A stretch of 64,000 nt of DNA, taken from NCBI RefSeq assembly GCF_035917455.1, contig NZ_CP109078.1, forward strand, positions 7,114,001-7,178,000, read 5' to 3'. Source of the stretch: Micromonospora sp. NBC_01796. Lineage in GTDB: Bacteria; Actinomycetota; Actinomycetes; Mycobacteriales; Micromonosporaceae. A program made the position numbers and the translations under genes. Below, piece after piece: positions 1 to 64,000 of the stretch (its first letter is position 1; each line of letters begins with the position of its first letter). Below the pieces are notes generated by a model. It saw nothing but the letters and a program-made list of their open reading frames with translations, searched no databases and was not told the origin of the DNA.

Positions 1-3000
1 GGGCTGCTGCTGTCCCGGCTCGCCCCGGAGTGCGAGACGTACTGGGGTACCGACTTCGCCGGTCCGGTGATCGAGAAACTGCGGGCCGACATCGCCGACC
101 TGCCGGATCTCGCCGGCCGGGTCGAGTTGCGCCACCAGCCCGCGGACGTGCTCGACGGGCTTCCCCGCGACTATTTCGACACCATCGTGATCAACTCGGT
201 GGTGCAGTACTTCCCCAGCGTCGAGTACCTGGTCGAGGTGCTGGCCGGAGCGGTCGACCTGCTGGTACCCGGCGGTTCGCTGTTCGTCGGCGACGTACGC
301 AACCTGCGCCTGGCCCGGACGTTCCACGCGGCCGTGCAGGCGACCCGCTCCGGGGCGGGGGCCGACCCGGACCGGCTGCGCCGGGCGGTCGAGCGCAGCG
401 TCCTGCTGGAGAAGGAACTGCTGGTCGACCCGGACCTGTTCACGTCCCTGCCGGCGACCTGGGCGCAGACCACCCCGGTCGCGGTGACCGTACGGACGAA
501 GCGGGGCCACCGGCACAACGAGCTGACCCGGCACCGGTACGACGCCGTCCTGCGCCGCCTCGACACCCCGTCCACCGCCGACCTGCTCTCCCTGGCGGAG
601 GTGCCCACCATCCGCTGGGGCGATGACACCGCCGACCTGGGCGCACTGGGCGACCACCTGACGCGGCGCCGACCGGACCGGTTGCGGGTGGAGCGCGTAC
701 CCAATGCCCGGCTCGCCGCCGAACAGGCGGTGCTGCGGGGGCTCGACCCGGACCGGGCCGACGCCGCCGGCACACCGACGGCGGCCCCGGTGGAACCGGA
801 GGACCTGCACGAACTGGGGGAGCGGCTCGGTTACCTGGTCTTCACCACCTGGTCGCCGGTCTCCGACGGCAGCCTCGACGCGCTGTTCGTGGCGCCGGAC
901 CTGCTCACCACCGGTGAGCTGCCGGTCGACCTGTGCCGGCCGCTGCGGGCGGCGGCGACACCGGCCGACTGCGCCAACCGGCCGGCCGTCGCCCGGGGCG
1001 TGGCCGCGCTCACCGCCCGGTTGCGCGAGCACCTCAAGCTCCGGTTGCCCGACTACATGGTGCCGGCCGCCCTGGTCACCCTCTCCGCGCTGCCGCTGAC
1101 CGTGAACGGCAAGCTCAACGTACGGGCGCTGCCGGACGCCGAGCCGACCGGTTCCGTCGGTGGCGACCAGGCCCCGACCACCGAGCAGGAGAAGCAGCTC
1201 TGCCAGCTCTTCGCCGACGTGCTGGGCCTGCCCGCCGTCGGGGTCCGGGACAGCTTCTTCGACCTCGGCGGGCACTCCCTGCTCGCCACCCGGCTGATCG
1301 GCCGGGCCCGTAGCGTGCTCGGCGCGGAACTGTCCATCCGGGACCTGTTCGAGGCACCCACCGTCGCCGAGCTGACCGCCCGGCTCGCCCCGGAGACCGC
1401 TGTCGCCGCCCGCCCGGCCCTGGTGCCGGTGGACCGGCCGGACCCGCTGCCGGCCGCGTACGCGCAGCAGCGGCTCTGGGTCATCCAGCAGCTCGACCCG
1501 GACTCCCCGGCGTACAACTTCCCGCTGGTGGCGAGGTTGCGCGGGGCACTGGACGAGGTCGCCTTCACCGCCGCGATCCGCGACGTCATGCTCCGCCACG
1601 AGGCCCTGCGTACGCTCATCGTCGAGCACGACGGGCTGCCGACGCAGCGGGTCGTCGCCCCCGCCGACGCCCACCCCGTTGTGCGTACGGTGGCCGTCGA
1701 CCGGGCCGACCTCGCCGAGGTCATCCGCACCGCCGCGTCCCGCCCGTTCGACCTCGCCACCGAGCTGCCGTTGCGGGTCACCCTCGCCCGGCTCACCCCG
1801 GACGAGCACGTCGTGGTGTTCCTGCTGCACCACATCACCACCGACGAGTGGTCCGACGGTCCGTTCCTGCGTGACCTCGGCGTCGCGTACGCGGCCCGCA
1901 CCGGCGGCACCGCACCGAACTGGGCGCCGCTGCCGGTGCAGTACGCCGACTACACGCTCTGGCAGCGGGAACTGCTCGGCGACCCGGACGCGCCGGACAG
2001 TCTCGCCGCCCGCCAGCTCGACTTCTGGCGGGAGACCCTGCGCGACGTACCGCAGCGGATCGAGTTGCCGACCGACCGGGCACCCCGACCGGGGCAGCCG
2101 CGCCGGGCCGGCGGTGAGACGACCGTCGAGCTGGACCCGGCGGCCGTACGCGCCCTGCGCCGGCTCGCCCAGGCCAGCGGTGCCAGCATGTTCATGGTCG
2201 GACAGGCCGCGGTGGCGGCGCTCCTGCACCGGCTCGGGGCGGGTACCGACATCCCGCTCGGCGCCCCGATCGCCGGCCGCACCGACGAGGCGCTCGACGA
2301 CCTGATCGGGTTCTTCGTCAACACGCTGGTGCTGCGTACCGACGTGGCCGGTGACCCGAGCTTCACCGAGTTGCTGGGCCGGGTCCGGACCGCCGACCTG
2401 GCCGCGTTCTCGAACCAGGACGTGCCGTTCGAGGCCGTGGTCCGGGCGTTGAACCCGGATCGGTCGGTCACCGACAACCCGCTGTTCCAGGTGATGGTGG
2501 TCTACCGCAACCGGACCTCCGACCGGCTGGAACTCGGCGGGCTGGAGGCCACACCGGAGCCGTACGCGGCCGGCGCCGCCCGGTTCGACCTGGTGTTCGC
2601 CTTCGGCGAGCGGGCCGACGAGGACTCGATCGAGGTGCTGCTCGAATACCGGGCCGACCTGTTCGACGCCGACACGGTCCGGGCCATCGGCCGGCGGCTG
2701 AGCCGGTTGATCGAGGCTGTCGCCGCCGACCCGGAGGCTCCGGTGAGCCGGGTCGACCTGCTCGACGACACCGAGCGGCGCCGGGTGCTGCACGAGTTCA
2801 ACAGCACCGACCGGCAGGTGGACGAGGGCACGGTGCCGGAACTGTTCGCCGCCCGGGTGGCGCAGCGGCCGGAGGCGGTCGCCGTCGTCGACACGGCCGG
2901 CGAGCTGACGTACGCCCAACTCGACGCCCGGTCGAACCGGATCGCCCGGCTGCTGGCCGCACGCGGGGTCCGGGCCGGTGACGTGGTCGGACTGGCCGTG

Positions 3001-6000
3001 CCCCGGTCGCGGGAGATGGTCGCGGCGATCCTCGGGGTGCTCAAGCTCGGCGCGGCGTACCTGCCGCTGGAGCTGACCCTGCCGGCCGACCGGCTCGACT
3101 ACCTGCTCACCGACAGCGGCACCCGGCTGGTGCTGGTCACCGCCGAGGCGGGGGACCGATTGCCGGAACGCGCCGGGGTGGACCGGATCGGCCTGGACGC
3201 CCCGGAAACCCTCGCGGAGCTGGCCGGACTGGCCGACGACGCGTGGGATCCCGGACAGACCCGGATCCCACCGGGGCTGGACCACGCCGCGTACGTCATC
3301 TACACGTCGGGTTCGACCGGCCGGCCGAAGGGCGTGGTGGTCAGCCACGAGGGCATCGGCAGCCTGATCGCCACCGCAGTGGACCGGATGGGTGTCACCG
3401 CCGACAGCAGGGTGTCGCAGTTCGCCTCCGTCGGCTTCGACGTGGCCGTGTTCGACCTGGTCATGTCGTTGTGCGTGGGTGGGCGACTGGTGCTCATCCC
3501 GGACGAGGCGCGGGTCGCCGACCACCCGCTGACCGACTTCCTGCACCACCACGGCGTCACCCACATGATCCTGCCGCCGTCGCTGCTGTCGGCACTGCCC
3601 GCCGACTGCGCGCTGCCCGACGGCGGCACCGTCCTGGTCGGTACGGAGACCGTGCCACCGGACCTGATCCGGCGGCTCGCCAGGCGGCAACGCGTCTTCG
3701 GCGCGTACGGGCTGACCGAGGCGACCGTCAACTCCACCCTCTGGGCGGCGCAGCCGGACTGGGACGCGGCCGTACCGATCGGCCGCCCCGACCCGAACAC
3801 CCGGACGTACGTGCTGGACGCGAACCTGCGCCCGGTTCCGCCCGGCGTCGTCGGCGAGCTGTACGTCGCCGGCCGTGGCCTGGCCCGCGGTTACCTGGGC
3901 CGGTCCGCGCTCACCGCCGAGCGGTTCGTCGCCTCTCCGTTCGGCCCGCCCGGGGCCAGGATGTACCGCACCGGCGACCGGGCCCGCTGGCGCGCCGACG
4001 GCAACCTCGACTTCCTCGGTCGGGTCGACGACCAGGTGAAGATCCGGGGCTTCCGGATCGAGCTGGGCGAGATCGAGGCGGCATTGGCGGGTCACCCGGA
4101 CCTGACCCAGGCGGCGGTGGTCGCCGACCGGGCCGGCAGTGTGGTGCGGCTGGTCGCGTACGTGGTGCCCGACCCGGCACGCGCGACCGTCCCGGACCCG
4201 GCGGTGCTCCGGGCGTACGTGGGAGACCTGCTGCCGGAGTACATGGTGCCGGCGGCGGTGGTGGTGCTCGACGGCCCGTTGCCGCTGACCGCGAACGGCA
4301 AGCTCGACCGGCGGGCCCTGCCCGCACCGGACTTCGCCGCGACCGGCGGCGGACGCGCGCCGGCCACCGCCCGCGAGGAGGTGTTCTGCCGGCTCGTCGC
4401 CGACCTGCTGCACCTGCCCCGGGTCGGCGCCGACGACGACTTCTTCGCCCTCGGCGGGGACAGCATCGTCGCGATCCAACTCGTCAGCCGGGCCCGCCGC
4501 GAGGGTTTCGGCATCCGTCCGGCGGCGGTGTTCCAGGCCCGTACCCCGGCGGGTCTGGCCCGGGCCGCCCACGACCTGGCCCCGGCCGCGGTGCTGGCAC
4601 CCAGCGCGCTGCTCGACCTGGATCCGGCCGAGCGGGCCGAGGTCGCCGCCCTCGACCCGGCCCCGGTGGAGCTGCTGCCGCTGACCCCGTTGCAGGCGGG
4701 GCTGCTCTTCCACGCCTCGCTGGACGCCGACGGGCCGGACGTCTACACCGTCCAGACCTGGTTCGAGCTGGACGGCCCGGTGGACCCGGACCGGCTGCGC
4801 CGCGCCGGGCAGGCCCTGCTGGACCGGCACCCGAACCTGCGCGCCGGCTTCCGCTACCTGGGGTCGGGCCGACCGGTGGCCGTCGTGCCGGCGAACGCCC
4901 CGGTCCCGTGGACCGAACATGACCTGACCGGCTCGGACGAGCTGGCCGCCGAGGACGCCTGGCAGCAACTGCTCGGCGAGCAGGCGGCCAGGTTCGACCC
5001 GGCCCGCCCGCCGCTGCTGCGGCTGCTGCTGGCCCGGTTCGGCGCCGACCGGCACCGGCTCCTCCTCACCCACCAGCACCTGCTCCTGGACGGGTGGTCC
5101 GGGCCGCCGCTGGTCGAGGAACTGTCCACCCTGTACGCCGCCGACGCCGACCCGAGCGCCCTCGCCCCGGCGGTACCGTTCCGGGACTACCTGGGCTGGC
5201 TCGCCGGCCAGGACCGGGACGCCGCCCGTACGGCCTGGGCGGCGGAACTCGCCGGGCTGACCGAGCCGACCCTGCTCGCCCCGGCGGAGCCGACCCGGCT
5301 GCCGATCGCCCCCCGCCTGCACGAGGCGGTCCTGCCGGAACCGGTGACCACGGCGCTGACCGTGCTCGCCCGGCGCCGGGGCCTGACCCTCGGTGCCGTG
5401 GTGCACGCCGCCTGGGGCGTCGCCCTCGGCCAACTCACCGGTCGGCACGACGTCGTCTTCGGCGCCACCGTGTCCGGACGCCCGGCCGACCTGCCCGGCA
5501 TGGAGGCGATGATCGGACTGTTCATCACCACCGTCCCGGTACGGGTGCACTGCGCCCCGGCCGACCCGCTCGGTACGGTGCTGGACCGGGTCTGGACGGC
5601 CCAGTCCCGGCTGGTCGAACACGAACACCTGGGGCTGGCCGAGATCCAGCGGTCGGCCGGCATCGGTGAACTCTTCGACACCCTGGTGGTGTTCGAGAAC
5701 TTCCCCGCCGTACCGGACCTGCCGGAGGCTTCCGGGGACGGGCTGGTGATCAGGCCGACCGGTGGACGGGACGCCACCCACTACCCGCTGACCTGGGCGG
5801 TCGCGCCCGGCGCGGAACTGTCCCTGGTCGCCGAGTACCGCCCCGACCTCTTCGACGAGCAGGCGGTACGCCGGTTCGCCGACGCGTTCGTCCGGGTGCT
5901 CACCGCGCTCGCCGACGCACCGGACGCTCCGGTCGGCACCATCGACCTGCTGTCCGGTTCCGTACGGGACCGGGTGCTGACCGAGTGGAACGACACGACC

Positions 6001-9000
6001 CTGCCCGTGCCGGCGGTCACCATGCCGGCCCTGCTCGCCGCGCAGGTGACCGGGTCACCGGACGCGGTGGCGGTGGTCGCGGACGACACCGGTGCCGGCG
6101 GGTGGACCTTCGCCGAACTCGACAACCGGGTCAACCGGCTCGCCCGGCTGCTGGTGAGCCGGGGCGCCGGCCCGGAGCGGGTGGTCGCGCTGGCGCTGCC
6201 CCGGGGCGCCCGGATGATCACGGCGATCCTCGCCACCCAGCAGGCCGGTGCCGCCTACCTGCCGATCGACGCGGACCTGCCCGCCGACCGGGTCACCATG
6301 ATGGTCGACGACGCCGACCCCGTGCTGCTGCTCACCACGACCGCGCTCGCCGGGGACCTGCCCCCGACCGGCCGCCCCCACCTGCTGCTCGACACCGACG
6401 AGACGGCCGACCTGCTCGCCGGGCAGGCGGGGCACGGGCTCGACGACACCGACCGGCTCGCGCCGCTGCGTCCGGACCACCCGGCGTACGTCATCTACAC
6501 CTCCGGTTCGACCGGTCGGCCCAAGGGCGTGGTGGTCACCCACCGCAACCTGGTCAACCTGTTCCACAGTCACCGGAGCACGCTGCACCGGCCGGCGGTC
6601 GCCGCCACCGGACGGCGGCACCTGCGGGTCGGCCACGCCTGGTCGTTCTCCTTCGACGCCTCCTGGCAGCCGCAGCTCTGGCTCTTCGACGGGCACGCCC
6701 TGCACGTCGTGGACGACGAGACCCGGCGCGACCCCGGACGGCTCGCCGCCCGGGTGCGTACGGACGCGCTCGACTTCATCGAGGTCACCCCGGCGCACTT
6801 CGCCGCGATGGCGGACGCCGGACTGGTCACCGACGGCCGGTGCGGGCTCGCGGTGGTCGGCGTCGGCGGGGAGGCGGTGCCGCCGGCCCTGTGGCAGACG
6901 CTGCGGGAACTGACCGGCACCGAGAGCTACAACCTGTACGGGCCGACCGAGTGCACGGTGGACGCGCTGGTCGGCCGGATCCGGGACAGCGACGTACCGG
7001 TGGTGGGTCGTCCGGTGCACAACACCCGCGCGTACGTGCTCGACACGGCGTTGCGGCCGGTCGCGCCCGGGGTGACCGGGGAGCTGTACCTGGCCGGTGC
7101 CGGCCTGGCCCGGGGTTACCTGGGCCGCCCCGGACTGACCGCGGAACGGTTCGTCGCCGACCCGTTCGGGGCGCCCGGCAGCCGGATGTACCGGACCGGG
7201 GACCTGGCCCGGTGGACCCCGGACGGTCAGCTCGACTACGCCGGGCGGGCCGACGACCAGGTGAAGATCCGGGGGTTCCGGGTCGAGCCGGGTGAGGTCG
7301 AGGCCGCCCTGGCCCAACACCCCGCGATCGCCCAGGCAACCGTCGTCGTACGCGAGGACCGGGCCCGGGGCCGGCACCTGGTCGCGTACCTGGTCACCGT
7401 GGCCGGTGGGGCGGTGGACCGGGCCGAGATGCGCGGCCACCTCACCGGGCTCCTGCCCGAGTACATGACCCCGGCCGCGTTTGTCGCGCTGCCGCGACTG
7501 CCGGTGCTGCCGAACGGGAAACTCGACCGCTCCGCCCTGCCGGTGCCGGAATACCCGGCGACCGAGGGCAGGGCGCCCCGTACGCCGGTGGAGGAGGCAC
7601 TGCTCGCGGTCGCCGTACGGGCGTTGGCCCGCCCCGAACTCGGGGTCGAGGACGACTTCTTCGCCCTGGGCGGGGACAGCGCCGCCTCGATCCAGTTGGT
7701 GGTCCTGGCCCGGCGGGCCGGGCTGGAGGTGCGTCCCCGCGACGTGTTCCGGCTGCGGACCGTCGCGGCGCTGGCCGAGGTCGCGGTCCCGGTGGAGACC
7801 GTGGTGCCGCTGACCCCGGTCATGCACTGGCTGCGCGAGCTGACCGGCCCGATCGCCGGGTTCAACCAGTCGGTCGTGCTCCGGGTGCCGGCCAATCTCG
7901 GCACCGACCGGCTCGGCCGGGCGCTGGGTACCCTGCTGGACCGGCACGACCTGCTCCGGGCCCGGCTCGACCGGGGGGAGTCCGACGGCGACGAGTGGAC
8001 CCTGCGGATCCCGTCACCGGGTACGGTCGACGCCCGACCACTGATCTCGCGGGTCGACGTGGCGACGTTGGACGACAACGGTCTTCGGGACGCGGTGGAC
8101 GAGCAGGCCGGGTTGGCCCGGCAGCGGCTCGACCCGGACCGGGGGGTGCTGGTCCAGGCGGTCTGGTTCGACGCGGGGGACCGGCCGGGCCGGTTGCTGC
8201 TGATGATCCACCACCTCGCGGTCGACGGTGTCTCCTGGCGGATCCTGGTGCCCGAACTCGCCACCGCCTGCACCGTCGAACCTCCGGTGTCCGCCGTCGC
8301 CGACGAACCGGAGCCGACGACCACACCGTTCGCCCGGTGGGCGGACGTGCTCGCCCAGGCGGCGGTCGACCCCGAGCGGGAGGCGGAGCTGGCGTACTGG
8401 GTCGAGGTGATGACCGGCGCCGCGCCGCTGCTGGCACCGGTCGACCCGGCCCGGGACACCGCGACGACCACCCGCGAGGTACGGGTCACGCTCGAACCGG
8501 CGGAGGTGTCGCCGCTGCTGACCCGGTTGCCGACCGCCCTCGACGTCACCGTCAACGAGGTGCTGATGACCGGGCTCGCCCTGGCCGTCAACGAGACCTG
8601 GCCCGGTGCCGGCGACGGAGGCACCGCCGTCCGGTTCTCGCTCGAGGGACACGGGCGGGAGGAGTCGGCCGTCGACGGCGGGCTGGACCTGTCCCGGACC
8701 GTCGGCTGGTTCACCACCGTCTACCCGGTACGCCTGGACCCCGGACCGGTACGCCTGACCGACCCGGCCGCTACGGACGAGAGCCCCCCGCTGGCCGCCG
8801 CCGTCACCCGGGTACGGGACCAGTTGCGGGCCCTGCCCGACAACGGGCTCGGGTACGGCCTGCTGCGTTACCTCAACCCGAGGACCGCTCCGACGCTCGC
8901 CGCGCTCGGCCTGCCCGACATCCAGGTGAACTACCTGGGCCGGTTCGGGCTGCCGGAGGCGACGGACTGGTCCTTCGCCCCGGAGATGGCGGCCGCGGCG

Positions 9001-9216
9001 GCCCACTCCTCGGATCCGGGCATGCCGCAGGCGTACGGTCTCAGTGTCACCGTGCACATCGAGGACCGCACCGATGGGCCGTACCTGATCGCTAGCTGGA
9101 CCTGGCCCGACGCGGTGCTGACCGGACACGCGGTCCGGGACCTGGCCGATACCTGGATCCGGGCGCTGCGGGTGCTCGTCGCGTCCACCGACCCCAACCC
9201 GAGGAGAGATCGATGA
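1..9216 (+). CDS. Nonribosomal peptide synthetase, 5'-truncated (MT-A'-T-C-A-T-C-A-T-E)
   Basis: The frame is open from base 1, so the gene begins upstream. Domains by nucleotide: the C-terminal half of an embedded N-methyltransferase (about 1-560; [14 protein letters not shown] and [10 protein letters not shown]) and the A-domain tail (NGKL near 1105), showing that this module N-methylates its residue; carrier domain with LGGHS (about 1260); condensation domain with HHITTDEWS (1828-1854); adenylation domain with [11 protein letters not shown] (about 3300) and YGLTE (about 3709); carrier with LGGDS (about 4450); condensation domain with HQHLLLDG (about 5073); adenylation domain with [11 protein letters not shown] (about 6496) and YGPTE (about 6937); carrier LGGDS (about 7666); and an epimerization domain with [11 protein letters not shown] (8206-8238) and VNYLGRFG (about 8926). 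There is no thioesterase. The first complete A domain gives pocket residues D-V-F-I-L-G-A-V-N and the second D-A-W-E-G-G-L-V-D by alignment to GrsA. The two acidic residues in the second hint at a basic substrate, but I do not predict either one. The stop overlaps mbtH by ATGA. The peptide product is unknown. Confidence 0.95.
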
Positions 9217-9428
9217 CCAACCCCTTCGAAGACCCGGACGGCACCTACCTGGTGCTGGTCAACGCCGAGAACCAGCACAGCCTCTGGCCGTCGTTCGTGG
9301 ACGTACCGGCCGGGTGGACCACGGTGCACGGGCCCGGACCCCGGCAGGAGTGCCTGGACTACGTGGAGGCGCACTGGACGGACCTGCGTCCGCAGAGCCT
9401 GATCGACGCCATGGGCGCCGACCGGTAG
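9213..9428 (+). CDS. mbtH: MbtH-like protein
   Basis: A 71-residue protein with the full MbtH signature: NxExQxSLWP ([10 protein letters not shown], residues 17-26), P-x-GW near residue 33, and the closing CLDYVE...WTDLRPQSL block. MbtH proteins bind NRPS adenylation domains and are often needed for their folding or activity. The ATG overlaps the NRPS stop codon by four bases and has GAGGAGA about 8 nt upstream, so the two are translationally coupled. It is the last gene of the transcript, because a 13-bp perfect hairpin follows 13 bp after the stop. Confidence 0.95.
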
Positions 9429-9441
9429 CTCGCGGTCGCCG

Positions 9442-9481
9442 AAGGGTTGCCCGATCGCGCCGGACGCGTCGGGCAACCCTT
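9442..9481 (+). terminator. Intrinsic-type terminator of the NRPS-mbtH transcript
   Basis: A perfect 13-bp inverted repeat (arms 9442-9454 and 9469-9481, AAGGGTTGCCCGA and its complement) with a 14-nt loop, starting 13 bp after the mbtH stop. A few T residues follow. It also lies downstream of the convergent WD40 gene, so it may act in both directions. Confidence 0.8.
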
Positions 9482-9514
9482 TCCCGTCCGGGCGGGCTTC
9501 CGGATCGCCACGGT

Positions 9515-12500
9515 TCAGCGGTCGAGCAGGAAGGCCTGTCGTTCGTCCGGGGTGAAGGCCCGCGCCTGCCTGGTCGCGGCGGCGGCGAGGACCCGGTCGA
9601 CCGGACCGCAGACGTCGCAGTCCCAGGTGCGGACCGATCCGTCCGAGTGGACCGTCGCCGCACGCCCACCGTCGGGGCTGAACGCGAAACCGAGCGGTCC
9701 CGGTCCGAGCGGGTGCAGGGTGACCGGCTCGGTGGCGCCGGCATCCGCGGCCCAGAGCTGGATTCCGGTCAGTTCACCGCCGCCGAGCAGTGCCAGGTGG
9801 CGACCGTCCGGGGTGTAGGTCAGCCGGGTGGTGGCCGCACCCTGCCCGGCGGCGGCCAGCAGGGTCGCCGCGCCGCCGTCCACCGGCCAGATCCGGATGG
9901 TGCTGTCCAGGCCGAGACTGGCGGCACTGCCACCGCCCGGGCGGTACGACACCGAGGTCACCGCCCCGTCATGCCGGCCGAGGGCCACCGCCCCGGTGGT
10001 GCCGGCGCTCGCCGGTCGGATCGACACGGTCCCGTCCTCGGCCCCGGTCACCACGTGCCGTCCGTCCGGGGCGAACGCGCCAACGGAGCCGGCGGGACCC
10101 AGCGGTACCGCGTGCGGCGTACCGCTCTCGATCCCGTCCCAGACCCGTACGCCGCCCGGTCCGCTGGTCAGCAGCCGGTGGCTGTCCGGGCCGAAGACCA
10201 GCCGGCTCGATCCGGCGGCGTCGAAGGTGGCGGTCGGCGTACCGGTCGGCCAGGCCCAGATCCGTACGGTCCCGGCCGAGTCGAGGGTGGCCAGGTGGGT
10301 GCCGTCGGGGGCGAACGCCACCTCCAGCACCATCCCGGAGTGTCCGGGCAGGGTTGTCGTCGAGGTGGGCTCGGCCGCGACCGTGGTGTCGCCGGTCAGG
10401 GGCGACGCGACGGTGGTGATCCGGACCAGTCCGTCGTCGATGCCGCCGGTGGCGAGGTGGCGGCCGTCGGGGCTGAACCGGGCCACGTGCACCAGGTCCC
10501 CGTGCGGGTGGGTGACGTCCGGGTGGAACGGCCCGTCGATGTCCCAGGACCGGACCGTGCCGTCCTCGCCGACGCTGACCAGGTGTCCGTCCGACCCGAC
10601 GGTGGCGGCCCGGACCGCGCCGGCGTGGCCGCGCAGCGGGAGCGGGTCACCGGGCACGGTGGTGTCCCAGAACCCGAGCACGCCGTACCCGTTGGTGGTG
10701 ATCAGCCGCTGCCCGTCCGGGCTGAACGTCGCCGGGGTCACCCCGCGCAGCCGCCCCAGCACGGTCGGCTCCCCGTCGCCGGATGCCGCCCAGATCCGCA
10801 GCGTGCCGGCCTGGCCACCGGCCACCCGGGTCCCGTCCGGGCTGAACAGCAACTCGTCGGTGTCGACGGAGTCGACCAACTCGACCGGGGGCCGGCCGGG
10901 CTCGGTGAGGTCCCAGATCCGGGCGGGTGACAACCCGGTGCCGGCGGCCAGCCGTCGCCCGTCGGCGGACCAGGCCAGCGTGAAGACGCCACCACGACCG
11001 CCGTACGGCATCACCCGGGGTGCGGCGGGAGTGCCGGACAGGTCCCACAGCCGTACGGTCCCGTCCGCGTCCCCGCTGGCCAGGTACCGGGCGTCGGGGC
11101 TGAACCGGACGTCGCGTACCGGGCCGGTGTGGCCGGGCAGCAGGACCGGTCCCCGGTCGGGCGCCGAGCTGTCCCAGATCCGGACCACCGGTTCGTTGTA
11201 CGAGGCGGCCACCCACCGGCCGTCGCCGCTGATCGCCACCGTGCGCAGGTCCGTGCCGGGATCGGGCAGCGCCGGGGCGAGACCGGGGGAGGAGTCGGTG
11301 GCGTGCCAGACCCGTACGGTGCCGTCGGGGGTGCCGGCGACCGCGTGGCGGCCGTCCGGGGTCAGCGCCGCGGCCCGGTTGCGCGGCCCGAACACCGACC
11401 GGACCGACAGCTCCCGCCAGTTCAGGGTGGCCTGCCGGAGTACGGTCTCGGCCCGGACGTCCGGCCGGAACCGGTACGCCTCCCGCGCCAGCAGGAAGGC
11501 CAGTTGCGGGTCGCGTTCCATCTGCGCCCTGGCTCCGGCGACCAGTTGTCCGTGCAGGGCGTTGTCCCGCTGGTCGGCGGCGCGTCCGGCCTGGACGACC
11601 GCCAGCGACGCGAGCACGGTGACCACCGTGGCCACCCCGGCGAGGGTGCCGAGCGCCACCCGTGACCGCCGACGCCTCCTGGTGAGTCGTAACTCGTCGG
11701 CCCGCTGGCTGCCGGCGAGGAACTCCCGTTCGGCGCGGGTCAGGCTGCCCGGCTGGGCGTCCGCCCAGATCCGGGTCCGGGACAGGGCCAGCCCGCGTAG
11801 CAGCGCCCCAGGATCGTGTTCCAGCGACTGCCACACCGCTGCGGCCTGGGTGAGCTGGCGGTGGGTGCGTACGCCCTCGCGGTCCTCGTCGAGCCAGTCC
11901 CGCAGCCGGGGCCACGCGTCGAGCAGCGCCTCGTGGGCCACCCGGACCGACTGCCCGTCCACGGTGACCAGCCGGGCGCCCGCGAGTCGCTCCAGTACGG
12001 ACGCGGTGACCGGGTCGGCGTCGTCGAGTTCGTCGCGCGCCAACCGGCGGCTGGTCACCGGCTCGTCCCCGGTGCCGACCTCCACCATCCGCAGCAGCAC
12101 CTGCCGGGCCGCCCGACGCTGGTCGGTGTCGAACTCCTGCCAGACCCGCTCGGCGGTCTGTGCGACGGCGCCGTCCATCCCGCCCGCCGCCTCGTACCCT
12201 GCCAGGGTCACGGCGTTGCCCCGGCGTCGCCACCACGCCTCCAGCAGGGCGTGCGACGCCATCGGCAGGGCACCGGCCCGCCCGGCCACCTGCGCGACGA
12301 TGGTCGAGACCAGGGCGCCCTCGACCATCGCGCCGGCCCGCTCGGCCGGTCGGACCACCGCGTCGCGGACCTGCGGCGGCGTCATCGGCCCGAGCAGGAC
12401 CTGTGCCTGTGTCAGCGCCGCCGGCAGGTCCGGCAACTCGGCGCACCGGCCGTAGAAGTCGGCCCGGACGCCGAGGACCACCCGCAGCCGGCTGTCCGGT

Positions 12501-13342
12501 GCCCGTGTCGCGGCCAGCAGTGCGGCCACGAAGTGCTCCCGCGCCGCGCCGTCCCGGCACAACGTGAAGACCTCTTCGAACTGGTCCACGACCAGCCACA
12601 ACTCCGGGTCGGCCGGCTCCCCGCCGACGGCCTGCCGGATCGCCAGGTGCAGGTGCGCCGGGTCGGTGGCCAGGTCCGTACGCAACGCACCCGCCGGCAC
12701 GCCGGTCATCCGGGCCAGCCGGACCGCCAACTCGCCCACCGGGTCCGCCCCGGGCGTCAGGACCAGCACCACCACCGGCGGGGTCGGTCCCGTGGCCGGT
12801 TCCGGACCCGCCGACGGTTCCGGCTTCGGCGTACGTCCAGCGAGGGCCGCCGGTACCAGTCCCGCCCGCAGCAGGGACGACTTGCCGCTGCCGGAGGCCC
12901 CGAACACCGCCACCAGCCGCGCCCGGGTCAACCGCCGAAGCAGGTCGTCGACCAGGTCCTCGCGCCCGAAGAACCACTCGGCGCGCTCCGGCCCGTACGC
13001 CGCCAGTCCCTGGTACGGCACCTCCTGCTCGATCCCGTCCGGGTCGGGTGACACGCCACCGGCGACGGTTCCGGGTGCTGCCGACCGGGCGGCGCGGCGC
13101 CACCGCTCCTCCCACTCCGGACCGTTCCCGCCGCACCCCGCGACGTACGCGAGGGTGACCGCGAGCGTCGGCAGCCGCCTGCCCCCGGCGGCCTCGGACA
13201 GGGTGGTGGCGGAGAAGTGCGCCCGCCGGGCCAGTTCCCGGTAGCCCGGCCGGCCGGCCTTCTCCCGCAGCAGGCGCAGCCCGGCCGCGAACTCCATGAT
13301 CTCCGGGTCGCCCGGACCCAGCTCACCCTCAGGCCGTGGCAC
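9515..13342 (-). CDS. HTH / nSTAND NTPase / WD40-repeat protein
   Basis: About 1275 residues. N-terminal Xre-like HTH (about 17-70, LARRAHFSATTLSEAAGG); NTPase region beginning with YQGLAAYGPERAEWFFGRE, Walker A GASGSGKSS (148-156) and Walker B LWLVVDQFEEVF (about 248-259); a single transmembrane helix (about 562-584) after an arginine-rich stretch; then about 14 WD40 blades (about 640-1270, repeated SPDGRHLATG and VRIWD units). Such proteins are thought to be NTP-driven sensors whose propeller binds a partner; the ligand is unknown. I chose the GTG at 13342 (VPRPEGELGP) because family members start with a similar RPE-x-LDP motif. The frame stays open to 13753, but that would run antisense through the neighbouring secreted-protein gene. 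The gene is divergent from that secreted protein, across a 151-bp gap. Confidence 0.85.
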   Translation of the reverse strand: MPRPEGELGPGDPEIMEFAAGLRLLREKAGRPGYRELARRAHFSATTLSEAAGGRRLPTLAVTLAYVAGCGGNGPEWEERWRRAARSAAPGTVAGGVSPDPDGIEQEVPYQGLAAYGPERAEWFFGREDLVDDLLRRLTRARLVAVFGASGSGKSSLLRAGLVPAALAGRTPKPEPSAGPEPATGPTPPVVVLVLTPGADPVGELAVRLARMTGVPAGALRTDLATDPAHLHLAIRQAVGGEPADPELWLVVDQFEEVFTLCRDGAAREHFVAALLAATRAPDSRLRVVLGVRADFYGRCAELPDLPAALTQAQVLLGPMTPPQVRDAVVRPAERAGAMVEGALVSTIVAQVAGRAGALPMASHALLEAWWRRRGNAVTLAGYEAAGGMDGAVAQTAERVWQEFDTDQRRAARQVLLRMVEVGTGDEPVTSRRLARDELDDADPVTASVLERLAGARLVTVDGQSVRVAHEALLDAWPRLRDWLDEDREGVRTHRQLTQAAAVWQSLEHDPGALLRGLALSRTRIWADAQPGSLTRAEREFLAGSQRADELRLTRRRRRSRVALGTLAGVATVVTVLASLAVVQAGRAADQRDNALHGQLVAGARAQMERDPQLAFLLAREAYRFRPDVRAETVLRQATLNWRELSVRSVFGPRNRAAALTPDGRHAVAGTPDGTVRVWHATDSSPGLAPALPDPGTDLRTVAISGDGRWVAASYNEPVVRIWDSSAPDRGPVLLPGHTGPVRDVRFSPDARYLASGDADGTVRLWDLSGTPAAPRVMPYGGRGGVFTLAWSADGRRLAAGTGLSPARIWDLTEPGRPPVELVDSVDTDELLFSPDGTRVAGGQAGTLRIWAASGDGEPTVLGRLRGVTPATFSPDGQRLITTNGYGVLGFWDTTVPGDPLPLRGHAGAVRAATVGSDGHLVSVGEDGTVRSWDIDGPFHPDVTHPHGDLVHVARFSPDGRHLATGGIDDGLVRITTVASPLTGDTTVAAEPTSTTTLPGHSGMVLEVAFAPDGTHLATLDSAGTVRIWAWPTGTPTATFDAAGSSRLVFGPDSHRLLTSGPGGVRVWDGIESGTPHAVPLGPAGSVGAFAPDGRHVVTGAEDGTVSIRPASAGTTGAVALGRHDGAVTSVSYRPGGGSAASLGLDSTIRIWPVDGGAATLLAAAGQGAATTRLTYTPDGRHLALLGGGELTGIQLWAADAGATEPVTLHPLGPGPLGFAFSPDGGRAATVHSDGSVRTWDCDVCGPVDRVLAAAATRQARAFTPDERQAFLLDR

Positions 13343-13386
13343 CCAGCCCTCCAAGGTCCATTTCGGTCCGTCTTGTCCGCAGTTGA

Positions 13387-13417
13387 TTGTCCGGCCCGCC
13401 GACCCGAAGCCGGACAA
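13387..13417. promoter_or_regulatory. Inverted repeat in divergent promoter region
   Basis: Perfect 9-bp arms TTGTCCGGC (13387-13395) and GCCGGACAA (13409-13417) with a 13-bp spacer, lying between the WD40/HTH gene and the secreted repeat-protein gene. Spacing and position fit an operator shared by the two divergent genes. The HTH of the WD40 protein is the obvious candidate binder, but this is inference. Confidence 0.4.
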
Positions 13418-13493
13418 CGAGTCGGCGACTAGACATCGATGCAGCGGGTTCCGAACGGTGCCCGCCGTAACAATCAACGAGGGGGAACCCGGG

Positions 13494-14240
13494 ATGTCCA
13501 AGATCTTTACCAGGGGCAGGCGCCGCGCCCTGACCAGCACGATCGGCGTACTCATGGGCCTGACCGCCGTTGTCGCGGGCCCGGCGGCGGCCCGACCGGC
13601 ACCGGCGGACCGGGCGGCGGTCGCCGCGTCCGTGGTGCGATTCAACGCCATCTGGGAACCGGGCGGCGACGGCCGGCCCACGGCACACACCCACACCGCA
13701 GGCCAGCTTCTCCAGCGCAACTGGGCGCAGGGACTGCGGGCCTGGCGGATCAACCGCTACCCGCACAACGGCACGTTCCTCTACGACGCGATCTGGAAGC
13801 CGGGCACCGACGGCCGCCGGTTCGTGGTGGACTGGACGCCGGCGGCGTTCCGGGCCGAGGACACCCGGATGCGGGCCCAGGGCTACCGGTTGATCCAGGC
13901 GAGCGGCGTGAAGCAACCCAACGCGTTCTCCGACGACGTCCGCTACGTCGGCATCTGGATGCCGGGTACGGACATCCGGCCGACGATCCTCGGCGCGACC
14001 TGGGACGAGATGATCCAGGCGAACTCCAACAGCTGGGCGATCGGCTACCGGATCAAGTACCTGAACGTCTACCGGACCATCGGCGGCGGCCTGCGCTACG
14101 ACGCGATCTGGGAGCCGGGCAGCGACGGGCGGCCGTCCGTGACCGCCTGGACCTTCCCGGAGCTGATGGCGAAGAACGCGGAGCTGTGGGCGGCCGGCTA
14201 CCGGATGACGGTGGTCCAGCCGTACCTGAACTTCAACTGA
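13494..14240 (+). CDS. Secreted protein made of four BTRD1-type repeats
   Basis: 248 residues starting at an ATG with GAGGGGGAA 6-14 nt upstream. A signal peptide occupies about residues 1-35 (basic MSKIFTRGRRR, hydrophobic core, AAARPAPA). The rest is four tandem units of about 46-50 residues, each opening with [FY]-x-AIW-x-PG-x-DGR and ending in GYR or a variant (RFNAIWEPGGDGR, LYDAIWKPGTDGR, RYVGIWMPGTDIR, RYDAIWEPGSDGR). This matches the bacterial tandem repeat domain (BTRD1) family, also seen fused to fungal polyglycine hydrolases. No catalytic domain is present, so it is probably an extracellular binding or structural protein. It is divergent from the WD40/NTPase gene and followed by two tandem hairpins. 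Confidence 0.8.
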   Translation: MSKIFTRGRRRALTSTIGVLMGLTAVVAGPAAARPAPADRAAVAASVVRFNAIWEPGGDGRPTAHTHTAGQLLQRNWAQGLRAWRINRYPHNGTFLYDAIWKPGTDGRRFVVDWTPAAFRAEDTRMRAQGYRLIQASGVKQPNAFSDDVRYVGIWMPGTDIRPTILGATWDEMIQANSNSWAIGYRIKYLNVYRTIGGGLRYDAIWEPGSDGRPSVTAWTFPELMAKNAELWAAGYRMTVVQPYLNFN

Positions 14241-14245
14241 GTCGA

Positions 14246-14310
14246 CCGGTGCGGCGGGCGTCGACGCCCGCCGCACCGGCGCCGCGGCCGGGTCACCACC
14301 GGCCGCGGCG
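14246..14310. terminator. Two tandem perfect hairpins
   Basis: Hairpin 1 has 15-bp perfect arms (14246-14260 and 14265-14279) around a TCGA loop. Hairpin 2 starts on the next base with 12-bp perfect arms (14280-14291 and 14299-14310) and a 7-nt loop. They begin 5 bp after the stop of the secreted repeat protein and act most plausibly as a double terminator. No T-tract follows, as is common in actinomycetes. Confidence 0.8.
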
Positions 14311-14373
14311 CAACGTCCGGGTCACGTGCTGGCTCGTTGGGACCTGGAGATCGCCGATCACCGAGGGGGAGCC

Positions 14374-14403
14374 GTGTACGTCTTCGGCATGGCCGCCCGA
14401 TGA
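14374..14403 (+). CDS. Possible 9-codon upstream ORF coupled to ltrA
   Basis: GTG at 14374 is preceded by a strong Shine-Dalgarno-like CGAGGGGGA and reads nine codons (VYVFGMAAR) to a TGA that overlaps the ltrA ATG (ATGA, 14400-14403). The ltrA ATG itself lacks a clear ribosome binding site, so reinitiation from this mini-ORF could drive it. It may be chance. Confidence 0.3.
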   Translation: MYVFGMAAR

Positions 14404-15596
14404 CCGGTGCCGGGGAGTCCGGTGTGCTGCGCAGCGCGGAGAGTTCGCAGCGGGCCACGTTTCTGGAACTCTTCTTCGACCTGGTCTTCGTGTTCGCGCT
14501 GACCCGGATCTCGCAACGGCTGATCACCGACTTCACCGACGAGCGGCGGATCCTGCTCGGCGAGGCCGGTCAGACGCTGCTGCTCTTCCTGGCCCTCTGG
14601 CTGGTCTGGTCGTTCACCGCGCTGGTCACCAGCCGGCTGGAGCCCGACCAGCCGCTGATCCAGCTCATGGTGGTCGGGACCATGTTCGGCGCGCTGGTGA
14701 TGGCGGTCGCGGTGCCGGAGGGCTTCGGCGAGCGGGCCGCCGTCTTCGCCGGTGCCTACGTTGCGATCCAGGTCGGCCGTACCCTCTTCCTCCTGGCGAT
14801 CAACCGGAGCGAGTGGGAGGTCGGCGCCCGGCTGCTCTTCTGGCTCGGGCTCAGCATGGTGCCGTGGCTGCTCGGTGCCGCGGTCGGGCAGCCCTGGTTG
14901 CGTGGCCTGCTGTGGACCGTGGCGGTGCTGCTCGACTACGGCGGGGTGATACTGGACTGGCCCACCCCGAAGCTGGGCCGGGTGCGTACTGCGGAGGTGC
15001 CGATCGCCGGCGAGCACCTGGCCGAGCGCTACCAGCAGTTCCTCCTGGTCACCCTGGGCGAGTCGATCCTGGTGATCGGCCTGACCTTCAGTGGTTCGAG
15101 CTTCGCCCCGGACCGGACCACCGCGTTCCTGGTGTCCCTCCTGACCACCGTGCTGCTCTGGCGGGTCTACTTCCACCAGGCCGGACACTTGCTGCCGTTG
15201 GCCATAACCGTCGCCGGCCGGCAGCTCCGGTTCGGGGTGTCGATGTCCTTCTCACACCTGTTCATGGTGGCCGGCATCGTGCTCACCGCGGTCGGCTACG
15301 AGCTGTCCATCGCCCACCCGCTCGGGCACGCCACGCCGGTCTGGCTGTACGCGATCCTGGGCGGACCGGCGCTGTTCCTGGTCGGCCGGGCACTGTTCGA
15401 GTATCAGGTGTTCGCCCGGGTGTCCCGGTCCCGGACCGCCGGATTCGTGCTGCTGGGCCTGCTGGCGTTGGCGCTGGTGCACACCCCACCGCTGGTCGCC
15501 GGCGCCGCCGCGGCGGCCGTACTGGCCGGGGTGGCGGTCGCCGACGCGCTCCGAGCCCGCAGAACCGGTCCCGAACGACCGAGGCCCCCCACCTGA
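14400..15596 (+). CDS. ltrA: Low temperature requirement protein A (LtrA) family membrane protein
   Basis: 398 residues with the hallmark LtrA opening SSQRATFLELFFDLVFVFALT (about residues 15-35) and a conserved HLAERYQQFLLVTLGES block in the middle (about 210). Roughly nine to ten hydrophobic helices follow one another, so it is an integral membrane protein. LtrA was named from a Listeria mutant unable to grow in the cold; its biochemical role is unknown. I chose the ATG that overlaps the upstream mini-ORF stop, because the longer frame from 14337 begins with an Arg/Gly-rich stretch unlike the family. Confidence 0.85.
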   Translation: MTGAGESGVLRSAESSQRATFLELFFDLVFVFALTRISQRLITDFTDERRILLGEAGQTLLLFLALWLVWSFTALVTSRLEPDQPLIQLMVVGTMFGALVMAVAVPEGFGERAAVFAGAYVAIQVGRTLFLLAINRSEWEVGARLLFWLGLSMVPWLLGAAVGQPWLRGLLWTVAVLLDYGGVILDWPTPKLGRVRTAEVPIAGEHLAERYQQFLLVTLGESILVIGLTFSGSSFAPDRTTAFLVSLLTTVLLWRVYFHQAGHLLPLAITVAGRQLRFGVSMSFSHLFMVAGIVLTAVGYELSIAHPLGHATPVWLYAILGGPALFLVGRALFEYQVFARVSRSRTAGFVLLGLLALALVHTPPLVAGAAAAAVLAGVAVADALRARRTGPERPRPPT

Positions 15597-15615
15597 ACAC
15601 CCCCGTGCACCGGGT

Positions 15616-16095
15616 TCACGCCCGGTCCAGCCGGTACAGCGTCGCGACGGCGGTCAGGCTGTAGGCGACGTACGGCAGGGCGTCCTCGAACCAGCCCTGT
15701 GCCCCCCACCGCCGGGGGTTCGTCACACCCATCGCCGCCATCGGGCCGTCGGCCACCAGCATTCCGCCGAGTCCGATCAGTCCCGCCGCCACCGCCGGCG
15801 GCGGACGCCGTCCCCCGGTGAGGGTGGCGAAGAGGGCCACCGTCAGCACCCCGTTGGCGAATCCGAGCAGCGGACCCAGGCCGGCGCGCCGCTTCGCGGC
15901 CGGTTCCTCCGGGCCGAGACTGAGGTGGGCCCTGGCCACGAGCCGATGCACCATCCGTTCGTGGCTGTTGCTCATCGGGCGCGCCCGGATCACCACGTCC
16001 AGGTTGCTGACCAGCTCACGGGCCAGGGTGGCGGCCGCGCCGGCCAGGATGCCGTTCGCCAGGTCGGTCAGCGGGTGCCCCGGGTGGCGCGACAT
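15616..16095 (-). CDS. Small membrane protein, function unknown
   Basis: 159 residues; ATG at 16095 with GAGGGG about 6 nt upstream. The N-terminal half has a hydrophobic stretch (LANGILAGAAATLARELV) then a charged region with histidines (HERMVHRLVARAHLSLG). The C-terminal half has three likely membrane segments (about 75-92, 102-118, 138-152). It resembles actinobacterial DUF1440/YagU-like membrane proteins in layout only; I do not assign a family. It converges on ltrA with a 19-bp gap. Confidence 0.65.
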   Translation of the reverse strand: MSRHPGHPLTDLANGILAGAAATLARELVSNLDVVIRARPMSNSHERMVHRLVARAHLSLGPEEPAAKRRAGLGPLLGFANGVLTVALFATLTGGRRPPPAVAAGLIGLGGMLVADGPMAAMGVTNPRRWGAQGWFEDALPYVAYSLTAVATLYRLDRA

Positions 16096-16201
16096 GAGAT
16101 CCCCTCAGCTCCGGTCTCTGCTCGGCTCGCCGCGAGTCGCGGCTCCGGCCGCTTACCCGTCCTGTTCGGCCGCATTCCTCGCGGAGGTGAGGGACGGGGC
16201 G

Positions 16202-16615
16202 TCACACCGGTGCGGTGGCGGGTGTCCGGTTCCGTGCCCGTACGCGGATCAGCCAGTGCAGGGCGACCAGGGGTACGACGCCGACCGGGTACCAGGCCAG
16301 ATCGGTCGGGTCGAACTGCACACCCAGCACGAACCGGGCCAGCAGGCTGCGCGCCGAGAGCGCCGCCGGTACGGGAGTCAACTGTGCGACCTCGACCAGC
16401 CAGCAGAATCCGGTGGTGATCCCACCGGCCACGAGCGGGGTGACGGGCGGCCACAGGAACACCACCGTCGCGTAGACGATCGACGCGTACAGGGCGGTGC
16501 CGGAGTACTGCTCCAGGGCACCGCCGGAGAACGCGCGGATGGCGAGGGCGACGACCAGGAAGACAACCGCCGACGCGGAGGTCACCAGCCGGACCCACCA
16601 CGGGTTGAGCGACAC
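16202..16615 (-). CDS. DUF2809 family membrane protein
   Basis: 137 residues with four predicted membrane helices. The pattern RAFSGG...YSGTALYASIVYATVVFLWP...CWLVEVAQL...ARFVLGVQFDPTDLAWYPVGVVP matches the DUF2809 (YjgA-like) family, whose function is unknown. I set the start at GTG 16615 (VSLNPWW), since the frame upstream to 17143 is low-complexity and overlaps the AlaRS-like gene antisense. No good ribosome binding site is visible, so the start is uncertain. Confidence 0.65.
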   Translation of the reverse strand: MSLNPWWVRLVTSASAVVFLVVALAIRAFSGGALEQYSGTALYASIVYATVVFLWPPVTPLVAGGITTGFCWLVEVAQLTPVPAALSARSLLARFVLGVQFDPTDLAWYPVGVVPLVALHWLIRVRARNRTPATAPV

Positions 16616-16709
16616 CGGCAGATCGTAGCGGGGCGACCGTCCGACCCCGCCCCGTCGGGGGGATGACCAGCGGGGCGTAAAGCGCTGGGCGGGTGGCCCC
16701 GCCCGGCGG

Positions 16710-16715
16710 TACAGT
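16710..16715 (+). promoter_or_regulatory. -10 element TACAGT of the Ala leader (leaderless transcript)
   Basis: TACAGT is followed by CGGGGC and then GTG at 16722. With transcription starting 6-7 nt after the -10 box, the mRNA would begin at the GTG, giving a leaderless leader peptide. An analogous arrangement (TAGCGT-CGGGGC-ATG) precedes the STAND gene at 18207. Confidence 0.55.
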
Positions 16716-16721
16716 CGGGGC

Positions 16722-16790
16722 GTGGAGATCACCCGTGGGTATACCGCCGCAACCGCGCGAGCTACCAGCTCGTCGGTTGCCGCCGCCTGA
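16722..16790 (+). CDS. Alanine-rich leader peptide of the AlaRS-like gene
   Basis: A 22-codon ORF (GTG to TGA) with seven alanine codons: four within codons 9-14 (GCC GCA, GCG, GCT) and three consecutive GCC at codons 20-22 just before the stop. It ends 113 bp upstream of the alanyl-tRNA synthetase-like gene and starts about 7 nt after a TACAGT -10 box. Its Ala codons lie inside the first of two mutually exclusive hairpins. This is the layout of a ribosome-mediated attenuation leader sensing charged tRNA-Ala. It is shorter than usual gene-calling cut-offs. Confidence 0.6.
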   Translation: MEITRGYTAATARATSSSVAAA

Positions 16791-16832
16791 TCTTCCCATT
16801 CCCCGCCGGCGACCGGAAACGGTCCGCCGGCG
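16749..16832 (+). promoter_or_regulatory. Predicted transcription attenuator (leader hairpin / antiterminator / terminator)
   Basis: Leader hairpin: 16749-16755 pairs perfectly with 16774-16780 (GCAACCG/CGGTTGC), continued by 16758-16763 with 16767-16772. Terminator-like hairpin: 16804-16815 pairs with 16820-16832 (12 bp, one bulged C at 16824, GAAA tetraloop). Competing pairing: 16774-16782 can pair with 16807-16815 (9 bp, one G-U), which would break both. A ribosome stalled at Ala codons 9-14 would melt the leader hairpin and favour the competing helix, allowing read-through into the synthetase gene. The pairings are read directly from the sequence; the regulation is inferred. Confidence 0.55.
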
Positions 16833-16903
16833 CATCGGTTCATCGCAGGACATCCCGCGTCGGTAGTCCCTTTCCGGTCGTCATGACCCGAAAGGCCACT
16901 GCC

Positions 16904-18076
16904 ATGACACCGGACCGGATCGTCCGCACCTTCGTCGACTACTACCGGGAGCGGGGACACCTGTTGGTCCCCGACACCTCGCTGATCCCGCCGCCGGGTG
17001 ATCCGGTGCTCTTCACCACCTCCGGCATGCATCCGCTGACCCCGTACCTGGAGGGACGCCCGCATCCGCTCGGGCGGCGTCTGGTGAACCGCCAGCGCTG
17101 CCTGCGTACCACCGACCTGGACGAGGTCGGGGATCACACCCACCTGACCGTGTTCGAGATGCTGGGGTCGTGGTCACTCGGCGACTACGGCGGCTCGCAG
17201 AGCCTGCGCTGGGGCTACGACCTGCTGCGGGAGGGATTCGGCGTCGACCGGGACCGGCTGCACGTGACCGTGTTCGGCGGCGACGACCTCGTCGGGCCGG
17301 ACACCACCTCGCTGGAGACCTGGGGCGACCTCGGCGTACCGGTCGAGTTGACCAGGGAGGAGAACTGGTGGTCGAACGGGCCGACCGGACCCTGCGGGCC
17401 CGACTCGGAGATATTCGTCTGGACCGGACAGACCCCACCGGAGGGCACGCCGGGCACCGACGACCGCTGGATGGAGGTCTGGAACCACGTCGGGATGCGC
17501 TACCACCGTCACGACGACGGCCGCCTCGAACCGCTGCGGCAGCCCAACATCGACACCGGGATGGGACTGGAGCGGATGGAGATGGTGCTGACCGGCGGAC
17601 GTTCGGTGTTCGAGGGCGACGGCTTCGAGCCGTGGGTGCGTACCGTCTCCGGGCTGTGGGGGCAGGAGGGGGAGTCGCTGCGTCGGGTCTGCGACCACCT
17701 GCGGTCCTGCGTCGTGGTCGTCGGTGACGGCGTACGACCGTCGAACACCGGCCGGGGGTACGTCCTGCGCCGGCTGGTCCGCCGGGTGCTCACCACACTC
17801 TGGCGGGACGACCCCTCGCGGAGCCTGTCCGACCTGCCCCCGGATCCGTTCCTGCACACCGTGGACCGGTTCCGGCAACCGGTGGACGTTCATGACCTGC
17901 GCGACCTGCTCTCCGAGGAGGAGCGTCGGTTCCGGGACCTGCTCCTGCGGGGACGTCCGCTGGTGTCCCGTACCAGGTCCCGTGGCCCGTTGACCGAGGA
18001 GGACTACCACTACCTGCACGACACCCACGGGTTGCCGCGCGAGCTGGTCGACGGCCTGCTGGGCGAGGCGGTCTGA
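16904..18076 (+). CDS. Alanyl-tRNA synthetase-related protein, catalytic core only
   Basis: 390 residues covering the class II AlaRS aminoacylation core. Motif 1 region FTTSGMHPLTPYLEG (about 36-50), the strand containing NRQRCLRTTDLDEVGDHTHLTVFEMLGSWSLGDY (motif 2, about 58-92), NWWSNGPTGPCGPDSEIF, and the motif 3 region NIDTGMGLERM (about 210-220) are intact. It then carries part of the helical tRNA-recognition region (NTGRGYVLRRLVRR). Housekeeping AlaRS is about 880 residues; here the editing domain (HxxxH...CxxxH) and C-Ala domain are absent. It may charge tRNA, make Ala-AMP or Ala-tRNA for another enzyme, or protect against an AlaRS inhibitor. I chose the second ATG (16904), with GAAAGG 9 nt upstream, over ATG 16883, which has none. 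A probable alanine attenuator lies upstream. Confidence 0.85.
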   Translation: MTPDRIVRTFVDYYRERGHLLVPDTSLIPPPGDPVLFTTSGMHPLTPYLEGRPHPLGRRLVNRQRCLRTTDLDEVGDHTHLTVFEMLGSWSLGDYGGSQSLRWGYDLLREGFGVDRDRLHVTVFGGDDLVGPDTTSLETWGDLGVPVELTREENWWSNGPTGPCGPDSEIFVWTGQTPPEGTPGTDDRWMEVWNHVGMRYHRHDDGRLEPLRQPNIDTGMGLERMEMVLTGGRSVFEGDGFEPWVRTVSGLWGQEGESLRRVCDHLRSCVVVVGDGVRPSNTGRGYVLRRLVRRVLTTLWRDDPSRSLSDLPPDPFLHTVDRFRQPVDVHDLRDLLSEEERRFRDLLLRGRPLVSRTRSRGPLTEEDYHYLHDTHGLPRELVDGLLGEAV

Positions 18077-18100
18077 CGGATCCCGGACCGGAACACGTGT

Positions 18101-18136
18101 ACGCAACGCAGCGGGTCGGGGCACGTTGCGTTGCGT
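18101..18136. promoter_or_regulatory. Inverted repeat between AlaRS-like and STAND genes
   Basis: ACGCAACG (18101-18108) is complementary to CGTTGCGT (18129-18136), and its CGCAACG part to CGTTGCG at 18124-18130, so the right side carries overlapping copies. It begins 24 bp after the AlaRS-like stop. It could be a terminator for that gene or an operator for the next. Confidence 0.35.
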
Positions 18137-18194
18137 CCCGAACTGATTGCCGACGGAGTCTGGACACTGTGGATTCCCCACGCCCGGCGTCGCC

Positions 18195-18200
18195 TAGCGT
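18195..18200 (+). promoter_or_regulatory. -10 element TAGCGT, leaderless promoter
   Basis: TAGCGT followed by CGGGGC and the ATG at 18207, so transcription would start at or next to the start codon. No Shine-Dalgarno sequence fits between them. Confidence 0.5.
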
Positions 18201-18206
18201 CGGGGC

Positions 18207-19898
18207 ATGGCACATGAAGAGCCGCTGGCACAGTTCGCGGCCCGGTTGCGCGACCTGCGCGCGGAATGCGGCGGACCGTCGGTGCGGGACCTGGCGGAGT
18301 ACATGAAGGAGGCCGGCCGGCCGTTTCCCCGGTCGACGATCAGTGACAAGCTCGCCGGTGTCTCCAAGCCGTCGTGGGAGTTCGTCGAGGCGTACGTGCG
18401 CACCTGTGCCCGCCTCGGCGGTCGCCCCGCCGACCTCGACGACTGGCGGTCGTCGTACCGCAGGCTCTTGCAGGAGCTGGCGCGGCGACGCTCCGGGCAC
18501 CGGCAGGCGGTCGCCGCCCACCTGGAACTGACCGCGACCGGCCCGGCGGCGCGTGCGGTGCCGGGCCTGGTCCCGGCGGCGGACCCGCCGCGTCAGCTGC
18601 CCGGCGACATCCCGGCCTTCACCGGCCGGGAGGCCGAGTCCGCCGCCCTGGACGACCTGCTGACCACGGCGGCCTCCGCCGGAGCGGTCGCGGTCGTCTC
18701 GGGTACGGCGGGAGTCGGCAAGACCGCGCTCGCGGTGCACTGGGCGCACCGGGTGGCCGCCGCGTTCCCCGACGGGCAGCTCTACCTCGACCTGCGCGGG
18801 TACGACGTGGACGCGCCGGTCACCCCGGTCCGCGCGCTGGAGGGTTTCCTGCACGCGCTCGACGGCAACCGGGCCCAGCCGTGGGGTGGGGTGGACGAGC
18901 TCGCGGCCCGGTTCCGGTCCCTGGTGGCAGGCCGGCGGATGCTGCTGGTGCTGGACAACGCGAACTCGGTCGACCAGGTACGCCCGTTGCTGCCCGGCAC
19001 GGCGTCCTGCTTCGTGCTGGTGACCAGCCGCGACCGGTTGACCGCCCTGGCCGTCCGGCACGGCGCGCGGCGGGTGGCACTGGACCGGTTGCCGCTGGAC
19101 GAGTCGCTGCGCCTGCTGGGGGCGCTCGTCGGACCGCGGGTCACGACCGACCCGGAGTCGGCCGCCGTACTCGCCCGAAGGTGCGCCCAGCTCCCGCTGG
19201 CCCTGCGGATCGCCGGTGACCTGGCCGCCGCCCGCCCGACCGCACCGCTGGCGGTCCTTGCCGCGGACCTTGCCGACGAGCAGCACCGGCTCGACCTGCT
19301 CGACGCGGGCGGCGACGAACGTACCGACGTCCGGGCGGTCTTCTCCTGGTCGTACCGGCGGCTGGATCCGTCGGCGATGCGCCTGTTCCGTCTGCTCGCC
19401 CTGCATCCTGGTGACTTCGACCGCTACGCCGCCGCGGCGCTCGCCGGACTGCACCCGGCACAGTTGCACCGGCCACTGGAGACACTGCTGCGCACCCACC
19501 TGGTCCAGCGGGTGGACGGGGACCGGATGGAGTTGCACGACCTGCTCCGCGCCTACGCCAACGAACTGCTCCGCGACGACGAGCGCCGGCGGGTCGACGT
19601 CCTGGTCGACTACTACCGGCACGCCGCCGTCGCCGCGCTGGACGTGGCGTCACCCGACGACCGGTACGACTGGCTCACCCGTGGCGGATATCCCGGCACG
19701 CTGCCACCGTTCGCCGATCCGGACGCCGCCCGGCGCTGGCTGGACGCGGAACGGCCGAACCTGATGGCGGTGACGGACTACGCCCACCGGCACGACCGGT
19801 GGGACGAGACCAAGCAACTGTCGGCGATGCTCTGGCGCTACCTCGACCTCGAACCGGCGACCGACGGCGAGCACCTGCTGCTGTCCTATTCGACGTAG
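18207..19898 (+). CDS. Xre-HTH / NB-ARC (STAND) regulator, C-terminally truncated
   Basis: 563 residues. N-terminal HTH-like domain (about 5-85, SVRDLAEYMKEAGRPFPRST...DKLAGVSKPSWEFV), an NB-ARC ATPase with Walker A SGTAGVGKTA (about 164-173), Walker B-like RMLLVLDNANS and the sensor stretch LVTSRDRLTAL, then winged-helix and helical regions (LLRAYANELL). Homologous AfsR-like STAND proteins continue with several hundred residues of TPR repeats. Here the protein stops just after the first helices (RYLDLEPATDGEH...SYST), 15 bp before the end of the convergent HxlR gene. The TPR sensor therefore seems lost, perhaps by deletion at the junction with the HxlR gene. DNA binding could be retained while ligand sensing is missing. 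Leaderless start. Confidence 0.8.
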   Translation: MAHEEPLAQFAARLRDLRAECGGPSVRDLAEYMKEAGRPFPRSTISDKLAGVSKPSWEFVEAYVRTCARLGGRPADLDDWRSSYRRLLQELARRRSGHRQAVAAHLELTATGPAARAVPGLVPAADPPRQLPGDIPAFTGREAESAALDDLLTTAASAGAVAVVSGTAGVGKTALAVHWAHRVAAAFPDGQLYLDLRGYDVDAPVTPVRALEGFLHALDGNRAQPWGGVDELAARFRSLVAGRRMLLVLDNANSVDQVRPLLPGTASCFVLVTSRDRLTALAVRHGARRVALDRLPLDESLRLLGALVGPRVTTDPESAAVLARRCAQLPLALRIAGDLAAARPTAPLAVLAADLADEQHRLDLLDAGGDERTDVRAVFSWSYRRLDPSAMRLFRLLALHPGDFDRYAAAALAGLHPAQLHRPLETLLRTHLVQRVDGDRMELHDLLRAYANELLRDDERRRVDVLVDYYRHAAVAALDVASPDDRYDWLTRGGYPGTLPPFADPDAARRWLDAERPNLMAVTDYAHRHDRWDETKQLSAMLWRYLDLEPATDGEHLLLSYST

Positions 19899-19913
19899 GC
19901 AGCGAACGGGTTG

Positions 19914-20399
19914 TCAGAGCGCGGCGGCGTAGGCGGCGGCGAGGCGTTCCGTGGCGCTGGGACCGTCCCGTTCCGGTGCCGGTTCGGCGAGGTGGGTGGT
20001 CCGCAGCTCGGCCATGAAGTCGCGCCACAGCTCCGGCCCACCCGCCGCGAGCAGTTCCGTCCGTACCCGCAGTCGTGGTGTGGTCGGGCGGTGGTGCAGA
20101 CCCCACTCGCCGAGCTGGGCGAAGACGGGCACCAACTGGATCGACGCCTCGGTCAGGCTGTACGCCGCCCGCCGCCCCGGCCCCGCGTCCGCACGGGTCA
20201 ACAGGCCGGCGTTCACCAGCCGTTTCAGTCGGTCGGCCAGGATGTTGGAGGCGATTCCCTCCTCGGACCCGGCCAGCAGCTCCCGGAAGTAGCGCCGGTT
20301 GCCGAACATCACGTCCCGCAGTACCAGCAGGCTCCAGCCGTCGCCGAACGCCTCGACGGCGGCATTGATCGGGCAACCCGAACGCGGCGGCTTCGCCAA
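19914..20399 (-). CDS. HxlR-family transcriptional regulator
   Basis: 161 residues. The winged-helix core CPINAAVEAFGDGWSLLVLRDVMFGNRRYFRELLAGSEEGIASNILADRLKRLVNAGLLTR is typical of HxlR (MarR-related) regulators, which usually repress an adjacent enzyme gene in response to aldehydes or redox stress. Residues 105-161 are a longer-than-usual charged tail. I chose the TTG at 20399, which has GGAGGTGAG about 7-15 nt upstream, because no ATG or GTG in frame has such a site. A palindrome GGTTGCAACC lies 21 bp upstream and could be its operator. Confidence 0.8.
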   Translation of the reverse strand: MAKPPRSGCPINAAVEAFGDGWSLLVLRDVMFGNRRYFRELLAGSEEGIASNILADRLKRLVNAGLLTRADAGPGRRAAYSLTEASIQLVPVFAQLGEWGLHHRPTTPRLRVRTELLAAGGPELWRDFMAELRTTHLAEPAPERDGPSATERLAAAYAAAL

Positions 20400-20415
20400 T
20401 TCGTACTCACCTCCG

Positions 20416-20429
20416 AACCGGTTGCAACC
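20416..20429. promoter_or_regulatory. Palindrome upstream of hxlR-type gene
   Basis: AACCGGTTGCAACC contains two overlapping palindromes (AACCGGTT and GGTTGCAACC) about 20 bp upstream of the HxlR start. HxlR proteins bind short palindromes near their own promoters, so autoregulation is plausible but not shown. Confidence 0.35.
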
Positions 20430-20482
20430 TACCACCGGATGGTTCGACGTCCGGCTGCCGATCGCGAAGCGGATGTTCGGCG

Positions 20483-21019
20483 TCAGGCGAGCGGACGGAC
20501 GATGTCCCGGGCATGGTCGACCACGGCCGCACCCACCACGGTCGCCTCCAGCGGCAGCACCTCCAGGCATCGCCGCACGGCCGCGGCCATCAGCGAGTTC
20601 GGTACGCGCATCGACAGGGTGCAGTGCGGCACCCACCGGCCCGGCTGGTAGTGGTCGGCCAGGTCCACCCCGGCCCCGGTCAGCCGGGCGTGCACCTCGG
20701 CGTGGTGAGCCAGCATCTCCGGGGTCGGTGTCGGCCCGAGCCACAGCACCCGTCCCAGGAACTGCCCGGAGTGCTGGAAGGACATCCGCAGCGGTGCCGC
20801 CACGACCATCCCGGTCAGGGCTTCGGCCACCCGTACCGGGTCGAGACGCGGCGCCACCGCGAGCGAGACGTGCGGGCGGTGCCGCTGGCCGAGCAGCGAC
20901 CGCATGCTCTGCACACCCTCGGACTCCAGCGCGTCCCACAGCACCCGGATCCGCCGGGTGGCGTCCGGATCCAGATACAGTTCGAGCGCCGCGACCACCT
21001 GATCACGATAGTGGTCCAC
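20483..21019 (-). CDS. 2'-5' RNA ligase / LigT-superfamily protein
   Basis: 178 residues with two HxS/T motifs characteristic of the 2H phosphoesterase superfamily: RPHVSLAV (about 48-55) and VPHCTLSMRV (about 130-139). These enzymes open or close cyclic phosphates or 2'-5' linkages in RNA and nucleotides; the substrate here is unknown. The gene starts 16 bp after the ion-channel gene ends on the same strand, suggesting co-transcription. Confidence 0.8.
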   Translation of the reverse strand: MDHYRDQVVAALELYLDPDATRRIRVLWDALESEGVQSMRSLLGQRHRPHVSLAVAPRLDPVRVAEALTGMVVAAPLRMSFQHSGQFLGRVLWLGPTPTPEMLAHHAEVHARLTGAGVDLADHYQPGRWVPHCTLSMRVPNSLMAAAVRRCLEVLPLEATVVGAAVVDHARDIVRPLA

Positions 21020-21034
21020 GATCGCCCCCGAGGA

Positions 21035-21997
21035 TCAGGTGCGGTTGCCGGCCGTACGCCGGGCCTTCGACCGCCTGCCTCGCGGCCGACGGGGACTGCC
21101 TGCGGGTTGCCGCTGCCGGGCCAGTTCGGCCTCCAGGGCGTTCAACGCGGTCCGCAGCTCGCGTAGCCGTTCGCCGACGAGTTGCGCACTCTCCGGTGGA
21201 TCCGGAACCGGTGGGGGAGGGGGAGGCGCCTGCTGCTCGGGGACCGTCCGGGCGGCCGGCTGCTCGGCCTGGTGGGCCTCCTCCAGCGCCTTGAGCACGA
21301 TGCCGATCAGCAGGTTCGTGAGCAGGTACGACGCCACGATGATGTACGAGGTGTAGTAGGGGATGCTCCACTCGGAGACGAGCCGTCCGGTCTCCAGTGC
21401 GTCGGTGATCCCGTCCAGCGACAGCAGCAGGAACAGGGTGAGCATCGCCCGCCCGACGGTGCCGTACCGGTCCGGGTAGGCGTCCCCGAAGGTCATCCAG
21501 CCGACCATCGCGTAGAGGTAGACGGTCAGCGTCGCGATCAGCAGGAAGCTCCCCAGGCCGGGCAGGCTGCGCAGGACGCCACCGATGATCATTCGTAGGC
21601 TGGGGAAGAGGCGTACCGCCCGGACGACCCGGGCCAGCCGGAACAGCCGCAGCAGGGTGACGTTCTCCCGTACGCCGGGCAGCAGCGGGGCGCAGACGAC
21701 CAGGAGGTCGAAGACGTTCCACCCGTCGCGGAAGAAGGTGCGCGGGGTGGCGAGATGCGCGCCGAACCGCAGACCCAGTTCGATCGTGAAGCAGGCGAGG
21801 CAGGCGTACTCGACCGCGAGCAGGGCGCCGCCGGCCCGGTCCAGGGCCTTGTCGTACGTCTCGACACCGAGCACGACCGCGTTGACGATGATCACGCCGA
21901 AGGCGACGGCGTTGAACCAGTCCGCGCCCACCACCCGCCCACACCAGCTCGTCACTCGTGATCTGACGGCCGCCGGTACCTCGTTCACGCCGAGCAC
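21035..21997 (-). CDS. Voltage-gated ion channel, single six-helix domain (BacNav-like)
   Basis: 320 residues. S1-S3 lie within about 25-105; S4 (about 114-134) has five arginines spaced every third residue (R117, R120, R123, R126, R129), the voltage-sensor pattern. S5, pore loop and S6 fall at about 148-238. The selectivity-filter region reads LLSLDGITDA (191-200), with Asp195 where bacterial sodium channels carry the Glu of TLESW. The tail has an alanine/proline-rich linker (PPPPPPVPDPP) and a C-terminal coiled coil (about 265-300, LRELRTALNALEAELARQ), which usually drives tetramer assembly. Ion selectivity cannot be read with confidence from this filter. Confidence 0.85.
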   Translation of the reverse strand: MLGVNEVPAAVRSRVTSWCGRVVGADWFNAVAFGVIIVNAVVLGVETYDKALDRAGGALLAVEYACLACFTIELGLRFGAHLATPRTFFRDGWNVFDLLVVCAPLLPGVRENVTLLRLFRLARVVRAVRLFPSLRMIIGGVLRSLPGLGSFLLIATLTVYLYAMVGWMTFGDAYPDRYGTVGRAMLTLFLLLSLDGITDALETGRLVSEWSIPYYTSYIIVASYLLTNLLIGIVLKALEEAHQAEQPAARTVPEQQAPPPPPPVPDPPESAQLVGERLRELRTALNALEAELARQRQPAGSPRRPRGRRSKARRTAGNRT

Positions 21998-22104
21998 ACT
22001 CCCCTGTGGATCAACCTGTCGCGGGGCAGCCTACGGGCGTACGATCCGACGCCGCGCACGCCGTCCGGCCGTAGGGCGATCCTCGGGTGGACCGGTGCTC
22101 CCGG

Positions 22105-25011
22105 TCACGGCCCCGCGGTGGACGCGGCCCTGTCGGACCTCTGCAGGGCGTGCACCGGCGGTACCGGTGGCCTGGACGGCGGCGGTTGTTGCACCGTTCG
22201 GGCCACCTTCGCCCGCACCTGCTCGGCGTCGGGATGGCCGAGCGCGTCGAGGATGTCGAGGGCCGCGAGCCAACTGGTCCGGGCGGCTTCCGGATCGCCC
22301 GCGGCCCGGTGGCTGTCGCCGATGTGGGTGAGGGTGTCGGCCTCGTAGTAGCGGTCCCCGACGTCGCGGAACAGGTCGACCGCCCGGCGGTAACACGCGA
22401 TGGCCTGCCGGTGGTTGCCGAGATGGTGGTGGGCGTAACCGAGGCTGTCCCAGGTGTTCGCCTCACCGAACCGGTCGCCGACCCGGCGCAGCAGGACGAG
22501 CGCGCGTTCGCAGTGGTGCAGGGCCTGCCCGTGGTCGTGCAGTTGGGCGTACTGCCACCCGACCGAGTTGAGCGCGCGGGCCAGCATGGCGAGGTCCCCG
22601 AGGGTTTCGAACCGGGCGAGCGCCCGCTGGGCGTGGGCGAGTCCCCGCCGGTGGCTGCCCTGCCGGGACAGGACCCAGGCGATGCTCCGGTCGGTGTGCG
22701 CCTGCCCGGCCAGGTCACCGAGTTCGTCGTACAGGCCCGCCGCGAGGCGCAGATGGGCATGTGCGTCGGCGAACCGGCCCAGTTGTGCGCGGGCCCGCCC
22801 GAGACCGCAGTGCACGCTCGCGGCCGCCCGGTGGTCGGCCAGCCGCTGGGTGGCGGCGAGCGCGGTCTCCTGGGTGGCCGCCCAGTCCCGCCAGTGCCCC
22901 TTGCGGTCCAGGAAGTCGGCCATCGTCCAGGCCAGCCGCCACACGTGGCCGTGCAGGCCCTCGTCGGCGGCCCGCGCGACCGTGTTGAGCAGCACCAGGT
23001 GTTCGGCGGTGAACCAGACCATCGCGGAGTCGGCGTCCGGGCTCGTCACCGCCGTGACGCCGGGGCGGGCGGGTTCCAGGTCGATCAGGTCCCGGAACGG
23101 CTGCAACAGCCGGGCATGGGCGTACGCCGAGTGCAGGTAGTGGTCGAGCAGCCGGTGCGTCGCCGCCCGCCGCTCGGCCTCGCTGTCGACCTCGCTGGCC
23201 AGCTCGGTGGCGTACGAGCGCAGCAGGTCGTGGAAGCCGAACCGGCCGGCCGTGTGCTCCATCAGCAGATGGGCACGGGCCAGCGTGGCCAGCAGGGCCC
23301 GTGCCTGCCGTGACGGCACACCGGCGAGGCTGGCTGCGGCAGGGGCCGAGACGTCCGGACCGGGATGCAGCCCGAGCAGCCGGAACAGTCGCCCGGCGTC
23401 CGGACTCAGCGCGCGGTAGGACCAGGAGAAGACACCGCGCACGTCGGTGGCCGGGTCGCCGCCGTCGAAGGCGTCCAGCGCCCCCGCCGCGTCACGCAGT
23501 TCGTCGGCGAGCGCGGACAGGGGGAAGCCGGGGCGGGTCGCGGCCCGGGAACTGGCGATCGCGAGGGTGAGCGGCAGCCCCGCGCAGCTCGCGATGATCT
23601 GGTCGACGGCGCCGGGCTCCTCGGCCACCCGTTCCGTCCCGAGCCGGCGGACGAGCAGGTCGCGGGCCTCGACCGTCGGTAGCGGATCGAGCGCGAGCGG
23701 GTACGCACCCTCGGTGGCGATCAGCGGCGTGAGCTGGTTCCGGCTGGTCACCAGCACGAGGCAGCCGGCGGAGCCGGGCAGCAGCGGGCGTACCTGGTCC
23801 GGGTCACGGGCGTTGTCCAGCACCACCAGGATCCGTCTGCCGGCCAGCAGGCTCCGGTACAGGGCGGCCTGCGGTGCCAGCCCGACGGGGATCCGTTCCA
23901 CCGGCACCCCGAGCGCGTCGAGGAAGCCCCGGACCGCCTCGGCCGGGTCCATCACGGATCCGCCGGCGTCGAACCCGCGCAGGTTGACGTAGAGCTGGCC
24001 GTCCTCGAAGTGGCCGGCGACCCGGTGCGCCCAGTGCACGGCCAGGGTTGTCTTGCCCACGCCCGGAGTCCCCGACACGGCGGCGATGACCGGCGTCGGG
24101 GGACCGGTGGCGTCGAACCCGCCGAGCAGGCGGTCGAGCCGGCCGAGTTCGGCGGTACGGCCGGCGAAGGCGCGTACCGCGGGTGGAAGCTGGGCCGGGA
24201 CCGATCCCCGCCCGACGCCGGACCCGGTCCGACCAACCGCGGTCGACCCGGCGCCCACCTCGATCGCGGCCGGCACCGGGTCGAGCGCCGGATCCTGGAG
24301 CAGGATCGCGTTCTCGAGGTCCCGCAGTGCCGGCCCCGGCTCGATGCCCAGGTCCTCGTCCAGCCGGTGCCGCAGCCGGCGGTACGTCGCCAGCGCGTCG
24401 GACTGCCGCCCGGCCCGGTAGAGGGCGAGCATGAGCTGCTCGTGGATGTGCTCGTCGAGATCGTGTTCCTGGCTCAGGACCTCCAGCTCCGGCACGAGCC
24501 GGGCGTGTTCGCCGAGCGCCAACCGGACGTCGGTGAGGGCCCGTACGGCCACCAGGCGGACCCGCTCCAACCGCTCGGCCTGCTCGTCCAGCCAAACCGG
24601 GCCGGTGACGTCCACCAGCGCCCGCCCGCGCCACAGGTCGAGGGCGGCCCGCAGGCAGGTGTCGGCGTGCGCATGGTCGGCGGACCTCGTGCCCTCGCGG
24701 ATCAGGTGCTCGGCCGCGCCGACGTCGACCGCCTCGACCGGCAGGTCCAGCAGGTAACCCGGCCGCCGGGCCACGATCGGAGCCGGCGCGCCGATCGTAC
24801 GGCGCAGGTACGACACGTGACTCTGCAGGCTGTTCAGCGCGGTCGCTGGTGCCCGGTCGCCCCAGACGACGTCGATGAGCCGGTCGGTGCTGACGATCTC
24901 GCCCGGATGCAGGGCGAGTACGGCGAGCACCGCCTTCCGTCGCAACCCGGAGAACGTACGCGGTGCACCGCCGACGGTCACGTCCACCGGCCCGAGCAGC
25001 CTGACGCGCAT
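22105..25011 (-). CDS. SARP-type regulator with NB-ARC and TPR domains (AfsR-like)
   Basis: About 968 residues. Winged-helix DNA-binding domain at about 1-90 (LLGPVDVTVGG...LRRKAVLAVLALHPG...VVWGDRAP), bacterial transcriptional activation domain at about 95-245 (LWRGRALVDVTG, LMLALYRAGRQSDALATYRRLR), NB-ARC ATPase with Walker A VSGTPGVGKTT (about 313-321) and RILVVLDNARDPDQ, then TPR repeats (about 680-950). AfsR-class proteins activate secondary-metabolite or developmental genes. The nearest gene is the divergent secreted PLAT protein; the target is unknown. The start is either ATG 25011 or the in-frame GTG at 25032; I favour the ATG because MRVRLLGPV is the typical beginning. Confidence 0.9.
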   Translation of the reverse strand: MRVRLLGPVDVTVGGAPRTFSGLRRKAVLAVLALHPGEIVSTDRLIDVVWGDRAPATALNSLQSHVSYLRRTIGAPAPIVARRPGYLLDLPVEAVDVGAAEHLIREGTRSADHAHADTCLRAALDLWRGRALVDVTGPVWLDEQAERLERVRLVAVRALTDVRLALGEHARLVPELEVLSQEHDLDEHIHEQLMLALYRAGRQSDALATYRRLRHRLDEDLGIEPGPALRDLENAILLQDPALDPVPAAIEVGAGSTAVGRTGSGVGRGSVPAQLPPAVRAFAGRTAELGRLDRLLGGFDATGPPTPVIAAVSGTPGVGKTTLAVHWAHRVAGHFEDGQLYVNLRGFDAGGSVMDPAEAVRGFLDALGVPVERIPVGLAPQAALYRSLLAGRRILVVLDNARDPDQVRPLLPGSAGCLVLVTSRNQLTPLIATEGAYPLALDPLPTVEARDLLVRRLGTERVAEEPGAVDQIIASCAGLPLTLAIASSRAATRPGFPLSALADELRDAAGALDAFDGGDPATDVRGVFSWSYRALSPDAGRLFRLLGLHPGPDVSAPAAASLAGVPSRQARALLATLARAHLLMEHTAGRFGFHDLLRSYATELASEVDSEAERRAATHRLLDHYLHSAYAHARLLQPFRDLIDLEPARPGVTAVTSPDADSAMVWFTAEHLVLLNTVARAADEGLHGHVWRLAWTMADFLDRKGHWRDWAATQETALAATQRLADHRAAASVHCGLGRARAQLGRFADAHAHLRLAAGLYDELGDLAGQAHTDRSIAWVLSRQGSHRRGLAHAQRALARFETLGDLAMLARALNSVGWQYAQLHDHGQALHHCERALVLLRRVGDRFGEANTWDSLGYAHHHLGNHRQAIACYRRAVDLFRDVGDRYYEADTLTHIGDSHRAAGDPEAARTSWLAALDILDALGHPDAEQVRAKVARTVQQPPPSRPPVPPVHALQRSDRAASTAGP

Positions 25012-25234
25012 CTGGTCCCGCCCCCACCCCACCGGAAATATGGGCCCAGGCTATCGGCGGCGCAACCGGACCCGGGCGGCTCAGTCGGACACCGGACCAT
25101 CGGCGGTTTCAGTGTCGCGTCAGCACCGTTGTGGAGCCCCCTGCGAGATTCGTGTCCAGCGTCGGCGACCCGCCGGCACGCGCCATTCCGGATCTCCACC
25201 CGATTTTCGGATCTCTTTCGCAGGGAAGGTCGTC

Positions 25235-25705
25235 ATGCGTTTCCGTATCCCGATCGTGCTCGCCACCGCCCTCGTCGTACTGACGGGCGCGCTGGGCGCC
25301 GGCAGCGCCGCCGTCGCGGCCCCGGCCACCAAGCAGGGCGACGTCGGCACCAACGCCGTCACCAGGTACTGGATCTTCGTACACACCGCCAACATCCAGG
25401 ACGCCGGCACCGACGCCACCGTCCGGATGAAGGTCTACGGCACGCTCGCCGATTCGCCCGGATATGTCAACCTCGACAACTCCGCCGACAACTTCGAGCG
25501 CAACAGCAACGACACCTTCGGGCCATTCTCATGGTTCGACATCGGGCGGCCCGACTTCATCGGCGTATACAAGGGCAGTAACGGATCCGAGTGGTACCCC
25601 GAATACGCGATGGTCTATTCGGAGGCCACCCGGATCTGGTACCAGTGCCCGATGAACGCGTACTACGGCGACGGCGAGGAAACCCGGTGGTTCGACTGCC
25701 CGTAG
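25235..25705 (+). CDS. Secreted PLAT/LH2-domain protein
   Basis: 156 residues; ATG with AGGGAAGG about 6 nt upstream. Signal peptide about 1-29 (MRFRIPIVLATALVVLTGALG...AVAAPA). The mature part follows the PLAT/LH2 beta-sandwich pattern: YWIFVHTANIQDAGTDATVRMKVYG, then LDNSADNFERNSNDTFGPF, then DFIGVYKGSNGSEWYPEYAMV. PLAT domains bind lipids or membrane proteins; no catalytic domain is attached. Two cysteines near the C-terminus (CPMNA...WFDC) could form a disulfide. Divergent from the SARP gene; ends before a 15-bp-stem terminator. Confidence 0.85.
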   Translation: MRFRIPIVLATALVVLTGALGAGSAAVAAPATKQGDVGTNAVTRYWIFVHTANIQDAGTDATVRMKVYGTLADSPGYVNLDNSADNFERNSNDTFGPFSWFDIGRPDFIGVYKGSNGSEWYPEYAMVYSEATRIWYQCPMNAYYGDGEETRWFDCP

Positions 25706-25749
25706 TGCGGGTTCCGAGCATCTGATCCTCATTCCGCACAGTCGATCGT

Positions 25750-25793
25750 GCCCCGGTCACCGGAACGGATTCGCCCGCTCCGGTGACCGGGGC
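25750..25793 (+). terminator. Terminator of the PLAT gene
   Basis: Perfect 15-bp stem (25750-25764 with 25779-25793, GCCCCGGTCACCGGA and complement) and a 14-nt loop, 44 bp after the stop. Confidence 0.8.
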
Positions 25794-25873
25794 GCCGTTG
25801 TGTCCGGCGCCAGGGGAGGCTCCCCGCCGGTTCACCCTGGACGTCGACGGCACCGGTGGAGTTCGCTGGACGG

Positions 25874-26842
25874 ATGGTTGACGTGGTGGTTGTCGGCGCC
25901 GGGGTGGTCGGACTCACCTGCGCGGCGAGGTTGCAGCGTGACGGCATGCGGGTGGCCGTGGTGACGGCGGACGAGCCGGCGCGGACGGTGTCGCGGATCG
26001 CCGCGGCGGTGTGGTACCCGACCCACACCGAGGGCGACCCGCGGGTGCTGGACTGGTCCCGGCGCACCTTCGCCGAACTCGTCCAGCAGGCAGGACGGGG
26101 TGTGCCGGGGGTGGTGATGCGGCCGACCCGGATGCTGCGGCGCACGGTGGACGGGGAGTTCCCCTGGTGGGCGCCGGCCGTACCGGATTTCCGGGTGACC
26201 GCGCCGGCCGCCGTACCGGACGGCTACACCGGTGAGTGGCGGTTCACCGTTCCCTCGGTGGAGATGAGCCCCTATCTCGACTGGCTGGTCCAGCAGGTCA
26301 CCGGGGCCGGTGGGGTGCTGGTCCGGCGCCGGTTGACGCGGCTCGCCGACGTCGCCGAACTGGCCCCGGTGGTGGTCAACGCCACCGGTCTGGCGGCGGG
26401 GGTACTGGCCGGCGACGAGGCGGTCCACCCGGCCCGTGGTCAGATCGTCCTGGTCGGCAACCCCGGACTGCACATCTCCGTACGCGACGAGGAGAACCCG
26501 GCCGGGATGACGTACGTGCATCCGCGCAGCGGGGACGTGGTGCTCGGCGGGACCTTCGACCGGGACGTGTGGGACACCACACCGGACGAGGCCACCGGGC
26601 GGGCCATCCTCGACCGGTGCGTCGCCCTGGTGCCGGAACTGGCCGGTGCCCCGGTGCTGGCACACCTGGTCGGGCTGCGGCCGGCGCGGGACGGTGGGGC
26701 ACGGGTGGCGGTCGACCCCGTCGGACTGCCGGGCGGATCCCGGCTGGTCCACACCTACGGGCACGGTGGAGCCGGCGTCACGCTGTCCTGGGGATGCGCG
26801 GACGAGGTGGTCGAGTTGTGCCGGGCATCGGAGACCGGCTGA
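25874..26842 (+). CDS. D-amino-acid oxidase
   Basis: About 322 residues of the DAO/DDO flavoprotein family. FAD-binding GxGxxG at the N-terminus (VVVVGAGVVGLTCAARL), IAAAVWYPTHTE (conserved flavin/substrate loop), VVNATGLAAGVLAGD, and the C-terminal signature VHTYGHGGAGVTLSWGCA. It oxidises D-amino acids to 2-oxo acids with release of ammonia and hydrogen peroxide. No signal peptide, so cytoplasmic. The start may be ATG 25874 or an in-frame GTG at 25856; GGTGGAG lies upstream of the ATG. The 3' end overlaps the convergent shikimate dehydrogenase-like gene by 88 bp. Confidence 0.88.
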   Translation: MVDVVVVGAGVVGLTCAARLQRDGMRVAVVTADEPARTVSRIAAAVWYPTHTEGDPRVLDWSRRTFAELVQQAGRGVPGVVMRPTRMLRRTVDGEFPWWAPAVPDFRVTAPAAVPDGYTGEWRFTVPSVEMSPYLDWLVQQVTGAGGVLVRRRLTRLADVAELAPVVVNATGLAAGVLAGDEAVHPARGQIVLVGNPGLHISVRDEENPAGMTYVHPRSGDVVLGGTFDRDVWDTTPDEATGRAILDRCVALVPELAGAPVLAHLVGLRPARDGGARVAVDPVGLPGGSRLVHTYGHGGAGVTLSWGCADEVVELCRASETG

Positions 26843-27726
26843 GCGGACCGCAGCGGTGCGGCGAGCGCGGCGAACCGGTCGGCGGTGTGCGCCTCACCCG
26901 GCAGGTCGAGGATCGGACCGAGTGCCGCGGCCCAACCGTGGCAGAACAGCTCCCACCCGTCGTGTACGGCCACCCCGTCCGTACGCCGGGCCTGGCGCAG
27001 TACGGACAGGTCACCGCGGTAGTTCAGCTCCCACACCACGGCACCGGGCGGAAACGCGGCGACCGGTGACAGCGGGCTGCCCGGCCGGTCCTTGCCCAGC
27101 CCGGTGGCGTTGACCACCAACGTCCCGGCCGGGCTCCGCTCGACCGGGCCGTCCCAGGGTCCGGCTCCGACGTGCGCCTCGAGGCGGACCCGTCGGTCGG
27201 CGGCCCACGGACCGAGGACCGACCGTAGGTGGTCAACCGCACCGCCGTGCCGGTCGGTGAACACCAACCGGGTGGGCGGGACCGGTCGGGCCAGCAGGTG
27301 CCGGCCGAGGGCGATCGCGGTGCCGCCCGCACCCAAACACACCACCTGTTCGCCGTCGGGCCAGATCCGGTCGACCACCCGGCCGACCGAGACCGGGTCG
27401 CGGGCGAAGCCGGCCAAGCCCTCTGACCTGCGGCTCAGCGCGTTGACCTCACCACACTCGGCCGCCAACGGGTCGAGTCGGCCGATCAGGTCACCGGCCC
27501 CGGCCAGCAGGGCAACCTTGTGTGAGGTGATGACAGCGCCGAGCGACCCGCTGTCGGCGGCCAACTCCTCGACCAGTGTGCGGTACAGCACGGCCGGCGC
27601 GCCCAGCGGCAGGTCACGGCCCACCAGGCGTACGTCGAGACCGAGGTCGGCCATCCAGATCGGAAACGCGTGGTTGACTGTCGACTCAGCGGTCGACACC
27701 CCCACGAACCACACTGTGGACGTCAC
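26755..27726 (-). CDS. Shikimate dehydrogenase-like protein
   Basis: 323 residues. The N-terminal substrate domain has the catalytic-lysine motif ITSHKVALL (about 66-74) and AAECGEVNAL; the NAD(P)-binding domain contains CLGAGGTAIALGRHLL (about 130-145) and VVNATGLGKD. This is the AroE fold, but the N-terminal VSTAESTVNHAFPIWM differs from housekeeping AroE, so it may act on a related cyclitol or carboxylic acid. GTG start with CATACT 6 nt upstream, possibly leaderless. The last ~30 residues (after about 294) are read antisense to the oxidase gene and look non-conserved. Confidence 0.78.
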   Translation of the reverse strand: MTSTVWFVGVSTAESTVNHAFPIWMADLGLDVRLVGRDLPLGAPAVLYRTLVEELAADSGSLGAVITSHKVALLAGAGDLIGRLDPLAAECGEVNALSRRSEGLAGFARDPVSVGRVVDRIWPDGEQVVCLGAGGTAIALGRHLLARPVPPTRLVFTDRHGGAVDHLRSVLGPWAADRRVRLEAHVGAGPWDGPVERSPAGTLVVNATGLGKDRPGSPLSPVAAFPPGAVVWELNYRGDLSVLRQARRTDGVAVHDGWELFCHGWAAALGPILDLPGEAHTADRFAALAAPLRSAQPVSDARHNSTTSSAHPQDSVTPAPPCP

Positions 27727-27847
27727 CGGGCAAGTATGACCTTGACCTGGTCGGCCCGCTTTGTCCGACCCGGCGGCATTAGCGCGGCCGTGGAGCGCTA
27801 TCCGGGCTGTGACCTCTGTAAGTGTCCCCGCGAGGGAGCGCGATCAA

Positions 27848-27861
27848 ATGTTGCGAAACAT
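27848..27861. promoter_or_regulatory. Operator-like palindrome over the sugar-transport promoter
   Basis: ATGTTGCGAAACAT has 5-bp arms around a 4-bp centre and overlaps a -35-like TTGCGA (27851-27856), with TAGGTT 17 bp further on. It lies 71 bp upstream of the leader ORF of the ABC transporter operon. Position and symmetry fit a LacI- or ROK-type sugar repressor site. No such repressor gene is adjacent. Confidence 0.4.
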
Positions 27862-27931
27862 CCTCGTCTCCCATAGGTTGCTTGCCGCTACACGACTGAA
27901 CGGCTGATCTCGAACTACCACGGAGGCAACG

Positions 27932-28072
27932 ATGACGTTGGTGACGTGGCGCGACCCCCTCCCGGCGGGTGCGCGCGGGTGCCTCCGGCTACCGGGGCGT
28001 GCCCACCTGGCGGCTCCGGCCGCGGCACACGCGTGCGCGTGTGCGAAACCGATCGGGGAGCCGCGGCCATGA
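27932..28072 (+). CDS. 46-codon ORF coupled to the ABC transporter operon
   Basis: ATG with CGGAGG ending 5 nt upstream, the strongest ribosome binding site in this operon. The ORF reads 46 codons to a TGA overlapping the mmsA ATG (ATGA, 28069-28072). Third positions are mostly G/C. The product is small, basic and Ala/Pro-rich, with a Cys-containing [10 protein letters not shown] stretch; no domain was recognised. It may be a small protein, or a leader whose translation drives mmsA by coupling. Confidence 0.45.
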
Positions 28073-29616
28073 GTGACGGTCCCATCCTGCTGGAAATGCG
28101 TTCGATCACCAAGGAGTTCCCCGGCGTCAAGGCGCTCGCCGACGTGAACCTGGTGGTCCGGGCCGGTGAGATCCACGCCATCTGCGGTGAGAACGGCGCC
28201 GGCAAGTCGACCCTGATGAAGGTGCTGAGCGGGGTGTACCCGTACGGCAGCTACTCCGGCGACATCGTCTACCGCAACGCCGAGTCCCGGTTCTCCGACA
28301 TCCGGGCCAGCGAGCATGCCGGCATCGTGATCATCCACCAGGAACTCGCGCTGGTCCCCGGCATGTCCATCACCGAGAACCTCTTCCTGGGCAACGAGCC
28401 CCGTCGCGCGGGGGCGATCGACTGGAAGGCCGCGAACCGCCGGGCGTTGGAGTTGATGGCGAGGGTCGGCCTGCGGGAGGACCCGGACACCCTCATCAAG
28501 GACATCGGGGTCGGCAAGCAGCAGCTCATCGAGATCGCGAAGGCGTTCGCGAAGGACGTCAAGCTGCTCATCCTCGACGAGCCGACCGCGGCCCTGAACG
28601 AGGCCGACTCGCAGCACCTGCTCGACCTGCTGCGCGGGTTCAAGGAGCGGGGCATCACCTCGATCATCATCTCGCACAAGCTGAACGAGATCGAGCAGAT
28701 CGCCGACTCGATCACGATCCTGCGGGACGGCCGGAGCATCGAGACGCTCGACGTCAAGGCGGAGGGCGTCAACGAGGACCGGATCGTACGCGGCATGGTC
28801 GGCCGGGAGCTGAGCAGCCGCTTCCCGGACCACACCCCCTCGATCGGGGAGGTGTTCTTCGAGGTACGCGACTGGACGGTCCGCCATCCGATCTCGACCG
28901 AGCGCCTGGTCTGCAAGGGCTCCAGTTTCAACGTCCGGCGTGGCGAGATCGTCGGCTTCGCCGGGCTGATGGGCGCCGGGCGGACCGAGTTGGCGATGAG
29001 CGTCTTCGGTCGGTCCTACGGGACGTACCTGTCCGGGCGGATCTTCAAGGACGGTCGGGAGGTCGTGCTGAAGTCCGTGTCGGACGCGATCGACCACGGG
29101 CTGGCGTACGTCAGCGAGGACCGCAAGTCGATCGGCCTGAACCTGCTCGACGACATCAAGACCTCGATGGTCTCGGCCAAGCTCTCCAAGGTCTCCAGCT
29201 ACGGGGTGCTCGACCAGGTGAAGGAGTACCGCGCGGCCGAGGGGTACCGGACCAGCCTGCGGGTCAAGGCCCCGACCGTCGACGAGGGTGTCACCAAACT
29301 GTCGGGTGGCAACCAGCAGAAGGTGGTCCTGGCGAAGTGGATGTTCACCGACCCGGACCTGCTGATCCTCGACGAACCGACCCGCGGCATCGACGTGGGC
29401 GCCAAGTACGAGATCTACGGCATCATCCAGCGGCTCGCCGACCAGGGCAAGGGCGTTGTCATCATCTCCTCGGAGCTGCCCGAGCTGATCGGCCTGTGTG
29501 ACCGCATCTACACGGTGTTCGAAGGAACCATCACCGGCAACATCGACAAGCGGGACGCGGACCCGGAGACCCTGTTGAAGCAGATGACCTCAGCGAAGAA
29601 GACGCAGACGCCATGA
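28069..29616 (+). CDS. mmsA: Sugar ABC transporter ATP-binding protein, tandem ATPase domains
   Basis: 515 residues with two ABC domains, as in CUT2 (XylG/RbsA/GguA) sugar importers. Domain 1: Walker [10 protein letters not shown] (about 38-46), Q-loop [19 protein letters not shown], Walker [13 protein letters not shown]. Domain 2: degenerate P-loop [10 protein letters not shown] (about 300), intact signature LSGGNQQKV (about 409) and [14 protein letters not shown]. It energises uptake by the adjacent permease and ChvE-like binding protein. The ATG overlaps the stop of a 46-codon ORF, and the stop overlaps the permease start by ATGA. Confidence 0.92.
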
Positions 29617-30911
29617 GTCGTATGAAAGACCTCCAGAAGTCCCTGTTCGGCGGGACGACCTCGAACGCCCGACAGTTCGGGATGATCTTCACGCTGGTGG
29701 CGATCGTCCTGCTGTTCCAGTTCCTGACCAACGGGCTCACCCTGAACTCGGGGAACCTCATCTCGCTGGTGAGTCAGTACTCCTACATCCTCATCCTGGC
29801 CATCGGGATGCTGATGGTGATCGTCGCCGGCCACATCGACCTGTCCGTCGGCTCGATCGCCGCGTTCGTTGGCATCGTGGTCGCGAAGGTCATGCAGGAG
29901 TACTCCGTACCGTGGTTCCTCGCGATCCTGATCGGCCTGGCCGTCGGTGCCCTGATCGGCGCCTGGCAGGGGTTCTGGGTCGCGTACGTCGGCGTGCCGG
30001 CGTTCATCGTCACCCTCGCCGGCATGATGCTGTTCCGGGGCGGTAACCAGTACATCGGCAACGCCGACACCATCCCCGTACCCCAGGGTTTCAAGGTGAT
30101 CGGTGCGGGCTTCCTGCCCGAGGTGGGGCCGGGTACCGGATACAACAACCTCACCCTGCTGCTCGGGCTCGCGGCCTGCGCGGCGGTGGTGATCCGGGAG
30201 TGGCGGCTGCGCCGGACCCGGCGGGAGATGGACGCCGAGGTCGCACCGATGTGGATCTCGGTGCTCCGGGTCGCCGTCGCGCTCGGTGTGATCGTGTACG
30301 TGACCCTGCGGTTCGCCGGTGGCCGAGTCGGCACCAGCTTCCCGGTCTCCGGCATCATCCTCGCCGTCCTGGTGCTCGCGTACTCCTTCATCACCCGCAA
30401 CACCGCCGGTGGTCGGCACATCTACGCGGTCGGCGGCAACGCACGGGCCGCGGAGCTGTCCGGTGTCAAACTCCGGCGGGTCAACTTCTTCGTGATGATG
30501 AACATGTCGGTCCTCGCCGCTCTCGCCGGCATGATCTTCGTCGCCCGATCCGCCGCTTCCGGCCCGCAGGACGGGCTGGGTTGGGAACTCGACGCGATCG
30601 CCGCCGTCTTCATCGGTGGCGCGGCGGTCTCCGGCGGACTCGGCACCATCAGCGGTTCGATCGTCGGCGGCCTGGTGATGGCCGTGCTCAACAACGGCCT
30701 GCAGCTCATGGGTGTCGGCTCGGACCGGGTCCAGATCATCAAGGGCCTGGTGCTGCTGCTGGCGGTCGCGCTCGACGTCTACAACAAGAACCAGGGACGG
30801 ACCTCGATCACGGGGGCGTTCATGCGCCAGTTCCGCCGGCAGGCAGCCGCGGGACCGGCCTCCACCTCCGCGACGGGCACCGAGCCCGCGAAGACTCCGG
30901 TGGCCAGCTGA
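29613..30911 (+). CDS. mmsB: Sugar ABC transporter permease
   Basis: 432 residues, nine to ten membrane helices, with the CUT2 permease signature [19 protein letters not shown] (about 70-88) and the loop [19 protein letters not shown] (about 273-291), then [17 protein letters not shown]. It is longer than RbsC-type permeases because of an extra cytoplasmic segment (about 190-220, [18 protein letters not shown]), as in GguB/MmsB. Overlaps mmsA by four bases; the C-terminal tail is Ala/Thr-rich. Confidence 0.92.
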
Positions 30912-30974
30912 CGGTCACCGCCGACGGGGCGGAACACATCTGCCTCGCCACCTCGAAGAAGGGCCACCACCACC

Positions 30975-32072
30975 ATGCGTAAGTTCCTCGCCAGGAGCGT
31001 CGCGCTCAGCGCCGTCGCCCTGCTGGCACTCACCGCCTGCTCCGAACGTGAGGGCTCCGACTCCGGCTCGACCGGGTCGGAGAAGGGCTTCGCCGCCGAC
31101 TCGCTGATCGGCGTGGCGCTGCCGTCGAAGACCTCGGAGAACTGGGTCCTCGCCGGTGACCTGTTCACCAACGGCCTGAAGGAGGCCGGCTTCCAGTCCG
31201 ACGTCCAGTACGCCGGCGCCTCCACCATCGTCGCCGACCAGCAGGCGCAGATCTCCGCGATGGTCACCAAGGGTGCCAAGGTCATCATCATCGGCGCGAC
31301 CGACGCCGCCCAGCTCTCGACCCAGGTCGAGGCGGCCAAGGCGGCCGGCATCACCGTGATCGCGTACGACCGGCTGATCACCAACACCGCGGGCGTCGAC
31401 TACTACGTCGCCTACGACAACTTCAAGGTCGGCCAGCTCCAGGGCGAGGCGCTGCTCAAGGGCATGAAGGAGAAGAAGCCGACCGGCCCGTACACCATCG
31501 AGCTGTTCGCCGGCTCGTCGGACGACAACAACTCCGGGGTCTTCTTCAACGGCGCGATGGACGTCCTGAAGAAGGAGATCGACGCCGGTAACGTCGTCGT
31601 CGGCTCCGGCCAGACCGACATCAAGCAGGTCGCCACCGACGGCTGGAAGGCCGAGAACGCCCAGCGGCGGATGGACTCGCTGCTGACCGCCAGCTACGGC
31701 ACCAAGACCCTGGACGGCGTGCTCTCGCCGAACGACACCCTGGCCCGCGCGATCATCACCTCGGTCAAGGGCGCCAACAAGCCGCTGCCGGTGGTGACCG
31801 GGCAGGACTCCGAGGTCGAGTCGGTCAAGTCGATCATGGCTGGTGAGCAGTACTCGACCATCAACAAGGACACCCGGAACCTGGTCAAGCAGGCCATCCA
31901 GATGGCCAAGGACCTGCAGGCCGGCAAGGACCCGCAGACCAACGACACCGAGTCGTACAACAACGGTGTCAAGGTCGTCCCGGCGTACCTGCTGCCGCCG
32001 CTGATCGTCACCAAGACCAACGCGGTCGAGGCCTACGCCAACGACCCGAAGCTCGCCCCGCTCACCAAGTAA
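30975..32072 (+). CDS. chvE: Multiple-monosaccharide-binding lipoprotein ChvE-like
   Basis: 365 residues. Lipoprotein signal with lipobox LTAC at the end of MRKFLARSVALSAVALLALTAC, so anchored to the outer face of the membrane. Periplasmic-binding-protein type I fold: IGVALPSKTSENWVLAGD, a segment with VKVIIIGATDAAQL, YDRLITNTAGVDYYVAYDN, LFAGSSDDNNSGVFFNGA, PVVTGQDSEVESVKSI. The family binds xylose, glucose, galactose or arabinose. GAAGAAGG lies 7-13 nt upstream of the ATG. Last gene of the operon, followed by a 15-bp hairpin. Confidence 0.92.
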   Translation: MRKFLARSVALSAVALLALTACSEREGSDSGSTGSEKGFAADSLIGVALPSKTSENWVLAGDLFTNGLKEAGFQSDVQYAGASTIVADQQAQISAMVTKGAKVIIIGATDAAQLSTQVEAAKAAGITVIAYDRLITNTAGVDYYVAYDNFKVGQLQGEALLKGMKEKKPTGPYTIELFAGSSDDNNSGVFFNGAMDVLKKEIDAGNVVVGSGQTDIKQVATDGWKAENAQRRMDSLLTASYGTKTLDGVLSPNDTLARAIITSVKGANKPLPVVTGQDSEVESVKSIMAGEQYSTINKDTRNLVKQAIQMAKDLQAGKDPQTNDTESYNNGVKVVPAYLLPPLIVTKTNAVEAYANDPKLAPLTK

Positions 32073-32102
32073 CATCGGCTCGGCCGCTGACGAGGCGGCA
32101 GC

Positions 32103-32138
32103 AACGGGTCCTCGGAGTTCCGACTCCGGGGACCCGTT
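32103..32138 (+). terminator. Terminator of the sugar ABC operon
   Basis: 15-bp stem (32103-32117 with 32124-32138; one T-G pair) and a 6-nt loop, 31 bp after the chvE stop. Confidence 0.8.
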
Positions 32139-32244
32139 CCCGTGTCGCCGACGGCTCGCGGCATGATGGGTCGGCGCCGCTTCCCGCCCTCCCGGGCGGG
32201 TGGTGACGCCAGCTCAGCAGCACCGACCAGGTGACAGGAGAACC

Positions 32245-33036
32245 ATGACCACGCTCGCCGACCAACCCATCGCCGCCCTGCGCTCGGGCCACGACGAACT
32301 TTCCGGTTTCGTCCGGGACCTCGGCCCGGAGGACCTGGTCCGCCCCTCCGGCGCCAGCGAGTGGCAGGTGTCCCAGGTGCTCAGCCACCTCGGCAGCGGC
32401 GCTGAGATCGGCCTGGCCCAGCTGACCGCCGCCCGCGACGGCGGGCCCGCACCGGACGGGGACTTCAACCGCAGGGTATGGGCCCGGTGGGACGCCATGC
32501 CACCCGCCGAACACGCCAGCGGGTTCCTCGAGGCCAACCAGCGGCTGGTCGAGGCGTACGAGTCGCTGGACCCGACCACCCGCGAGGAACTGCGGGTCGA
32601 CGTCGGTTTCCTGCCCGAGCCGGTCGACGTCGCCACCGCCACCCGGTTCCGGCTCAGCGAGTTCGCCCTGCACCAGTGGGACGTCGAGGTGGGCTTCAAC
32701 CCGTACGCGACGGTGACGCCTACAGCGGTGGCGGCACTGCTCGACCACACCGGTGGCATGCTCGCCTGGAACGGCCGCCCCGACGCGCTCGGTGGACGGC
32801 AGGCCACGCTGGTGCTGCGGCTGACCGGGCCCGACCAGGTGCACGGGCTGCGGCTGGGCGAGCGGATCGAACTGACCGAGGTGCCGGAGCACCCGGACGG
32901 TGAACTGGTCATCCCGGCCGAGGCATGGCTGCGGCTCGTCGTCGGGCGGCTGGGGGAGCGGTACACACCGGACACCGTGCGGGTGACCGGCCCGATCAGC
33001 CTGGACGACCTGCGCAAGGTCTTCCCCGGCTTCTGA
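32245..33036 (+). CDS. Mycothiol-dependent maleylpyruvate isomerase family protein (DinB-like)
   Basis: 263 residues; ATG with CAGGAG 5 nt upstream. The N-terminal four-helix MDMPI/DinB-like domain has the metal-binding histidines in SEWQVSQVLSHLGSGAEI (about 52) and FALHQWDVEVGF (about 147), with a C-terminal domain of about 90 residues. Such enzymes use mycothiol for isomerisation or S-transfer, consistent with an actinomycete. Substrate unknown. Monocistronic, with hairpins on both sides. Confidence 0.82.
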   Translation: MTTLADQPIAALRSGHDELSGFVRDLGPEDLVRPSGASEWQVSQVLSHLGSGAEIGLAQLTAARDGGPAPDGDFNRRVWARWDAMPPAEHASGFLEANQRLVEAYESLDPTTREELRVDVGFLPEPVDVATATRFRLSEFALHQWDVEVGFNPYATVTPTAVAALLDHTGGMLAWNGRPDALGGRQATLVLRLTGPDQVHGLRLGERIELTEVPEHPDGELVIPAEAWLRLVVGRLGERYTPDTVRVTGPISLDDLRKVFPGF

Positions 33037-33077
33037 TCGCAGGCGGGCACCGGCCGCCCGTGGCGGGTACCCGTCCC

Positions 33078-33117
33078 GGCGGATCGTGTGAGCGGTCAGA
33101 TGCTCGCGCGATCCGCC
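33078..33117. terminator. Probable bidirectional terminator
   Basis: Perfect 9-bp arms GGCGGATCG/CGATCCGCC (33078-33086, 33109-33117) with an inner GAGC/GCTC pairing (33090-33093, 33102-33105). It lies between convergent genes. Confidence 0.6.
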
Positions 33118-33195
33118 CGGTCCCCGGGTATCACGCCGGCGGTGGTCATCCTGCTGGCCGCCTTCCACCCGGACGAGCGGGCTTACCGGGTCCGG

Positions 33196-33573
33196 TCAGC
33201 GGACCAGCAGGTCGAGCAGACGGTCCAACTCGCCGGCCGGGTCCTCGGTCAGTCCGGTGTGCACCGGTCCCGACTGGATCACCGTGCTTCGCGGCGCGGT
33301 GAGCCAGCGGAACCGTTCGCCGAGCCGCATCCCGGCCGCCGGCCCTCCGGTCGGCCCACCCGTGCAGGTGGTGTCCCAACCGCGCAGTGCGGTGGCGACC
33401 GCGTCGACGTCGACGCCGGGATCGAGGCTCCGCAGACGGTCGGCGTCGAGATGGAGTCGGGCCGCGAGGAAGTCGTGCGCCTGGCAGTAGAGGACCACCC
33501 CGACGTTGATCTGCTCGCCCCGCTGGATCCGCGGAACGGCGCGGATGGCCGCGTACTCGAAGGGCTTCCTCAT
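33196..33573 (-). CDS. DUF3037 family protein
   Basis: 125 residues. Opens with FEYAAIRAVPRIQRGEQINVGVVLYC, the DUF3037 signature, and continues with RLHLDADRLRSLDP and a GERFRWLTAPRSTVIQSGPVHTG stretch typical of the family. It overlaps the upstream HipA-like kinase by four bases (TCAT), so the two are made together. HipA-like kinase/DUF3037 pairs recur in bacteria, suggesting that DUF3037 is a partner or substrate; this is inference. Confidence 0.82.
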   Translation of the reverse strand: MRKPFEYAAIRAVPRIQRGEQINVGVVLYCQAHDFLAARLHLDADRLRSLDPGVDVDAVATALRGWDTTCTGGPTGGPAAGMRLGERFRWLTAPRSTVIQSGPVHTGLTEDPAGELDRLLDLLVR

Positions 33574-34328
33574 GCCGCCGCCACCTGGGGCAACCAGGCG
33601 CCGCTGTCGGCGACCCGGGCGGACAGGTGGGCGACGTACGCCGCCCGCGCCTCGTCCGGCGACTCGAAGTCCGGGCCGGTGAGCCAGTCGTCGGGAACCA
33701 GCGTCAGCACCTCGGTGAGCAGGTCACCCGTGACCTGCGGGGCGAACTCCGCGTCCGCCTCGGACAGGCGGGTCGCGTACGGAGCCAGGACGTGGTCGTC
33801 GGCCCGGAACGGCCGCCCGATCGCCGCCGCCGCGCGTGGCCAGTTGTGGTGGAAGTAGATCGCCGCCCCGTGGTCGATCAGCCAGAGTTTGCGGTGCCAG
33901 ACCAGCAGGTTCGGGTTGCGCCAGCTCCGGTCCACGTTCTCCAGGTACGCGTCGAGCCAGAGCACCCGCGAGGCGAGTTCCGGGTCCACCGGGTGGGCGA
34001 CCGGGTCGTAGCCGAGCGCACCGGGCAGGAAGTCCAGGCCGAGGTTGGCGCCGCCACTGGCCGCGAGCAGCTCCTGGACCTCCTGGTCGGGCTCGGCCCG
34101 GGCGATGATCGGGTCGATGTCGATCACCACCAGCCGAGGTACGGGCAAACCCAGGCGCCGAGCGAGTTCACCGGCCACCACCTCGGCCACCAACGTCTTC
34201 GGCCCCTGCCCGGCCCCCCGGAACTTCACCACGTACGTGCCGAGGTCGTCCGCCTCGACCAGGCCGGGTAGCGAACCGCCCTCACGTAACGGGGTCACGT
34301 AGCGGGTCCCGGTGACGTGGCGCAGCAT
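33570..34328 (-). CDS. HipA-like kinase
   Basis: 252 residues. Contains TYVVKFRGAGQGPKTLVAEVVAGELARRLGLPVP (ATP-lysine region), the catalytic loop LDAYLENVDRSWRNPNLLV (about 132-150), and IDHGAA (metal-binding DFG equivalent). It lacks the N-terminal subdomain of Escherichia coli HipA (440 residues), so it is a short stand-alone member. The ATG at 34328 is preceded by TAGGGT and 7 nt, indicating a leaderless transcript; an in-frame GTG lies 9 nt further upstream. Confidence 0.8.
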   Translation of the reverse strand: MLRHVTGTRYVTPLREGGSLPGLVEADDLGTYVVKFRGAGQGPKTLVAEVVAGELARRLGLPVPRLVVIDIDPIIARAEPDQEVQELLAASGGANLGLDFLPGALGYDPVAHPVDPELASRVLWLDAYLENVDRSWRNPNLLVWHRKLWLIDHGAAIYFHHNWPRAAAAIGRPFRADDHVLAPYATRLSEADAEFAPQVTGDLLTEVLTLVPDDWLTGPDFESPDEARAAYVAHLSARVADSGAWLPQVAAA

Positions 34329-34335
34329 GCGGCCC

Positions 34336-34341
34336 ACCCTA
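34336..34341 (-). promoter_or_regulatory. -10 element of the HipA-like kinase gene (leaderless)
   Basis: On the minus strand TAGGGT is followed by GGGCCGC and the ATG. No Shine-Dalgarno sequence is present. Confidence 0.45.
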
Positions 34342-34410
34342 GTGCCGGCCCGGACGAGGCCGACAACAGGCCGCCCCGCCCGGCCGCGACCGCGATGGTG
34401 CCCCGGCGAC

Positions 34411-34416
34411 TAGCCT
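34411..34416 (+). promoter_or_regulatory. -10 element of the GNAT gene (leaderless)
   Basis: TAGCCT is followed by CTGTCCG and the ATG at 34424. It faces away from the leaderless kinase promoter 70 bp to the left. Confidence 0.45.
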
Positions 34417-34423
34417 CTGTCCG

Positions 34424-34912
34424 ATGGGTGAGGTGGTACGCAGGGCGACCGTCGCCGACGCCGGGGAACTGGTCCGGCTGCGTGCGGTGATGCTGGCGGC
34501 GATGGCCGGTCACGAGCCGGTGGGCGACGACTGGCGGCGGGCGGCGGCGCGGACGCTCCGGACCCGGTTGGCCGGGCCCGACCCGACGTTGGTCGCGTTC
34601 GTGGTGGAGCGATCCGACCGGCCGGGTTCCCTGGCCGCCTGCGCGGTCGGCGCGGTCGAATTCCGCCTCGGCGGACCGGACAACCCCTCCGGCGCGACCG
34701 GGTACGTCTTCAACGTCGCCACCGACCCGGCCCACCGCCGACGGGGCTACTCCCGCGCCTGCGTGACGGCGGTGCTCGACTGGTACCGGGACCGGGGGAT
34801 CAGGACGGTCGACCTGCGCGCCTCCCGGCAGGGGGAACCGCTGTACGAGTCGCTGGGCTTCGTGCGTACGGCCGATCCCGCGATGCGGTTGCGGCTACCG
34901 CCACCGGAGTAG
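34424..34912 (+). CDS. GNAT family N-acetyltransferase
   Basis: 162 residues with the GNAT acetyl-CoA pyrophosphate loop NVATDPAHRRRGYSRA (about 97-112; Q/RxxGxG/A), a preceding beta-bulge (TGYVFNVAT), and the C-terminal LRASRQGEPLYESLGFVRT. Substrate unknown. Divergent from the HipA-like kinase gene. Confidence 0.85.
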   Translation: MGEVVRRATVADAGELVRLRAVMLAAMAGHEPVGDDWRRAAARTLRTRLAGPDPTLVAFVVERSDRPGSLAACAVGAVEFRLGGPDNPSGATGYVFNVATDPAHRRRGYSRACVTAVLDWYRDRGIRTVDLRASRQGEPLYESLGFVRTADPAMRLRLPPPE

Positions 34913-34945
34913 GCCCGGCCCACGCCCCCGCGGGGTGGACCGGGC
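34913..34945. terminator. Bidirectional terminator between GNAT and LLM genes
   Basis: GCCCGG (34913-34918) pairs with CCGGGC (34940-34945); inside, CCCAC and CCCC segments pair with GGGG and TGG, giving a long, slightly imperfect hairpin immediately after the GNAT stop, between convergent genes. Confidence 0.6.
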
Positions 34946-34962
34946 TCGCCGCGCAGGTGGGG

Positions 34963-36015
34963 TCAGGCGCCGGTGGGGGCGTCGGCCGCGAGGAGTTCAC
35001 GGACCCGGGGGACCACCTCGGTGCCGTACAACTCGATCGTGGTCATCAGCCGGTCGTGCGGCAGGGTGCCGCTGGAGTACTTCAGGTCGAAGCGTTGGAC
35101 GCCGAGAGTGCGTACGGTGCTGGCGATCTTCCGGGCGACCGTCTCCGGCGAGCCGACGTGCCAGGCGCCCTCGGCGATGTCGGCGTCGAAGCGTGCCCGC
35201 GTCATGGGCGGCCAGCCCCGCTCGGCGCCGATGCGGTTGAACAGCACCCGCACGTGCGGCCACAGCACGTCGGCCGCCTCCTCGTCGGTGCTCGCGATGA
35301 AGCCGGGGGAGTGCACCGCGACCGGCAGCGGCTCCTTGCCGAACTCCCCGAGAGCGCGGTGGTACAGGTCGACGTAGGGCGCGAACCGCGCCGGGGCACC
35401 GCCGATGATGGCCAGCGCCAGCGGGAAGCCGTACTGGGCGGCGCGGACGACCGACTCGGGGCTGCCACCGACACCGATCCAGGTACGGATGTGTCCCGAC
35501 TCGGTCTTCGGGTAGACGTGCTGCTTCTCCAGCGAGGCGCGTACGGTGCCCTGCCAGGTCACCGCGTCCTCGGTCAGCAGGTGCGACATCAGGTCGGCCT
35601 TCTCCGCGAAGAGTCGGTCGTAGTCTGTGAGGTCGTACCCGAATAGCGGGAACGACTCGGTGAACGATCCCCGGCCCAGGGTTATCTCCGCACGTCCCTG
35701 CGAGATCGCGTCGAGGGTGGCGAACCGCTCGAAGACGCGTACCGGGTCGTCGGAGCTGAGCACGGTGACCGCGGTGCCGAGGCGGATGCGTTCGGTCCGG
35801 CTCGCGATCGCGGCGAGCACGATCTCGGGCGCGGAGACCGCGTAGTCGTCGCGGTGGTGCTCGCCGATGCCGAAGCTGTCGATGCCCAGCCGGTCGGCGA
35901 GGACACCCTGCTCGATGACGTTCCGGATCACCTGGCCGTACGGGATGCGGTTGCCCTCGGCGTCGGCCGTGACGTCCCCGAAGGTGTCCAGGCCGAACTC
36001 CACACCGGTCGCCAT
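34963..36015 (-). CDS. LLM class flavin-dependent oxidoreductase
   Basis: 350 residues of the luciferase-like monooxygenase superfamily (TIM barrel). Conserved blocks: GLDTFGDV, DSFGIGEHHRDDYAVSAPEIVLAAIASRTERIRLGTAVTVLSSDDPVRVFERFATLD split over about 45-105, GRAEITLGRGSF, TWIGVGGSPESVVRAA and GSPETVARKI. Probably uses FMNH2 (or F420) with O2; substrate unknown. ATG with GAAGGAGAG about 7 nt upstream. A 19-bp perfect palindrome lies 17 bp before the start. Confidence 0.85.
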   Translation of the reverse strand: MATGVEFGLDTFGDVTADAEGNRIPYGQVIRNVIEQGVLADRLGIDSFGIGEHHRDDYAVSAPEIVLAAIASRTERIRLGTAVTVLSSDDPVRVFERFATLDAISQGRAEITLGRGSFTESFPLFGYDLTDYDRLFAEKADLMSHLLTEDAVTWQGTVRASLEKQHVYPKTESGHIRTWIGVGGSPESVVRAAQYGFPLALAIIGGAPARFAPYVDLYHRALGEFGKEPLPVAVHSPGFIASTDEEAADVLWPHVRVLFNRIGAERGWPPMTRARFDADIAEGAWHVGSPETVARKIASTVRTLGVQRFDLKYSSGTLPHDRLMTTIELYGTEVVPRVRELLAADAPTGA

Positions 36016-36032
36016 GATGTCTCTCCTTCATC

Positions 36033-36051
36033 GGTACGCCCCGGGCGTACC
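36033..36051. promoter_or_regulatory. 19-bp palindrome upstream of the LLM oxidoreductase
   Basis: GGTACGCCC-C-GGGCGTACC, perfectly symmetric, in the leader region of the LLM gene. It could be an operator or an mRNA hairpin. Confidence 0.4.
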
Positions 36052-36129
36052 CGCTTCGGTTACTCCCGGCGGGATAACGACGGTGCCGATGATCTCATTC
36101 CCGGCCAGTGACGGCTCATGCCCGATCGT

Positions 36130-36157
36130 GCGCGGCGGACCGGTCGGTCCGCCGCGC
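36130..36157 (-). terminator. Terminator of the SEC-C gene
   Basis: Perfect 12-bp stem (36130-36141 with 36146-36157) and a 4-nt loop, 11 bp beyond the stop codon of the SEC-C gene on the minus strand. Confidence 0.7.
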
Positions 36158-36168
36158 GAGGTGTCCGG

Positions 36169-37188
36169 TCAGCCGCGTGAGCGCGGCAGGCAGCACTTCT
36201 TGTACTTGGTCCCCGAGCCGCACCAGCAGGCGTCGTTGCGCTCCGGCGGCCAGGGGATCTGGCTGGTGCCGCTCGACAGCTCCTGCGCGTACGCCGCGCG
36301 GATCTTCGGATCGGTCGGATCCCCGCCCCGCTGCGGGGCGAAACCGGCCAGCCCGACGGTCGAGCCCTTGAGCACGGTCAGTCCGGTACGGCCGCCGCCG
36401 GCCAGCCGGACCAGTTCCCGCTCCAGGCCCGCCCGGTGCTCGTCCCAGTCCCGGCCGTAGGTCTCGGCCAGGGCGGGCCAGTCCGACCGCAGCCGCTCGA
36501 AGTCGTCCTTCGGCCAGAACAGCAGATCGTTCGCCGTCGGTTCGGTGCCCGCCCGCCCGGCGGTGCCGCTCAGGCCGCTCTCCAGCCGGTCGGCCAGGTT
36601 GTCGTTCTGGTCGTGCGAAAGGGCGAGGTCCCGACGTACCCGGTGGCGCTGTTGCAGCAGGAAGAACAGGATGCCCGCGGACTCGCGGTCCCTCGGCTCG
36701 GTCGGCTGGTCGGCGGACGCGGCGCGGTCCGCCATGACCGTCTCCACCGCGGCCGTCAGCCACTGCTCGGCGGTGGCGGTCCGACCGCCCGCGTCCAGCG
36801 CGGCGCTGATGTACGCCGGGGCGTCGGCCTGCTCGGTGAGCAGCGGGCGCAGGGCGGTGAGTTCCTCGACCGCCTCGTCGGCGCGGCCGACGCGGAACAG
36901 GATCCGGGCGTGCAGGGCGCGGGAGAAAGCGGCCCGGTTGTCATCGCGTGTCCGGTACGCCTCGACGGCCCGATCCGCGTAGCGGAGCGCGGCGTCGAGC
37001 TTCGACCGGCTCTCGGCGATCTCGGCGGCCAGGGTCAGCGCGTAACCGGTGTCGGTCGGGTCGGCGAGCCGGCCCTGGTCCGCCGCGTCGGCGAGTTCGG
37101 CGGCAACGCCGAGCGGGTTGGCCGCGCCGAGCGCGGACTGGCGCAGTTCGGTCAGATCTGCGCTGCTGAGAACGTTTGTCGTTGGCAC
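36169..37188 (-). CDS. SEC-C zinc-motif protein with TPR-like repeats
   Basis: 339 residues. The N-terminal half is helical with TPR-like units (LDAALRYADRAVEAYRTRDD, ALHARILFRVGRADEAVEEL, about 60-115). The extreme C-terminus carries a SEC-C zinc-binding motif, NDACWCGSGTKYKKCC (about 319-334), as at the end of SecA. SEC-C can mediate zinc and protein or ribosome contacts; the role here is unknown. GTG start preceded by TAACGT and 6 nt, another leaderless arrangement. Confidence 0.8.
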   Translation of the reverse strand: MPTTNVLSSADLTELRQSALGAANPLGVAAELADAADQGRLADPTDTGYALTLAAEIAESRSKLDAALRYADRAVEAYRTRDDNRAAFSRALHARILFRVGRADEAVEELTALRPLLTEQADAPAYISAALDAGGRTATAEQWLTAAVETVMADRAASADQPTEPRDRESAGILFFLLQQRHRVRRDLALSHDQNDNLADRLESGLSGTAGRAGTEPTANDLLFWPKDDFERLRSDWPALAETYGRDWDEHRAGLERELVRLAGGGRTGLTVLKGSTVGLAGFAPQRGGDPTDPKIRAAYAQELSSGTSQIPWPPERNDACWCGSGTKYKKCCLPRSRG

Positions 37189-37194
37189 GATCTC

Positions 37195-37200
37195 ACGTTA
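37195..37200 (-). promoter_or_regulatory. -10 element of the SEC-C gene (leaderless)
   Basis: On the minus strand TAACGT is followed by GAGATC and the GTG start. Confidence 0.45.
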
Positions 37201-37302
37201 CTGCGCGAGCCGGGTCCGGCGCCGCCGCGACGCTGTTGCCCCCGTCTCACCCCGTCTCGACGTCGTCCCGCCCGGGCCGGACCCCCTGTCCCGGCGCCGG
37301 GT

Positions 37303-38379
37303 TCAGAACAGGATCACCGAGCGGGCGCCCTCGCCCCGGGCCATCCGGTCGAGCGCCGCCGGGGCCTCGTCGAGCGTGGTCCGGTCGCTGATCAGCGGCC
37401 CGAGGGCGATCGACCCGTCGAGCACGGCCCGGGCCAGTTCGGGCAGGTCCCGGTCGGGGTCGGAGGAGCCGTAGACCGAGGAGCGCAGGATCCGGGCCGA
37501 GTGGAAGATGTCGAGCGCGCCCAGTTCCACCACATCGTCCTTGCCGCCCATGCCGACCACGGTGACCTGGCCGCCCCGGCGGGTGGCCCGCCAGGCCAGC
37601 CGGATCGTCGCGGCCCGTCCGACGCACTCGAACGAGTGGTCGACGCCCCGGCCACCGGTGCGGGTCCGTACCGACCGGTTGAGGGTGTCGTCGGAGAGCA
37701 GGAAGTCCGTGGCCCCGGCGGCGATCGCCAGGTCGCGTTTCGCCTCGGACAGGTCGACGGCGATCACCGGGTCGGCGCCGGCCGCGCGGGCGGCGGCGAC
37801 CACGGACAGACCCACCCCGCCGAGGCCGATCACCGCGACCGCCTCGCCGGGAACAACCCCGGCGGTACGGCGTACCGCGCCGATGCCGGTGAGTACGGCG
37901 CAGCCGAGCAGGGCGGCGGCCTCGAACGGCAGTTCGGCCGGGACCGGGATGACCGCGTTCGCCGCGACCACCACCTCCTCGGCCAGCGCGCCGAGCCCGA
38001 GCGTGACGTGCAACGGTGTCCCGTCGGCGTCGGTGCTGCCGCTCGGTAGGGACGGGGCGCCGGTCGCGGCGCAGAGCCACGGCTCGCCCCGCGCGCAGAA
38101 CCAGCACTGCCGGCACGGGGGCGCCCAGTTCAGCACCACGTGGTCGCCGACGCGTACCCGGTCGACCTCGGCGCCGACCGCGAGCACCACCCCGGCCGCC
38201 TCGTGCCCCAGCACCAGCGGGTACGTCGGCGCCAGGGTCCCGTTGACCATCGACAGGTCGGAGTGGCACACCCCGGCGGCCCGGATCGCCACCCGTACCT
38301 GCGCCGGGCCCGGTGCCGGCAGCACGATCTCCTCGACCCGTGGTGGGGCGCCGGCCGCCCGGGCCACCAGTGCCCTCAC
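37303..38379 (-). CDS. Zinc-dependent alcohol dehydrogenase (MDR family)
   Basis: 358 residues. Catalytic zinc ligands in [10 protein letters not shown] (Cys about 37) and LGHEAAGVV (His about 59); structural zinc cysteines in [17 protein letters not shown] (about 88-104); NAD-binding [20 protein letters not shown] (about 183-202). Oxidises an alcohol to an aldehyde with NAD. GTG start overlaps the stop of the upstream aldehyde dehydrogenase (GTGA), so the alcohol-to-acid pair is translationally coupled. Controlled, by inference, by the TetR operator at 39817. Confidence 0.9.
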
Positions 38380-39794
38380 CGCTGGATGGCCTTGGTCTGG
38401 AGGAACTCGTCGAGGCCGAACGTGCCCAGCTCACGACCGAGGCCGGACTGCTTGTAGCCGCCGAACGGGGCGAGCGGGTTGAACGCGCCGCCGTTGATGT
38501 CGACCGCGCCGGTACGCATCCGCCGGGCGACCGCGAGCGCCCGGTTGTCGTCGCCGGACCAGACCGCGCCGGCCAGCCCGTACCGGGAGTTGTTGGCCAC
38601 GGAGACGGCGTGGTCGTCGTCCTGGACCGGAATCACCACCAGCACCGGGCCGAAGATCTCCTCCTGGGCCAGGGCACCGTCCGGGTCGACGTCGGCGAAG
38701 ATCGTCGGTGCGACGAAGTGGCCGCGTTCGGGCACCTTGGCGTCGGGTCCACCGGCGATCAGCCGGGCGCCGTCGGCGAGGCCCCGTTCGATGTGGTCGC
38801 GTACCCGGCCGCGCTGCGCGGCGCAGACCAGCGGGCCGAGCCGGGTGGCGGCGTCGAACGGGTCGCCGAGCTGGTAGTTCTCGGCGGCCCGGGCGGCGAG
38901 GGCGAGGGCTTCGTCGTAGCGGCTGCGGTGCACCAGCATCCGGGTCCAGGCCGTACAGGTCTGGCCGGAGTTGAGGAAGGCGTTGCCGACGCCGGTCTTC
39001 ACGGCCGCGCCGAGGTCGGCGTCGTCCAGGATCACGTTGGCCGACTTGCCGCCCAGTTCCAGGGCGACCCGGGCGATCCGGTCGGCGGCGAGGTGCGAGA
39101 TGCGCCGGCCGGTCGCGGTCGACCCGGTGAACGAGACCATGTCGACGTCCTCGTGGGCGGCGATCGCCTCGCCGACCACCGGGCCGGTTCCGGTGACCAG
39201 GTTGACCACGCCGGGCGGGAGCCCGGCCTCGTGGATCGCGTCGAAGAGCAGGTACGCGACCAGCGGGGTCAGCTCACTGGGTTTGAGGACAACCGTGCAG
39301 CCGGCCGCCAGTGCCGGGGCGACCTTGGCGACCACCTGGTGCAGGGGATAGTTCCACGGTGTGATCGCCCCGACCACGCCGACCGGTTCCCGGACCACCA
39401 GCGAGTTGCCGACCAGTTGGCTGGCCGGTGGTTCGGCGGCCAGGTCGACATAGCTGCGCAGTACGGCCAGCGGCAGCCCGGCCTGTACCCGGGTCGCCAC
39501 CCGCAGCGGGGTGCCGAGTTCGAGCGCGACGGTACGGGCGATTTCGTCGGTACGGGCGGCGAGCGCGCCGTGCAGCCGGTCGAGTGCGGCGGCCCGGTCG
39601 GCGGGATCGGTGGCGGCCCAACTGTCGAAGGCGGTACGGGCGGCGGCCACCGCCCGGTCGACGTCGGCGGCTGTGCCGGCCGGCACGGTGCCGATGACCT
39701 GCTCGGTGCTGGGGTTCTCGACCGGGATGGTGTCGGTGGCGGCGGGGGTGACCCACTGCCCGTCGAGGTAGAGGTCGGTACGGGTGAGGTCCAT
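38376..39794 (-). CDS. Aldehyde dehydrogenase family protein
   Basis: 472 residues. Oxyanion and fold motifs [11 protein letters not shown] (about 148), KPSELTP, general-base glutamate in [11 protein letters not shown] (about 250), catalytic cysteine in [11 protein letters not shown] (about 282), and EEIFGPVL (about 380). Converts an aldehyde to the carboxylic acid with NAD(P). First gene of the leftward operon; GAGGGG about 9 nt upstream of the ATG. The 19-bp TetR operator candidate starts 22 bp upstream. Confidence 0.92.
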
Positions 39795-39816
39795 CGGGGG
39801 CCCCTCGGGTCGACGG

Positions 39817-39835
39817 AAACTAGCGGTGCAAGTTT
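39817..39835 (-). promoter_or_regulatory. TetR operator copy 1 (upstream of aldehyde dehydrogenase)
   Basis: On the minus strand AAACTTGCACCGCTAGTTT, an inverted repeat of the form AAACTnGC-n3-GCnAGTTT. It matches copy 2 at 40586 in 17 of 19 positions and includes TAGTTT, usable as a -10 box for the leftward operon. Confidence 0.65.
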
Positions 39836-39840
39836 TTACT

Positions 39841-40506
39841 CTAGTACGCCCCGGCGCCGGACGGGAGGGGTGGCAGCGGTCCGACCATCCGCTCGTAGGT
39901 GTGGGCGAGCCCGTCGATCAGGGCATCCAGGCCCAGCGTGAACGCGCCCTCGTCGACGCTCTGCTGGTGCTCGGCGAGTCGGTGCGCCTGGGTCAGGTGG
40001 GGATACTGCTCGGCGTAGAAGCCGGGATCCTCGACGAAACCTCGGGCGAACGACCCCAGTGCCGACCCGGTCACGAAGTAACGCATCAGCGCACCGATGT
40101 GGGTGGCCCGCGCCGGTGGCCAGCCCGCGTCGACCAGTCCGCCGTAGACGGCGTCGGCCATGGCCAGGGCGGCGGGACGACGCCCCGGCCCCTGGGCGAG
40201 GTGCGGGACGATGTGCGGGTGGGCGGCGAGGGCGGCCCGGTAGGACAGTCCCCACAGGCGCAGCGCCTCCCGCCAGTCGGCCGTGCCGAAGGACGAGACG
40301 TCGATCTGGGCGGTGATGCTGTCCGCCACCGCGTCCAGGATCTCGTCCTTGGTGGCGAAGTGGTTGTACAGCGAGGGTCCGCGTACGCCCAGTTCGGCGG
40401 CGAGTCGCCGGGTGGAGAAGGCGCCGAGCCCGTCGGCGTCGATCAGGGCGGCGGCGGTCTCGATGATCCGCTGCCGGCTCAGCAGGGCCTGCCGTGGCCG
40501 GGGCAT
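39841..40506 (-). CDS. TetR/AcrR family regulator of the flanking catabolic operons
   Basis: 221 residues. TetR_N helix-turn-helix at about 10-58 ([50 protein letters not shown] split over this range). The C-terminal ligand domain (about 75-210) resembles TetR_C classes found in actinobacterial lipid and TetR-like repressors. Start at ATG 40506, with GGAGGT about 8 nt upstream; the frame extends further but has no site. It sits between two divergent arms, each preceded by the same 19-bp palindrome, so a repressor role with an acyl-CoA or aldehyde ligand is likely. Confidence 0.88.
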
Positions 40507-40585
40507 GGCGTACCTCCTTCTCCGTCTTACCGGTGTCACCGGGGCTCGTTGCGGAAACTCTGCCACACGGGGTCTGGACGAGATA

Positions 40586-40604
40586 AAACTTCCAGCGCTA
40601 GTTT
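40586..40604 (+). promoter_or_regulatory. TetR operator copy 2 overlapping a leaderless promoter
   Basis: AAACTTCCAGCGCTAGTTT. Its last six bases, TAGTTT, are a good -10 box, followed by AGATGG and the ATG at 40611, so the transcript would be leaderless. TGGACG 18 bp before the TAGTTT is a weak -35. Repressor bound here would directly block polymerase. Confidence 0.65.
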
Positions 40605-40610
40605 AGATGG

Positions 40611-41759
40611 ATGGACCTCCAGCTCTCCGAGGAGCAGGCGGCCGTCCGCCGGCTCGCGGCCGAGTTCGTCGACCGCGAGGTACGGCCGCACGCCGCCGAA
40701 TGGGACCGTCGCGAGGCGGTCGACCCGGCGATCGTCGGCCGACTCGGCGACGTCGGTTTCCTCGGACTGACCATTGCCGAGCGGGACGGCGGGTCCGCCG
40801 GCGACCACCTCTCGTACTGCCTGGTGCTGGAGGAGTTGGGGCGCGGCGACTCGTCCGTACGCGGCATCGTCAGCGTCTCGCTCGGACTCGTGGCCAAGGC
40901 GATCGCCGTACACGGCAGTCCGGCGCAACGGGCGCAGTGGCTGCCCCGACTCTGCGCCGGTGAGGCCCTGGGGTGCTTCGCGCTGACCGAGCCCGGCAGC
41001 GGCTCCGACGCGGGTTCGCTGCGCACCCGGGCGGTCCGTGACGGCGGGGACTGGCTCATCACCGGTTCGAAGGTCTTCATCACCAACGGCACCACCGCCG
41101 ACGTCGCGCTGGTCTTCGCCCGTACCGGTGAACCGGGACCGCGCGGCGTCACCGCCTTCCTCGTACCGACCGGCGCCCCCGGTCTGGACCGGCGCGAGAT
41201 CCACGGCAAGCTCGGGCTGCGCGGGCAGGCGACCGCCGAACTCGTTTTCGACGCCGTACGCGTGCCGGCCGACGCCCGGCTGGGCGCCGAGGGTGCCGGC
41301 CTCCGGCTCGCCCTGTCCACCCTGGCCAAGGGAAGGATGTCGGTGGCCGCCGGTTGCGTCGGCATTGCCCAGGGCTGTCTGGACGCGGCGGTGGGTTACG
41401 CGACCGGGCGGGAGCAGTTCGGCAAGCAGATCGCCGGCCACCAGCTCGTCCAGCACCTGCTCGCCGAGATCGCGGTGGACACCGCCGCCGCCCGGCTGCT
41501 GGTCTGGCAGGTCGCCGACCTGATCGACCGCGACCGTCCGTACGCGACCGAGTCCTCGATGGCCAAGCTGTTCGCCAGCGAGGCGGCGGTACGGGCGGCG
41601 AACAACGCCGTCCAGGTCTTCGGCGGCTACGGCTACATCGACGAGTTCCCGGTCGGCAAGTACCTGCGCGACGCCCGCGTGGCCACCCTCTACGAGGGCA
41701 CCAGCCAGATCCAGCAACTGCTCATCGGACGCGCCCTCACCGGTGTCTCCGCGTTCTGA
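40611..41759 (+). CDS. Acyl-CoA dehydrogenase
   Basis: 382 residues, full-length ACAD fold. LGCFALTEPGSGSDAGSLRT (FAD/substrate motif, about 122-141), ITGSKVFITNG, QAFG-equivalent GREQFGKQIAGHQLVQH (about 265), and the catalytic-base region TLYEGTSQIQQLLIGRAL near the C-terminus (Glu in YEGT). Introduces the 2,3-double bond in an acyl-CoA and passes electrons to ETF. First gene of the rightward operon; leaderless by promoter position. Confidence 0.92.
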   Translation: MDLQLSEEQAAVRRLAAEFVDREVRPHAAEWDRREAVDPAIVGRLGDVGFLGLTIAERDGGSAGDHLSYCLVLEELGRGDSSVRGIVSVSLGLVAKAIAVHGSPAQRAQWLPRLCAGEALGCFALTEPGSGSDAGSLRTRAVRDGGDWLITGSKVFITNGTTADVALVFARTGEPGPRGVTAFLVPTGAPGLDRREIHGKLGLRGQATAELVFDAVRVPADARLGAEGAGLRLALSTLAKGRMSVAAGCVGIAQGCLDAAVGYATGREQFGKQIAGHQLVQHLLAEIAVDTAAARLLVWQVADLIDRDRPYATESSMAKLFASEAAVRAANNAVQVFGGYGYIDEFPVGKYLRDARVATLYEGTSQIQQLLIGRALTGVSAF

Positions 41760-41792
41760 CCCCCGACCGATCCACCACCCACGAGGAGAACA

Positions 41793-42551
41793 GTGACCAG
41801 ATATGCCGGCAAGGTAGCCGTCGTCACCGGCGCGGGACAGGGCATCGGCGCGGCCACCGCCCGCCGGCTGGCCGCCGAGGGGGCGGCGGTCGCCGTCGTG
41901 GACCTGAACACCGACTCCGCCACCTCGGTCGCCGACGAGCTGACCGCCGCCGGTGGGCGGGCCGTCGGGATCGGGTGCGACGTCACCGACGCCACCGCGG
42001 TGGCGGACATGACGGCCCGGGTCGTCGACGCGTACGGCCGGCTTGACGTGCTGGTCAACAATGCCGGCATCACCCGCGACGACCTACTGTTCAAGATGCC
42101 GGTCGATGCCTGGGAGGCGGTTCTGACCACGAACCTCACCAGCATGTTCCTCTGCTGCCAGGCCGCCCAGGCGCAGATGGTCGGCCAGCGCTACGGCCGC
42201 ATCGTCAACCTGAGCAGCCGCTCCGCGCTGGGCAACCGGGGCCAGGTGAACTACGCCGCAGCCAAGGCCGGGGTGCAGGGGCTGACCGCCACGCTGGCGA
42301 TCGAACTCGGCCCGTTCGGGGTCACCGTCAACGCGGTCGCACCGGGTTATGTCGCGACCGCGATGACCGCCGCCACCGCCGAGCGGGTCGGCAGCACCCC
42401 GGAGGACCACCAGCGGTGGGCCGCCGAGCACACGCCGCTGCGCCGGGTCGCCCAACCCGAGGAGATCGCCTCGGTGATCGCCTTCCTGGGCAGCGACGAC
42501 GCCTCCTACGTCAGCGGTCAGACCCTGTACGTCAACGGCGGGGCCCGCTGA
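41793..42551 (+). CDS. SDR family oxidoreductase (FabG-like 3-hydroxyacyl dehydrogenase)
   Basis: 252 residues. TGAGQGIGAATAR nucleotide-binding motif (about 12-24), NNAGI (about 88), catalytic Ser in IVNLSSRSA and Tyr/Lys in YAAAKAG (about 151-157), and the end signature SYVSGQTLYVNGGAR. In this operon it could oxidise the 3-hydroxyacyl-CoA made by the MaoC hydratase. GTG start with GAGGAGAA about 6 nt upstream. Confidence 0.88.
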   Translation: MTRYAGKVAVVTGAGQGIGAATARRLAAEGAAVAVVDLNTDSATSVADELTAAGGRAVGIGCDVTDATAVADMTARVVDAYGRLDVLVNNAGITRDDLLFKMPVDAWEAVLTTNLTSMFLCCQAAQAQMVGQRYGRIVNLSSRSALGNRGQVNYAAAKAGVQGLTATLAIELGPFGVTVNAVAPGYVATAMTAATAERVGSTPEDHQRWAAEHTPLRRVAQPEEIASVIAFLGSDDASYVSGQTLYVNGGAR

Positions 42552-42579
42552 ACCCCGATCGACACCCTCGGAGGACAAC

Positions 42580-43752
42580 ATGGACTTCTCGCTCAGCGAC
42601 GAAGAGCGCGCGATACGCGACACCGCCCGGGACTTCATCACCCGTGAGGTCGTTCCGCTCGAGGCCGAGGTGCTGCGCCGGGAGCGGGCGCACCGGCCCG
42701 GAATCGATCGCGGCGAGCTGCGCGAGTTGCAGCTCAAGGCGAAGAAGTTCGGGTTCTGGGGGCTGGCCACCCCCGAGGAGTACGGCGGGATGGATCTGCC
42801 GGCGGTCACCCAGTCGCTGATCTGGACCGAGATCGGCCGCTCCTTCGTGCCGTTCCGGTTCGGCGGCGAGGCGGACAACATCCTGTTCCACGCCAACGAC
42901 GAGCAGAAGCACGAGTACCTGGTGCCGACGATCGAGGGTGAGCGGCTCTCCTGCTTCGCCATCACCGAACCGGGTGCCGGCTCGGACGCGGCGAACATCA
43001 AGCTCAGTGCCCGCCGCGACGGCGACGACTGGATCCTCAACGGCGAGAAGACCTTCATCACCGGCGGCAACGACGCCGACTTCGCGATCGTGGTCGCGGT
43101 CACCGACCGGGACAAGGGTGTACGCGACGGCGGCAGCACGGCCTTCCTGGTGGACCGGTCGATGGGGTGGCGTTCGGAGTTCATCCAGACGATGGGGGAG
43201 GGTGGCCCGGCCGCGCTGGTCTTCGACGACGTACGGGTGCCCGGCCGCAACATCCTCGGTGAACTGGGCCAGGGGTTCGCCCTCGGCATGCAGTGGATCG
43301 GCAAGGGCCGCTACACGATTCCGTCGCACGCGGTCGGGATCGCCGAACGGGCCCTGCGGATGGCGATCGAGCACGCCAACACCCGGGAGACCTTCGGTAC
43401 GCCGATCGGCACGAACCAGGCGATCCAGTGGATGATCGCCGACTCGGAGACCGAGCTGGAGGCGGCCCGCTGGCTGATCCTGCGTGCCGCGTGGACGGTC
43501 GACCAGGGGCTCGACCCCCGGCACGCGTCGTCGATGGCGAAGCTCTACGGCGCCGGCATGGTCAACCGGGTGGTCGACCGGGTCCTGCAGATCCACGGCG
43601 GCATGGGTTACACCCGGGAGCTGCCGATCGAGCGCTGGTACCGGCAGGTGCGGCTGTACCGCATCTTCGAGGGCACCGACGAGATGCAACGCCTGATCAT
43701 CGCCCGCGACCTGCTGCGCGGCTACACCAAGCTGGGAGGGCACCTCGGATGA
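42580..43752 (+). CDS. Acyl-CoA dehydrogenase (second paralogue)
   Basis: 390 residues. SCFAITEPGAGSDAANIKL (about 125-143), ILNGEKTFITGG, ARWLILRAAWTVDQG, QIHGGMGYTRELPIERWYR, and the catalytic-base context RIFEGTDEMQRLIIARDLL. Distinct from the first paralogue and probably of different chain-length or branch specificity, or the two form a heteromer. GGAGGA lies upstream of the ATG. Overlaps the MaoC gene by four bases. Confidence 0.92.
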   Translation: MDFSLSDEERAIRDTARDFITREVVPLEAEVLRRERAHRPGIDRGELRELQLKAKKFGFWGLATPEEYGGMDLPAVTQSLIWTEIGRSFVPFRFGGEADNILFHANDEQKHEYLVPTIEGERLSCFAITEPGAGSDAANIKLSARRDGDDWILNGEKTFITGGNDADFAIVVAVTDRDKGVRDGGSTAFLVDRSMGWRSEFIQTMGEGGPAALVFDDVRVPGRNILGELGQGFALGMQWIGKGRYTIPSHAVGIAERALRMAIEHANTRETFGTPIGTNQAIQWMIADSETELEAARWLILRAAWTVDQGLDPRHASSMAKLYGAGMVNRVVDRVLQIHGGMGYTRELPIERWYRQVRLYRIFEGTDEMQRLIIARDLLRGYTKLGGHLG

Positions 43753-44213
43753 GGACCTTCGCCTCGCCCGCCGAACTCCTGGGCGCGGTCGGTGAGCCGC
43801 TGGGTCCGGGCCGGTGGTACCCGGTCGACCAGGACCGGGTGAACCTGTTCGCCGACGCCACCGACGACCATCAGTGGATCCACGTCGATCCGCAGCGGGC
43901 CGCGGCGGGACCGTTCGGGGGGACGGTCGCGCACGGGTACCTCACCCTGTCCCTGCTGCCCGTGCTGGTGACCGAGCTGTACCGGGTCGACGGGGTACGG
44001 ATGGGCGTCAACTACGGCCTCAACCGGGTACGGTTCCCCGCCCCGCTGCGCGTCGGTACGCGGATCCGGGCCACCGCACTGATCGTCGGAGCGGAACCCG
44101 TGACGGGTGGTTTACAGGTAGTCACATCGGTCACAGTGGAGAGTGCGGGCGGCGTCAAGCCGGTCTGCGTCGCCGAAACGGTGTCCCGGCTCTACTTCGA
44201 GGAGGGGAAATGA
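43749..44213 (+). CDS. MaoC family enoyl-CoA hydratase
   Basis: 154 residues, single hot-dog domain. Hydratase motif FADATDDHQWIHVDPQRAA (about 31-49) with the catalytic Asp/His, then GPFGGTVAHGYLTLSLLP and NYGLNRVRFPAPLRVGTRIR. Adds water to an enoyl-CoA. The ATG overlaps the acyl-CoA dehydrogenase stop (ATGA), and its own stop overlaps the ligase start the same way. Confidence 0.9.
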   Translation: MRTFASPAELLGAVGEPLGPGRWYPVDQDRVNLFADATDDHQWIHVDPQRAAAGPFGGTVAHGYLTLSLLPVLVTELYRVDGVRMGVNYGLNRVRFPAPLRVGTRIRATALIVGAEPVTGGLQVVTSVTVESAGGVKPVCVAETVSRLYFEEGK

Positions 44214-45763
44214 CCGCGTTGTCATTGGCGATGGTGCTCGCCGAGGCGGCCCGGCGGCACTCCGACACGGTTGCCGTGGTGGACGGCGAGGTCCGGGTGA
44301 CCTACGCCGAGCTGTGGCTGGAGGCCCGGTCCGCCGCGGCCGGGCTGCGTGAGCTGGGCATCGGCGCGGGTGACACGGTGGCGCTGCTCGCGCCGAACGT
44401 GCTCGACTTTCCCCGGGCCTACTACGGGGCGCTGGTCGCCGGTGCGGTGGTGGTGCCGGTGCACCTGCTGCTCACCGCCGAGGAGATGGCCTACGTGCTC
44501 CGGGACAGTGGCGCCGACCTGCTCGTCTGTCACACGAGCCAGTTGGCGATCGGTGCCGAGGCGGCGTACCGCGCCGGGGTTGCGTTGGTCACCGTCGGCC
44601 CGGTGCCCGCCGGGATCGAGGTCCGCCGGCTGGAGCAGGTCAGCGACCAGGTGACGCCACTGCCGTCGTACGTGACCCGCGAGGCCGAGGACACCGCGGT
44701 GGTCTTCTACACCAGCGGCACCACGGGGGAGCCCAAGGGGGCGCTGCTCACCCACCTGAACCTGGTCATGAACGCGACGGTGAACGTGTTCGACGCCAAC
44801 GACGCGCGCAGCGCCGACGTGGTGCTCGGCTGCCTGCCGCTGTTCCACACCTTCGGTCAGACGGTGGCGATGAACGGCACCTTCCGGGTGGGCGGGACGT
44901 TGGTGCTGCTGAGCCGGTTCACCGGTGCCGCCGCGATCGAGGTGATGCTGCGCGAGGCGGTCACCGTGTTCCACGGCGTACCGACGATGTACATCGGGCT
45001 GCTCGCCGCCGCCGCCGAGGCGCCGACCCTGCCCCGGCTGCGGCTCTGCATCTCCGGCGGGGCCTCGCTGCCGCTCGCGGTGCTGGAGCGGTTCAACGCC
45101 GCCTTCGCCACCACGATCTTCGAGGGGTACGGCCTCTCCGAGACCTCGCCGACCGCGACCACCAACCAGCCGCACTTCGGTACCCGCGCCGGTACGGTCG
45201 GTCATCCGGTCTGGGGTGTCGAGGTGGAGATCGCCCGGCCCGAGCTGGACGACCGGATCGAGTTGCTTCCCACGGGGGAGATCGGCGAGATCGTCATCCG
45301 GGGCCACAACGTCTTCGCCGGTTATCTGGGTCGGCCGGCGGCGACCGCCGAGGCGTTGGTCGACGGCTGGTTCCGCAGCGGCGACCTGGGTACGAAGGAC
45401 GAGTCCGGCTTCGTCACCATCGTGGACCGGAAGAAGGACCTGGTGATCAGGGGCGGGTTCAACGTCTACCCGCGCGAGATCGAGGAGATTGTCGCCCGGC
45501 ACCCGGCGGTGGCCCAGGTGGCCGTCATCGGGGTACCCGATCCGGTGCACGGCGAGGAGATCTGCGCGGTGGTGGTGCTGGATCCGGCCGGGCCGCCCGC
45601 TCCGACCGAATCCGAGCTGATCGACTGGGCGCGCGAGCGGCTCGGCCGGCACAAGTACCCGCGCCAGGTCCGGTTTCTCGACGAGCTGCCCTTGGGGCCG
45701 AGCCACAAGGTGCTCAAGCGGGAGCTGCGCCGGATGATCGTCCCCAGAGCCGCCCTCGACTGA
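44210..45763 (+). CDS. Long-chain acyl-CoA ligase (ANL superfamily)
   Basis: 517 residues. AMP-binding P-loop VFYTSGTTGEPKGALLTH (about 164-181), FEGYGLSETSPT (about 304), GWFRSGDLG (about 385), hinge DRKKDLVIRGGFNVYPREIEE (split motif, about 404-424) and the catalytic lysine in LGPSHKVLKRELR. Activates a carboxylic acid as its CoA ester, feeding the acyl-CoA dehydrogenases. GAGGAGGGG ribosome binding site just upstream. Last gene of the operon. Confidence 0.92.
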   Translation: MTALSLAMVLAEAARRHSDTVAVVDGEVRVTYAELWLEARSAAAGLRELGIGAGDTVALLAPNVLDFPRAYYGALVAGAVVVPVHLLLTAEEMAYVLRDSGADLLVCHTSQLAIGAEAAYRAGVALVTVGPVPAGIEVRRLEQVSDQVTPLPSYVTREAEDTAVVFYTSGTTGEPKGALLTHLNLVMNATVNVFDANDARSADVVLGCLPLFHTFGQTVAMNGTFRVGGTLVLLSRFTGAAAIEVMLREAVTVFHGVPTMYIGLLAAAAEAPTLPRLRLCISGGASLPLAVLERFNAAFATTIFEGYGLSETSPTATTNQPHFGTRAGTVGHPVWGVEVEIARPELDDRIELLPTGEIGEIVIRGHNVFAGYLGRPAATAEALVDGWFRSGDLGTKDESGFVTIVDRKKDLVIRGGFNVYPREIEEIVARHPAVAQVAVIGVPDPVHGEEICAVVVLDPAGPPAPTESELIDWARERLGRHKYPRQVRFLDELPLGPSHKVLKRELRRMIVPRAALD

Positions 45764-45769
45764 TCGGCC

Positions 45770-45783
45770 CACCGACGTCGGTG
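45770..45783. terminator. Short palindrome between convergent genes
   Basis: CACCGACGTCGGTG, a perfect 14-bp palindrome in the 21-bp gap between the ligase stop and the VOC stop. Too short a loop for a classic terminator, but nothing else could separate the transcripts. Confidence 0.3.
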
Positions 45784-45784
45784 C

Positions 45785-46192
45785 TCAGCCGCGCGACGAG
45801 ATCTGCTGTACGGCCCACTCGTTGCCGTCGGGGTCGCTGAAGAAGACGAAGCCGACGTTGTCCAGCGGGTCGGGCGTCGGCGTCGGGTTCTGGCCGAGGA
45901 TCTGGACCTCGCTGACCTGCACGCCGCGTTCGACCAGCTCGGCATGGGCCTTGTGGATGTCCGGGACCACCAGTTGCAGGCCCTTCAGCGAGCCCGGTGG
46001 CATCTGCGGTACGGCTCCGTAACCGATCACGACGGAGCAGCCCGATCCGGGCGGGGTGAGCTGGACCAGGCGGACCTGTTCGCCCATCCGGGTGTCGTGG
46101 TCGACGGTGAAACCGAGTTGTTCGGCGTAGAACGCCTTGGCGCGGTCCACGTCCGACACCGGAACCACCACCACCTCGAGCGTCCAGTTCAC
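45785..46192 (-). CDS. VOC / glyoxalase-fold family protein
   Basis: 135 residues, two beta-alpha-beta-beta-beta modules: EVVVVPVSDVDRAKAFYAEQLGF (about 5-28) and LQLVVPDIHKAHAELVERGV (about 72-92), closing with VFFSDPDGNEWAVQQ. Member of the vicinal oxygen chelate superfamily; may be a dioxygenase-like, isomerase or antibiotic-binding protein. GTG start with GGGAG upstream. Confidence 0.85.
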   Translation of the reverse strand: MNWTLEVVVVPVSDVDRAKAFYAEQLGFTVDHDTRMGEQVRLVQLTPPGSGCSVVIGYGAVPQMPPGSLKGLQLVVPDIHKAHAELVERGVQVSEVQILGQNPTPTPDPLDNVGFVFFSDPDGNEWAVQQISSRG

Positions 46193-46311
46193 GATCTGTC
46201 TCCCGTTCCATCCGGTGCGTCATCGGCGTTCCGGGCAGCGTACCGGCCGGGGGAGTACCGAAGGGGGCATCGGATCGGCGTGGCCGGCGCGGTTTCGGGT
46301 AGTCGCACGGC

Positions 46312-46968
46312 ATGGCGACCACGATGAGCGTGGAGGACAAGAAACGGTTCGTCCGGCGACTGACCGGCAGCGGGCGGGGCTTCGCCGATCAGCTCGGTTT
46401 CCGGGTCACCAACAACCCGGCCGCGCTGTTCCAGCTGCTCTACCTCTCCATTCTGCTCGGTCGCCCCGGCGACCCCCGGCAGGCGGCGCAGACCGCCGGG
46501 GCGTTGCGCGACCGGGGTTGGGACAGTGCGGCCCGGATGGGCCGGTCGCTGCACGAGACCCGGGCCACGGTGCTGCGCGGTTGCGGGCGCCGGGACGCGG
46601 ACGAGCTGGCCACCGAGCTCGGCGACCTGGCCGTGCTGGTCACCGAGCGGTATCGCGGTGACCTGCGGCGGATGCGGGCGATGGCCGGGTACAACGCCGT
46701 CCGGGAGCGCGATCGGCTCCGGCGGTTGCCCGGAGTGGACGATCTGGTGGTCGACCTCTTCTTCCGCGAGGTCCAGGCGCTCTGGCAGGAGGTGCCGCCG
46801 TCGGCGGACCGCCGGTCGCTCACCGCCGCTCGCAAGCTGGGTCTCGGCCGTACGGCGGATGATCTGGCCGCGCTCGCCGGCAGCCGGGAGTCGGAGAAGC
46901 TCGCCTGGCTGGTCGGGGCGCTGGCGATGGTGGATCTGGACGACAGGTACCACCAAATCGCAGCATAA
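46312..46968 (+). CDS. HhH-type (endonuclease III-like) hypothetical protein
   Basis: 218 residues, mainly helical. The stretch GDLRRMRAMAG...RDRLRRLPGVDDLVVDLFFREVQALWQEVPPSADRRSLTAARKLGLG (about 117-180) follows the helix-hairpin-helix (L-P-G-V) layout and trailing Asp/Arg of base-excision glycosylase-like proteins. The iron-sulfur cysteines of classical EndoIII are absent, so catalysis is uncertain. ATG at 46312 or 46324. Confidence 0.6.
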   Translation: MATTMSVEDKKRFVRRLTGSGRGFADQLGFRVTNNPAALFQLLYLSILLGRPGDPRQAAQTAGALRDRGWDSAARMGRSLHETRATVLRGCGRRDADELATELGDLAVLVTERYRGDLRRMRAMAGYNAVRERDRLRRLPGVDDLVVDLFFREVQALWQEVPPSADRRSLTAARKLGLGRTADDLAALAGSRESEKLAWLVGALAMVDLDDRYHQIAA

Positions 46969-47229
46969 ACACCCAATCGTACGTGGGCTCCCCCACAATT
47001 ATGGTGTTCGCCGCCTTTCAGGTGATCCCACCTCGTAGGATAGGTCTGGCAGGGCTGTCCAACCGGTTCGGCTGGACCTCCGCCATCCGGTGATCGCGTT
47101 CGGTTCGGACGCCGCTTGTCGCCGGAGTTTCGTCGGGCGTGGTGTCCCGGTCATGCCTGTCGTGACCGGCACCTCGTCCGGTGTCCGTTTCGAGCAGGTT
47201 CCTCGCGCCGGTCCGCGCCCGCCGTCGGC

Positions 47230-47892
47230 TCACCGCACCAGGCCCGCGATCAGGTTCACCGTGGACGCGATGATCACGGCGCCGAACAGGTACGACAGCA
47301 GCGCGTGGCGCAGTGCCGTACGCCTGATCTCCGGGCTGCTCAGCGGGGTGTCGGAAACCTGGAACGTCATCCCGATGGTGAAGGCCAGGTACGCGAAGTC
47401 GGTGTACCGCGGAGGTGACTGCTGGTTGAACCGCACACCGCCGTCGGTACCGGTGTAGTACAGCCGGGCGTAGCGGCTGCCGAAGACGGTGTGGATGACC
47501 GCCCAGGAGAAGATGACGCTGACGATGCCGAGAGCGATGTGCAACTGCTCCGAGAAGCCGTCCAGCGGCTTGGCCCGGATCAGCACGACCCCGATCGCCA
47601 GCAGGCTGGCCAGGCAGGCGAAGAGGAGCAGCGAGTCGCGTAACCCTCGGTTGGTGTCCTCCCGCAGCGCGAACCGGGCGGTCTCGGTCGGGTCCAGCGG
47701 CCAGAGCCTGGAGCGCGCCCAGATCAGGTAGAACAGCGCGGCGGCGTCCCAACCGACGAGCGGTCCGAGCACCGCCGCGTCGTACAGTCCGACCGGGACG
47801 GCGGCCGTGGCCGCCACCACCGCCATGATGATCAGCAGCAGCGAGGACCGGAGCGGCTCCCGGCGCGGGCGGGTCGCGGTCAACGCCGGCAC
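47230..47892 (-). CDS. DUF1345 family membrane protein
   Basis: About 220 residues, five to six membrane helices, with the DUF1345 pattern: GWDAAALFYLIWARSRLWPLDPTETARFALREDTNR, then SVIFSWAVIHTVFGSRYARLYY, and FNQQSPPRYTDFAYLAFTIGMTFQVSDT split across about 60-175. Function unknown. I chose GTG 47892 because the frame further upstream runs through the DUF2795 gene in another frame; the ribosome binding site is weak. Confidence 0.75.
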   Translation of the reverse strand: MPALTATRPRREPLRSSLLLIIMAVVAATAAVPVGLYDAAVLGPLVGWDAAALFYLIWARSRLWPLDPTETARFALREDTNRGLRDSLLLFACLASLLAIGVVLIRAKPLDGFSEQLHIALGIVSVIFSWAVIHTVFGSRYARLYYTGTDGGVRFNQQSPPRYTDFAYLAFTIGMTFQVSDTPLSSPEIRRTALRHALLSYLFGAVIIASTVNLIAGLVR

Positions 47893-47918
47893 TCCGCTTC
47901 GGCGACGGGCTGCACCGG

Positions 47919-48191
47919 TCAGCTCTGGCGCAGGTGCCGAGCGACCCGCTGGTGCTTGCGGTCCCGGGCCCGCGCCGCCAGATCGGCAGGGGTCACCTCG
48001 GGATTGGAGTTGGTGCGCGCCGACCGGGCCACCTCGTTGATGTTGCCGTAGTCGGCCGGCGGCATCGCCCGCAGGGCGCGGAGCACGTCGTCCGATGCCC
48101 CTTCCCGTTCGGCCTCGGCGACGATGTCGTCCTTGGTGGCGGGAAAGTCGAGTGCGGTGAGGTAGCGCAGCACCTCGGCGTTGGTCACCAT
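47919..48191 (-). CDS. DUF2795 family protein
   Basis: 90 residues. The N-terminal 60 residues follow DUF2795: VLRYLTALDFPATKDDIVAEAEREGA and VLRALRAMPPADYGNINEVARS. A Lys/Arg-rich tail (ARARDRKHQRVARHLRQS) suggests nucleic-acid or surface binding. ATG with GAGGAGCGGG upstream. Role unknown. Confidence 0.8.
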   Translation of the reverse strand: MVTNAEVLRYLTALDFPATKDDIVAEAEREGASDDVLRALRAMPPADYGNINEVARSARTNSNPEVTPADLAARARDRKHQRVARHLRQS

Positions 48192-48362
48192 GTGAATCCC
48201 GCTCCTCGCCGGTCGTCTGGTTCTCCCCGCGCAGCACTTACCCCGCTTTGCCGGCTTCACGCACCGCTGTGGCCCGCAGGTCGACGTCGTTTAACCCGAC
48301 CCGGCGGGGGTACGCGCCCGGCACGCGACGCCGGACCGCGGCGACGCCGGGGAGGAGCCGTC

Positions 48363-48767
48363 ATGAACTACGACACGTTCGTCGACATGGTCGCGCAACG
48401 CGCGGAGGTTGACTCGGACACGGCCGTCGACCTCAGCCGGGGCACCCTGCAGACGCTGGCCGACAGGTTGACCGGCGGCGAGGCGATCGACCTGGCCGCC
48501 CAGCTGCCACAGCCGTTGCAGGCGGTGATGCGCAGTCCGCAGGACGCGGCCGAACCGTTCGGGGCGCAGGAGTTCATCGGGCGGGTTGCCGAGCGTGCGA
48601 CCGTCGACGAGACCGCGGCGCGTACCGGGGTCCGGGCCGTCCTGACCACCGTACGGGAGGCGGTCACCGGCGGTGAGTTCGACGACGTGATGAGTCAGTT
48701 GCCGCGCGAGTTCCGCGACCTGGTCGAACCGGTGTTGATGCCCGGTGGTCGAGCCCGGCGGCGCTAG
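48363..48767 (+). CDS. DUF2267 family protein
   Basis: 134 residues containing two repeats of about 60 residues, as in DUF2267: YDTFVDMVAQRAEVDSDTAVDLSRGTL...LAAQLPQPLQ and FIGRVAERATVDETAARTGVRAVL...VMSQLPREFRDL. ATG with GGGGAGGAG about 6 nt upstream. Role unknown; DUF2267 often lies next to stress or membrane genes. Confidence 0.85.
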   Translation: MNYDTFVDMVAQRAEVDSDTAVDLSRGTLQTLADRLTGGEAIDLAAQLPQPLQAVMRSPQDAAEPFGAQEFIGRVAERATVDETAARTGVRAVLTTVREAVTGGEFDDVMSQLPREFRDLVEPVLMPGGRARRR

Positions 48768-48786
48768 ACCGGTTGTGGGGGCATCG

Positions 48787-48810
48787 ACTTTCGTCGGGAG
48801 TGACGAAAGT
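48787..48810. promoter_or_regulatory. Inverted repeat downstream of DUF2267 gene
   Basis: ACTTTCGTC (48787-48795) and GACGAAAGT (48802-48810), perfect arms with a 6-bp spacer, 20 bp after the DUF2267 stop. Terminator or operator for the next gene. Confidence 0.4.
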
Positions 48811-48906
48811 TCGGTCGATTCCAACCGGGCAATAGACTGCCCCGCATCAAAGCCGTAACCTCTACGCAACGTGCGTGCGGTGGTTGATGCCCCGGGAGGA
48901 ACGGAC

Positions 48907-49581
48907 ATGTCCCGCAGGACCGGCAAGCCCTCCTACACGAAGGCCCCGACGAGCAGGCGGCCGAGTGTGGGCACCCTGGTCTTCGCCATGCTGTTGCCGG
49001 TGGTGCTGGCCGGTTTCATCGGCGCCGGCATCGGCTACGCCGTCGCCGGGCCGAGCGAGACCGAGACCGCCGTCAACAAGCTGCGCGAGGAGGAAGCGCA
49101 GCGGGACACCGAGCAGATCGGCAGCCTGACCACGGCCGCCCGGACCACGCGGGACGAACTCGGCCCACTGCTGTCCGAACTGGACGCCGCGGTCAAGACC
49201 GGCCAGCCGGCACCCGCCGACAAGCTGACGACCTGGCAGCAGACCATGCGCCGGGCGGTCGAGCGGCATGCGGAGAGCCCGTCCGGCAGCACCGCCACCA
49301 ACGTGGCGCGCGGCGGTCTCCGGGCCGCGGTCGACGGCCTGGCCACCGCACTGGACACGTACGCCCTGGTCGGCACGTTGCCGGCCACCGCCCAGCGGCC
49401 GGTGATCGACCTGGCGGCCCGCCAACGTACGGCGGCCGGCACGGCCTGGTCCATCGCGGCAGCCCAGCTCGACCAGATCAACATCGACGCGGGACACGGG
49501 CACCAGCACGTCTACCTGACCACCGAACCCGGCACGGGCGCGTTCACCTCCGACGGGGCGCCGGAGGGGCCGACCAAGTAG
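48907..49581 (+). CDS. Single-pass membrane protein with extracytoplasmic helical domain
   Basis: 224 residues. A basic N-terminus is followed by one membrane helix (about 24-46, TLVFAMLLPVVLAGFIGAGIG), then a helical, charged extracellular region (about 55-200, KLREEEAQRDTEQIGSL...). ATG with GGGAGGA about 7 nt upstream. No family recognised. Confidence 0.7.
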   Translation: MSRRTGKPSYTKAPTSRRPSVGTLVFAMLLPVVLAGFIGAGIGYAVAGPSETETAVNKLREEEAQRDTEQIGSLTTAARTTRDELGPLLSELDAAVKTGQPAPADKLTTWQQTMRRAVERHAESPSGSTATNVARGGLRAAVDGLATALDTYALVGTLPATAQRPVIDLAARQRTAAGTAWSIAAAQLDQINIDAGHGHQHVYLTTEPGTGAFTSDGAPEGPTK

Positions 49582-49613
49582 CCGTCGACCTGCCGGCGGT
49601 CGGCCGCTCTATG

Positions 49614-49656
49614 ATCACCTGCCGGGATCATGATCCGGCACACCCGGAAAGGTGAT
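49614..49656 (+). promoter_or_regulatory. Structured leader of the molybdopterin oxidoreductase gene
   Basis: ATCACCT (49614-49620) pairs with AGGTGAT (49650-49656); between them CCGGGATCATGATCCGG forms a near-perfect inner palindrome. The outer arm ends right before the AGGAG ribosome binding site (49657-49661). It could act as an RNA switch or an operator. Confidence 0.35.
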
Positions 49657-49667
49657 AGGAGTAGCGG

Positions 49668-50267
49668 ATGGGTATCGTCTCGCCGGGCTTTCAGGGTCGG
49701 CCTCGGTCGTCGGAGCCGGCGTTGCCGCCGGGGCAGTATCTGACCGAGGATTTTCCGGTGTTGTCGGCGGGTCCGACGCCGAGGGTGTCGTTGGATGCGT
49801 GGGAGTTCGCGGTGACGACGGAGGCGGGTGCGGAGCGTCGGTGGTCGTGGGCGGAGTTGTTGGCGTTGCCGCAGGAGTCGCCGACGGTGGATATCCACTG
49901 TGTGACGCGGTGGTCGAAGTTGGGGACGAGTTGGCGTGGGGTGTCGTTGGACACCTTGTTGGCGGAGGTGGAGACGGCGGCGGATTTCGCGTTGGTTCAT
50001 TCGTACGGGGGTTATACGACGAATCTGCCGTTGGAGGATCTGCTGGATGGTCGGGCGTGGGTGGTTCATGAGTTCGAGGGTGGTGGGTTGGCGGCGGAGC
50101 ATGGTGGTCCGGCGCGGTTGTTGGTGCCGCATCTGTATTTCTGGAAGTCGGCGAAGTGGGTGCGGGGTATTCAGTTGTTGTTGACCGACGAGCCGGGTTT
50201 CTGGGAGACGGCCGGATATCACGACTACGGTGACCCGTGGCGCGAGCAGCGGTACCAGGGCGACTGA
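49668..50267 (+). CDS. Sulfite oxidase-like molybdopterin-dependent oxidoreductase
   Basis: 199 residues with the oxidoreductase molybdopterin-binding fold. The molybdenum-ligating cysteine lies in DIHCVTRWSKLG (about 75-86), followed by SYGGYTTNLPLEDLLDG, HEFEGGGLAAEHGGPARLLVPHLY and FWKSAKWVRGIQL. Related proteins act in reductase or oxidase systems together with the flavin reductase and DUF6510 genes downstream. Between about 49780 and 50190 the codon use is unlike all neighbours: TTG for leucine, CGG/CGT, GCG, GGT and GAT rather than C-ending codons, with marked G/T skew. AGGAG precedes the ATG. Confidence 0.88.
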   Translation: MGIVSPGFQGRPRSSEPALPPGQYLTEDFPVLSAGPTPRVSLDAWEFAVTTEAGAERRWSWAELLALPQESPTVDIHCVTRWSKLGTSWRGVSLDTLLAEVETAADFALVHSYGGYTTNLPLEDLLDGRAWVVHEFEGGGLAAEHGGPARLLVPHLYFWKSAKWVRGIQLLLTDEPGFWETAGYHDYGDPWREQRYQGD

Positions 50268-51001
50268 ACCGGGCGGCCAGCTGGCGGGTAGCCGAGCTGG
50301 TCGAGACCCGGAACGAGACGGAAACCTCGCGCACGCTGGTGTTGGAGGTGCCGGACTGGCCCGGCCACCTGCCCGGTCAACACGTCGACGTGCGCCTCAC
50401 CGCACCGGACGGCTACCGCGCCGAGCGTTCCTACTCGATCGCCTCGGCGTCCGACGCGAACCGGGTGGAGCTGACCGTACAGCGGGTGCCGGACGGTGAG
50501 GTTTCGCCGTACCTGGTCGAGGTGCTGTCGGTCGGCGACCCGGTGGAGATCCGCGGACCGGTTGGTGGTTGGTTCGTCTGGCGTGCCACGGACACCGCGC
50601 CGGTCCTGCTGGTCGCCGGTGGCTCGGGCATCGTGCCGCTGATGGCGATGGTACGGGCGCGACGTGCCGCCGGCAGCCGGGTCCCGTTCCGGCTGATCTA
50701 CTCGGTACGGACCGACCGGGACGTCTACTTCGCCGACGAGCTGCGCCGACGGGCACGCGACGACGGCGGACTGGACGTGGCGTACGTCTACACCAGGCAG
50801 ACGCCGGACGGCTGGCCGGCGCTGGCCGGCCGGATCGGGGTGGCCGAGGTGAACAGCCACGGTTGGCCGGCGGAGCTCGAACCGCAGTGTTTCGTCTGCG
50901 GCCCGACCGGGTTCGTGGAGACGGTCGCCGACATCCTCGTCGCCCTCGGTCACGACCCCCGCCGGGTCAAGACCGAGCGATTCGGACCCACCGGAGGTTG
51001 A
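50237..51001 (+). CDS. FAD/NAD-binding flavin reductase (ferredoxin reductase-like)
   Basis: About 254 residues. FAD-binding RSYSIAS (about 68-74), GQHVDVRL before it, NAD(P)-binding VAGGSGIVPLMAM (about 131-143), and the end motif CGPTGFVETVADIL. No 2Fe-2S domain. It would pass electrons from NAD(P)H to the molybdoenzyme or another acceptor. GTG 50237 overlaps the previous gene by 31 bp; a later start is possible because the first ~12 residues look unconserved. Confidence 0.87.
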   Translation: MARAAVPGRLNRAASWRVAELVETRNETETSRTLVLEVPDWPGHLPGQHVDVRLTAPDGYRAERSYSIASASDANRVELTVQRVPDGEVSPYLVEVLSVGDPVEIRGPVGGWFVWRATDTAPVLLVAGGSGIVPLMAMVRARRAAGSRVPFRLIYSVRTDRDVYFADELRRRARDDGGLDVAYVYTRQTPDGWPALAGRIGVAEVNSHGWPAELEPQCFVCGPTGFVETVADILVALGHDPRRVKTERFGPTGG

Positions 51002-51002
51002 G

Positions 51003-51290
51003 ATGACCGATCAGCAGTACGCCGACGGCAACATGCTCGCCGGTCCGATGCGTGAACTCTTCGCCGTGGACCTCACCGCGGCCACCGGCCGCTGTGCGAA
51101 CTGCGGACTGACCGGTCCCCTCGCCGAGATGCGGGTGTACCGGCACGCGCCGGGCCTGGTGGCCCGCTGTCCGGGCTGCGAGGAGGTCGTCATGCGGCTG
51201 GTGCGCACCCCGACCAGCGCCTGGCTGGATCTGCGCGGAGCGGTCTTCGTGCAGGTCCCGATGCCACCGGAGTCGCCGGCCACCTGGTGA
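51003..51290 (+). CDS. DUF6510 family zinc-ribbon protein
   Basis: 95 residues with two CxxC pairs, CANC (about 31-34) and CPGC (about 57-60), consistent with a zinc ribbon. DUF6510 proteins accompany sulfite oxidase-like molybdoenzymes and flavin reductases, as here; the ATG is 2 bp after the reductase stop. Probably an accessory or rubredoxin-like partner; unproven. Confidence 0.85.
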   Translation: MTDQQYADGNMLAGPMRELFAVDLTAATGRCANCGLTGPLAEMRVYRHAPGLVARCPGCEEVVMRLVRTPTSAWLDLRGAVFVQVPMPPESPATW

Positions 51291-51323
51291 CCATGCCAGT
51301 GGCGCCGTTCTCCCGCACCGCCG

Positions 51324-52061
51324 TCACGCCGTCGCGGTTGCCGGCTCGGCGGTGACCGAGTCGTAGTAGGCGAGCACGCCGTGTGCGCCGGCCAGCGCGG
51401 TGGCCGCCGCCGGTGTGGTCGGTACGCCGACCCGCGCGACCGTACGCAGGTGGACGTCGACCGTCTCGGCCAGGTGCCGCCAGCGCAGCGGACGCCCGGT
51501 CCCGGGGTCGACGACCGAGCCGGAGTCACGGTCCCGGAGGGTTCTCGCCAGTGCGTCCCGCAGGGCCGGCACCGCCCGGTCGAGCGTTTCGCCCTGGCCG
51601 TCGGCGGCGGTCAGTTCGCCGCCGTGATCGAGCACCTGCTCGATCACGGTGACCAGATCCGCGTGGTGACCGGCGACCCAACGTCGGGTCCGGTAGATCA
51701 GCCCGAGGTCGGGCCAGCGCTTGCGCGCGGCCTGCCGGCTGTTGCCGGTGACCGAGCCGAGGTCGGCCAGGCTCGCGCCGAGCCACACCGCGTCCGCCGC
51801 GTCCTCGGCGGCGCACTCGTCGATCAACTCGTTGACCAGGGCATCGGTGAGCTGCCCGGCACCGACCCGACGCAGGTACGTGGTCCGGTGGAGCTGTTCG
51901 TCGTCGACGTCACCCGGTTTCGGCCCGGATTCCGGCCCACCGGCTGTCGGGTGGTCGGCGACCCGATCGGTGATCCGGCGTACCAGCTCCCGGGCCGGGC
52001 CCCGCAGCTCGTCGTACTCGGACGCCGCGAGCCGGTCGAGCGGTCGAGTCTCTCGGGTCAT
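51324..52061 (-). CDS. HTH-containing hypothetical protein
   Basis: 245 residues. A helix-turn-helix-like segment, LGASLADLGSVTGNSRQAARKRWPDLG (about 92-118), resembles the DNA-recognition motif of many actinobacterial proteins that read like sigma-factor or Xre HTHs. The rest is helical with no recognised domain. ATG at 52061 with GGAGGGA about 7 nt upstream. A palindrome at 52114-52132 lies between its putative -35 and -10, suggesting autoregulation. Confidence 0.6.
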   Translation of the reverse strand: MTRETRPLDRLAASEYDELRGPARELVRRITDRVADHPTAGGPESGPKPGDVDDEQLHRTTYLRRVGAGQLTDALVNELIDECAAEDAADAVWLGASLADLGSVTGNSRQAARKRWPDLGLIYRTRRWVAGHHADLVTVIEQVLDHGGELTAADGQGETLDRAVPALRDALARTLRDRDSGSVVDPGTGRPLRWRHLAETVDVHLRTVARVGVPTTPAAATALAGAHGVLAYYDSVTAEPATATA

Positions 52062-52371
52062 GGGATGTCCCTCCACGTTCGGGTGTCCGGTGTTGCCGCC
52101 ACGACCGTAGCACTGTGAACCACAGGTTTACACCTGACGGGCAGGTCCGGTCCCGGTCGTCCCGTCGCCGGCAACACGAACGCAAAATGCACGTCATATG
52201 GCGTGGGCCTCGTCCGAGATCTTCAGGGATTGACACCCGTCATCGAAGACGTGAGAATTCCTATGCGCTTCACCAATCCACCGATGGCGCGAAATGGCGG
52301 GGGAACTTGTCGTGACGCTGCCGGTGTGGTGCTACCCGACCGGGCTGGGCTGCCAGAAGGGCGATACGTCT
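52062..52371. other. Intergenic region between HTH gene and tailoring cluster
   Basis: About 310 bp with no convincing gene other than a possible N-terminal extension of the next ORF (ATG 52294). It holds the palindrome at 52114-52132 and AT-richer stretches near 52185-52280 that probably contain the cluster promoter. Confidence 0.5.
52114..52132. promoter_or_regulatory. Operator-like palindrome upstream of HTH gene
   Basis: TGTGAACCACAGGTTTACA: arms TGTnAACC and GGTTnACA around ACA. On the minus strand it lies between a TGTAAA (-35-like) and TACGGT (-10-like) separated by 17 bp. Confidence 0.4.
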
Positions 52372-53388
52372 GTGCCTGAAGGTTTCTTGTGCTTACCGTA
52401 TCCGGCGCTGCTTCCGAGTAGCCGGTCCGAGATACGGGCCGCGGTGGCCGACCACGCGCTGGCCGACGCATTGTCCCGCGTATTCGCAGTCGATTCCGCG
52501 CCCGATCCGGGTGACCCGTGGAACGGCGTGGAGGACTTTCCCCAGGATAGCGACCCGTCGGCCGACCCCAATTCCGAGTACGCCGAGCACGACCGCTATT
52601 TCCAGGTACGTCGGGTACGCAGGCAACCCGCGGAAGCGTTTCTCCGTGGCCTTGTCCGTACCTATTCGCTGGTGCGACAGAACGCCTGTGAGATGGGTGT
52701 GTCGAATCTCGACGGCGCCCAGTGGCGGAACCTCTTCGCCGGCCTGCAGAGCATCCTGCGGTACGCCCGCGTGCCCCTGTCCGACGGTGTGCCGCCGATG
52801 CCGACCCGACTGGTCGACGAATCCCCGCCCCACCAGCGCTGGCTGGTCGGACACCAGCTGTTCTTCGCCGTGGTGCAGGGCGTGATCGTCGGACTCAACT
52901 GTTTCGTGGGCGCCGCCGAACGGGGCGACGAGACCGAGGCCCGAGCGGCGGTCGGGGTGGCCAGCGACTTCATGCGCAGTTCGGCCGCGGCGATCAGGTT
53001 CACCGCGGACTTCGGGCCGGTCGACTACGACAAGCTGGTCCGCCCGGCGATGGCGCCGCCCGCCGTACGGGCCGGATTCAGCGGTTTGCAGACCCGGGAC
53101 CACGCCTTCCTGACCGGCCTCTTCACCGAACTGCGGGCCCTTCTCGCCCGGCTCGGACCGGGGCGCACCGGCGAGGACTTCGAGGAGTTCGTGGACGCGA
53201 CGATAGACGCGTACGACGCACACCGGTTCATCTGCGCCCGGTTCGGCGGGGACGTGCTGCCCAGCCTGCGGATGGCGGCCAACTCGCAGGGCCGTACCAC
53301 CCAGTCCGGCACCGACGCGCTGCGGCAGATCATGCGGGCACGGCTCTTCACCCTCACCGGGGTCGACGGCCGGAGCGCGACGGCATGA
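52372..53388 (+). CDS. Hypothetical protein, possibly PrnB/IDO-superfamily
   Basis: 338 residues from GTG 52372, which has AGAAGGG about 10 nt upstream; an ATG at 52294 would add 26 residues. Mostly helical. The region RFTADFGPVDYDKLVRPAM (about 228-246 of the longer form) and the C-terminal AHRFICARF...LRMAANSQGRTTQSGTDALRQIM recall monodechloroaminopyrrolnitrin synthase PrnB (a heme enzyme of the IDO/TDO superfamily) from memory, weakly. Alternatively it is an unrelated helical protein. Its stop overlaps the start of the aromatic hydroxylase (ATGA), so the two work in the same pathway by context. Confidence 0.6.
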   Translation: MPEGFLCLPYPALLPSSRSEIRAAVADHALADALSRVFAVDSAPDPGDPWNGVEDFPQDSDPSADPNSEYAEHDRYFQVRRVRRQPAEAFLRGLVRTYSLVRQNACEMGVSNLDGAQWRNLFAGLQSILRYARVPLSDGVPPMPTRLVDESPPHQRWLVGHQLFFAVVQGVIVGLNCFVGAAERGDETEARAAVGVASDFMRSSAAAIRFTADFGPVDYDKLVRPAMAPPAVRAGFSGLQTRDHAFLTGLFTELRALLARLGPGRTGEDFEEFVDATIDAYDAHRFICARFGGDVLPSLRMAANSQGRTTQSGTDALRQIMRARLFTLTGVDGRSATA

Positions 53389-54575
53389 CCGGACGTACCC
53401 GGGTGGGCATCGTCGGCGCGGGTCCGGCCGGCATGCTGGTGGCGGTCCTGCTGCAACGGGCCGGGATCGACTGTGTGGTGGTCGAGCGGCGCGACCGGGC
53501 CTACGTCGAACAACGTGCCCGCGGTGCCACGGTCGAACACCGGGTGGTGGAGCTGCTGCGCAGCCACGACCTCGCCGCGGGCCTCCTGGCCGCCGGTGCG
53601 GTCGAGGACCGGATCGAGTTCCGGATGGGCGGCCAGCGGTACCCGCTGGCCTACGACCCCGTCGCGGGTGGCCGGACGCACTACATCTACCCGCAGCAGT
53701 TCCTGGTCCGGGACCTGATCGACGCCTTCCTCGCCGCCGGTGGCGACCTGCGGTTCGAGACCTCCGCGGTGGCCATCGCCGACCTCGGCGGCGACCGGCC
53801 CCGGATCCTGCTCGAGCCGGACACCGGCACCGGCCCGACCGAGTTGCGCTGCGAGGTCGTGGTCGGGGCCGACGGCGAGTACGGCGTCGCCCGCCGAGCC
53901 GTTCCCCGGTCCGCGCTGAACGCGTACGAGTACCAGTACGACTACGCCTGGCTGGCCGTACTCGCCGAGGCCGCCCCGTCCAACGACTGTGTGATCAACG
54001 CGATCCACGAGTCGGGCTCCTGCGTACACGTGCGGCGAACACCGACGGTGAGCCGGTTCTACCTGCAGTGTCCCCGGGAGGACAGCCGGGCGGACTGGCC
54101 GGACGAGCGGATCTGGAAGGAGATCCGGATCCGGTTGACCCTGGACGGCCCGTGGACCCTGAACGAGGGCCCGATCCTGTCCACCAGCAGCGTACGGATG
54201 CGCAGCCTGGTCTGCGCACCACTGCGGTACGGCCCGCTCTTCCTGGCCGGCGACGCCGCCCACATCGTCCCGCCGGTCGGTGGCAAGGGCTTCAACATCG
54301 CGCTCGCCGACGCGGAGGAACTCGCCCTCGCCCTGGTGGAGCGGTTCACCGGTGGCACTCCTGCCCGGCTGGACGCCTACTCGGACACCAGGCTGGCCCG
54401 GATCTGGCGGGCCCAGGAGTTCGTCGGCTGGATGATGGACCTGGTCAACACGCCCGGTCTGGGCACGCGGGAGGCGCCGTTCCTGCACCGGGTGCAACGG
54501 GCCCGGTTGGAACGGATCTTCGCCTCCCCGTCGTACGCCGCCGCCTTTCTCGAGGACTACATCGGGTGGGAGTGA
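53385..54575 (+). CDS. FAD-dependent aromatic hydroxylase (4-hydroxybenzoate 3-monooxygenase-like)
   Basis: 396 residues. FAD-binding VGIVGAGPAGMLVAVLLQRAG at the N-terminus, ERRDRAYVEQRARGATVEHRVVELL as in PobA, the DG motif VVGADGEYGVAR (about 163-174), and the GD motif LFLAGDAAHIVPPVGGKGFNIALADA (about 285-310). PobA-like enzymes hydroxylate a phenol next to an acid or carbonyl; the substrate here may be a metabolite of the cluster. Overlaps the methyltransferase by 19 bp, convergent. Confidence 0.88.
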   Translation: MTGRTRVGIVGAGPAGMLVAVLLQRAGIDCVVVERRDRAYVEQRARGATVEHRVVELLRSHDLAAGLLAAGAVEDRIEFRMGGQRYPLAYDPVAGGRTHYIYPQQFLVRDLIDAFLAAGGDLRFETSAVAIADLGGDRPRILLEPDTGTGPTELRCEVVVGADGEYGVARRAVPRSALNAYEYQYDYAWLAVLAEAAPSNDCVINAIHESGSCVHVRRTPTVSRFYLQCPREDSRADWPDERIWKEIRIRLTLDGPWTLNEGPILSTSSVRMRSLVCAPLRYGPLFLAGDAAHIVPPVGGKGFNIALADAEELALALVERFTGGTPARLDAYSDTRLARIWRAQEFVGWMMDLVNTPGLGTREAPFLHRVQRARLERIFASPSYAAAFLEDYIGWE

Positions 54576-55582
54576 TCCTCGACCGTCTCGCCGGTCGGCC
54601 GGCTGTGCAGGATGTTCGTCGCCCGCCACTCGTCGCCGGTGGCGATCGTCAGCTCGTCCCCGGTGACCACCGCGACCGGGCTGGCCAGCGGGCTGTAGGA
54701 CTCCGTCGTCCACACCGGCACCCCGGCGTAGAGCAGTTCCTGGGTCCAGATCACCCCGGTCAGCCGCCCCGGCACCGCGGCCCGCAGCCGTACCTGCGGG
54801 GGGAAACCGGTGAAGGCTGGTGCGGAGTAGTCGAACGTGGCGAAGTCGTGTGCCTCGGTGAGCAGCCGCACGTCGGTACGCGGGAACCGGATGGCGCCCA
54901 TGGTGGTGGGGGAGCGCCAGGTGTGCGCCACCGCGTCGACGGGCCGCATCCGACGCATCGCCAGCCCCTCCCGTACCGCGTCGGTCACCGGCTGGAAGTC
55001 CAGGCCGTACGCGCCGCGCAGCACCGCGGCGGTCTCCTCCAGGTCGGTGAGTTCGGTGTGCAGGTCCCAGTCCCGCCGGTCACATCCGGTCGCCCGGTAG
55101 CGGACCGCGCCCGGCACGACCGTGGCACCGTCGGCGCAGAGCCGGTCCCGCAGCTCGAACACCAGTCGTGACCGACCCTCGTCGATCAGCGGATTGTTCG
55201 TGTGGATGAACGCCAGCAGCAGGTCGAACCCTTTCGGCGGGTCGAACGAGGACAACTCCAGGTCCGCCAGGTCGGCCTCGACGAACGAAAGCCGGTCACC
55301 CAGTCCGTTGTGCTCCGCTATTGCCCGGGCCAGGTCCACGTGGTGTCGGTCGACGCCGACGGCAGTGGCGGCACCGGCCGCCAACGCGATGAAGGAGAGG
55401 AGTCCGCTGCCGGTCCCGGCGTCGAGGACGCGCATTCCGGGGCGGACCGCGTCGGTGACCGCGCGCTGTACGTTCTGGCCCCGGTCGAGGCTCAACAACA
55501 GGCGTAGGTGCAGGTCCGGTGTAAAGGGGATGTCGACCGGTTCGGGCACGCCGAGTCTCCATTTCGGTGAGGGTGCGGTCAT
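54557..55582 (-). CDS. Class I SAM-dependent methyltransferase (PRMT-like)
   Basis: 341 residues. SAM motif I VLDAGTGSGLLSFIALAAGA (about 70-89), acidic VGVDRHHVDLA, and post-motif LSFVEADLADLEL; the second half is a beta-rich domain as in protein arginine methyltransferase-type enzymes. In actinomycete clusters such proteins often methylate small molecules. ATG 55582 chosen as the first in-frame ATG; a TTG lies at 55633. Divergent from the glycosyltransferase. Confidence 0.82.
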   Translation of the reverse strand: MTAPSPKWRLGVPEPVDIPFTPDLHLRLLLSLDRGQNVQRAVTDAVRPGMRVLDAGTGSGLLSFIALAAGAATAVGVDRHHVDLARAIAEHNGLGDRLSFVEADLADLELSSFDPPKGFDLLLAFIHTNNPLIDEGRSRLVFELRDRLCADGATVVPGAVRYRATGCDRRDWDLHTELTDLEETAAVLRGAYGLDFQPVTDAVREGLAMRRMRPVDAVAHTWRSPTTMGAIRFPRTDVRLLTEAHDFATFDYSAPAFTGFPPQVRLRAAVPGRLTGVIWTQELLYAGVPVWTTESYSPLASPVAVVTGDELTIATGDEWRATNILHSRPTGETVEDHSHPM

Positions 55583-55739
55583 TCCGGCTGGGAAGGGGGA
55601 AAATCGCCGGGGTAATGGCTGAGAAATTAGCAATCATGGATACCCGTGTCAACCATCGAAAGCGCCGCCGGACAGTCCGGTCAGGTGCTGATTCCGGCTA
55701 TCGGAAATACGTTTGACCAGCCAGTGGGGAGAAATTCGG

Positions 55740-56894
55740 ATGCGCGTTCTGTTCACCGTTTCGCCGGGGCTCGGCCACCTGTTCCCGACCATCTCGCTGG
55801 CCTGGGCGCTGCGTGCGGCCGGCCACGAGGTGCTGGTCGCCACCGCGGCCGAGGGGGTGGGTGCCGCGATCCGGGCCGGTCTGGCGGCGGTGGCCACCGC
55901 GCCGGACACGGCGATCGACGGGATCTTCGCCGGGACGGTGGGCGAACCGGCCGGGCGGGTACGCCGGATGCGGGAACGGGGCCGGCAGATCGCCCGCGCG
56001 GGTGGGCGTACCCACGATCTGCTGTTGCGGACCTTCGGGCAGGTGTCGGCGGTGATGGCCGACCGGACCGTACAACTGGCCCGGTGGTGGCGTCCGGACC
56101 TGGTGGTGCACTCCCGACTCCAGGGGACGGGCCTGCTGGTGGCGCGGATGCTCGACGTACCGGCGGTGGAGCACGGGTTCAACCTGCTGCGCGAGGACGA
56201 CTTCGCCGCCCGCTTCCTGCCGTACCTGGCGGAGAGTTTCGAGCGCCACGGGGTGCCGCTCGAACTGCCCCGCCGCGCGGTGATCCACGTCGCCCCGCCG
56301 GAGCTGATGTCCGGCAGCGGCACCGGCTGGTCCATGCGGTACGTGCCGTACAACGCCGGTGGCCTGTTGCCGGACTGGCTGTGGGAGCCGCCGACCCGGC
56401 CCCGGGTGCTGGTCACCCTCGGCACGGTGGTGCCCCGGCTGGCCGGGGTCGGCGGGCTGGCCGGGCTGCTGGCGTCGGCCGCACGGGTGGACGCCGAGTT
56501 CGTCCTGGCGCTGGGCGAGGACGCCGACCTGGCCACGCTGGGCCGGTTGCCGGGCAACGTACGTCCGGTGGGTTGGACCCCGCTGCACCCGATGCTGGCC
56601 AGTTGCGCCGCGGTGGTGCACCACGGCGGATCGGGCACCACCATGACCGCGCTCAGTGCCGGCGTCCCCCAACTGGTCCTGCCCCACGGTGCCGACCAGT
56701 TCGTCAACGCCGACCTGGTGGCCCGGCACGGCGTCGGTCGGCAGGTGGAGCCCGAGGAGGTCGACTCCGAGGTGCTGACCGCGGTGCTGCGCGACCGGTC
56801 GGTACGCGGGGCGGCCGAGGCGACTGCGCGGCGGATGAGCGAGCTTCCGGCCCCGGTCGACCTGGTCGACCGGCTGGTGGGCCTGGCGGGTTGA
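55740..56894 (+). CDS. Glycosyltransferase, GT1 family (natural-product type)
   Basis: 384 residues, GT-B fold. N-terminal MRVLFTVSPGLGHLFPTISLAWALRAAGHEV pattern and the C-terminal nucleotide-sugar motif HHGGSGTTMTALSAGVPQLVLPHGADQFVNA (about 298-328). Resembles glycosyltransferases that decorate polyketides and aromatic aglycones. ATG 55740 has GGGGA about 10 nt upstream and is preferred to the longer frame. With the neighbouring hydroxylase and methyltransferase it forms a small tailoring set; no sugar-biosynthesis genes are near. Confidence 0.88.
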   Translation: MRVLFTVSPGLGHLFPTISLAWALRAAGHEVLVATAAEGVGAAIRAGLAAVATAPDTAIDGIFAGTVGEPAGRVRRMRERGRQIARAGGRTHDLLLRTFGQVSAVMADRTVQLARWWRPDLVVHSRLQGTGLLVARMLDVPAVEHGFNLLREDDFAARFLPYLAESFERHGVPLELPRRAVIHVAPPELMSGSGTGWSMRYVPYNAGGLLPDWLWEPPTRPRVLVTLGTVVPRLAGVGGLAGLLASAARVDAEFVLALGEDADLATLGRLPGNVRPVGWTPLHPMLASCAAVVHHGGSGTTMTALSAGVPQLVLPHGADQFVNADLVARHGVGRQVEPEEVDSEVLTAVLRDRSVRGAAEATARRMSELPAPVDLVDRLVGLAG

Positions 56895-56999
56895 GACGAG
56901 ACCTTACCGCCGCCGGCCGGGGACGGGTACGCGGCTCGGGCGAGTGTGTCGTGCGGAACTTTCGGGCATCAGACCCGCTTCCAGCAGCGTTTCAGGTTG

Positions 57000-57049
57000 T
57001 AGCTTAGCTAGCCCAAGGATAGGTGCTCGGACTTTAGAAGCTACTAGCT
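57000..57049. promoter_or_regulatory. AT-rich leader with two palindromes upstream of PAP2 gene
   Basis: TAGCTTAGCTA (57000-57010) and AGCTACTAGCT (57039-57049) are each palindromic around one central base and can also pair with each other. They occupy an unusually AT-rich patch 35-84 bp before the PAP2 ATG, with TTGTAG/TAGGTG as a weak -35/-10 pair nearby. Confidence 0.35.
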
Positions 57050-57083
57050 GGTAAAAAGCAGATCAACCGTGGGGACAACCACC

Positions 57084-58328
57084 ATGCCCGTACCCCTCGC
57101 AGAGTTCGGCCCGGCGCCCGCGCGGCACCCCGTCGATGTCGCGCCCCCACCGACCGCCGTCGGCCCCGCCATCGAGGTACGGCATCCCGTCCCCGTCCCG
57201 GCCCGGCGGCAGCGCGCCCTCCCGTACGCGCTCGGGGCGCTCCGGGAACTGCTCCTGGTCGCCGCGCTCTGGGCCGCGTACAGCCTGGGCCGGCTCATCG
57301 CCGACGGTCACGTACCCGCGGCGATGGCCAACGCCCACCGGGTCTGGGACCTCGAGCGGGCCCTGGGCCTGCCCGACGAGGGGAGCCTGCAACACCTGCT
57401 CGCGCAGAGCGAGACACTCCTGCGCACCGCGAACAGCTACTACGCGTACGTGCACTTCCCGGCGACCGTCGCCTTCCTGGTCTGGCTGTACCTGCGCCGG
57501 CCCGGTTACTACCGCCGGGCCCGGAACACCCTCGCCACCCTGACCGGCGTGGCCCTGGTGGTCCACCTGATCTTCCCGCTCGCCCCGCCCCGCATGCTCG
57601 CCGAAACCGGCATGATCGACACCGCCGCCCGGTACGGGCCGTCGGTCTACGGCTCACCGACGGCCGACGACCTCACCAACCAGTACGCCGCCATGCCCTC
57701 GCTGCACGTCGGCTGGGCGCTGCTGGTCGCCGCCGGACTCATCGCCGTGACCCGGAGCCGGTGGCGCTGGCTGTGGCTGATCCACCCGGCCATCACCCTG
57801 GTCGTGGTGGTCGCCACCGCCAACCACTACTGGCTCGACGGCATCGTCGCCGCCACCATCCTCGCGCTCATCCCGCTCCTGCTCCCCGCACTGCGCCCCA
57901 CCCCGGCGATCGCCGGGCACCGCGCCGGTGGCCGCGCCGTCCGGGAGCACACCGGCAACCTCGTCCGGCAGCGTGGTGCGACGGGGCACCGCCTCGTCTG
58001 GCACCGGGGCGCAACGGGTCGCGGCACCGTACGGCACCGTGCCGCCCGGACCGCGAAGGCGGTGGTCCGGCATCGCGGCCGACCCGGACGGAACCGGACC
58101 CTGCGCCGGATCGGTGTCGCGGTCGCCGGCGGGGCGGTCATCCTGGCCGGACTCGCCATGCTGGTGCTGCCCGGACCCGGTTGGCTGACCATCTTCGCCG
58201 GCCTGTCCCTGCTCGGTCGGGAGTTCCCCTGGGCGAAACGACTGGCCGACCGGCCCCGGCGCGGGCTCGTCCGGGTGCGCGACCGGGTACGCGGATCGCG
58301 CGTCTGGCAGCGGGTACGGGCGCGGTGA
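57084..58328 (+). CDS. PAP2 phosphatase fused to PGPGW (TIGR02611) membrane domain
   Basis: 414 residues. The PAP2 part (about 40-260) has six membrane helices and the AUR1/PAP2-like catalytic triad motifs: LAPPRML (variant of KxxxxxxRP), AAMPSLHVGWAL (variant PSGH) and ANHYWLDGIVAA (histidine nucleophile). A 60-residue Arg-rich linker (about 285-340, RHRAARTAKAVVRHRG) joins a C-terminal domain with VLPGPGWLTIFAGLSLLGREFPWA, the PGPGW family. ATG 57084 has GGGGAC 7-12 nt upstream; a GTG at 57069 is possible. Likely acts on a lipid phosphate at the membrane. Confidence 0.82.
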   Translation: MPVPLAEFGPAPARHPVDVAPPPTAVGPAIEVRHPVPVPARRQRALPYALGALRELLLVAALWAAYSLGRLIADGHVPAAMANAHRVWDLERALGLPDEGSLQHLLAQSETLLRTANSYYAYVHFPATVAFLVWLYLRRPGYYRRARNTLATLTGVALVVHLIFPLAPPRMLAETGMIDTAARYGPSVYGSPTADDLTNQYAAMPSLHVGWALLVAAGLIAVTRSRWRWLWLIHPAITLVVVVATANHYWLDGIVAATILALIPLLLPALRPTPAIAGHRAGGRAVREHTGNLVRQRGATGHRLVWHRGATGRGTVRHRAARTAKAVVRHRGRPGRNRTLRRIGVAVAGGAVILAGLAMLVLPGPGWLTIFAGLSLLGREFPWAKRLADRPRRGLVRVRDRVRGSRVWQRVRAR

Positions 58329-58374
58329 GTCCCGCCCGCCCCGCCGGAGCCCGCCCGGCGTCCCAGGAAAACTC

Positions 58375-59337
58375 GTGAAGACGAAGGAAGCGCAGACCGT
58401 GAACAGCATCAGCAGTCGCATCCTCACCGTTTCGCTGACCCTGGCCGGCGTGAAGCGGTGGCAGTTCGCGCCCAAGCGATTCATCGGTGCCTCGGCCCCG
58501 CCGAGAGACCCGAACGGACACCGTCCACCGATCCTGCGGCACGTCACGGTGGAGCGGCAGGACTTCGAGAACTGGCCGACGTACGTGGTCACGCCGGTCT
58601 CCGGTGGCGACGCCGGGCAGATCCTCTACCTGCACGGCGGCGCGTACGCGACCGAGATCGGCGCCGGGCACTGGAACCTCGTCGCCCGGCTCGCCGAGCG
58701 GACCAACCGCACCGTCACCGTGCCGATCTACCCACTGACCCCCGAGTACGGTCACCGGGACGTGTTCCCGACCCTCCAACGCCTCTACCGGCGGGTCGCG
58801 GCGCTCGGGGCGGCGGACCGGCTCGCGGTGGTCGGCGACTCGGCCGGCGCCGGCATGGCGCTCGCGCTGGTGCAGTCGCTGCCGGTGGGCGAAGCCCGAC
58901 CCGGCGACCTGGTCCTGCTCTCGCCCTGGCTCGACGCGACCATGACCAACCCGGACATCCCCGCGATCGCGCCCCGCGACCCGCTCCTGAAACCCGCCCA
59001 CCTCAGGTCCCTGGGGCACCTGTACGCCCTGCCGGACCTGCCCTCGGTGGCCGAGGTCAGCCCGATCAACGGTCCGCTGCGCGACCTCGGCCGGGTGACC
59101 CTGTTCACCGGCACCAGGGACGTGCTCAACCCGGACGCCCGGCGGCTGCGGCAACTCGCCGCCGACCAGGGCACCGACATCGTCCTGCGCGAGTACCCGG
59201 GCATGCTGCACGACTGGGTGCTCACCCCGATACCCGAGGCCAGGCGGGTCATCGCGGAGATCGCCGAGGTGCTGGGGCAGCCCCAGCCCGCCGGGACCCC
59301 GGCCATTCCGGCGGCCCCGGTCGAACTCCGGTCCTGA
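58375..59337 (+). CDS. Alpha/beta hydrolase of the hormone-sensitive lipase type
   Basis: 320 residues. Oxyanion motif LYLHGGAYATE (HGGAY, about 84), nucleophile GDSAGAGMALALVQ (Ser about 161), acid in LFTGTRDVLNPDARRL (about 245), and histidine in YPGMLHDWVLTP (about 275). An esterase or carboxylesterase; substrate unknown. GTG start with AGGAAAA about 6 nt upstream; 46 bp after the PAP2 gene on the same strand, so possibly co-transcribed. Confidence 0.87.
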   Translation: MKTKEAQTVNSISSRILTVSLTLAGVKRWQFAPKRFIGASAPPRDPNGHRPPILRHVTVERQDFENWPTYVVTPVSGGDAGQILYLHGGAYATEIGAGHWNLVARLAERTNRTVTVPIYPLTPEYGHRDVFPTLQRLYRRVAALGAADRLAVVGDSAGAGMALALVQSLPVGEARPGDLVLLSPWLDATMTNPDIPAIAPRDPLLKPAHLRSLGHLYALPDLPSVAEVSPINGPLRDLGRVTLFTGTRDVLNPDARRLRQLAADQGTDIVLREYPGMLHDWVLTPIPEARRVIAEIAEVLGQPQPAGTPAIPAAPVELRS

Positions 59338-59360
59338 TCCCGTACGGGCGGCCGTGGGTC

Positions 59361-61088
59361 CTACTCGCGGCTGCCCTCCCGGTCCCGGCGTACGGTCGCC
59401 TTGCGGCCCTTGATGGTGGTACCGCGCAGCCGGGTGATCACCTCGTCGGCTGCCGCCTGCGGCACCTCGACCAGCGAGAACCGGTCGGCGATCTCGATCG
59501 AGCCGATCTCCCGCCCGCTCACCCGGGTCTCGCCGGTGATCGCACCGACCAGGTCCTGCGGCCGGATGCCGGACCGCCGCCCCACCCCGATGAACAGGCA
59601 GGTCATGTTGCCCTGGCGGGGTCGCGCGGCACGCTGGCCGTCCCGCCCGCGACTGTCCCGCGACGTCCGGCCGTCCCGTTCGCCCCGGAGCGTGACCTGC
59701 GGGATCTCCTCGTCGTCGACCGGCACTCCGGACGCCTCGTGGGCCAGCTTCACCGCCGCCAGCGCCACCTCCATCACGTCGAACTCGTCGGTCAGCGTCT
59801 CCACGATCACCCGGAACTGCTCCAGGTCGTCCTCCAGCAGACTCTCCTGCAGGGCCGCCCGGGTCAGCTCCAACCGTCGGGTACGCATGTCCGCGACCGT
59901 CGGTACCCGGTCGATCGAGATCCGCTGGCCGGTGACCCGCTCGATGGTCTTGAGCATCCGGTGCTCACGCGGCTCCGCGAGGGTGATCGCCACACCTTGC
60001 CGGCCGGCCCGACCGACCCGCCCGATCCGGTGCACGTACGACTCCGGCGCAGACGGGACGTCGTAGTTGAACACGTGCGTGAGCTGCTCGATGTCCAGCC
60101 CACGGGCGGCCACGTCGGTGGCGACCAGAAGATCCGCGGTCCCGGTACGCAGCCGCCCCATCACCCGGTCGCGCTGCTCCTGGCTCATCCCGCCGTGCAG
60201 CGCCTCGGCGCGGTAACCCCGCCCGTTCATCGTCTCGGTGAGCCGGTCCACCTCTTCCCGGCTGCGGCAGAAGACGATCGCGGCGGTGGGCGACTCGGCG
60301 TCCAGCACCCGTCCCAGCGCCGCCGGCTTGTGCGCCCGCGCCACCACGTACGCGGTCTGCCGGACCAGCGGCGCGGTGCCGGTCGGCGTCGACGCCCGGC
60401 CGATCTCGATCCGTACCGGGGTCCGCAGGTGCTGGCGGGCCATGCCGTCGATCCGGGCCGGCATGGTGGCCGAGAACAGCACCGTCTGCCGTTGCTCCGG
60501 AGTCTGCGCCAGGATCGCCTCGATGTCCTCGGCGAAGCCCATGTCGAGCATCTCGTCCGCCTCGTCCAGCACCACCGTGGCGAGCTCTCCGAGCCGCAGC
60601 GTGCCCCGGGCGATGTGGTCCAGCGCCCGGCCCGGAGTGGCGACGACCACGTCCACCCCGCCGTCGAGGACCCGAAGCTGCCGGCCGATCGGCTGGCCAC
60701 CGTAGATGGGCAGCACCCGGACGCCGAGTTCCCGGCCGTAGCGGTGCACCGCCTCGGAGACCTGCACGGCCAGTTCGCGGGTCGGCACCAGGACCAGCGC
60801 CACCGGGTCACCGGAGCGGCGGTCCGCCGGCATCCGGTGCAGCAGCGGGAGCGCGAAGGCGGCCGTCTTCCCGGTACCGGTGGCCGCCTGGCCGAGCAGG
60901 TCCTGCCCGGCCAGCAGCGGCGGGATCGTCTCCCGCTGGATCGCGGTCGGTTCCTCGTAGCCGAGGGCGCTCAGCGCGCCCAGCAGCTCGGCCCGCAACC
61001 CGAGGTCGGCGAAGGTGCCGGACCCGTCGTCGTCGCCAACGCCATCGACGGGGGTTGCTGGATCGGGCTGTACGGTCTCGGAACTCAT
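59361..61088 (-). CDS. deaD: DEAD-box RNA helicase (CsdA/DeaD class)
   Basis: 575 residues. Q motif GYEEPTAIQ, motif I AATGTGKT (about 68-75), motif II LDEADEM, motif III SAT, and motif VI YVHRIGRVGRAGRQG (about 357-371). The C-terminus (about 495-575) is a DbpA/CsdA-type RNA-binding domain (LFIGVGRRSGIRPQDLVGAI... and SLVEVPQAAADEVI). Remodels rRNA and mRNA, often induced by cold. Confidence 0.92.
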   Translation of the reverse strand: MSSETVQPDPATPVDGVGDDDGSGTFADLGLRAELLGALSALGYEEPTAIQRETIPPLLAGQDLLGQAATGTGKTAAFALPLLHRMPADRRSGDPVALVLVPTRELAVQVSEAVHRYGRELGVRVLPIYGGQPIGRQLRVLDGGVDVVVATPGRALDHIARGTLRLGELATVVLDEADEMLDMGFAEDIEAILAQTPEQRQTVLFSATMPARIDGMARQHLRTPVRIEIGRASTPTGTAPLVRQTAYVVARAHKPAALGRVLDAESPTAAIVFCRSREEVDRLTETMNGRGYRAEALHGGMSQEQRDRVMGRLRTGTADLLVATDVAARGLDIEQLTHVFNYDVPSAPESYVHRIGRVGRAGRQGVAITLAEPREHRMLKTIERVTGQRISIDRVPTVADMRTRRLELTRAALQESLLEDDLEQFRVIVETLTDEFDVMEVALAAVKLAHEASGVPVDDEEIPQVTLRGERDGRTSRDSRGRDGQRAARPRQGNMTCLFIGVGRRSGIRPQDLVGAITGETRVSGREIGSIEIADRFSLVEVPQAAADEVITRLRGTTIKGRKATVRRDREGSRE

Positions 61089-61241
61089 ACCCCCAAGCTT
61101 TTCATTACCCCTGTTGGCGTGTTTCGACTACCGGTGTACCTGGCCGGCAGGGGCCTGTGCTTACCGGCCGGGACTGAGCCCCGCGACTCAGGCGGCGGGG
61201 GCCGGACCCGGTGAGAATGACCGGCATGAGACCTGTCCCGC

Positions 61242-61277
61242 GGCGCCCCACCACCGACGTCACGATGGTGAGGCGCC
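61242..61277 (-). terminator. Terminator of the M28 peptidase gene
   Basis: GGCGCC (61242-61247) pairs with GGCGCC (61272-61277), continued by CACCA/TGGTG after one mismatch; 12-nt loop. It starts 12 bp beyond the stop of the peptidase gene. Confidence 0.6.
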
Positions 61278-61289
61278 GGACGGCCGGTG

Positions 61290-62738
61290 TCAGCTTCCGG
61301 GCTGGGGGAAGGCGACCGGGCTGCGGTGTCCGGCCCGGTCCACCGCCCGGATGCCGAAGAAGACGTTGTCCTTGGACAGGTCGACGGTCACCGTGGTGAC
61401 GTCGCCGACCTCGATCGCGTGCGTCCACTCCGGCTCGGTCGTCTCCCGCCAGAGCACCTCGTAACCGGCCAGGTCCGGCTCCGTACCGCGCTCCCAGCGC
61501 AGTTCGGTGTCGTTGGTCAGGTTGGTGGTCACGATCGTCGCCCGCTTCGGCGTACCGGGGGCCTGGGCCAGTGACCACAGCACCGCGCCGTTCACCCGGG
61601 CCACCCGGGTGATGTAACCGAAGTCGCAGAACTCCGGCAGGTCACCGAACTGCTTGCCGTCCACCACCCGTACGTCCTGGTGCTGGTGGGCGAAGTCCTC
61701 GTTCGGCTCGGTGAACCGGCCCGCCGGCCAGCCCTCCCGCAGGAACGCGATGTGGTCGCTGCCGCGCAGGTAGCGGTCCCGCCGGTAGATCACCCGTACG
61801 TTCATCCCGGTGGCGCTGTTGTCCGCCACGTCGCTGACGAACCGGGCGAGCTGCCGCGACGGCGAGTCGTTCTCCCCGCCGACCGACTGCCGGGTGCTCG
61901 CCTGCCCCGGGGTTTCCGAGGTCGGCACCCCCTCCGCGAACAGGCGTACCGACTTCGGGTCGCGGGTGCCGTCGTCGGCCCGGCTGCTGCCGACGATGTC
62001 GTTGCTGAACATGCCCTGGATGTCGGTGGCGGCGGCCTTGTACTGCTGGGCGAGGTAGGTCGACCCGTACAGGTTCTGCTCCTCGCCGGCGACGGCGGCG
62101 AAGACGACGGTCGCCTCCAGCGGCCGGGTGGACATCACCCGGGCCAGTTCCATCAGTACCGCCACCCCGGAGGCGTCGTCGTCCGCGCCCGGGGCGTCAC
62201 TGGTGAAGTCCATGACGTCGGTGCACCGGGAGTCGTAGTGACCCGTGATCACGTACACCCGGTCCGGGGAGGTGGTGCCGCGCAGGGTCGCGACCACGTT
62301 GGTGATCCGGGTCGGCACCGGGATCCGGGACGCCGGCTGCTGGATGTACGACTGCAACTCGACCGTCAGCCGGCCCCCGGAGCCCGCCACGTAGCTCTGC
62401 AACTGCTGGTGGATCCAGTCCCGGGCGGCACCGATCCCACGCTGCGGATCATCCTGGCTCGACAGGGTGTGCCGGGTGCCGAACGCGGCCAGCCGACGCA
62501 CGATCGCCTCGATCCGCCGCTGGTCGACCTCCTCCAGCAGCCGCCGCAACTCCCGGTCGGGGGACTGCGGCCGGACCGGTCGGCCGGGGCCGTCCTCCCC
62601 GCCGTGACCGCCAGCGGCGGCGGGGTCGGCGACCAGTGGCACCGTCACCGCCGCGGCGGCGGTGACGGTGGCGGCGGAGAGGAAGGTACGGCGGGTCGGC
62701 TTCGTGGGCTGTGGGCCGTGTGACTCGTCAGATGCCAT
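61290..62738 (-). CDS. Tat-exported M28 family metallopeptidase with C-terminal fibronectin III-like domain
   Basis: 482 residues. Twin-arginine signal TRRTFLSAATVTAAAAVTVP (about 15-34) with signal cleavage near AAAGG. M28 zinc ligands: His in ITGHYDSRC, Asp in DAPGADDDASGV, Glu in AAVAGEEQNLYGS (base and ligand), Asp in SNDIVGSSR and a late His in HQHQDVRVV. The last ~95 residues (TIVTTNLTNDTELRWERGTEPDLAGYEVLWR...) form a fibronectin III-like domain. Likely an extracellular aminopeptidase. ATG 62738 chosen at the start of the Tat signal. Confidence 0.9.
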   Translation of the reverse strand: MASDESHGPQPTKPTRRTFLSAATVTAAAAVTVPLVADPAAAGGHGGEDGPGRPVRPQSPDRELRRLLEEVDQRRIEAIVRRLAAFGTRHTLSSQDDPQRGIGAARDWIHQQLQSYVAGSGGRLTVELQSYIQQPASRIPVPTRITNVVATLRGTTSPDRVYVITGHYDSRCTDVMDFTSDAPGADDDASGVAVLMELARVMSTRPLEATVVFAAVAGEEQNLYGSTYLAQQYKAAATDIQGMFSNDIVGSSRADDGTRDPKSVRLFAEGVPTSETPGQASTRQSVGGENDSPSRQLARFVSDVADNSATGMNVRVIYRRDRYLRGSDHIAFLREGWPAGRFTEPNEDFAHQHQDVRVVDGKQFGDLPEFCDFGYITRVARVNGAVLWSLAQAPGTPKRATIVTTNLTNDTELRWERGTEPDLAGYEVLWRETTEPEWTHAIEVGDVTTVTVDLSKDNVFFGIRAVDRAGHRSPVAFPQPGS

Positions 62739-62857
62739 GAGATCATCGTCATCAATCGACGTGATGGGTGTCAATGCCCGTGATCGTCCCGGACCGGCCG
62801 TCCGAACCGGCCCACGGGCCGAGGTTTGTCCCGCTTGTGCCAGGGAACGGCAGCGGC

Positions 62858-64000
62858 ATGACCACACCGCGTGTCGTGATCGTCGGGGCCGGTTTCGCCG
62901 GGTACCACGCGGCGAAACGGCTGTCCCGGCTCGCCCGGGGACGGGCCGACATCACCCTGATCAACTCGACCGACTACTTCCTCTACCTGCCCCTGCTGCC
63001 GGAGGTCGCGGCCGGTGTGCTGGAGCCGACCCGGATCACCGTCCCGCTGACCGGCACGCTGCCGGGCGTACGGGTGATCGTCGGCGAGGTGGACCGGGTG
63101 GACCTGCGCGGCCGGCGGGTGGGTTTCACCCCGCCCGAGGGGGACCACCAGGAGCTGGGCTACGACCGTCTGGTGCTGTCCGTCGGAAGCGTCAACAAGC
63201 TGCTGCCCATACCCGGCGTGACCGAGCACGCGCACGGCTTCCGGGGCATGCCCGAGGCGGTCTTCCTGCACGACCACGTGGTCCGCCAGATCGAGCTGGC
63301 GGATGCCACGGACGACGCACGGGAGCGGGTCGCGCGCAGTACGTTCGTGGTCGTCGGTGCCGGCTACACCGGGACCGAGGTGGCCGCGCACGGGCAGCTC
63401 TTCACCGACCGGCTGACCGCCCAGCGTCCCGGATTCGACGTCCGGCCCCGGTGGATGCTGCTCGACGTCGCCGACCGGGTGCTGCCCGAACTGGCCGAGC
63501 GGATGTCGGTGACCGCGCAGCGGGTCCTCGACAACCGTGGGATAGACGTACGGATGGGCACCTCGGTCAAGGAGGCGACCGCGGACGGGGTACGGCTCAG
63601 CGACGGCGAGTACGTACCGACCCGGTCGCTGATCTGGTGCGTCGGCGTACGCCCGGATCCGCTCGTCGCCGACCTGGGGCTCTCCACCGAGCGGGGCCGG
63701 CTGACCGTGGACGAGTTCCTCGGCGTACCCGGCTTCCCCGAGGTGTACGCCTGCGGCGACGCCGCCGCGGTGCCCGACCTGACCCGCCCCGGCCAGGTCA
63801 CCCCGATGACCGCCCAGCATGCCGAGCGGCAGGGCAAGCTCGTGGCGCACAACATCGCGGCCTCGTACGGGCGTGGTCGACGGCGCGCGTACAAGCACCA
63901 TGACCTCGGCTTCGTGGTGGACCTCGGCGGTAAGGACGCCGCTGCGAACCCGTTGCAGGTGCCGCTGTCCGGGCTGGTGGCGAAGGCGGTCACCCGTGGC
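62858..64000 (+). CDS. Type II NADH dehydrogenase (NDH-2), 3' truncated by window edge
   Basis: 381 residues in the window, running off the end without a stop. FAD-binding VVIVGAGFAGYHAAKRL near the N-terminus, NAD-binding VVVGAGYTGTEVAAHG (about 168-183), LIWCVGVRPDPLV, and VYACGDAAAVPD before TPMTAQHAERQGKLVAHNIAA. This is the NDH-2 pattern: a monotopic membrane flavoprotein passing electrons from NADH to quinone without proton pumping. ATG has AGGGAACGG 7-15 nt upstream. Confidence 0.9.
   Translation, partial: MTTPRVVIVGAGFAGYHAAKRLSRLARGRADITLINSTDYFLYLPLLPEVAAGVLEPTRITVPLTGTLPGVRVIVGEVDRVDLRGRRVGFTPPEGDHQELGYDRLVLSVGSVNKLLPIPGVTEHAHGFRGMPEAVFLHDHVVRQIELADATDDARERVARSTFVVVGAGYTGTEVAAHGQLFTDRLTAQRPGFDVRPRWMLLDVADRVLPELAERMSVTAQRVLDNRGIDVRMGTSVKEATADGVRLSDGEYVPTRSLIWCVGVRPDPLVADLGLSTERGRLTVDEFLGVPGFPEVYACGDAAAVPDLTRPGQVTPMTAQHAERQGKLVAHNIAASYGRGRRRAYKHHDLGFVVDLGGKDAAANPLQVPLSGLVAKAVTRG

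Follow-up and report, generated by a model that had tools for sequence, protein, structure and literature searches.

A conserved alanine-codon leader precedes a truncated alanyl-tRNA synthetase paralogue in actinomycetes and is a candidate ribosome-mediated attenuator

The leader and the synthetase gene at the locus

A short leader open reading frame (ORF) precedes a gene for a truncated paralogue of alanyl-tRNA synthetase (AlaRS) in Micromonospora sp. NBC_01796. Both lie in a 64,000-nucleotide stretch of contig NZ_CP109078.1 (positions 7,114,001 to 7,178,000 of the forward strand), termed the window, to which the coordinates of this locus refer (Table 1). A gene for a DUF2809 protein (Pfam PF10990; 16202 to 16666, minus strand) is divergent from the leader. 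Beyond the synthetase gene, two NB-ARC proteins are encoded near each other (18207 to 19898, plus strand; 22105 to 25032, minus strand), the second being SARP-like with BTAD and TPR domains, and a row of minus-strand genes at 19914 to 21997 encodes an HxlR regulator (19914 to 20339), a 2'-5' RNA ligase superfamily protein (20483 to 21019) and an ion-transport-type channel (21035 to 21997).

Table 1. Features of the leader and the downstream gene in the window
Feature	Position	Strand	Description
-10-like TACAGT	16710-16715	+	6 nt 5' of the leader GTG
Leader ORF, VEITRGYTAATARATSSSVAAA	16722-16790	+	22 codons, GTG16722 to TGA16790, seven Ala codons
Hairpin 1 (segments 1:2)	16749-16780	+	From the fold and pair counts; swap test, p = 0.003
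Putative sensing Ala codon 1 (GCA)	16749-16751	+	Offset -3; Ala in 84/85 elements, all four synonymous codons used
Putative sensing Ala codon 2 (GCG)	16755-16757	+	Offset -1; Ala in 84/85 elements, three codons used
Putative sensing Ala codon 3 (GCT)	16761-16763	+	Offset +1; Ala in 85/85 elements, two codons used
Segment 2	16774-16782	+	Can pair with segment 3 at 16807-16815 (9 bp, one G.U)
Hairpin 2 (segments 3:4), terminator-like	16804-16832	+	12 bp, GAAA loop at 16816-16819, one bulged C; swap test, p = 0.0002
Segment 5, long complement of hairpin 2	16856-16883	+	Its end is the left arm of hairpin 3; duplex of -41.4 kcal/mol in the window
Hairpin 3	16869-16895	+	From the fold; covers Shine-Dalgarno GAAAGG at 16890-16895
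AlaRS core paralogue (catalytic and tRNA-recognition parts)	16904-18076	+	390 aa from ATG16904; without editing domain

The TACAGT hexamer would place the transcript start at or next to the leader GTG, making the leader leaderless, and TAnnnT was present 5 to 8 nt 5' of the leader start in 81 of the 85 unique leader elements collected from related loci (see below). An earlier note on this DNA had claimed a 22-codon ORF of the leaderless type with seven Ala codons, and re-reading of the coordinates confirmed this description. Seven Ala codons in 22 are by themselves weak evidence because the DNA is so GC rich (72% for the elements); the case for a putative Ala leader is built on comparative data and not on the Ala count.

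Folding of positions 16722 to 16910 gave -89.8 kcal/mol compared with -66.9 ± 4.0 kcal/mol for 200 shuffled sequences, none of which folded as well (z = -5.8). Hairpins 1 and 2 and the alternative pairing of segments 2 and 3, all proposed in the earlier note, were found again at the same positions. That note had described hairpin 2 as a 12-bp terminator-like hairpin with a GNRA loop; the hairpin stood, but a terminator alone was an incomplete account, since the window has no T-run at this place and since a feature absent from that note, hairpin 3, lies over the Shine-Dalgarno site of the gene. A search of the window with Rfam gave no matches at the gathering score, and no T-box was among the seven unrelated sub-gathering matches at 16650 to 16960 (E values of up to 10).

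The downstream protein matched Pfam tRNA-synt_2c (E = 2e-82) up to profile position 405 of 552. With NCBIfam alaS it scored 296.9 bits against a cut-off of 457 and, at 390 aa, did not classify as a full-length AlaRS. A longer AlaRS with 40% identity to the window paralogue is encoded elsewhere in the genome, and the intact proteins of the elements (n = 46) were 376 to 413 aa in length. Residues were counted in 50 intact paralogues, with L094 (a 62-aa frame-broken fragment at an assembly N) left out; 4 of 10 loci of the class-wide sample passed the protein filter for these counts. The Arg, Trp, Asn and Asp of motif 2 and the Arg of motif 3 were kept in all 50, the Asn of the G3:U70 type in 42 (replaced in 8) and the Asp in 47 (replaced in 3). 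In AlaRS, these motif 2 and 3 residues act in activation, and this Asn and Asp read G3:U70. All the activation residues and both the Asn and the Asp were present in the window protein, which on this count has a class II AlaRS core. The Glu of FEMLG was variable (E in 21, Q in 12, D in 11 and R in 6 of the 50 paralogues), and the host's own AlaRS has Q at this place. An alignment with PDB sequences indicated that motif 2 is without the GGKHN of other bacterial enzymes, as is that of the host's own AlaRS. The short loop of motif 2 was not taken to mean that the enzyme is inactive, because the loop of the host's own AlaRS is equally short. The paralogue may be a backup synthetase that takes over under inhibition or starvation of the main AlaRS.

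Distribution of the leader and its linkage to the gene

Close relatives of the paralogue were detected by protein search in Micromonospora, Planosporangium, Jidongwangia, Streptomyces, Pseudonocardia, Umezawaea and Occultella, and distant AlaRS (35 to 44%) were detected in three records from uncultured lineages. AlaRS genes 40 to 41% identical to the window protein are also present on plasmids of Peribacillus and Exiguobacterium (NZ_CP068052.1, 44256 to 45161; NZ_CP053558.1, 82632 to 83537). At a cut-off of E at most 1e-90, 76 of 354 genomes of the window's family carried the paralogue. The leader was searched for with R2, a 90-position covariance model that spans hairpins 1 and 2 and specifies each of them explicitly. 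R2 found one leader each in 76 of the 354 family genomes, identical to the 76 paralogue carriers; as R2 was built largely from family members, the presence of the leader within the family is a circular result, whereas its absence elsewhere is not. Among 394 genomes sampled across the class, the leader was found in 12, again the same 12 as the paralogue, with one weak match (E = 0.0086), and 10 of these 12 matches lie outside the window's family. The window's own genome had a single strong R2 place (E = 7e-16), the next best having an E value of 0.8. In one genus of another family, R2 matched in 76 of 392 genomes, and some members of this genus grouped with named Streptomyces in the gene tree. 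Analysis with tblastn placed the paralogue downstream of the leader in all 38 R2-found loci that were examined, and no leader copy was seen 5' of any other gene among these 38 loci and the family rows.

Upstream DNA was collected from the 76 family rows and from 16 named loci, 92 in total, and all but one of these regions yielded a leader built on the same plan. The 91 leaders comprised 85 unique sequences, which need not stand for as many species; L101 was left out of the leader set because the slice of DNA taken there cut off its leader, which R2 does detect. Leader and paralogue are a conserved unit and occur together. Streptomyces and Streptantibioticus plasmids (eight records, two of them from one strain) also carried copies of the paralogue with 64 to 69% identity, and both of the plasmid copies inspected were annotated as alanine--tRNA ligase-related protein.

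In a gene tree of 24 proteins, 8 of 21 inner branches were well supported. The Planosporangium row, which belongs to the Micromonosporaceae, fell outside the well-supported clade of the window, which was too little for a claim of horizontal transfer. No neighbour family was common to more than 4 of 17 loci (25 largest groups), and a conserved gene neighbourhood was, therefore, dropped as a clue to function; the neighbour families that did recur were mostly those of four Streptomyces or three Micromonospora loci.

The earlier note knew of no described alanine attenuator of this kind in actinomycetes, but one does appear as a printed table entry, AlaL (SLIV_01313), with the peptide MNVIGRNIFATARATSSPVAAA, listed upstream of alaS SLIV_01315 in Streptomyces lividans TK24 (PMC8079986). 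AlaL is placed there among attenuators identified by RNA-seq, with alanine dependence being named (PMC8079986). The AlaL peptide is letter-identical to the leaders of L132 and L133, and the window leader shares its core. Because the gene downstream of these two identical leaders encodes a truncated paralogue of 404 aa, as counted from the start of the match, the published S. lividans alaS is most likely the truncated paralogue and not the housekeeping gene. The passages of PMC8079986 on AlaL describe neither an RNA structure nor a distribution and do not remark on a truncated paralogue. New beyond the printed AlaL are the RNA anatomy, the covariation, the gene linkage and the plasmid carriage, whereby a single table entry becomes a family with defined parts. 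Beyond AlaL, literature searches confined to open-licence papers gave no alanine leader.

Conservation of the Ala codons and RNA helices

Leader codons were numbered as offsets from an invariant CGA. In addition to the three putative sensing codons (Table 1), Ala was found at offset -4 in 56 and at offset -5 in 14 of 85 leaders, indicating that these positions are not fixed. Of the six bases at first and second positions in the three codons, five sit in the stem of hairpin 1 and could be conserved for RNA pairing alone. The remaining one, at the second position of codon -1, is bulged out of this stem but was still C in 84 of 85 leaders, which speaks for coding. The C-terminal Ala run, which starts in segment 2, was looser (AAA, ADA, APA, AAV and AAAC). 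In a folding model with an assumed ribosome reach of 13 nt and the sensing codon in the A site, the probability of the 2:3 pairing was 0.09 with the ribosome at codon +1, 0.03 one codon further on and 0.00 at the codon after that. All three Ala codons are predicted to allow 2:3, codon 3 being the last stall position that would leave this pairing free. As in known attenuators, the leader is a short ORF whose control position carries codons for the amino acid that would be sensed.

Pairing was examined in two alignments: A1, consisting of 79 of the 85 unique elements (six near-copies left out), and A2, consisting of 89 of 90 sources (L119 being below threshold) and fitted to the 1:2 and 3:4 helices, 2:3 having had no part in the fit. 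For helices 1:2 and 3:4 of A1, 95.0% of cells were paired and 47 were double-change cells, neither value being reached in 500 shuffles, while the number of pairs with a double change was reached by 24 of 500. The corresponding values for A2 were 94.9% and 79 double-change cells (0/500 shuffles); in all such counts, related sequences can beat shuffles without structure. The 2:3 pairing was intact in 97.0 to 97.6% of cells compared with at most 62% when the segments were slid (at most 60% on the 89 loci). Double-change cells for 2:3 numbered 6 in A1 and 11 on 89 loci (0/500 shuffles), but 10 of these 11 occurred at one pair, from U-A to C-G, and perhaps reflect one event; further pair types were no more frequent than in shuffles (492/500 reached the count).

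A swap test, in which cognate segments were compared with non-cognate segments in 33 clusters at 80% identity, detected a preference for cognate partners in hairpins 1 and 2 (Table 1). Hairpin 2 also preferred its own pre-Shine-Dalgarno region, segment 5, with the cognate sequence beating swapped ones in 23 to 24 of 33 clusters (p = 0.0017 to 0.0019). No significant signal was obtained in these clusters for 2:3 (p = 0.34), for 5:6 (p = 0.22, 0.13 and 0.21) or for six further pairings (p = 0.41 to 0.97). A finer run with 11 pairings traced the signal with segment 5 to the loop side of segment 3 (p = 0.0055) and to the loop plus segment 4 (p = 0.0058), the signal being absent from 3a (p = 0.72) and from segment 4 alone (p = 0.40 and 0.82). 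Hairpin 2 was also highly conserved in sequence, including a mostly GAAA loop.

These analyses indicate that helices 1:2 and 3:4 are conserved with covariation, as would be expected of an attenuator, with thinner support for the 2:3 pairing and for that between hairpin 2 and segment 5. The earlier note had proposed that orthologous upstream regions be aligned for conserved Ala codons and covarying pairings. In this comparison, orthologues retained the leader together with its Ala codons and helices, although covariation of 2:3 was thin, and the layout suggested by that note, putative attenuation before an AlaRS paralogue, was thereby partly supported.

Proposed attenuation, its output and alternatives

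The leader is probably a ribosome-mediated attenuator that senses the charging of alanyl-tRNA and induces a backup mini-AlaRS. At the sequence level, the parts, their conservation and linkage, helices 1:2 and 3:4 and the hidden Shine-Dalgarno site are all evident; ribosome stalling, termination and release of the Shine-Dalgarno site would be the steps that join them. A leaderless transcript would begin with the leader ORF. With plentiful alanyl-tRNA, the ribosome would reach the stop codon and cover segment 2, so that segment 3 would fold with segment 4 into hairpin 2, which would either end transcription or, in read-through mRNA, leave the Shine-Dalgarno site shut in hairpin 3. With scarce alanyl-tRNA, the ribosome would halt at the Ala codons at 16749, 16755 or 16761 and open hairpin 1, and the freed segment 2 would pair with segment 3 before segment 4 is complete, with loss of hairpin 2. 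Segment 4 and the loop side of segment 3 could then pair with segment 5, an event that would open the Shine-Dalgarno site in part of the lineages, including that of the window.

Both termination and translation were considered as possible outputs. The region after hairpin 2 contained 2.8 T per 10 nt compared with 1.6 in the next 10, and a T-run of 4 to 7 was found just 3' of hairpin 2 in 6 of 85 elements compared with none of 85 in a downstream control stretch. Such a run was absent from the other 79 elements, including the window (which reads CATCGGTTCA), and a scan for consensus intrinsic terminators detected nothing at hairpin 2 in the window. In hairpin 3, a CCUUUC-like strand lying upstream is paired with the Shine-Dalgarno site, which in the window is GAAAGG. 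The unpaired probability of this site was 0.135 compared with 0.394 with shuffled upstream sequences (mononucleotide shuffles, at most four sequences per cluster) and was lower in 29 of 33 clusters. Conditional folding was performed on the 30 of 33 clusters with the needed columns. Forcing of 2:3 raised the exposure of the Shine-Dalgarno site from 0.01 to 0.46 in the window but only from 0.149 to 0.161 on average (higher in 12 and lower in 3 of 30 clusters; p = 0.011), and strong 4:5 pairing was then present in 7 of 30 clusters. Exposure barely varied with ribosome position at equilibrium (0.17 to 0.20), giving no clear switch in this model. Coupling of 2:3 to Shine-Dalgarno release was rejected as a general rule, being weak across clusters, and was kept only as a lineage-dependent effect. 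At equilibrium, hairpin 2 was favoured over 2:3 by an average of 3.2 kcal/mol (30 clusters) and at every ribosome position, the probability of 2:3 being about 0.1 at the decision point. Hence, a switch would need co-transcriptional kinetics, with 2:3 forming before segment 4 is complete. For transcripts ending early in segment 4, 2:3 was folded in 7 of 8 examples, compared with 2 of 8 for those ending after hairpin 2.

A variant within this explanation is purely translational attenuation, in which the leader would only open the Shine-Dalgarno hairpin and hairpin 2 would be an RNA switch rather than a terminator. The closed Shine-Dalgarno sites in 29 of 33 clusters, the cognate complementarity of hairpin 2 to the region before them, the missing T-runs and the effect of forced 2:3 in the window make this variant possible, but we consider it doubtful given the T enrichment after hairpin 2, the T-runs of 6 elements and the weakness of the coupling in most clusters. 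In the macrolide-inducible erm leaders, it is the peptide itself that stalls the ribosome together with a small molecule. Arrest of this kind would fit with the presence of R, A and S at fixed places in all 85 leaders and with the accessory nature of the gene, which is also plasmid borne. The fixed R and S codons, however, fall within the stem of hairpin 1, while other residues vary (S, T, A, F, I or H at offset +2; R, S, C or G at offset +3), as does the C-terminus (VAAA, AADA, AAPA, VAAV, AAAC or VATG), and nascent-peptide arrest is, consequently, regarded as improbable. We give as little weight to a structured 5' leader that binds a protein, such as the paralogue itself in autoregulation, with the ORF being incidental. 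The strong sequence conservation of hairpin 2, with its mostly GAAA loop, and the one-to-one linkage with the gene would be accounted for by protein binding, but Ala was kept despite third-base variation, even at a base bulged in hairpin 1, and the -10 element is conserved beside the start codon.

The role of the enzyme was considered separately from that of the leader, since it could supply or transfer aminoacyl groups in natural product biosynthesis, like AcmF of ascamycin, rather than act as a spare AlaRS. Extra AlaRS-like proteins of actinomycetes are indeed reported in the ascamycin system, in which AcmF is likewise truncated (370 aa) and AcmD has 871 aa (PMC12945691, PMC4257720). AcmF is, however, reported to be without most activation residues and without the Asp-plus-Asn pair for tRNA recognition (PMC12945691), all of which the window protein keeps. 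The word "leader" is absent from PMC12945691. Replacement of the G3:U70-type Asn in 8 and of the Asp in 3 of 50 paralogues would be in keeping with a donor or transferase. As most paralogues keep these residues (42/50 and 47/50, respectively) and as no neighbour family was shared by more than 4 of 17 loci (25 largest groups), we consider such a role unlikely.

An attenuated spare synthetase may have a counterpart in trpRS1 of Streptomyces coelicolor, reportedly described by Vecchione and Sello in 2010 as an auxiliary, antibiotic-resistant synthetase gene under ribosome-mediated transcriptional attenuation. The likeness would lie in an auxiliary synthetase gene being controlled in this manner; the difference is that trpRS1 concerns Trp, not Ala, and that antibiotic resistance, reported there, is only supposed for the mini-AlaRS. 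Elements for trp, cys and leu genes of actinobacteria are described in PMC1262725, including classical attenuators 5' of trpS and leuS in some Streptomyces; an alanine case is not among them, with "alanine" and "alanyl" occurring zero times in the main text of that paper.

Tentatively, the unit as a whole may be read as a self-contained and mobile stress cassette, carried by both chromosomes and Streptomyces plasmids, that combines a sensor of alanyl-tRNA, stacked transcriptional and translational locks and an editing-less mini-AlaRS resistant to AlaRS-targeting antibiotics. Inhibitors of AlaRS in soil would have to be common enough to select for it, and mistranslation with Ser or Gly would be a possible cost. 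Should the enzyme prove to be a spare AlaRS with such resistance, carriage of the cassette would point to hosts exposed to AlaRS-targeting antibiotics, and the leader could serve directly as a reporter in screens for compounds of this type.

Some leaders departed from the common plan. Those of L090 (455 to 541) and L092 (445 to 530) are shortened in segment 2 and have differing hairpin 2 loops, possibly representing a variant attenuator. In the distant relatives L098 (398 to 579) and L099 (249 to 453), hairpin 2 has a GGACAC loop that is matched by GUGUCC 5' of the gene.
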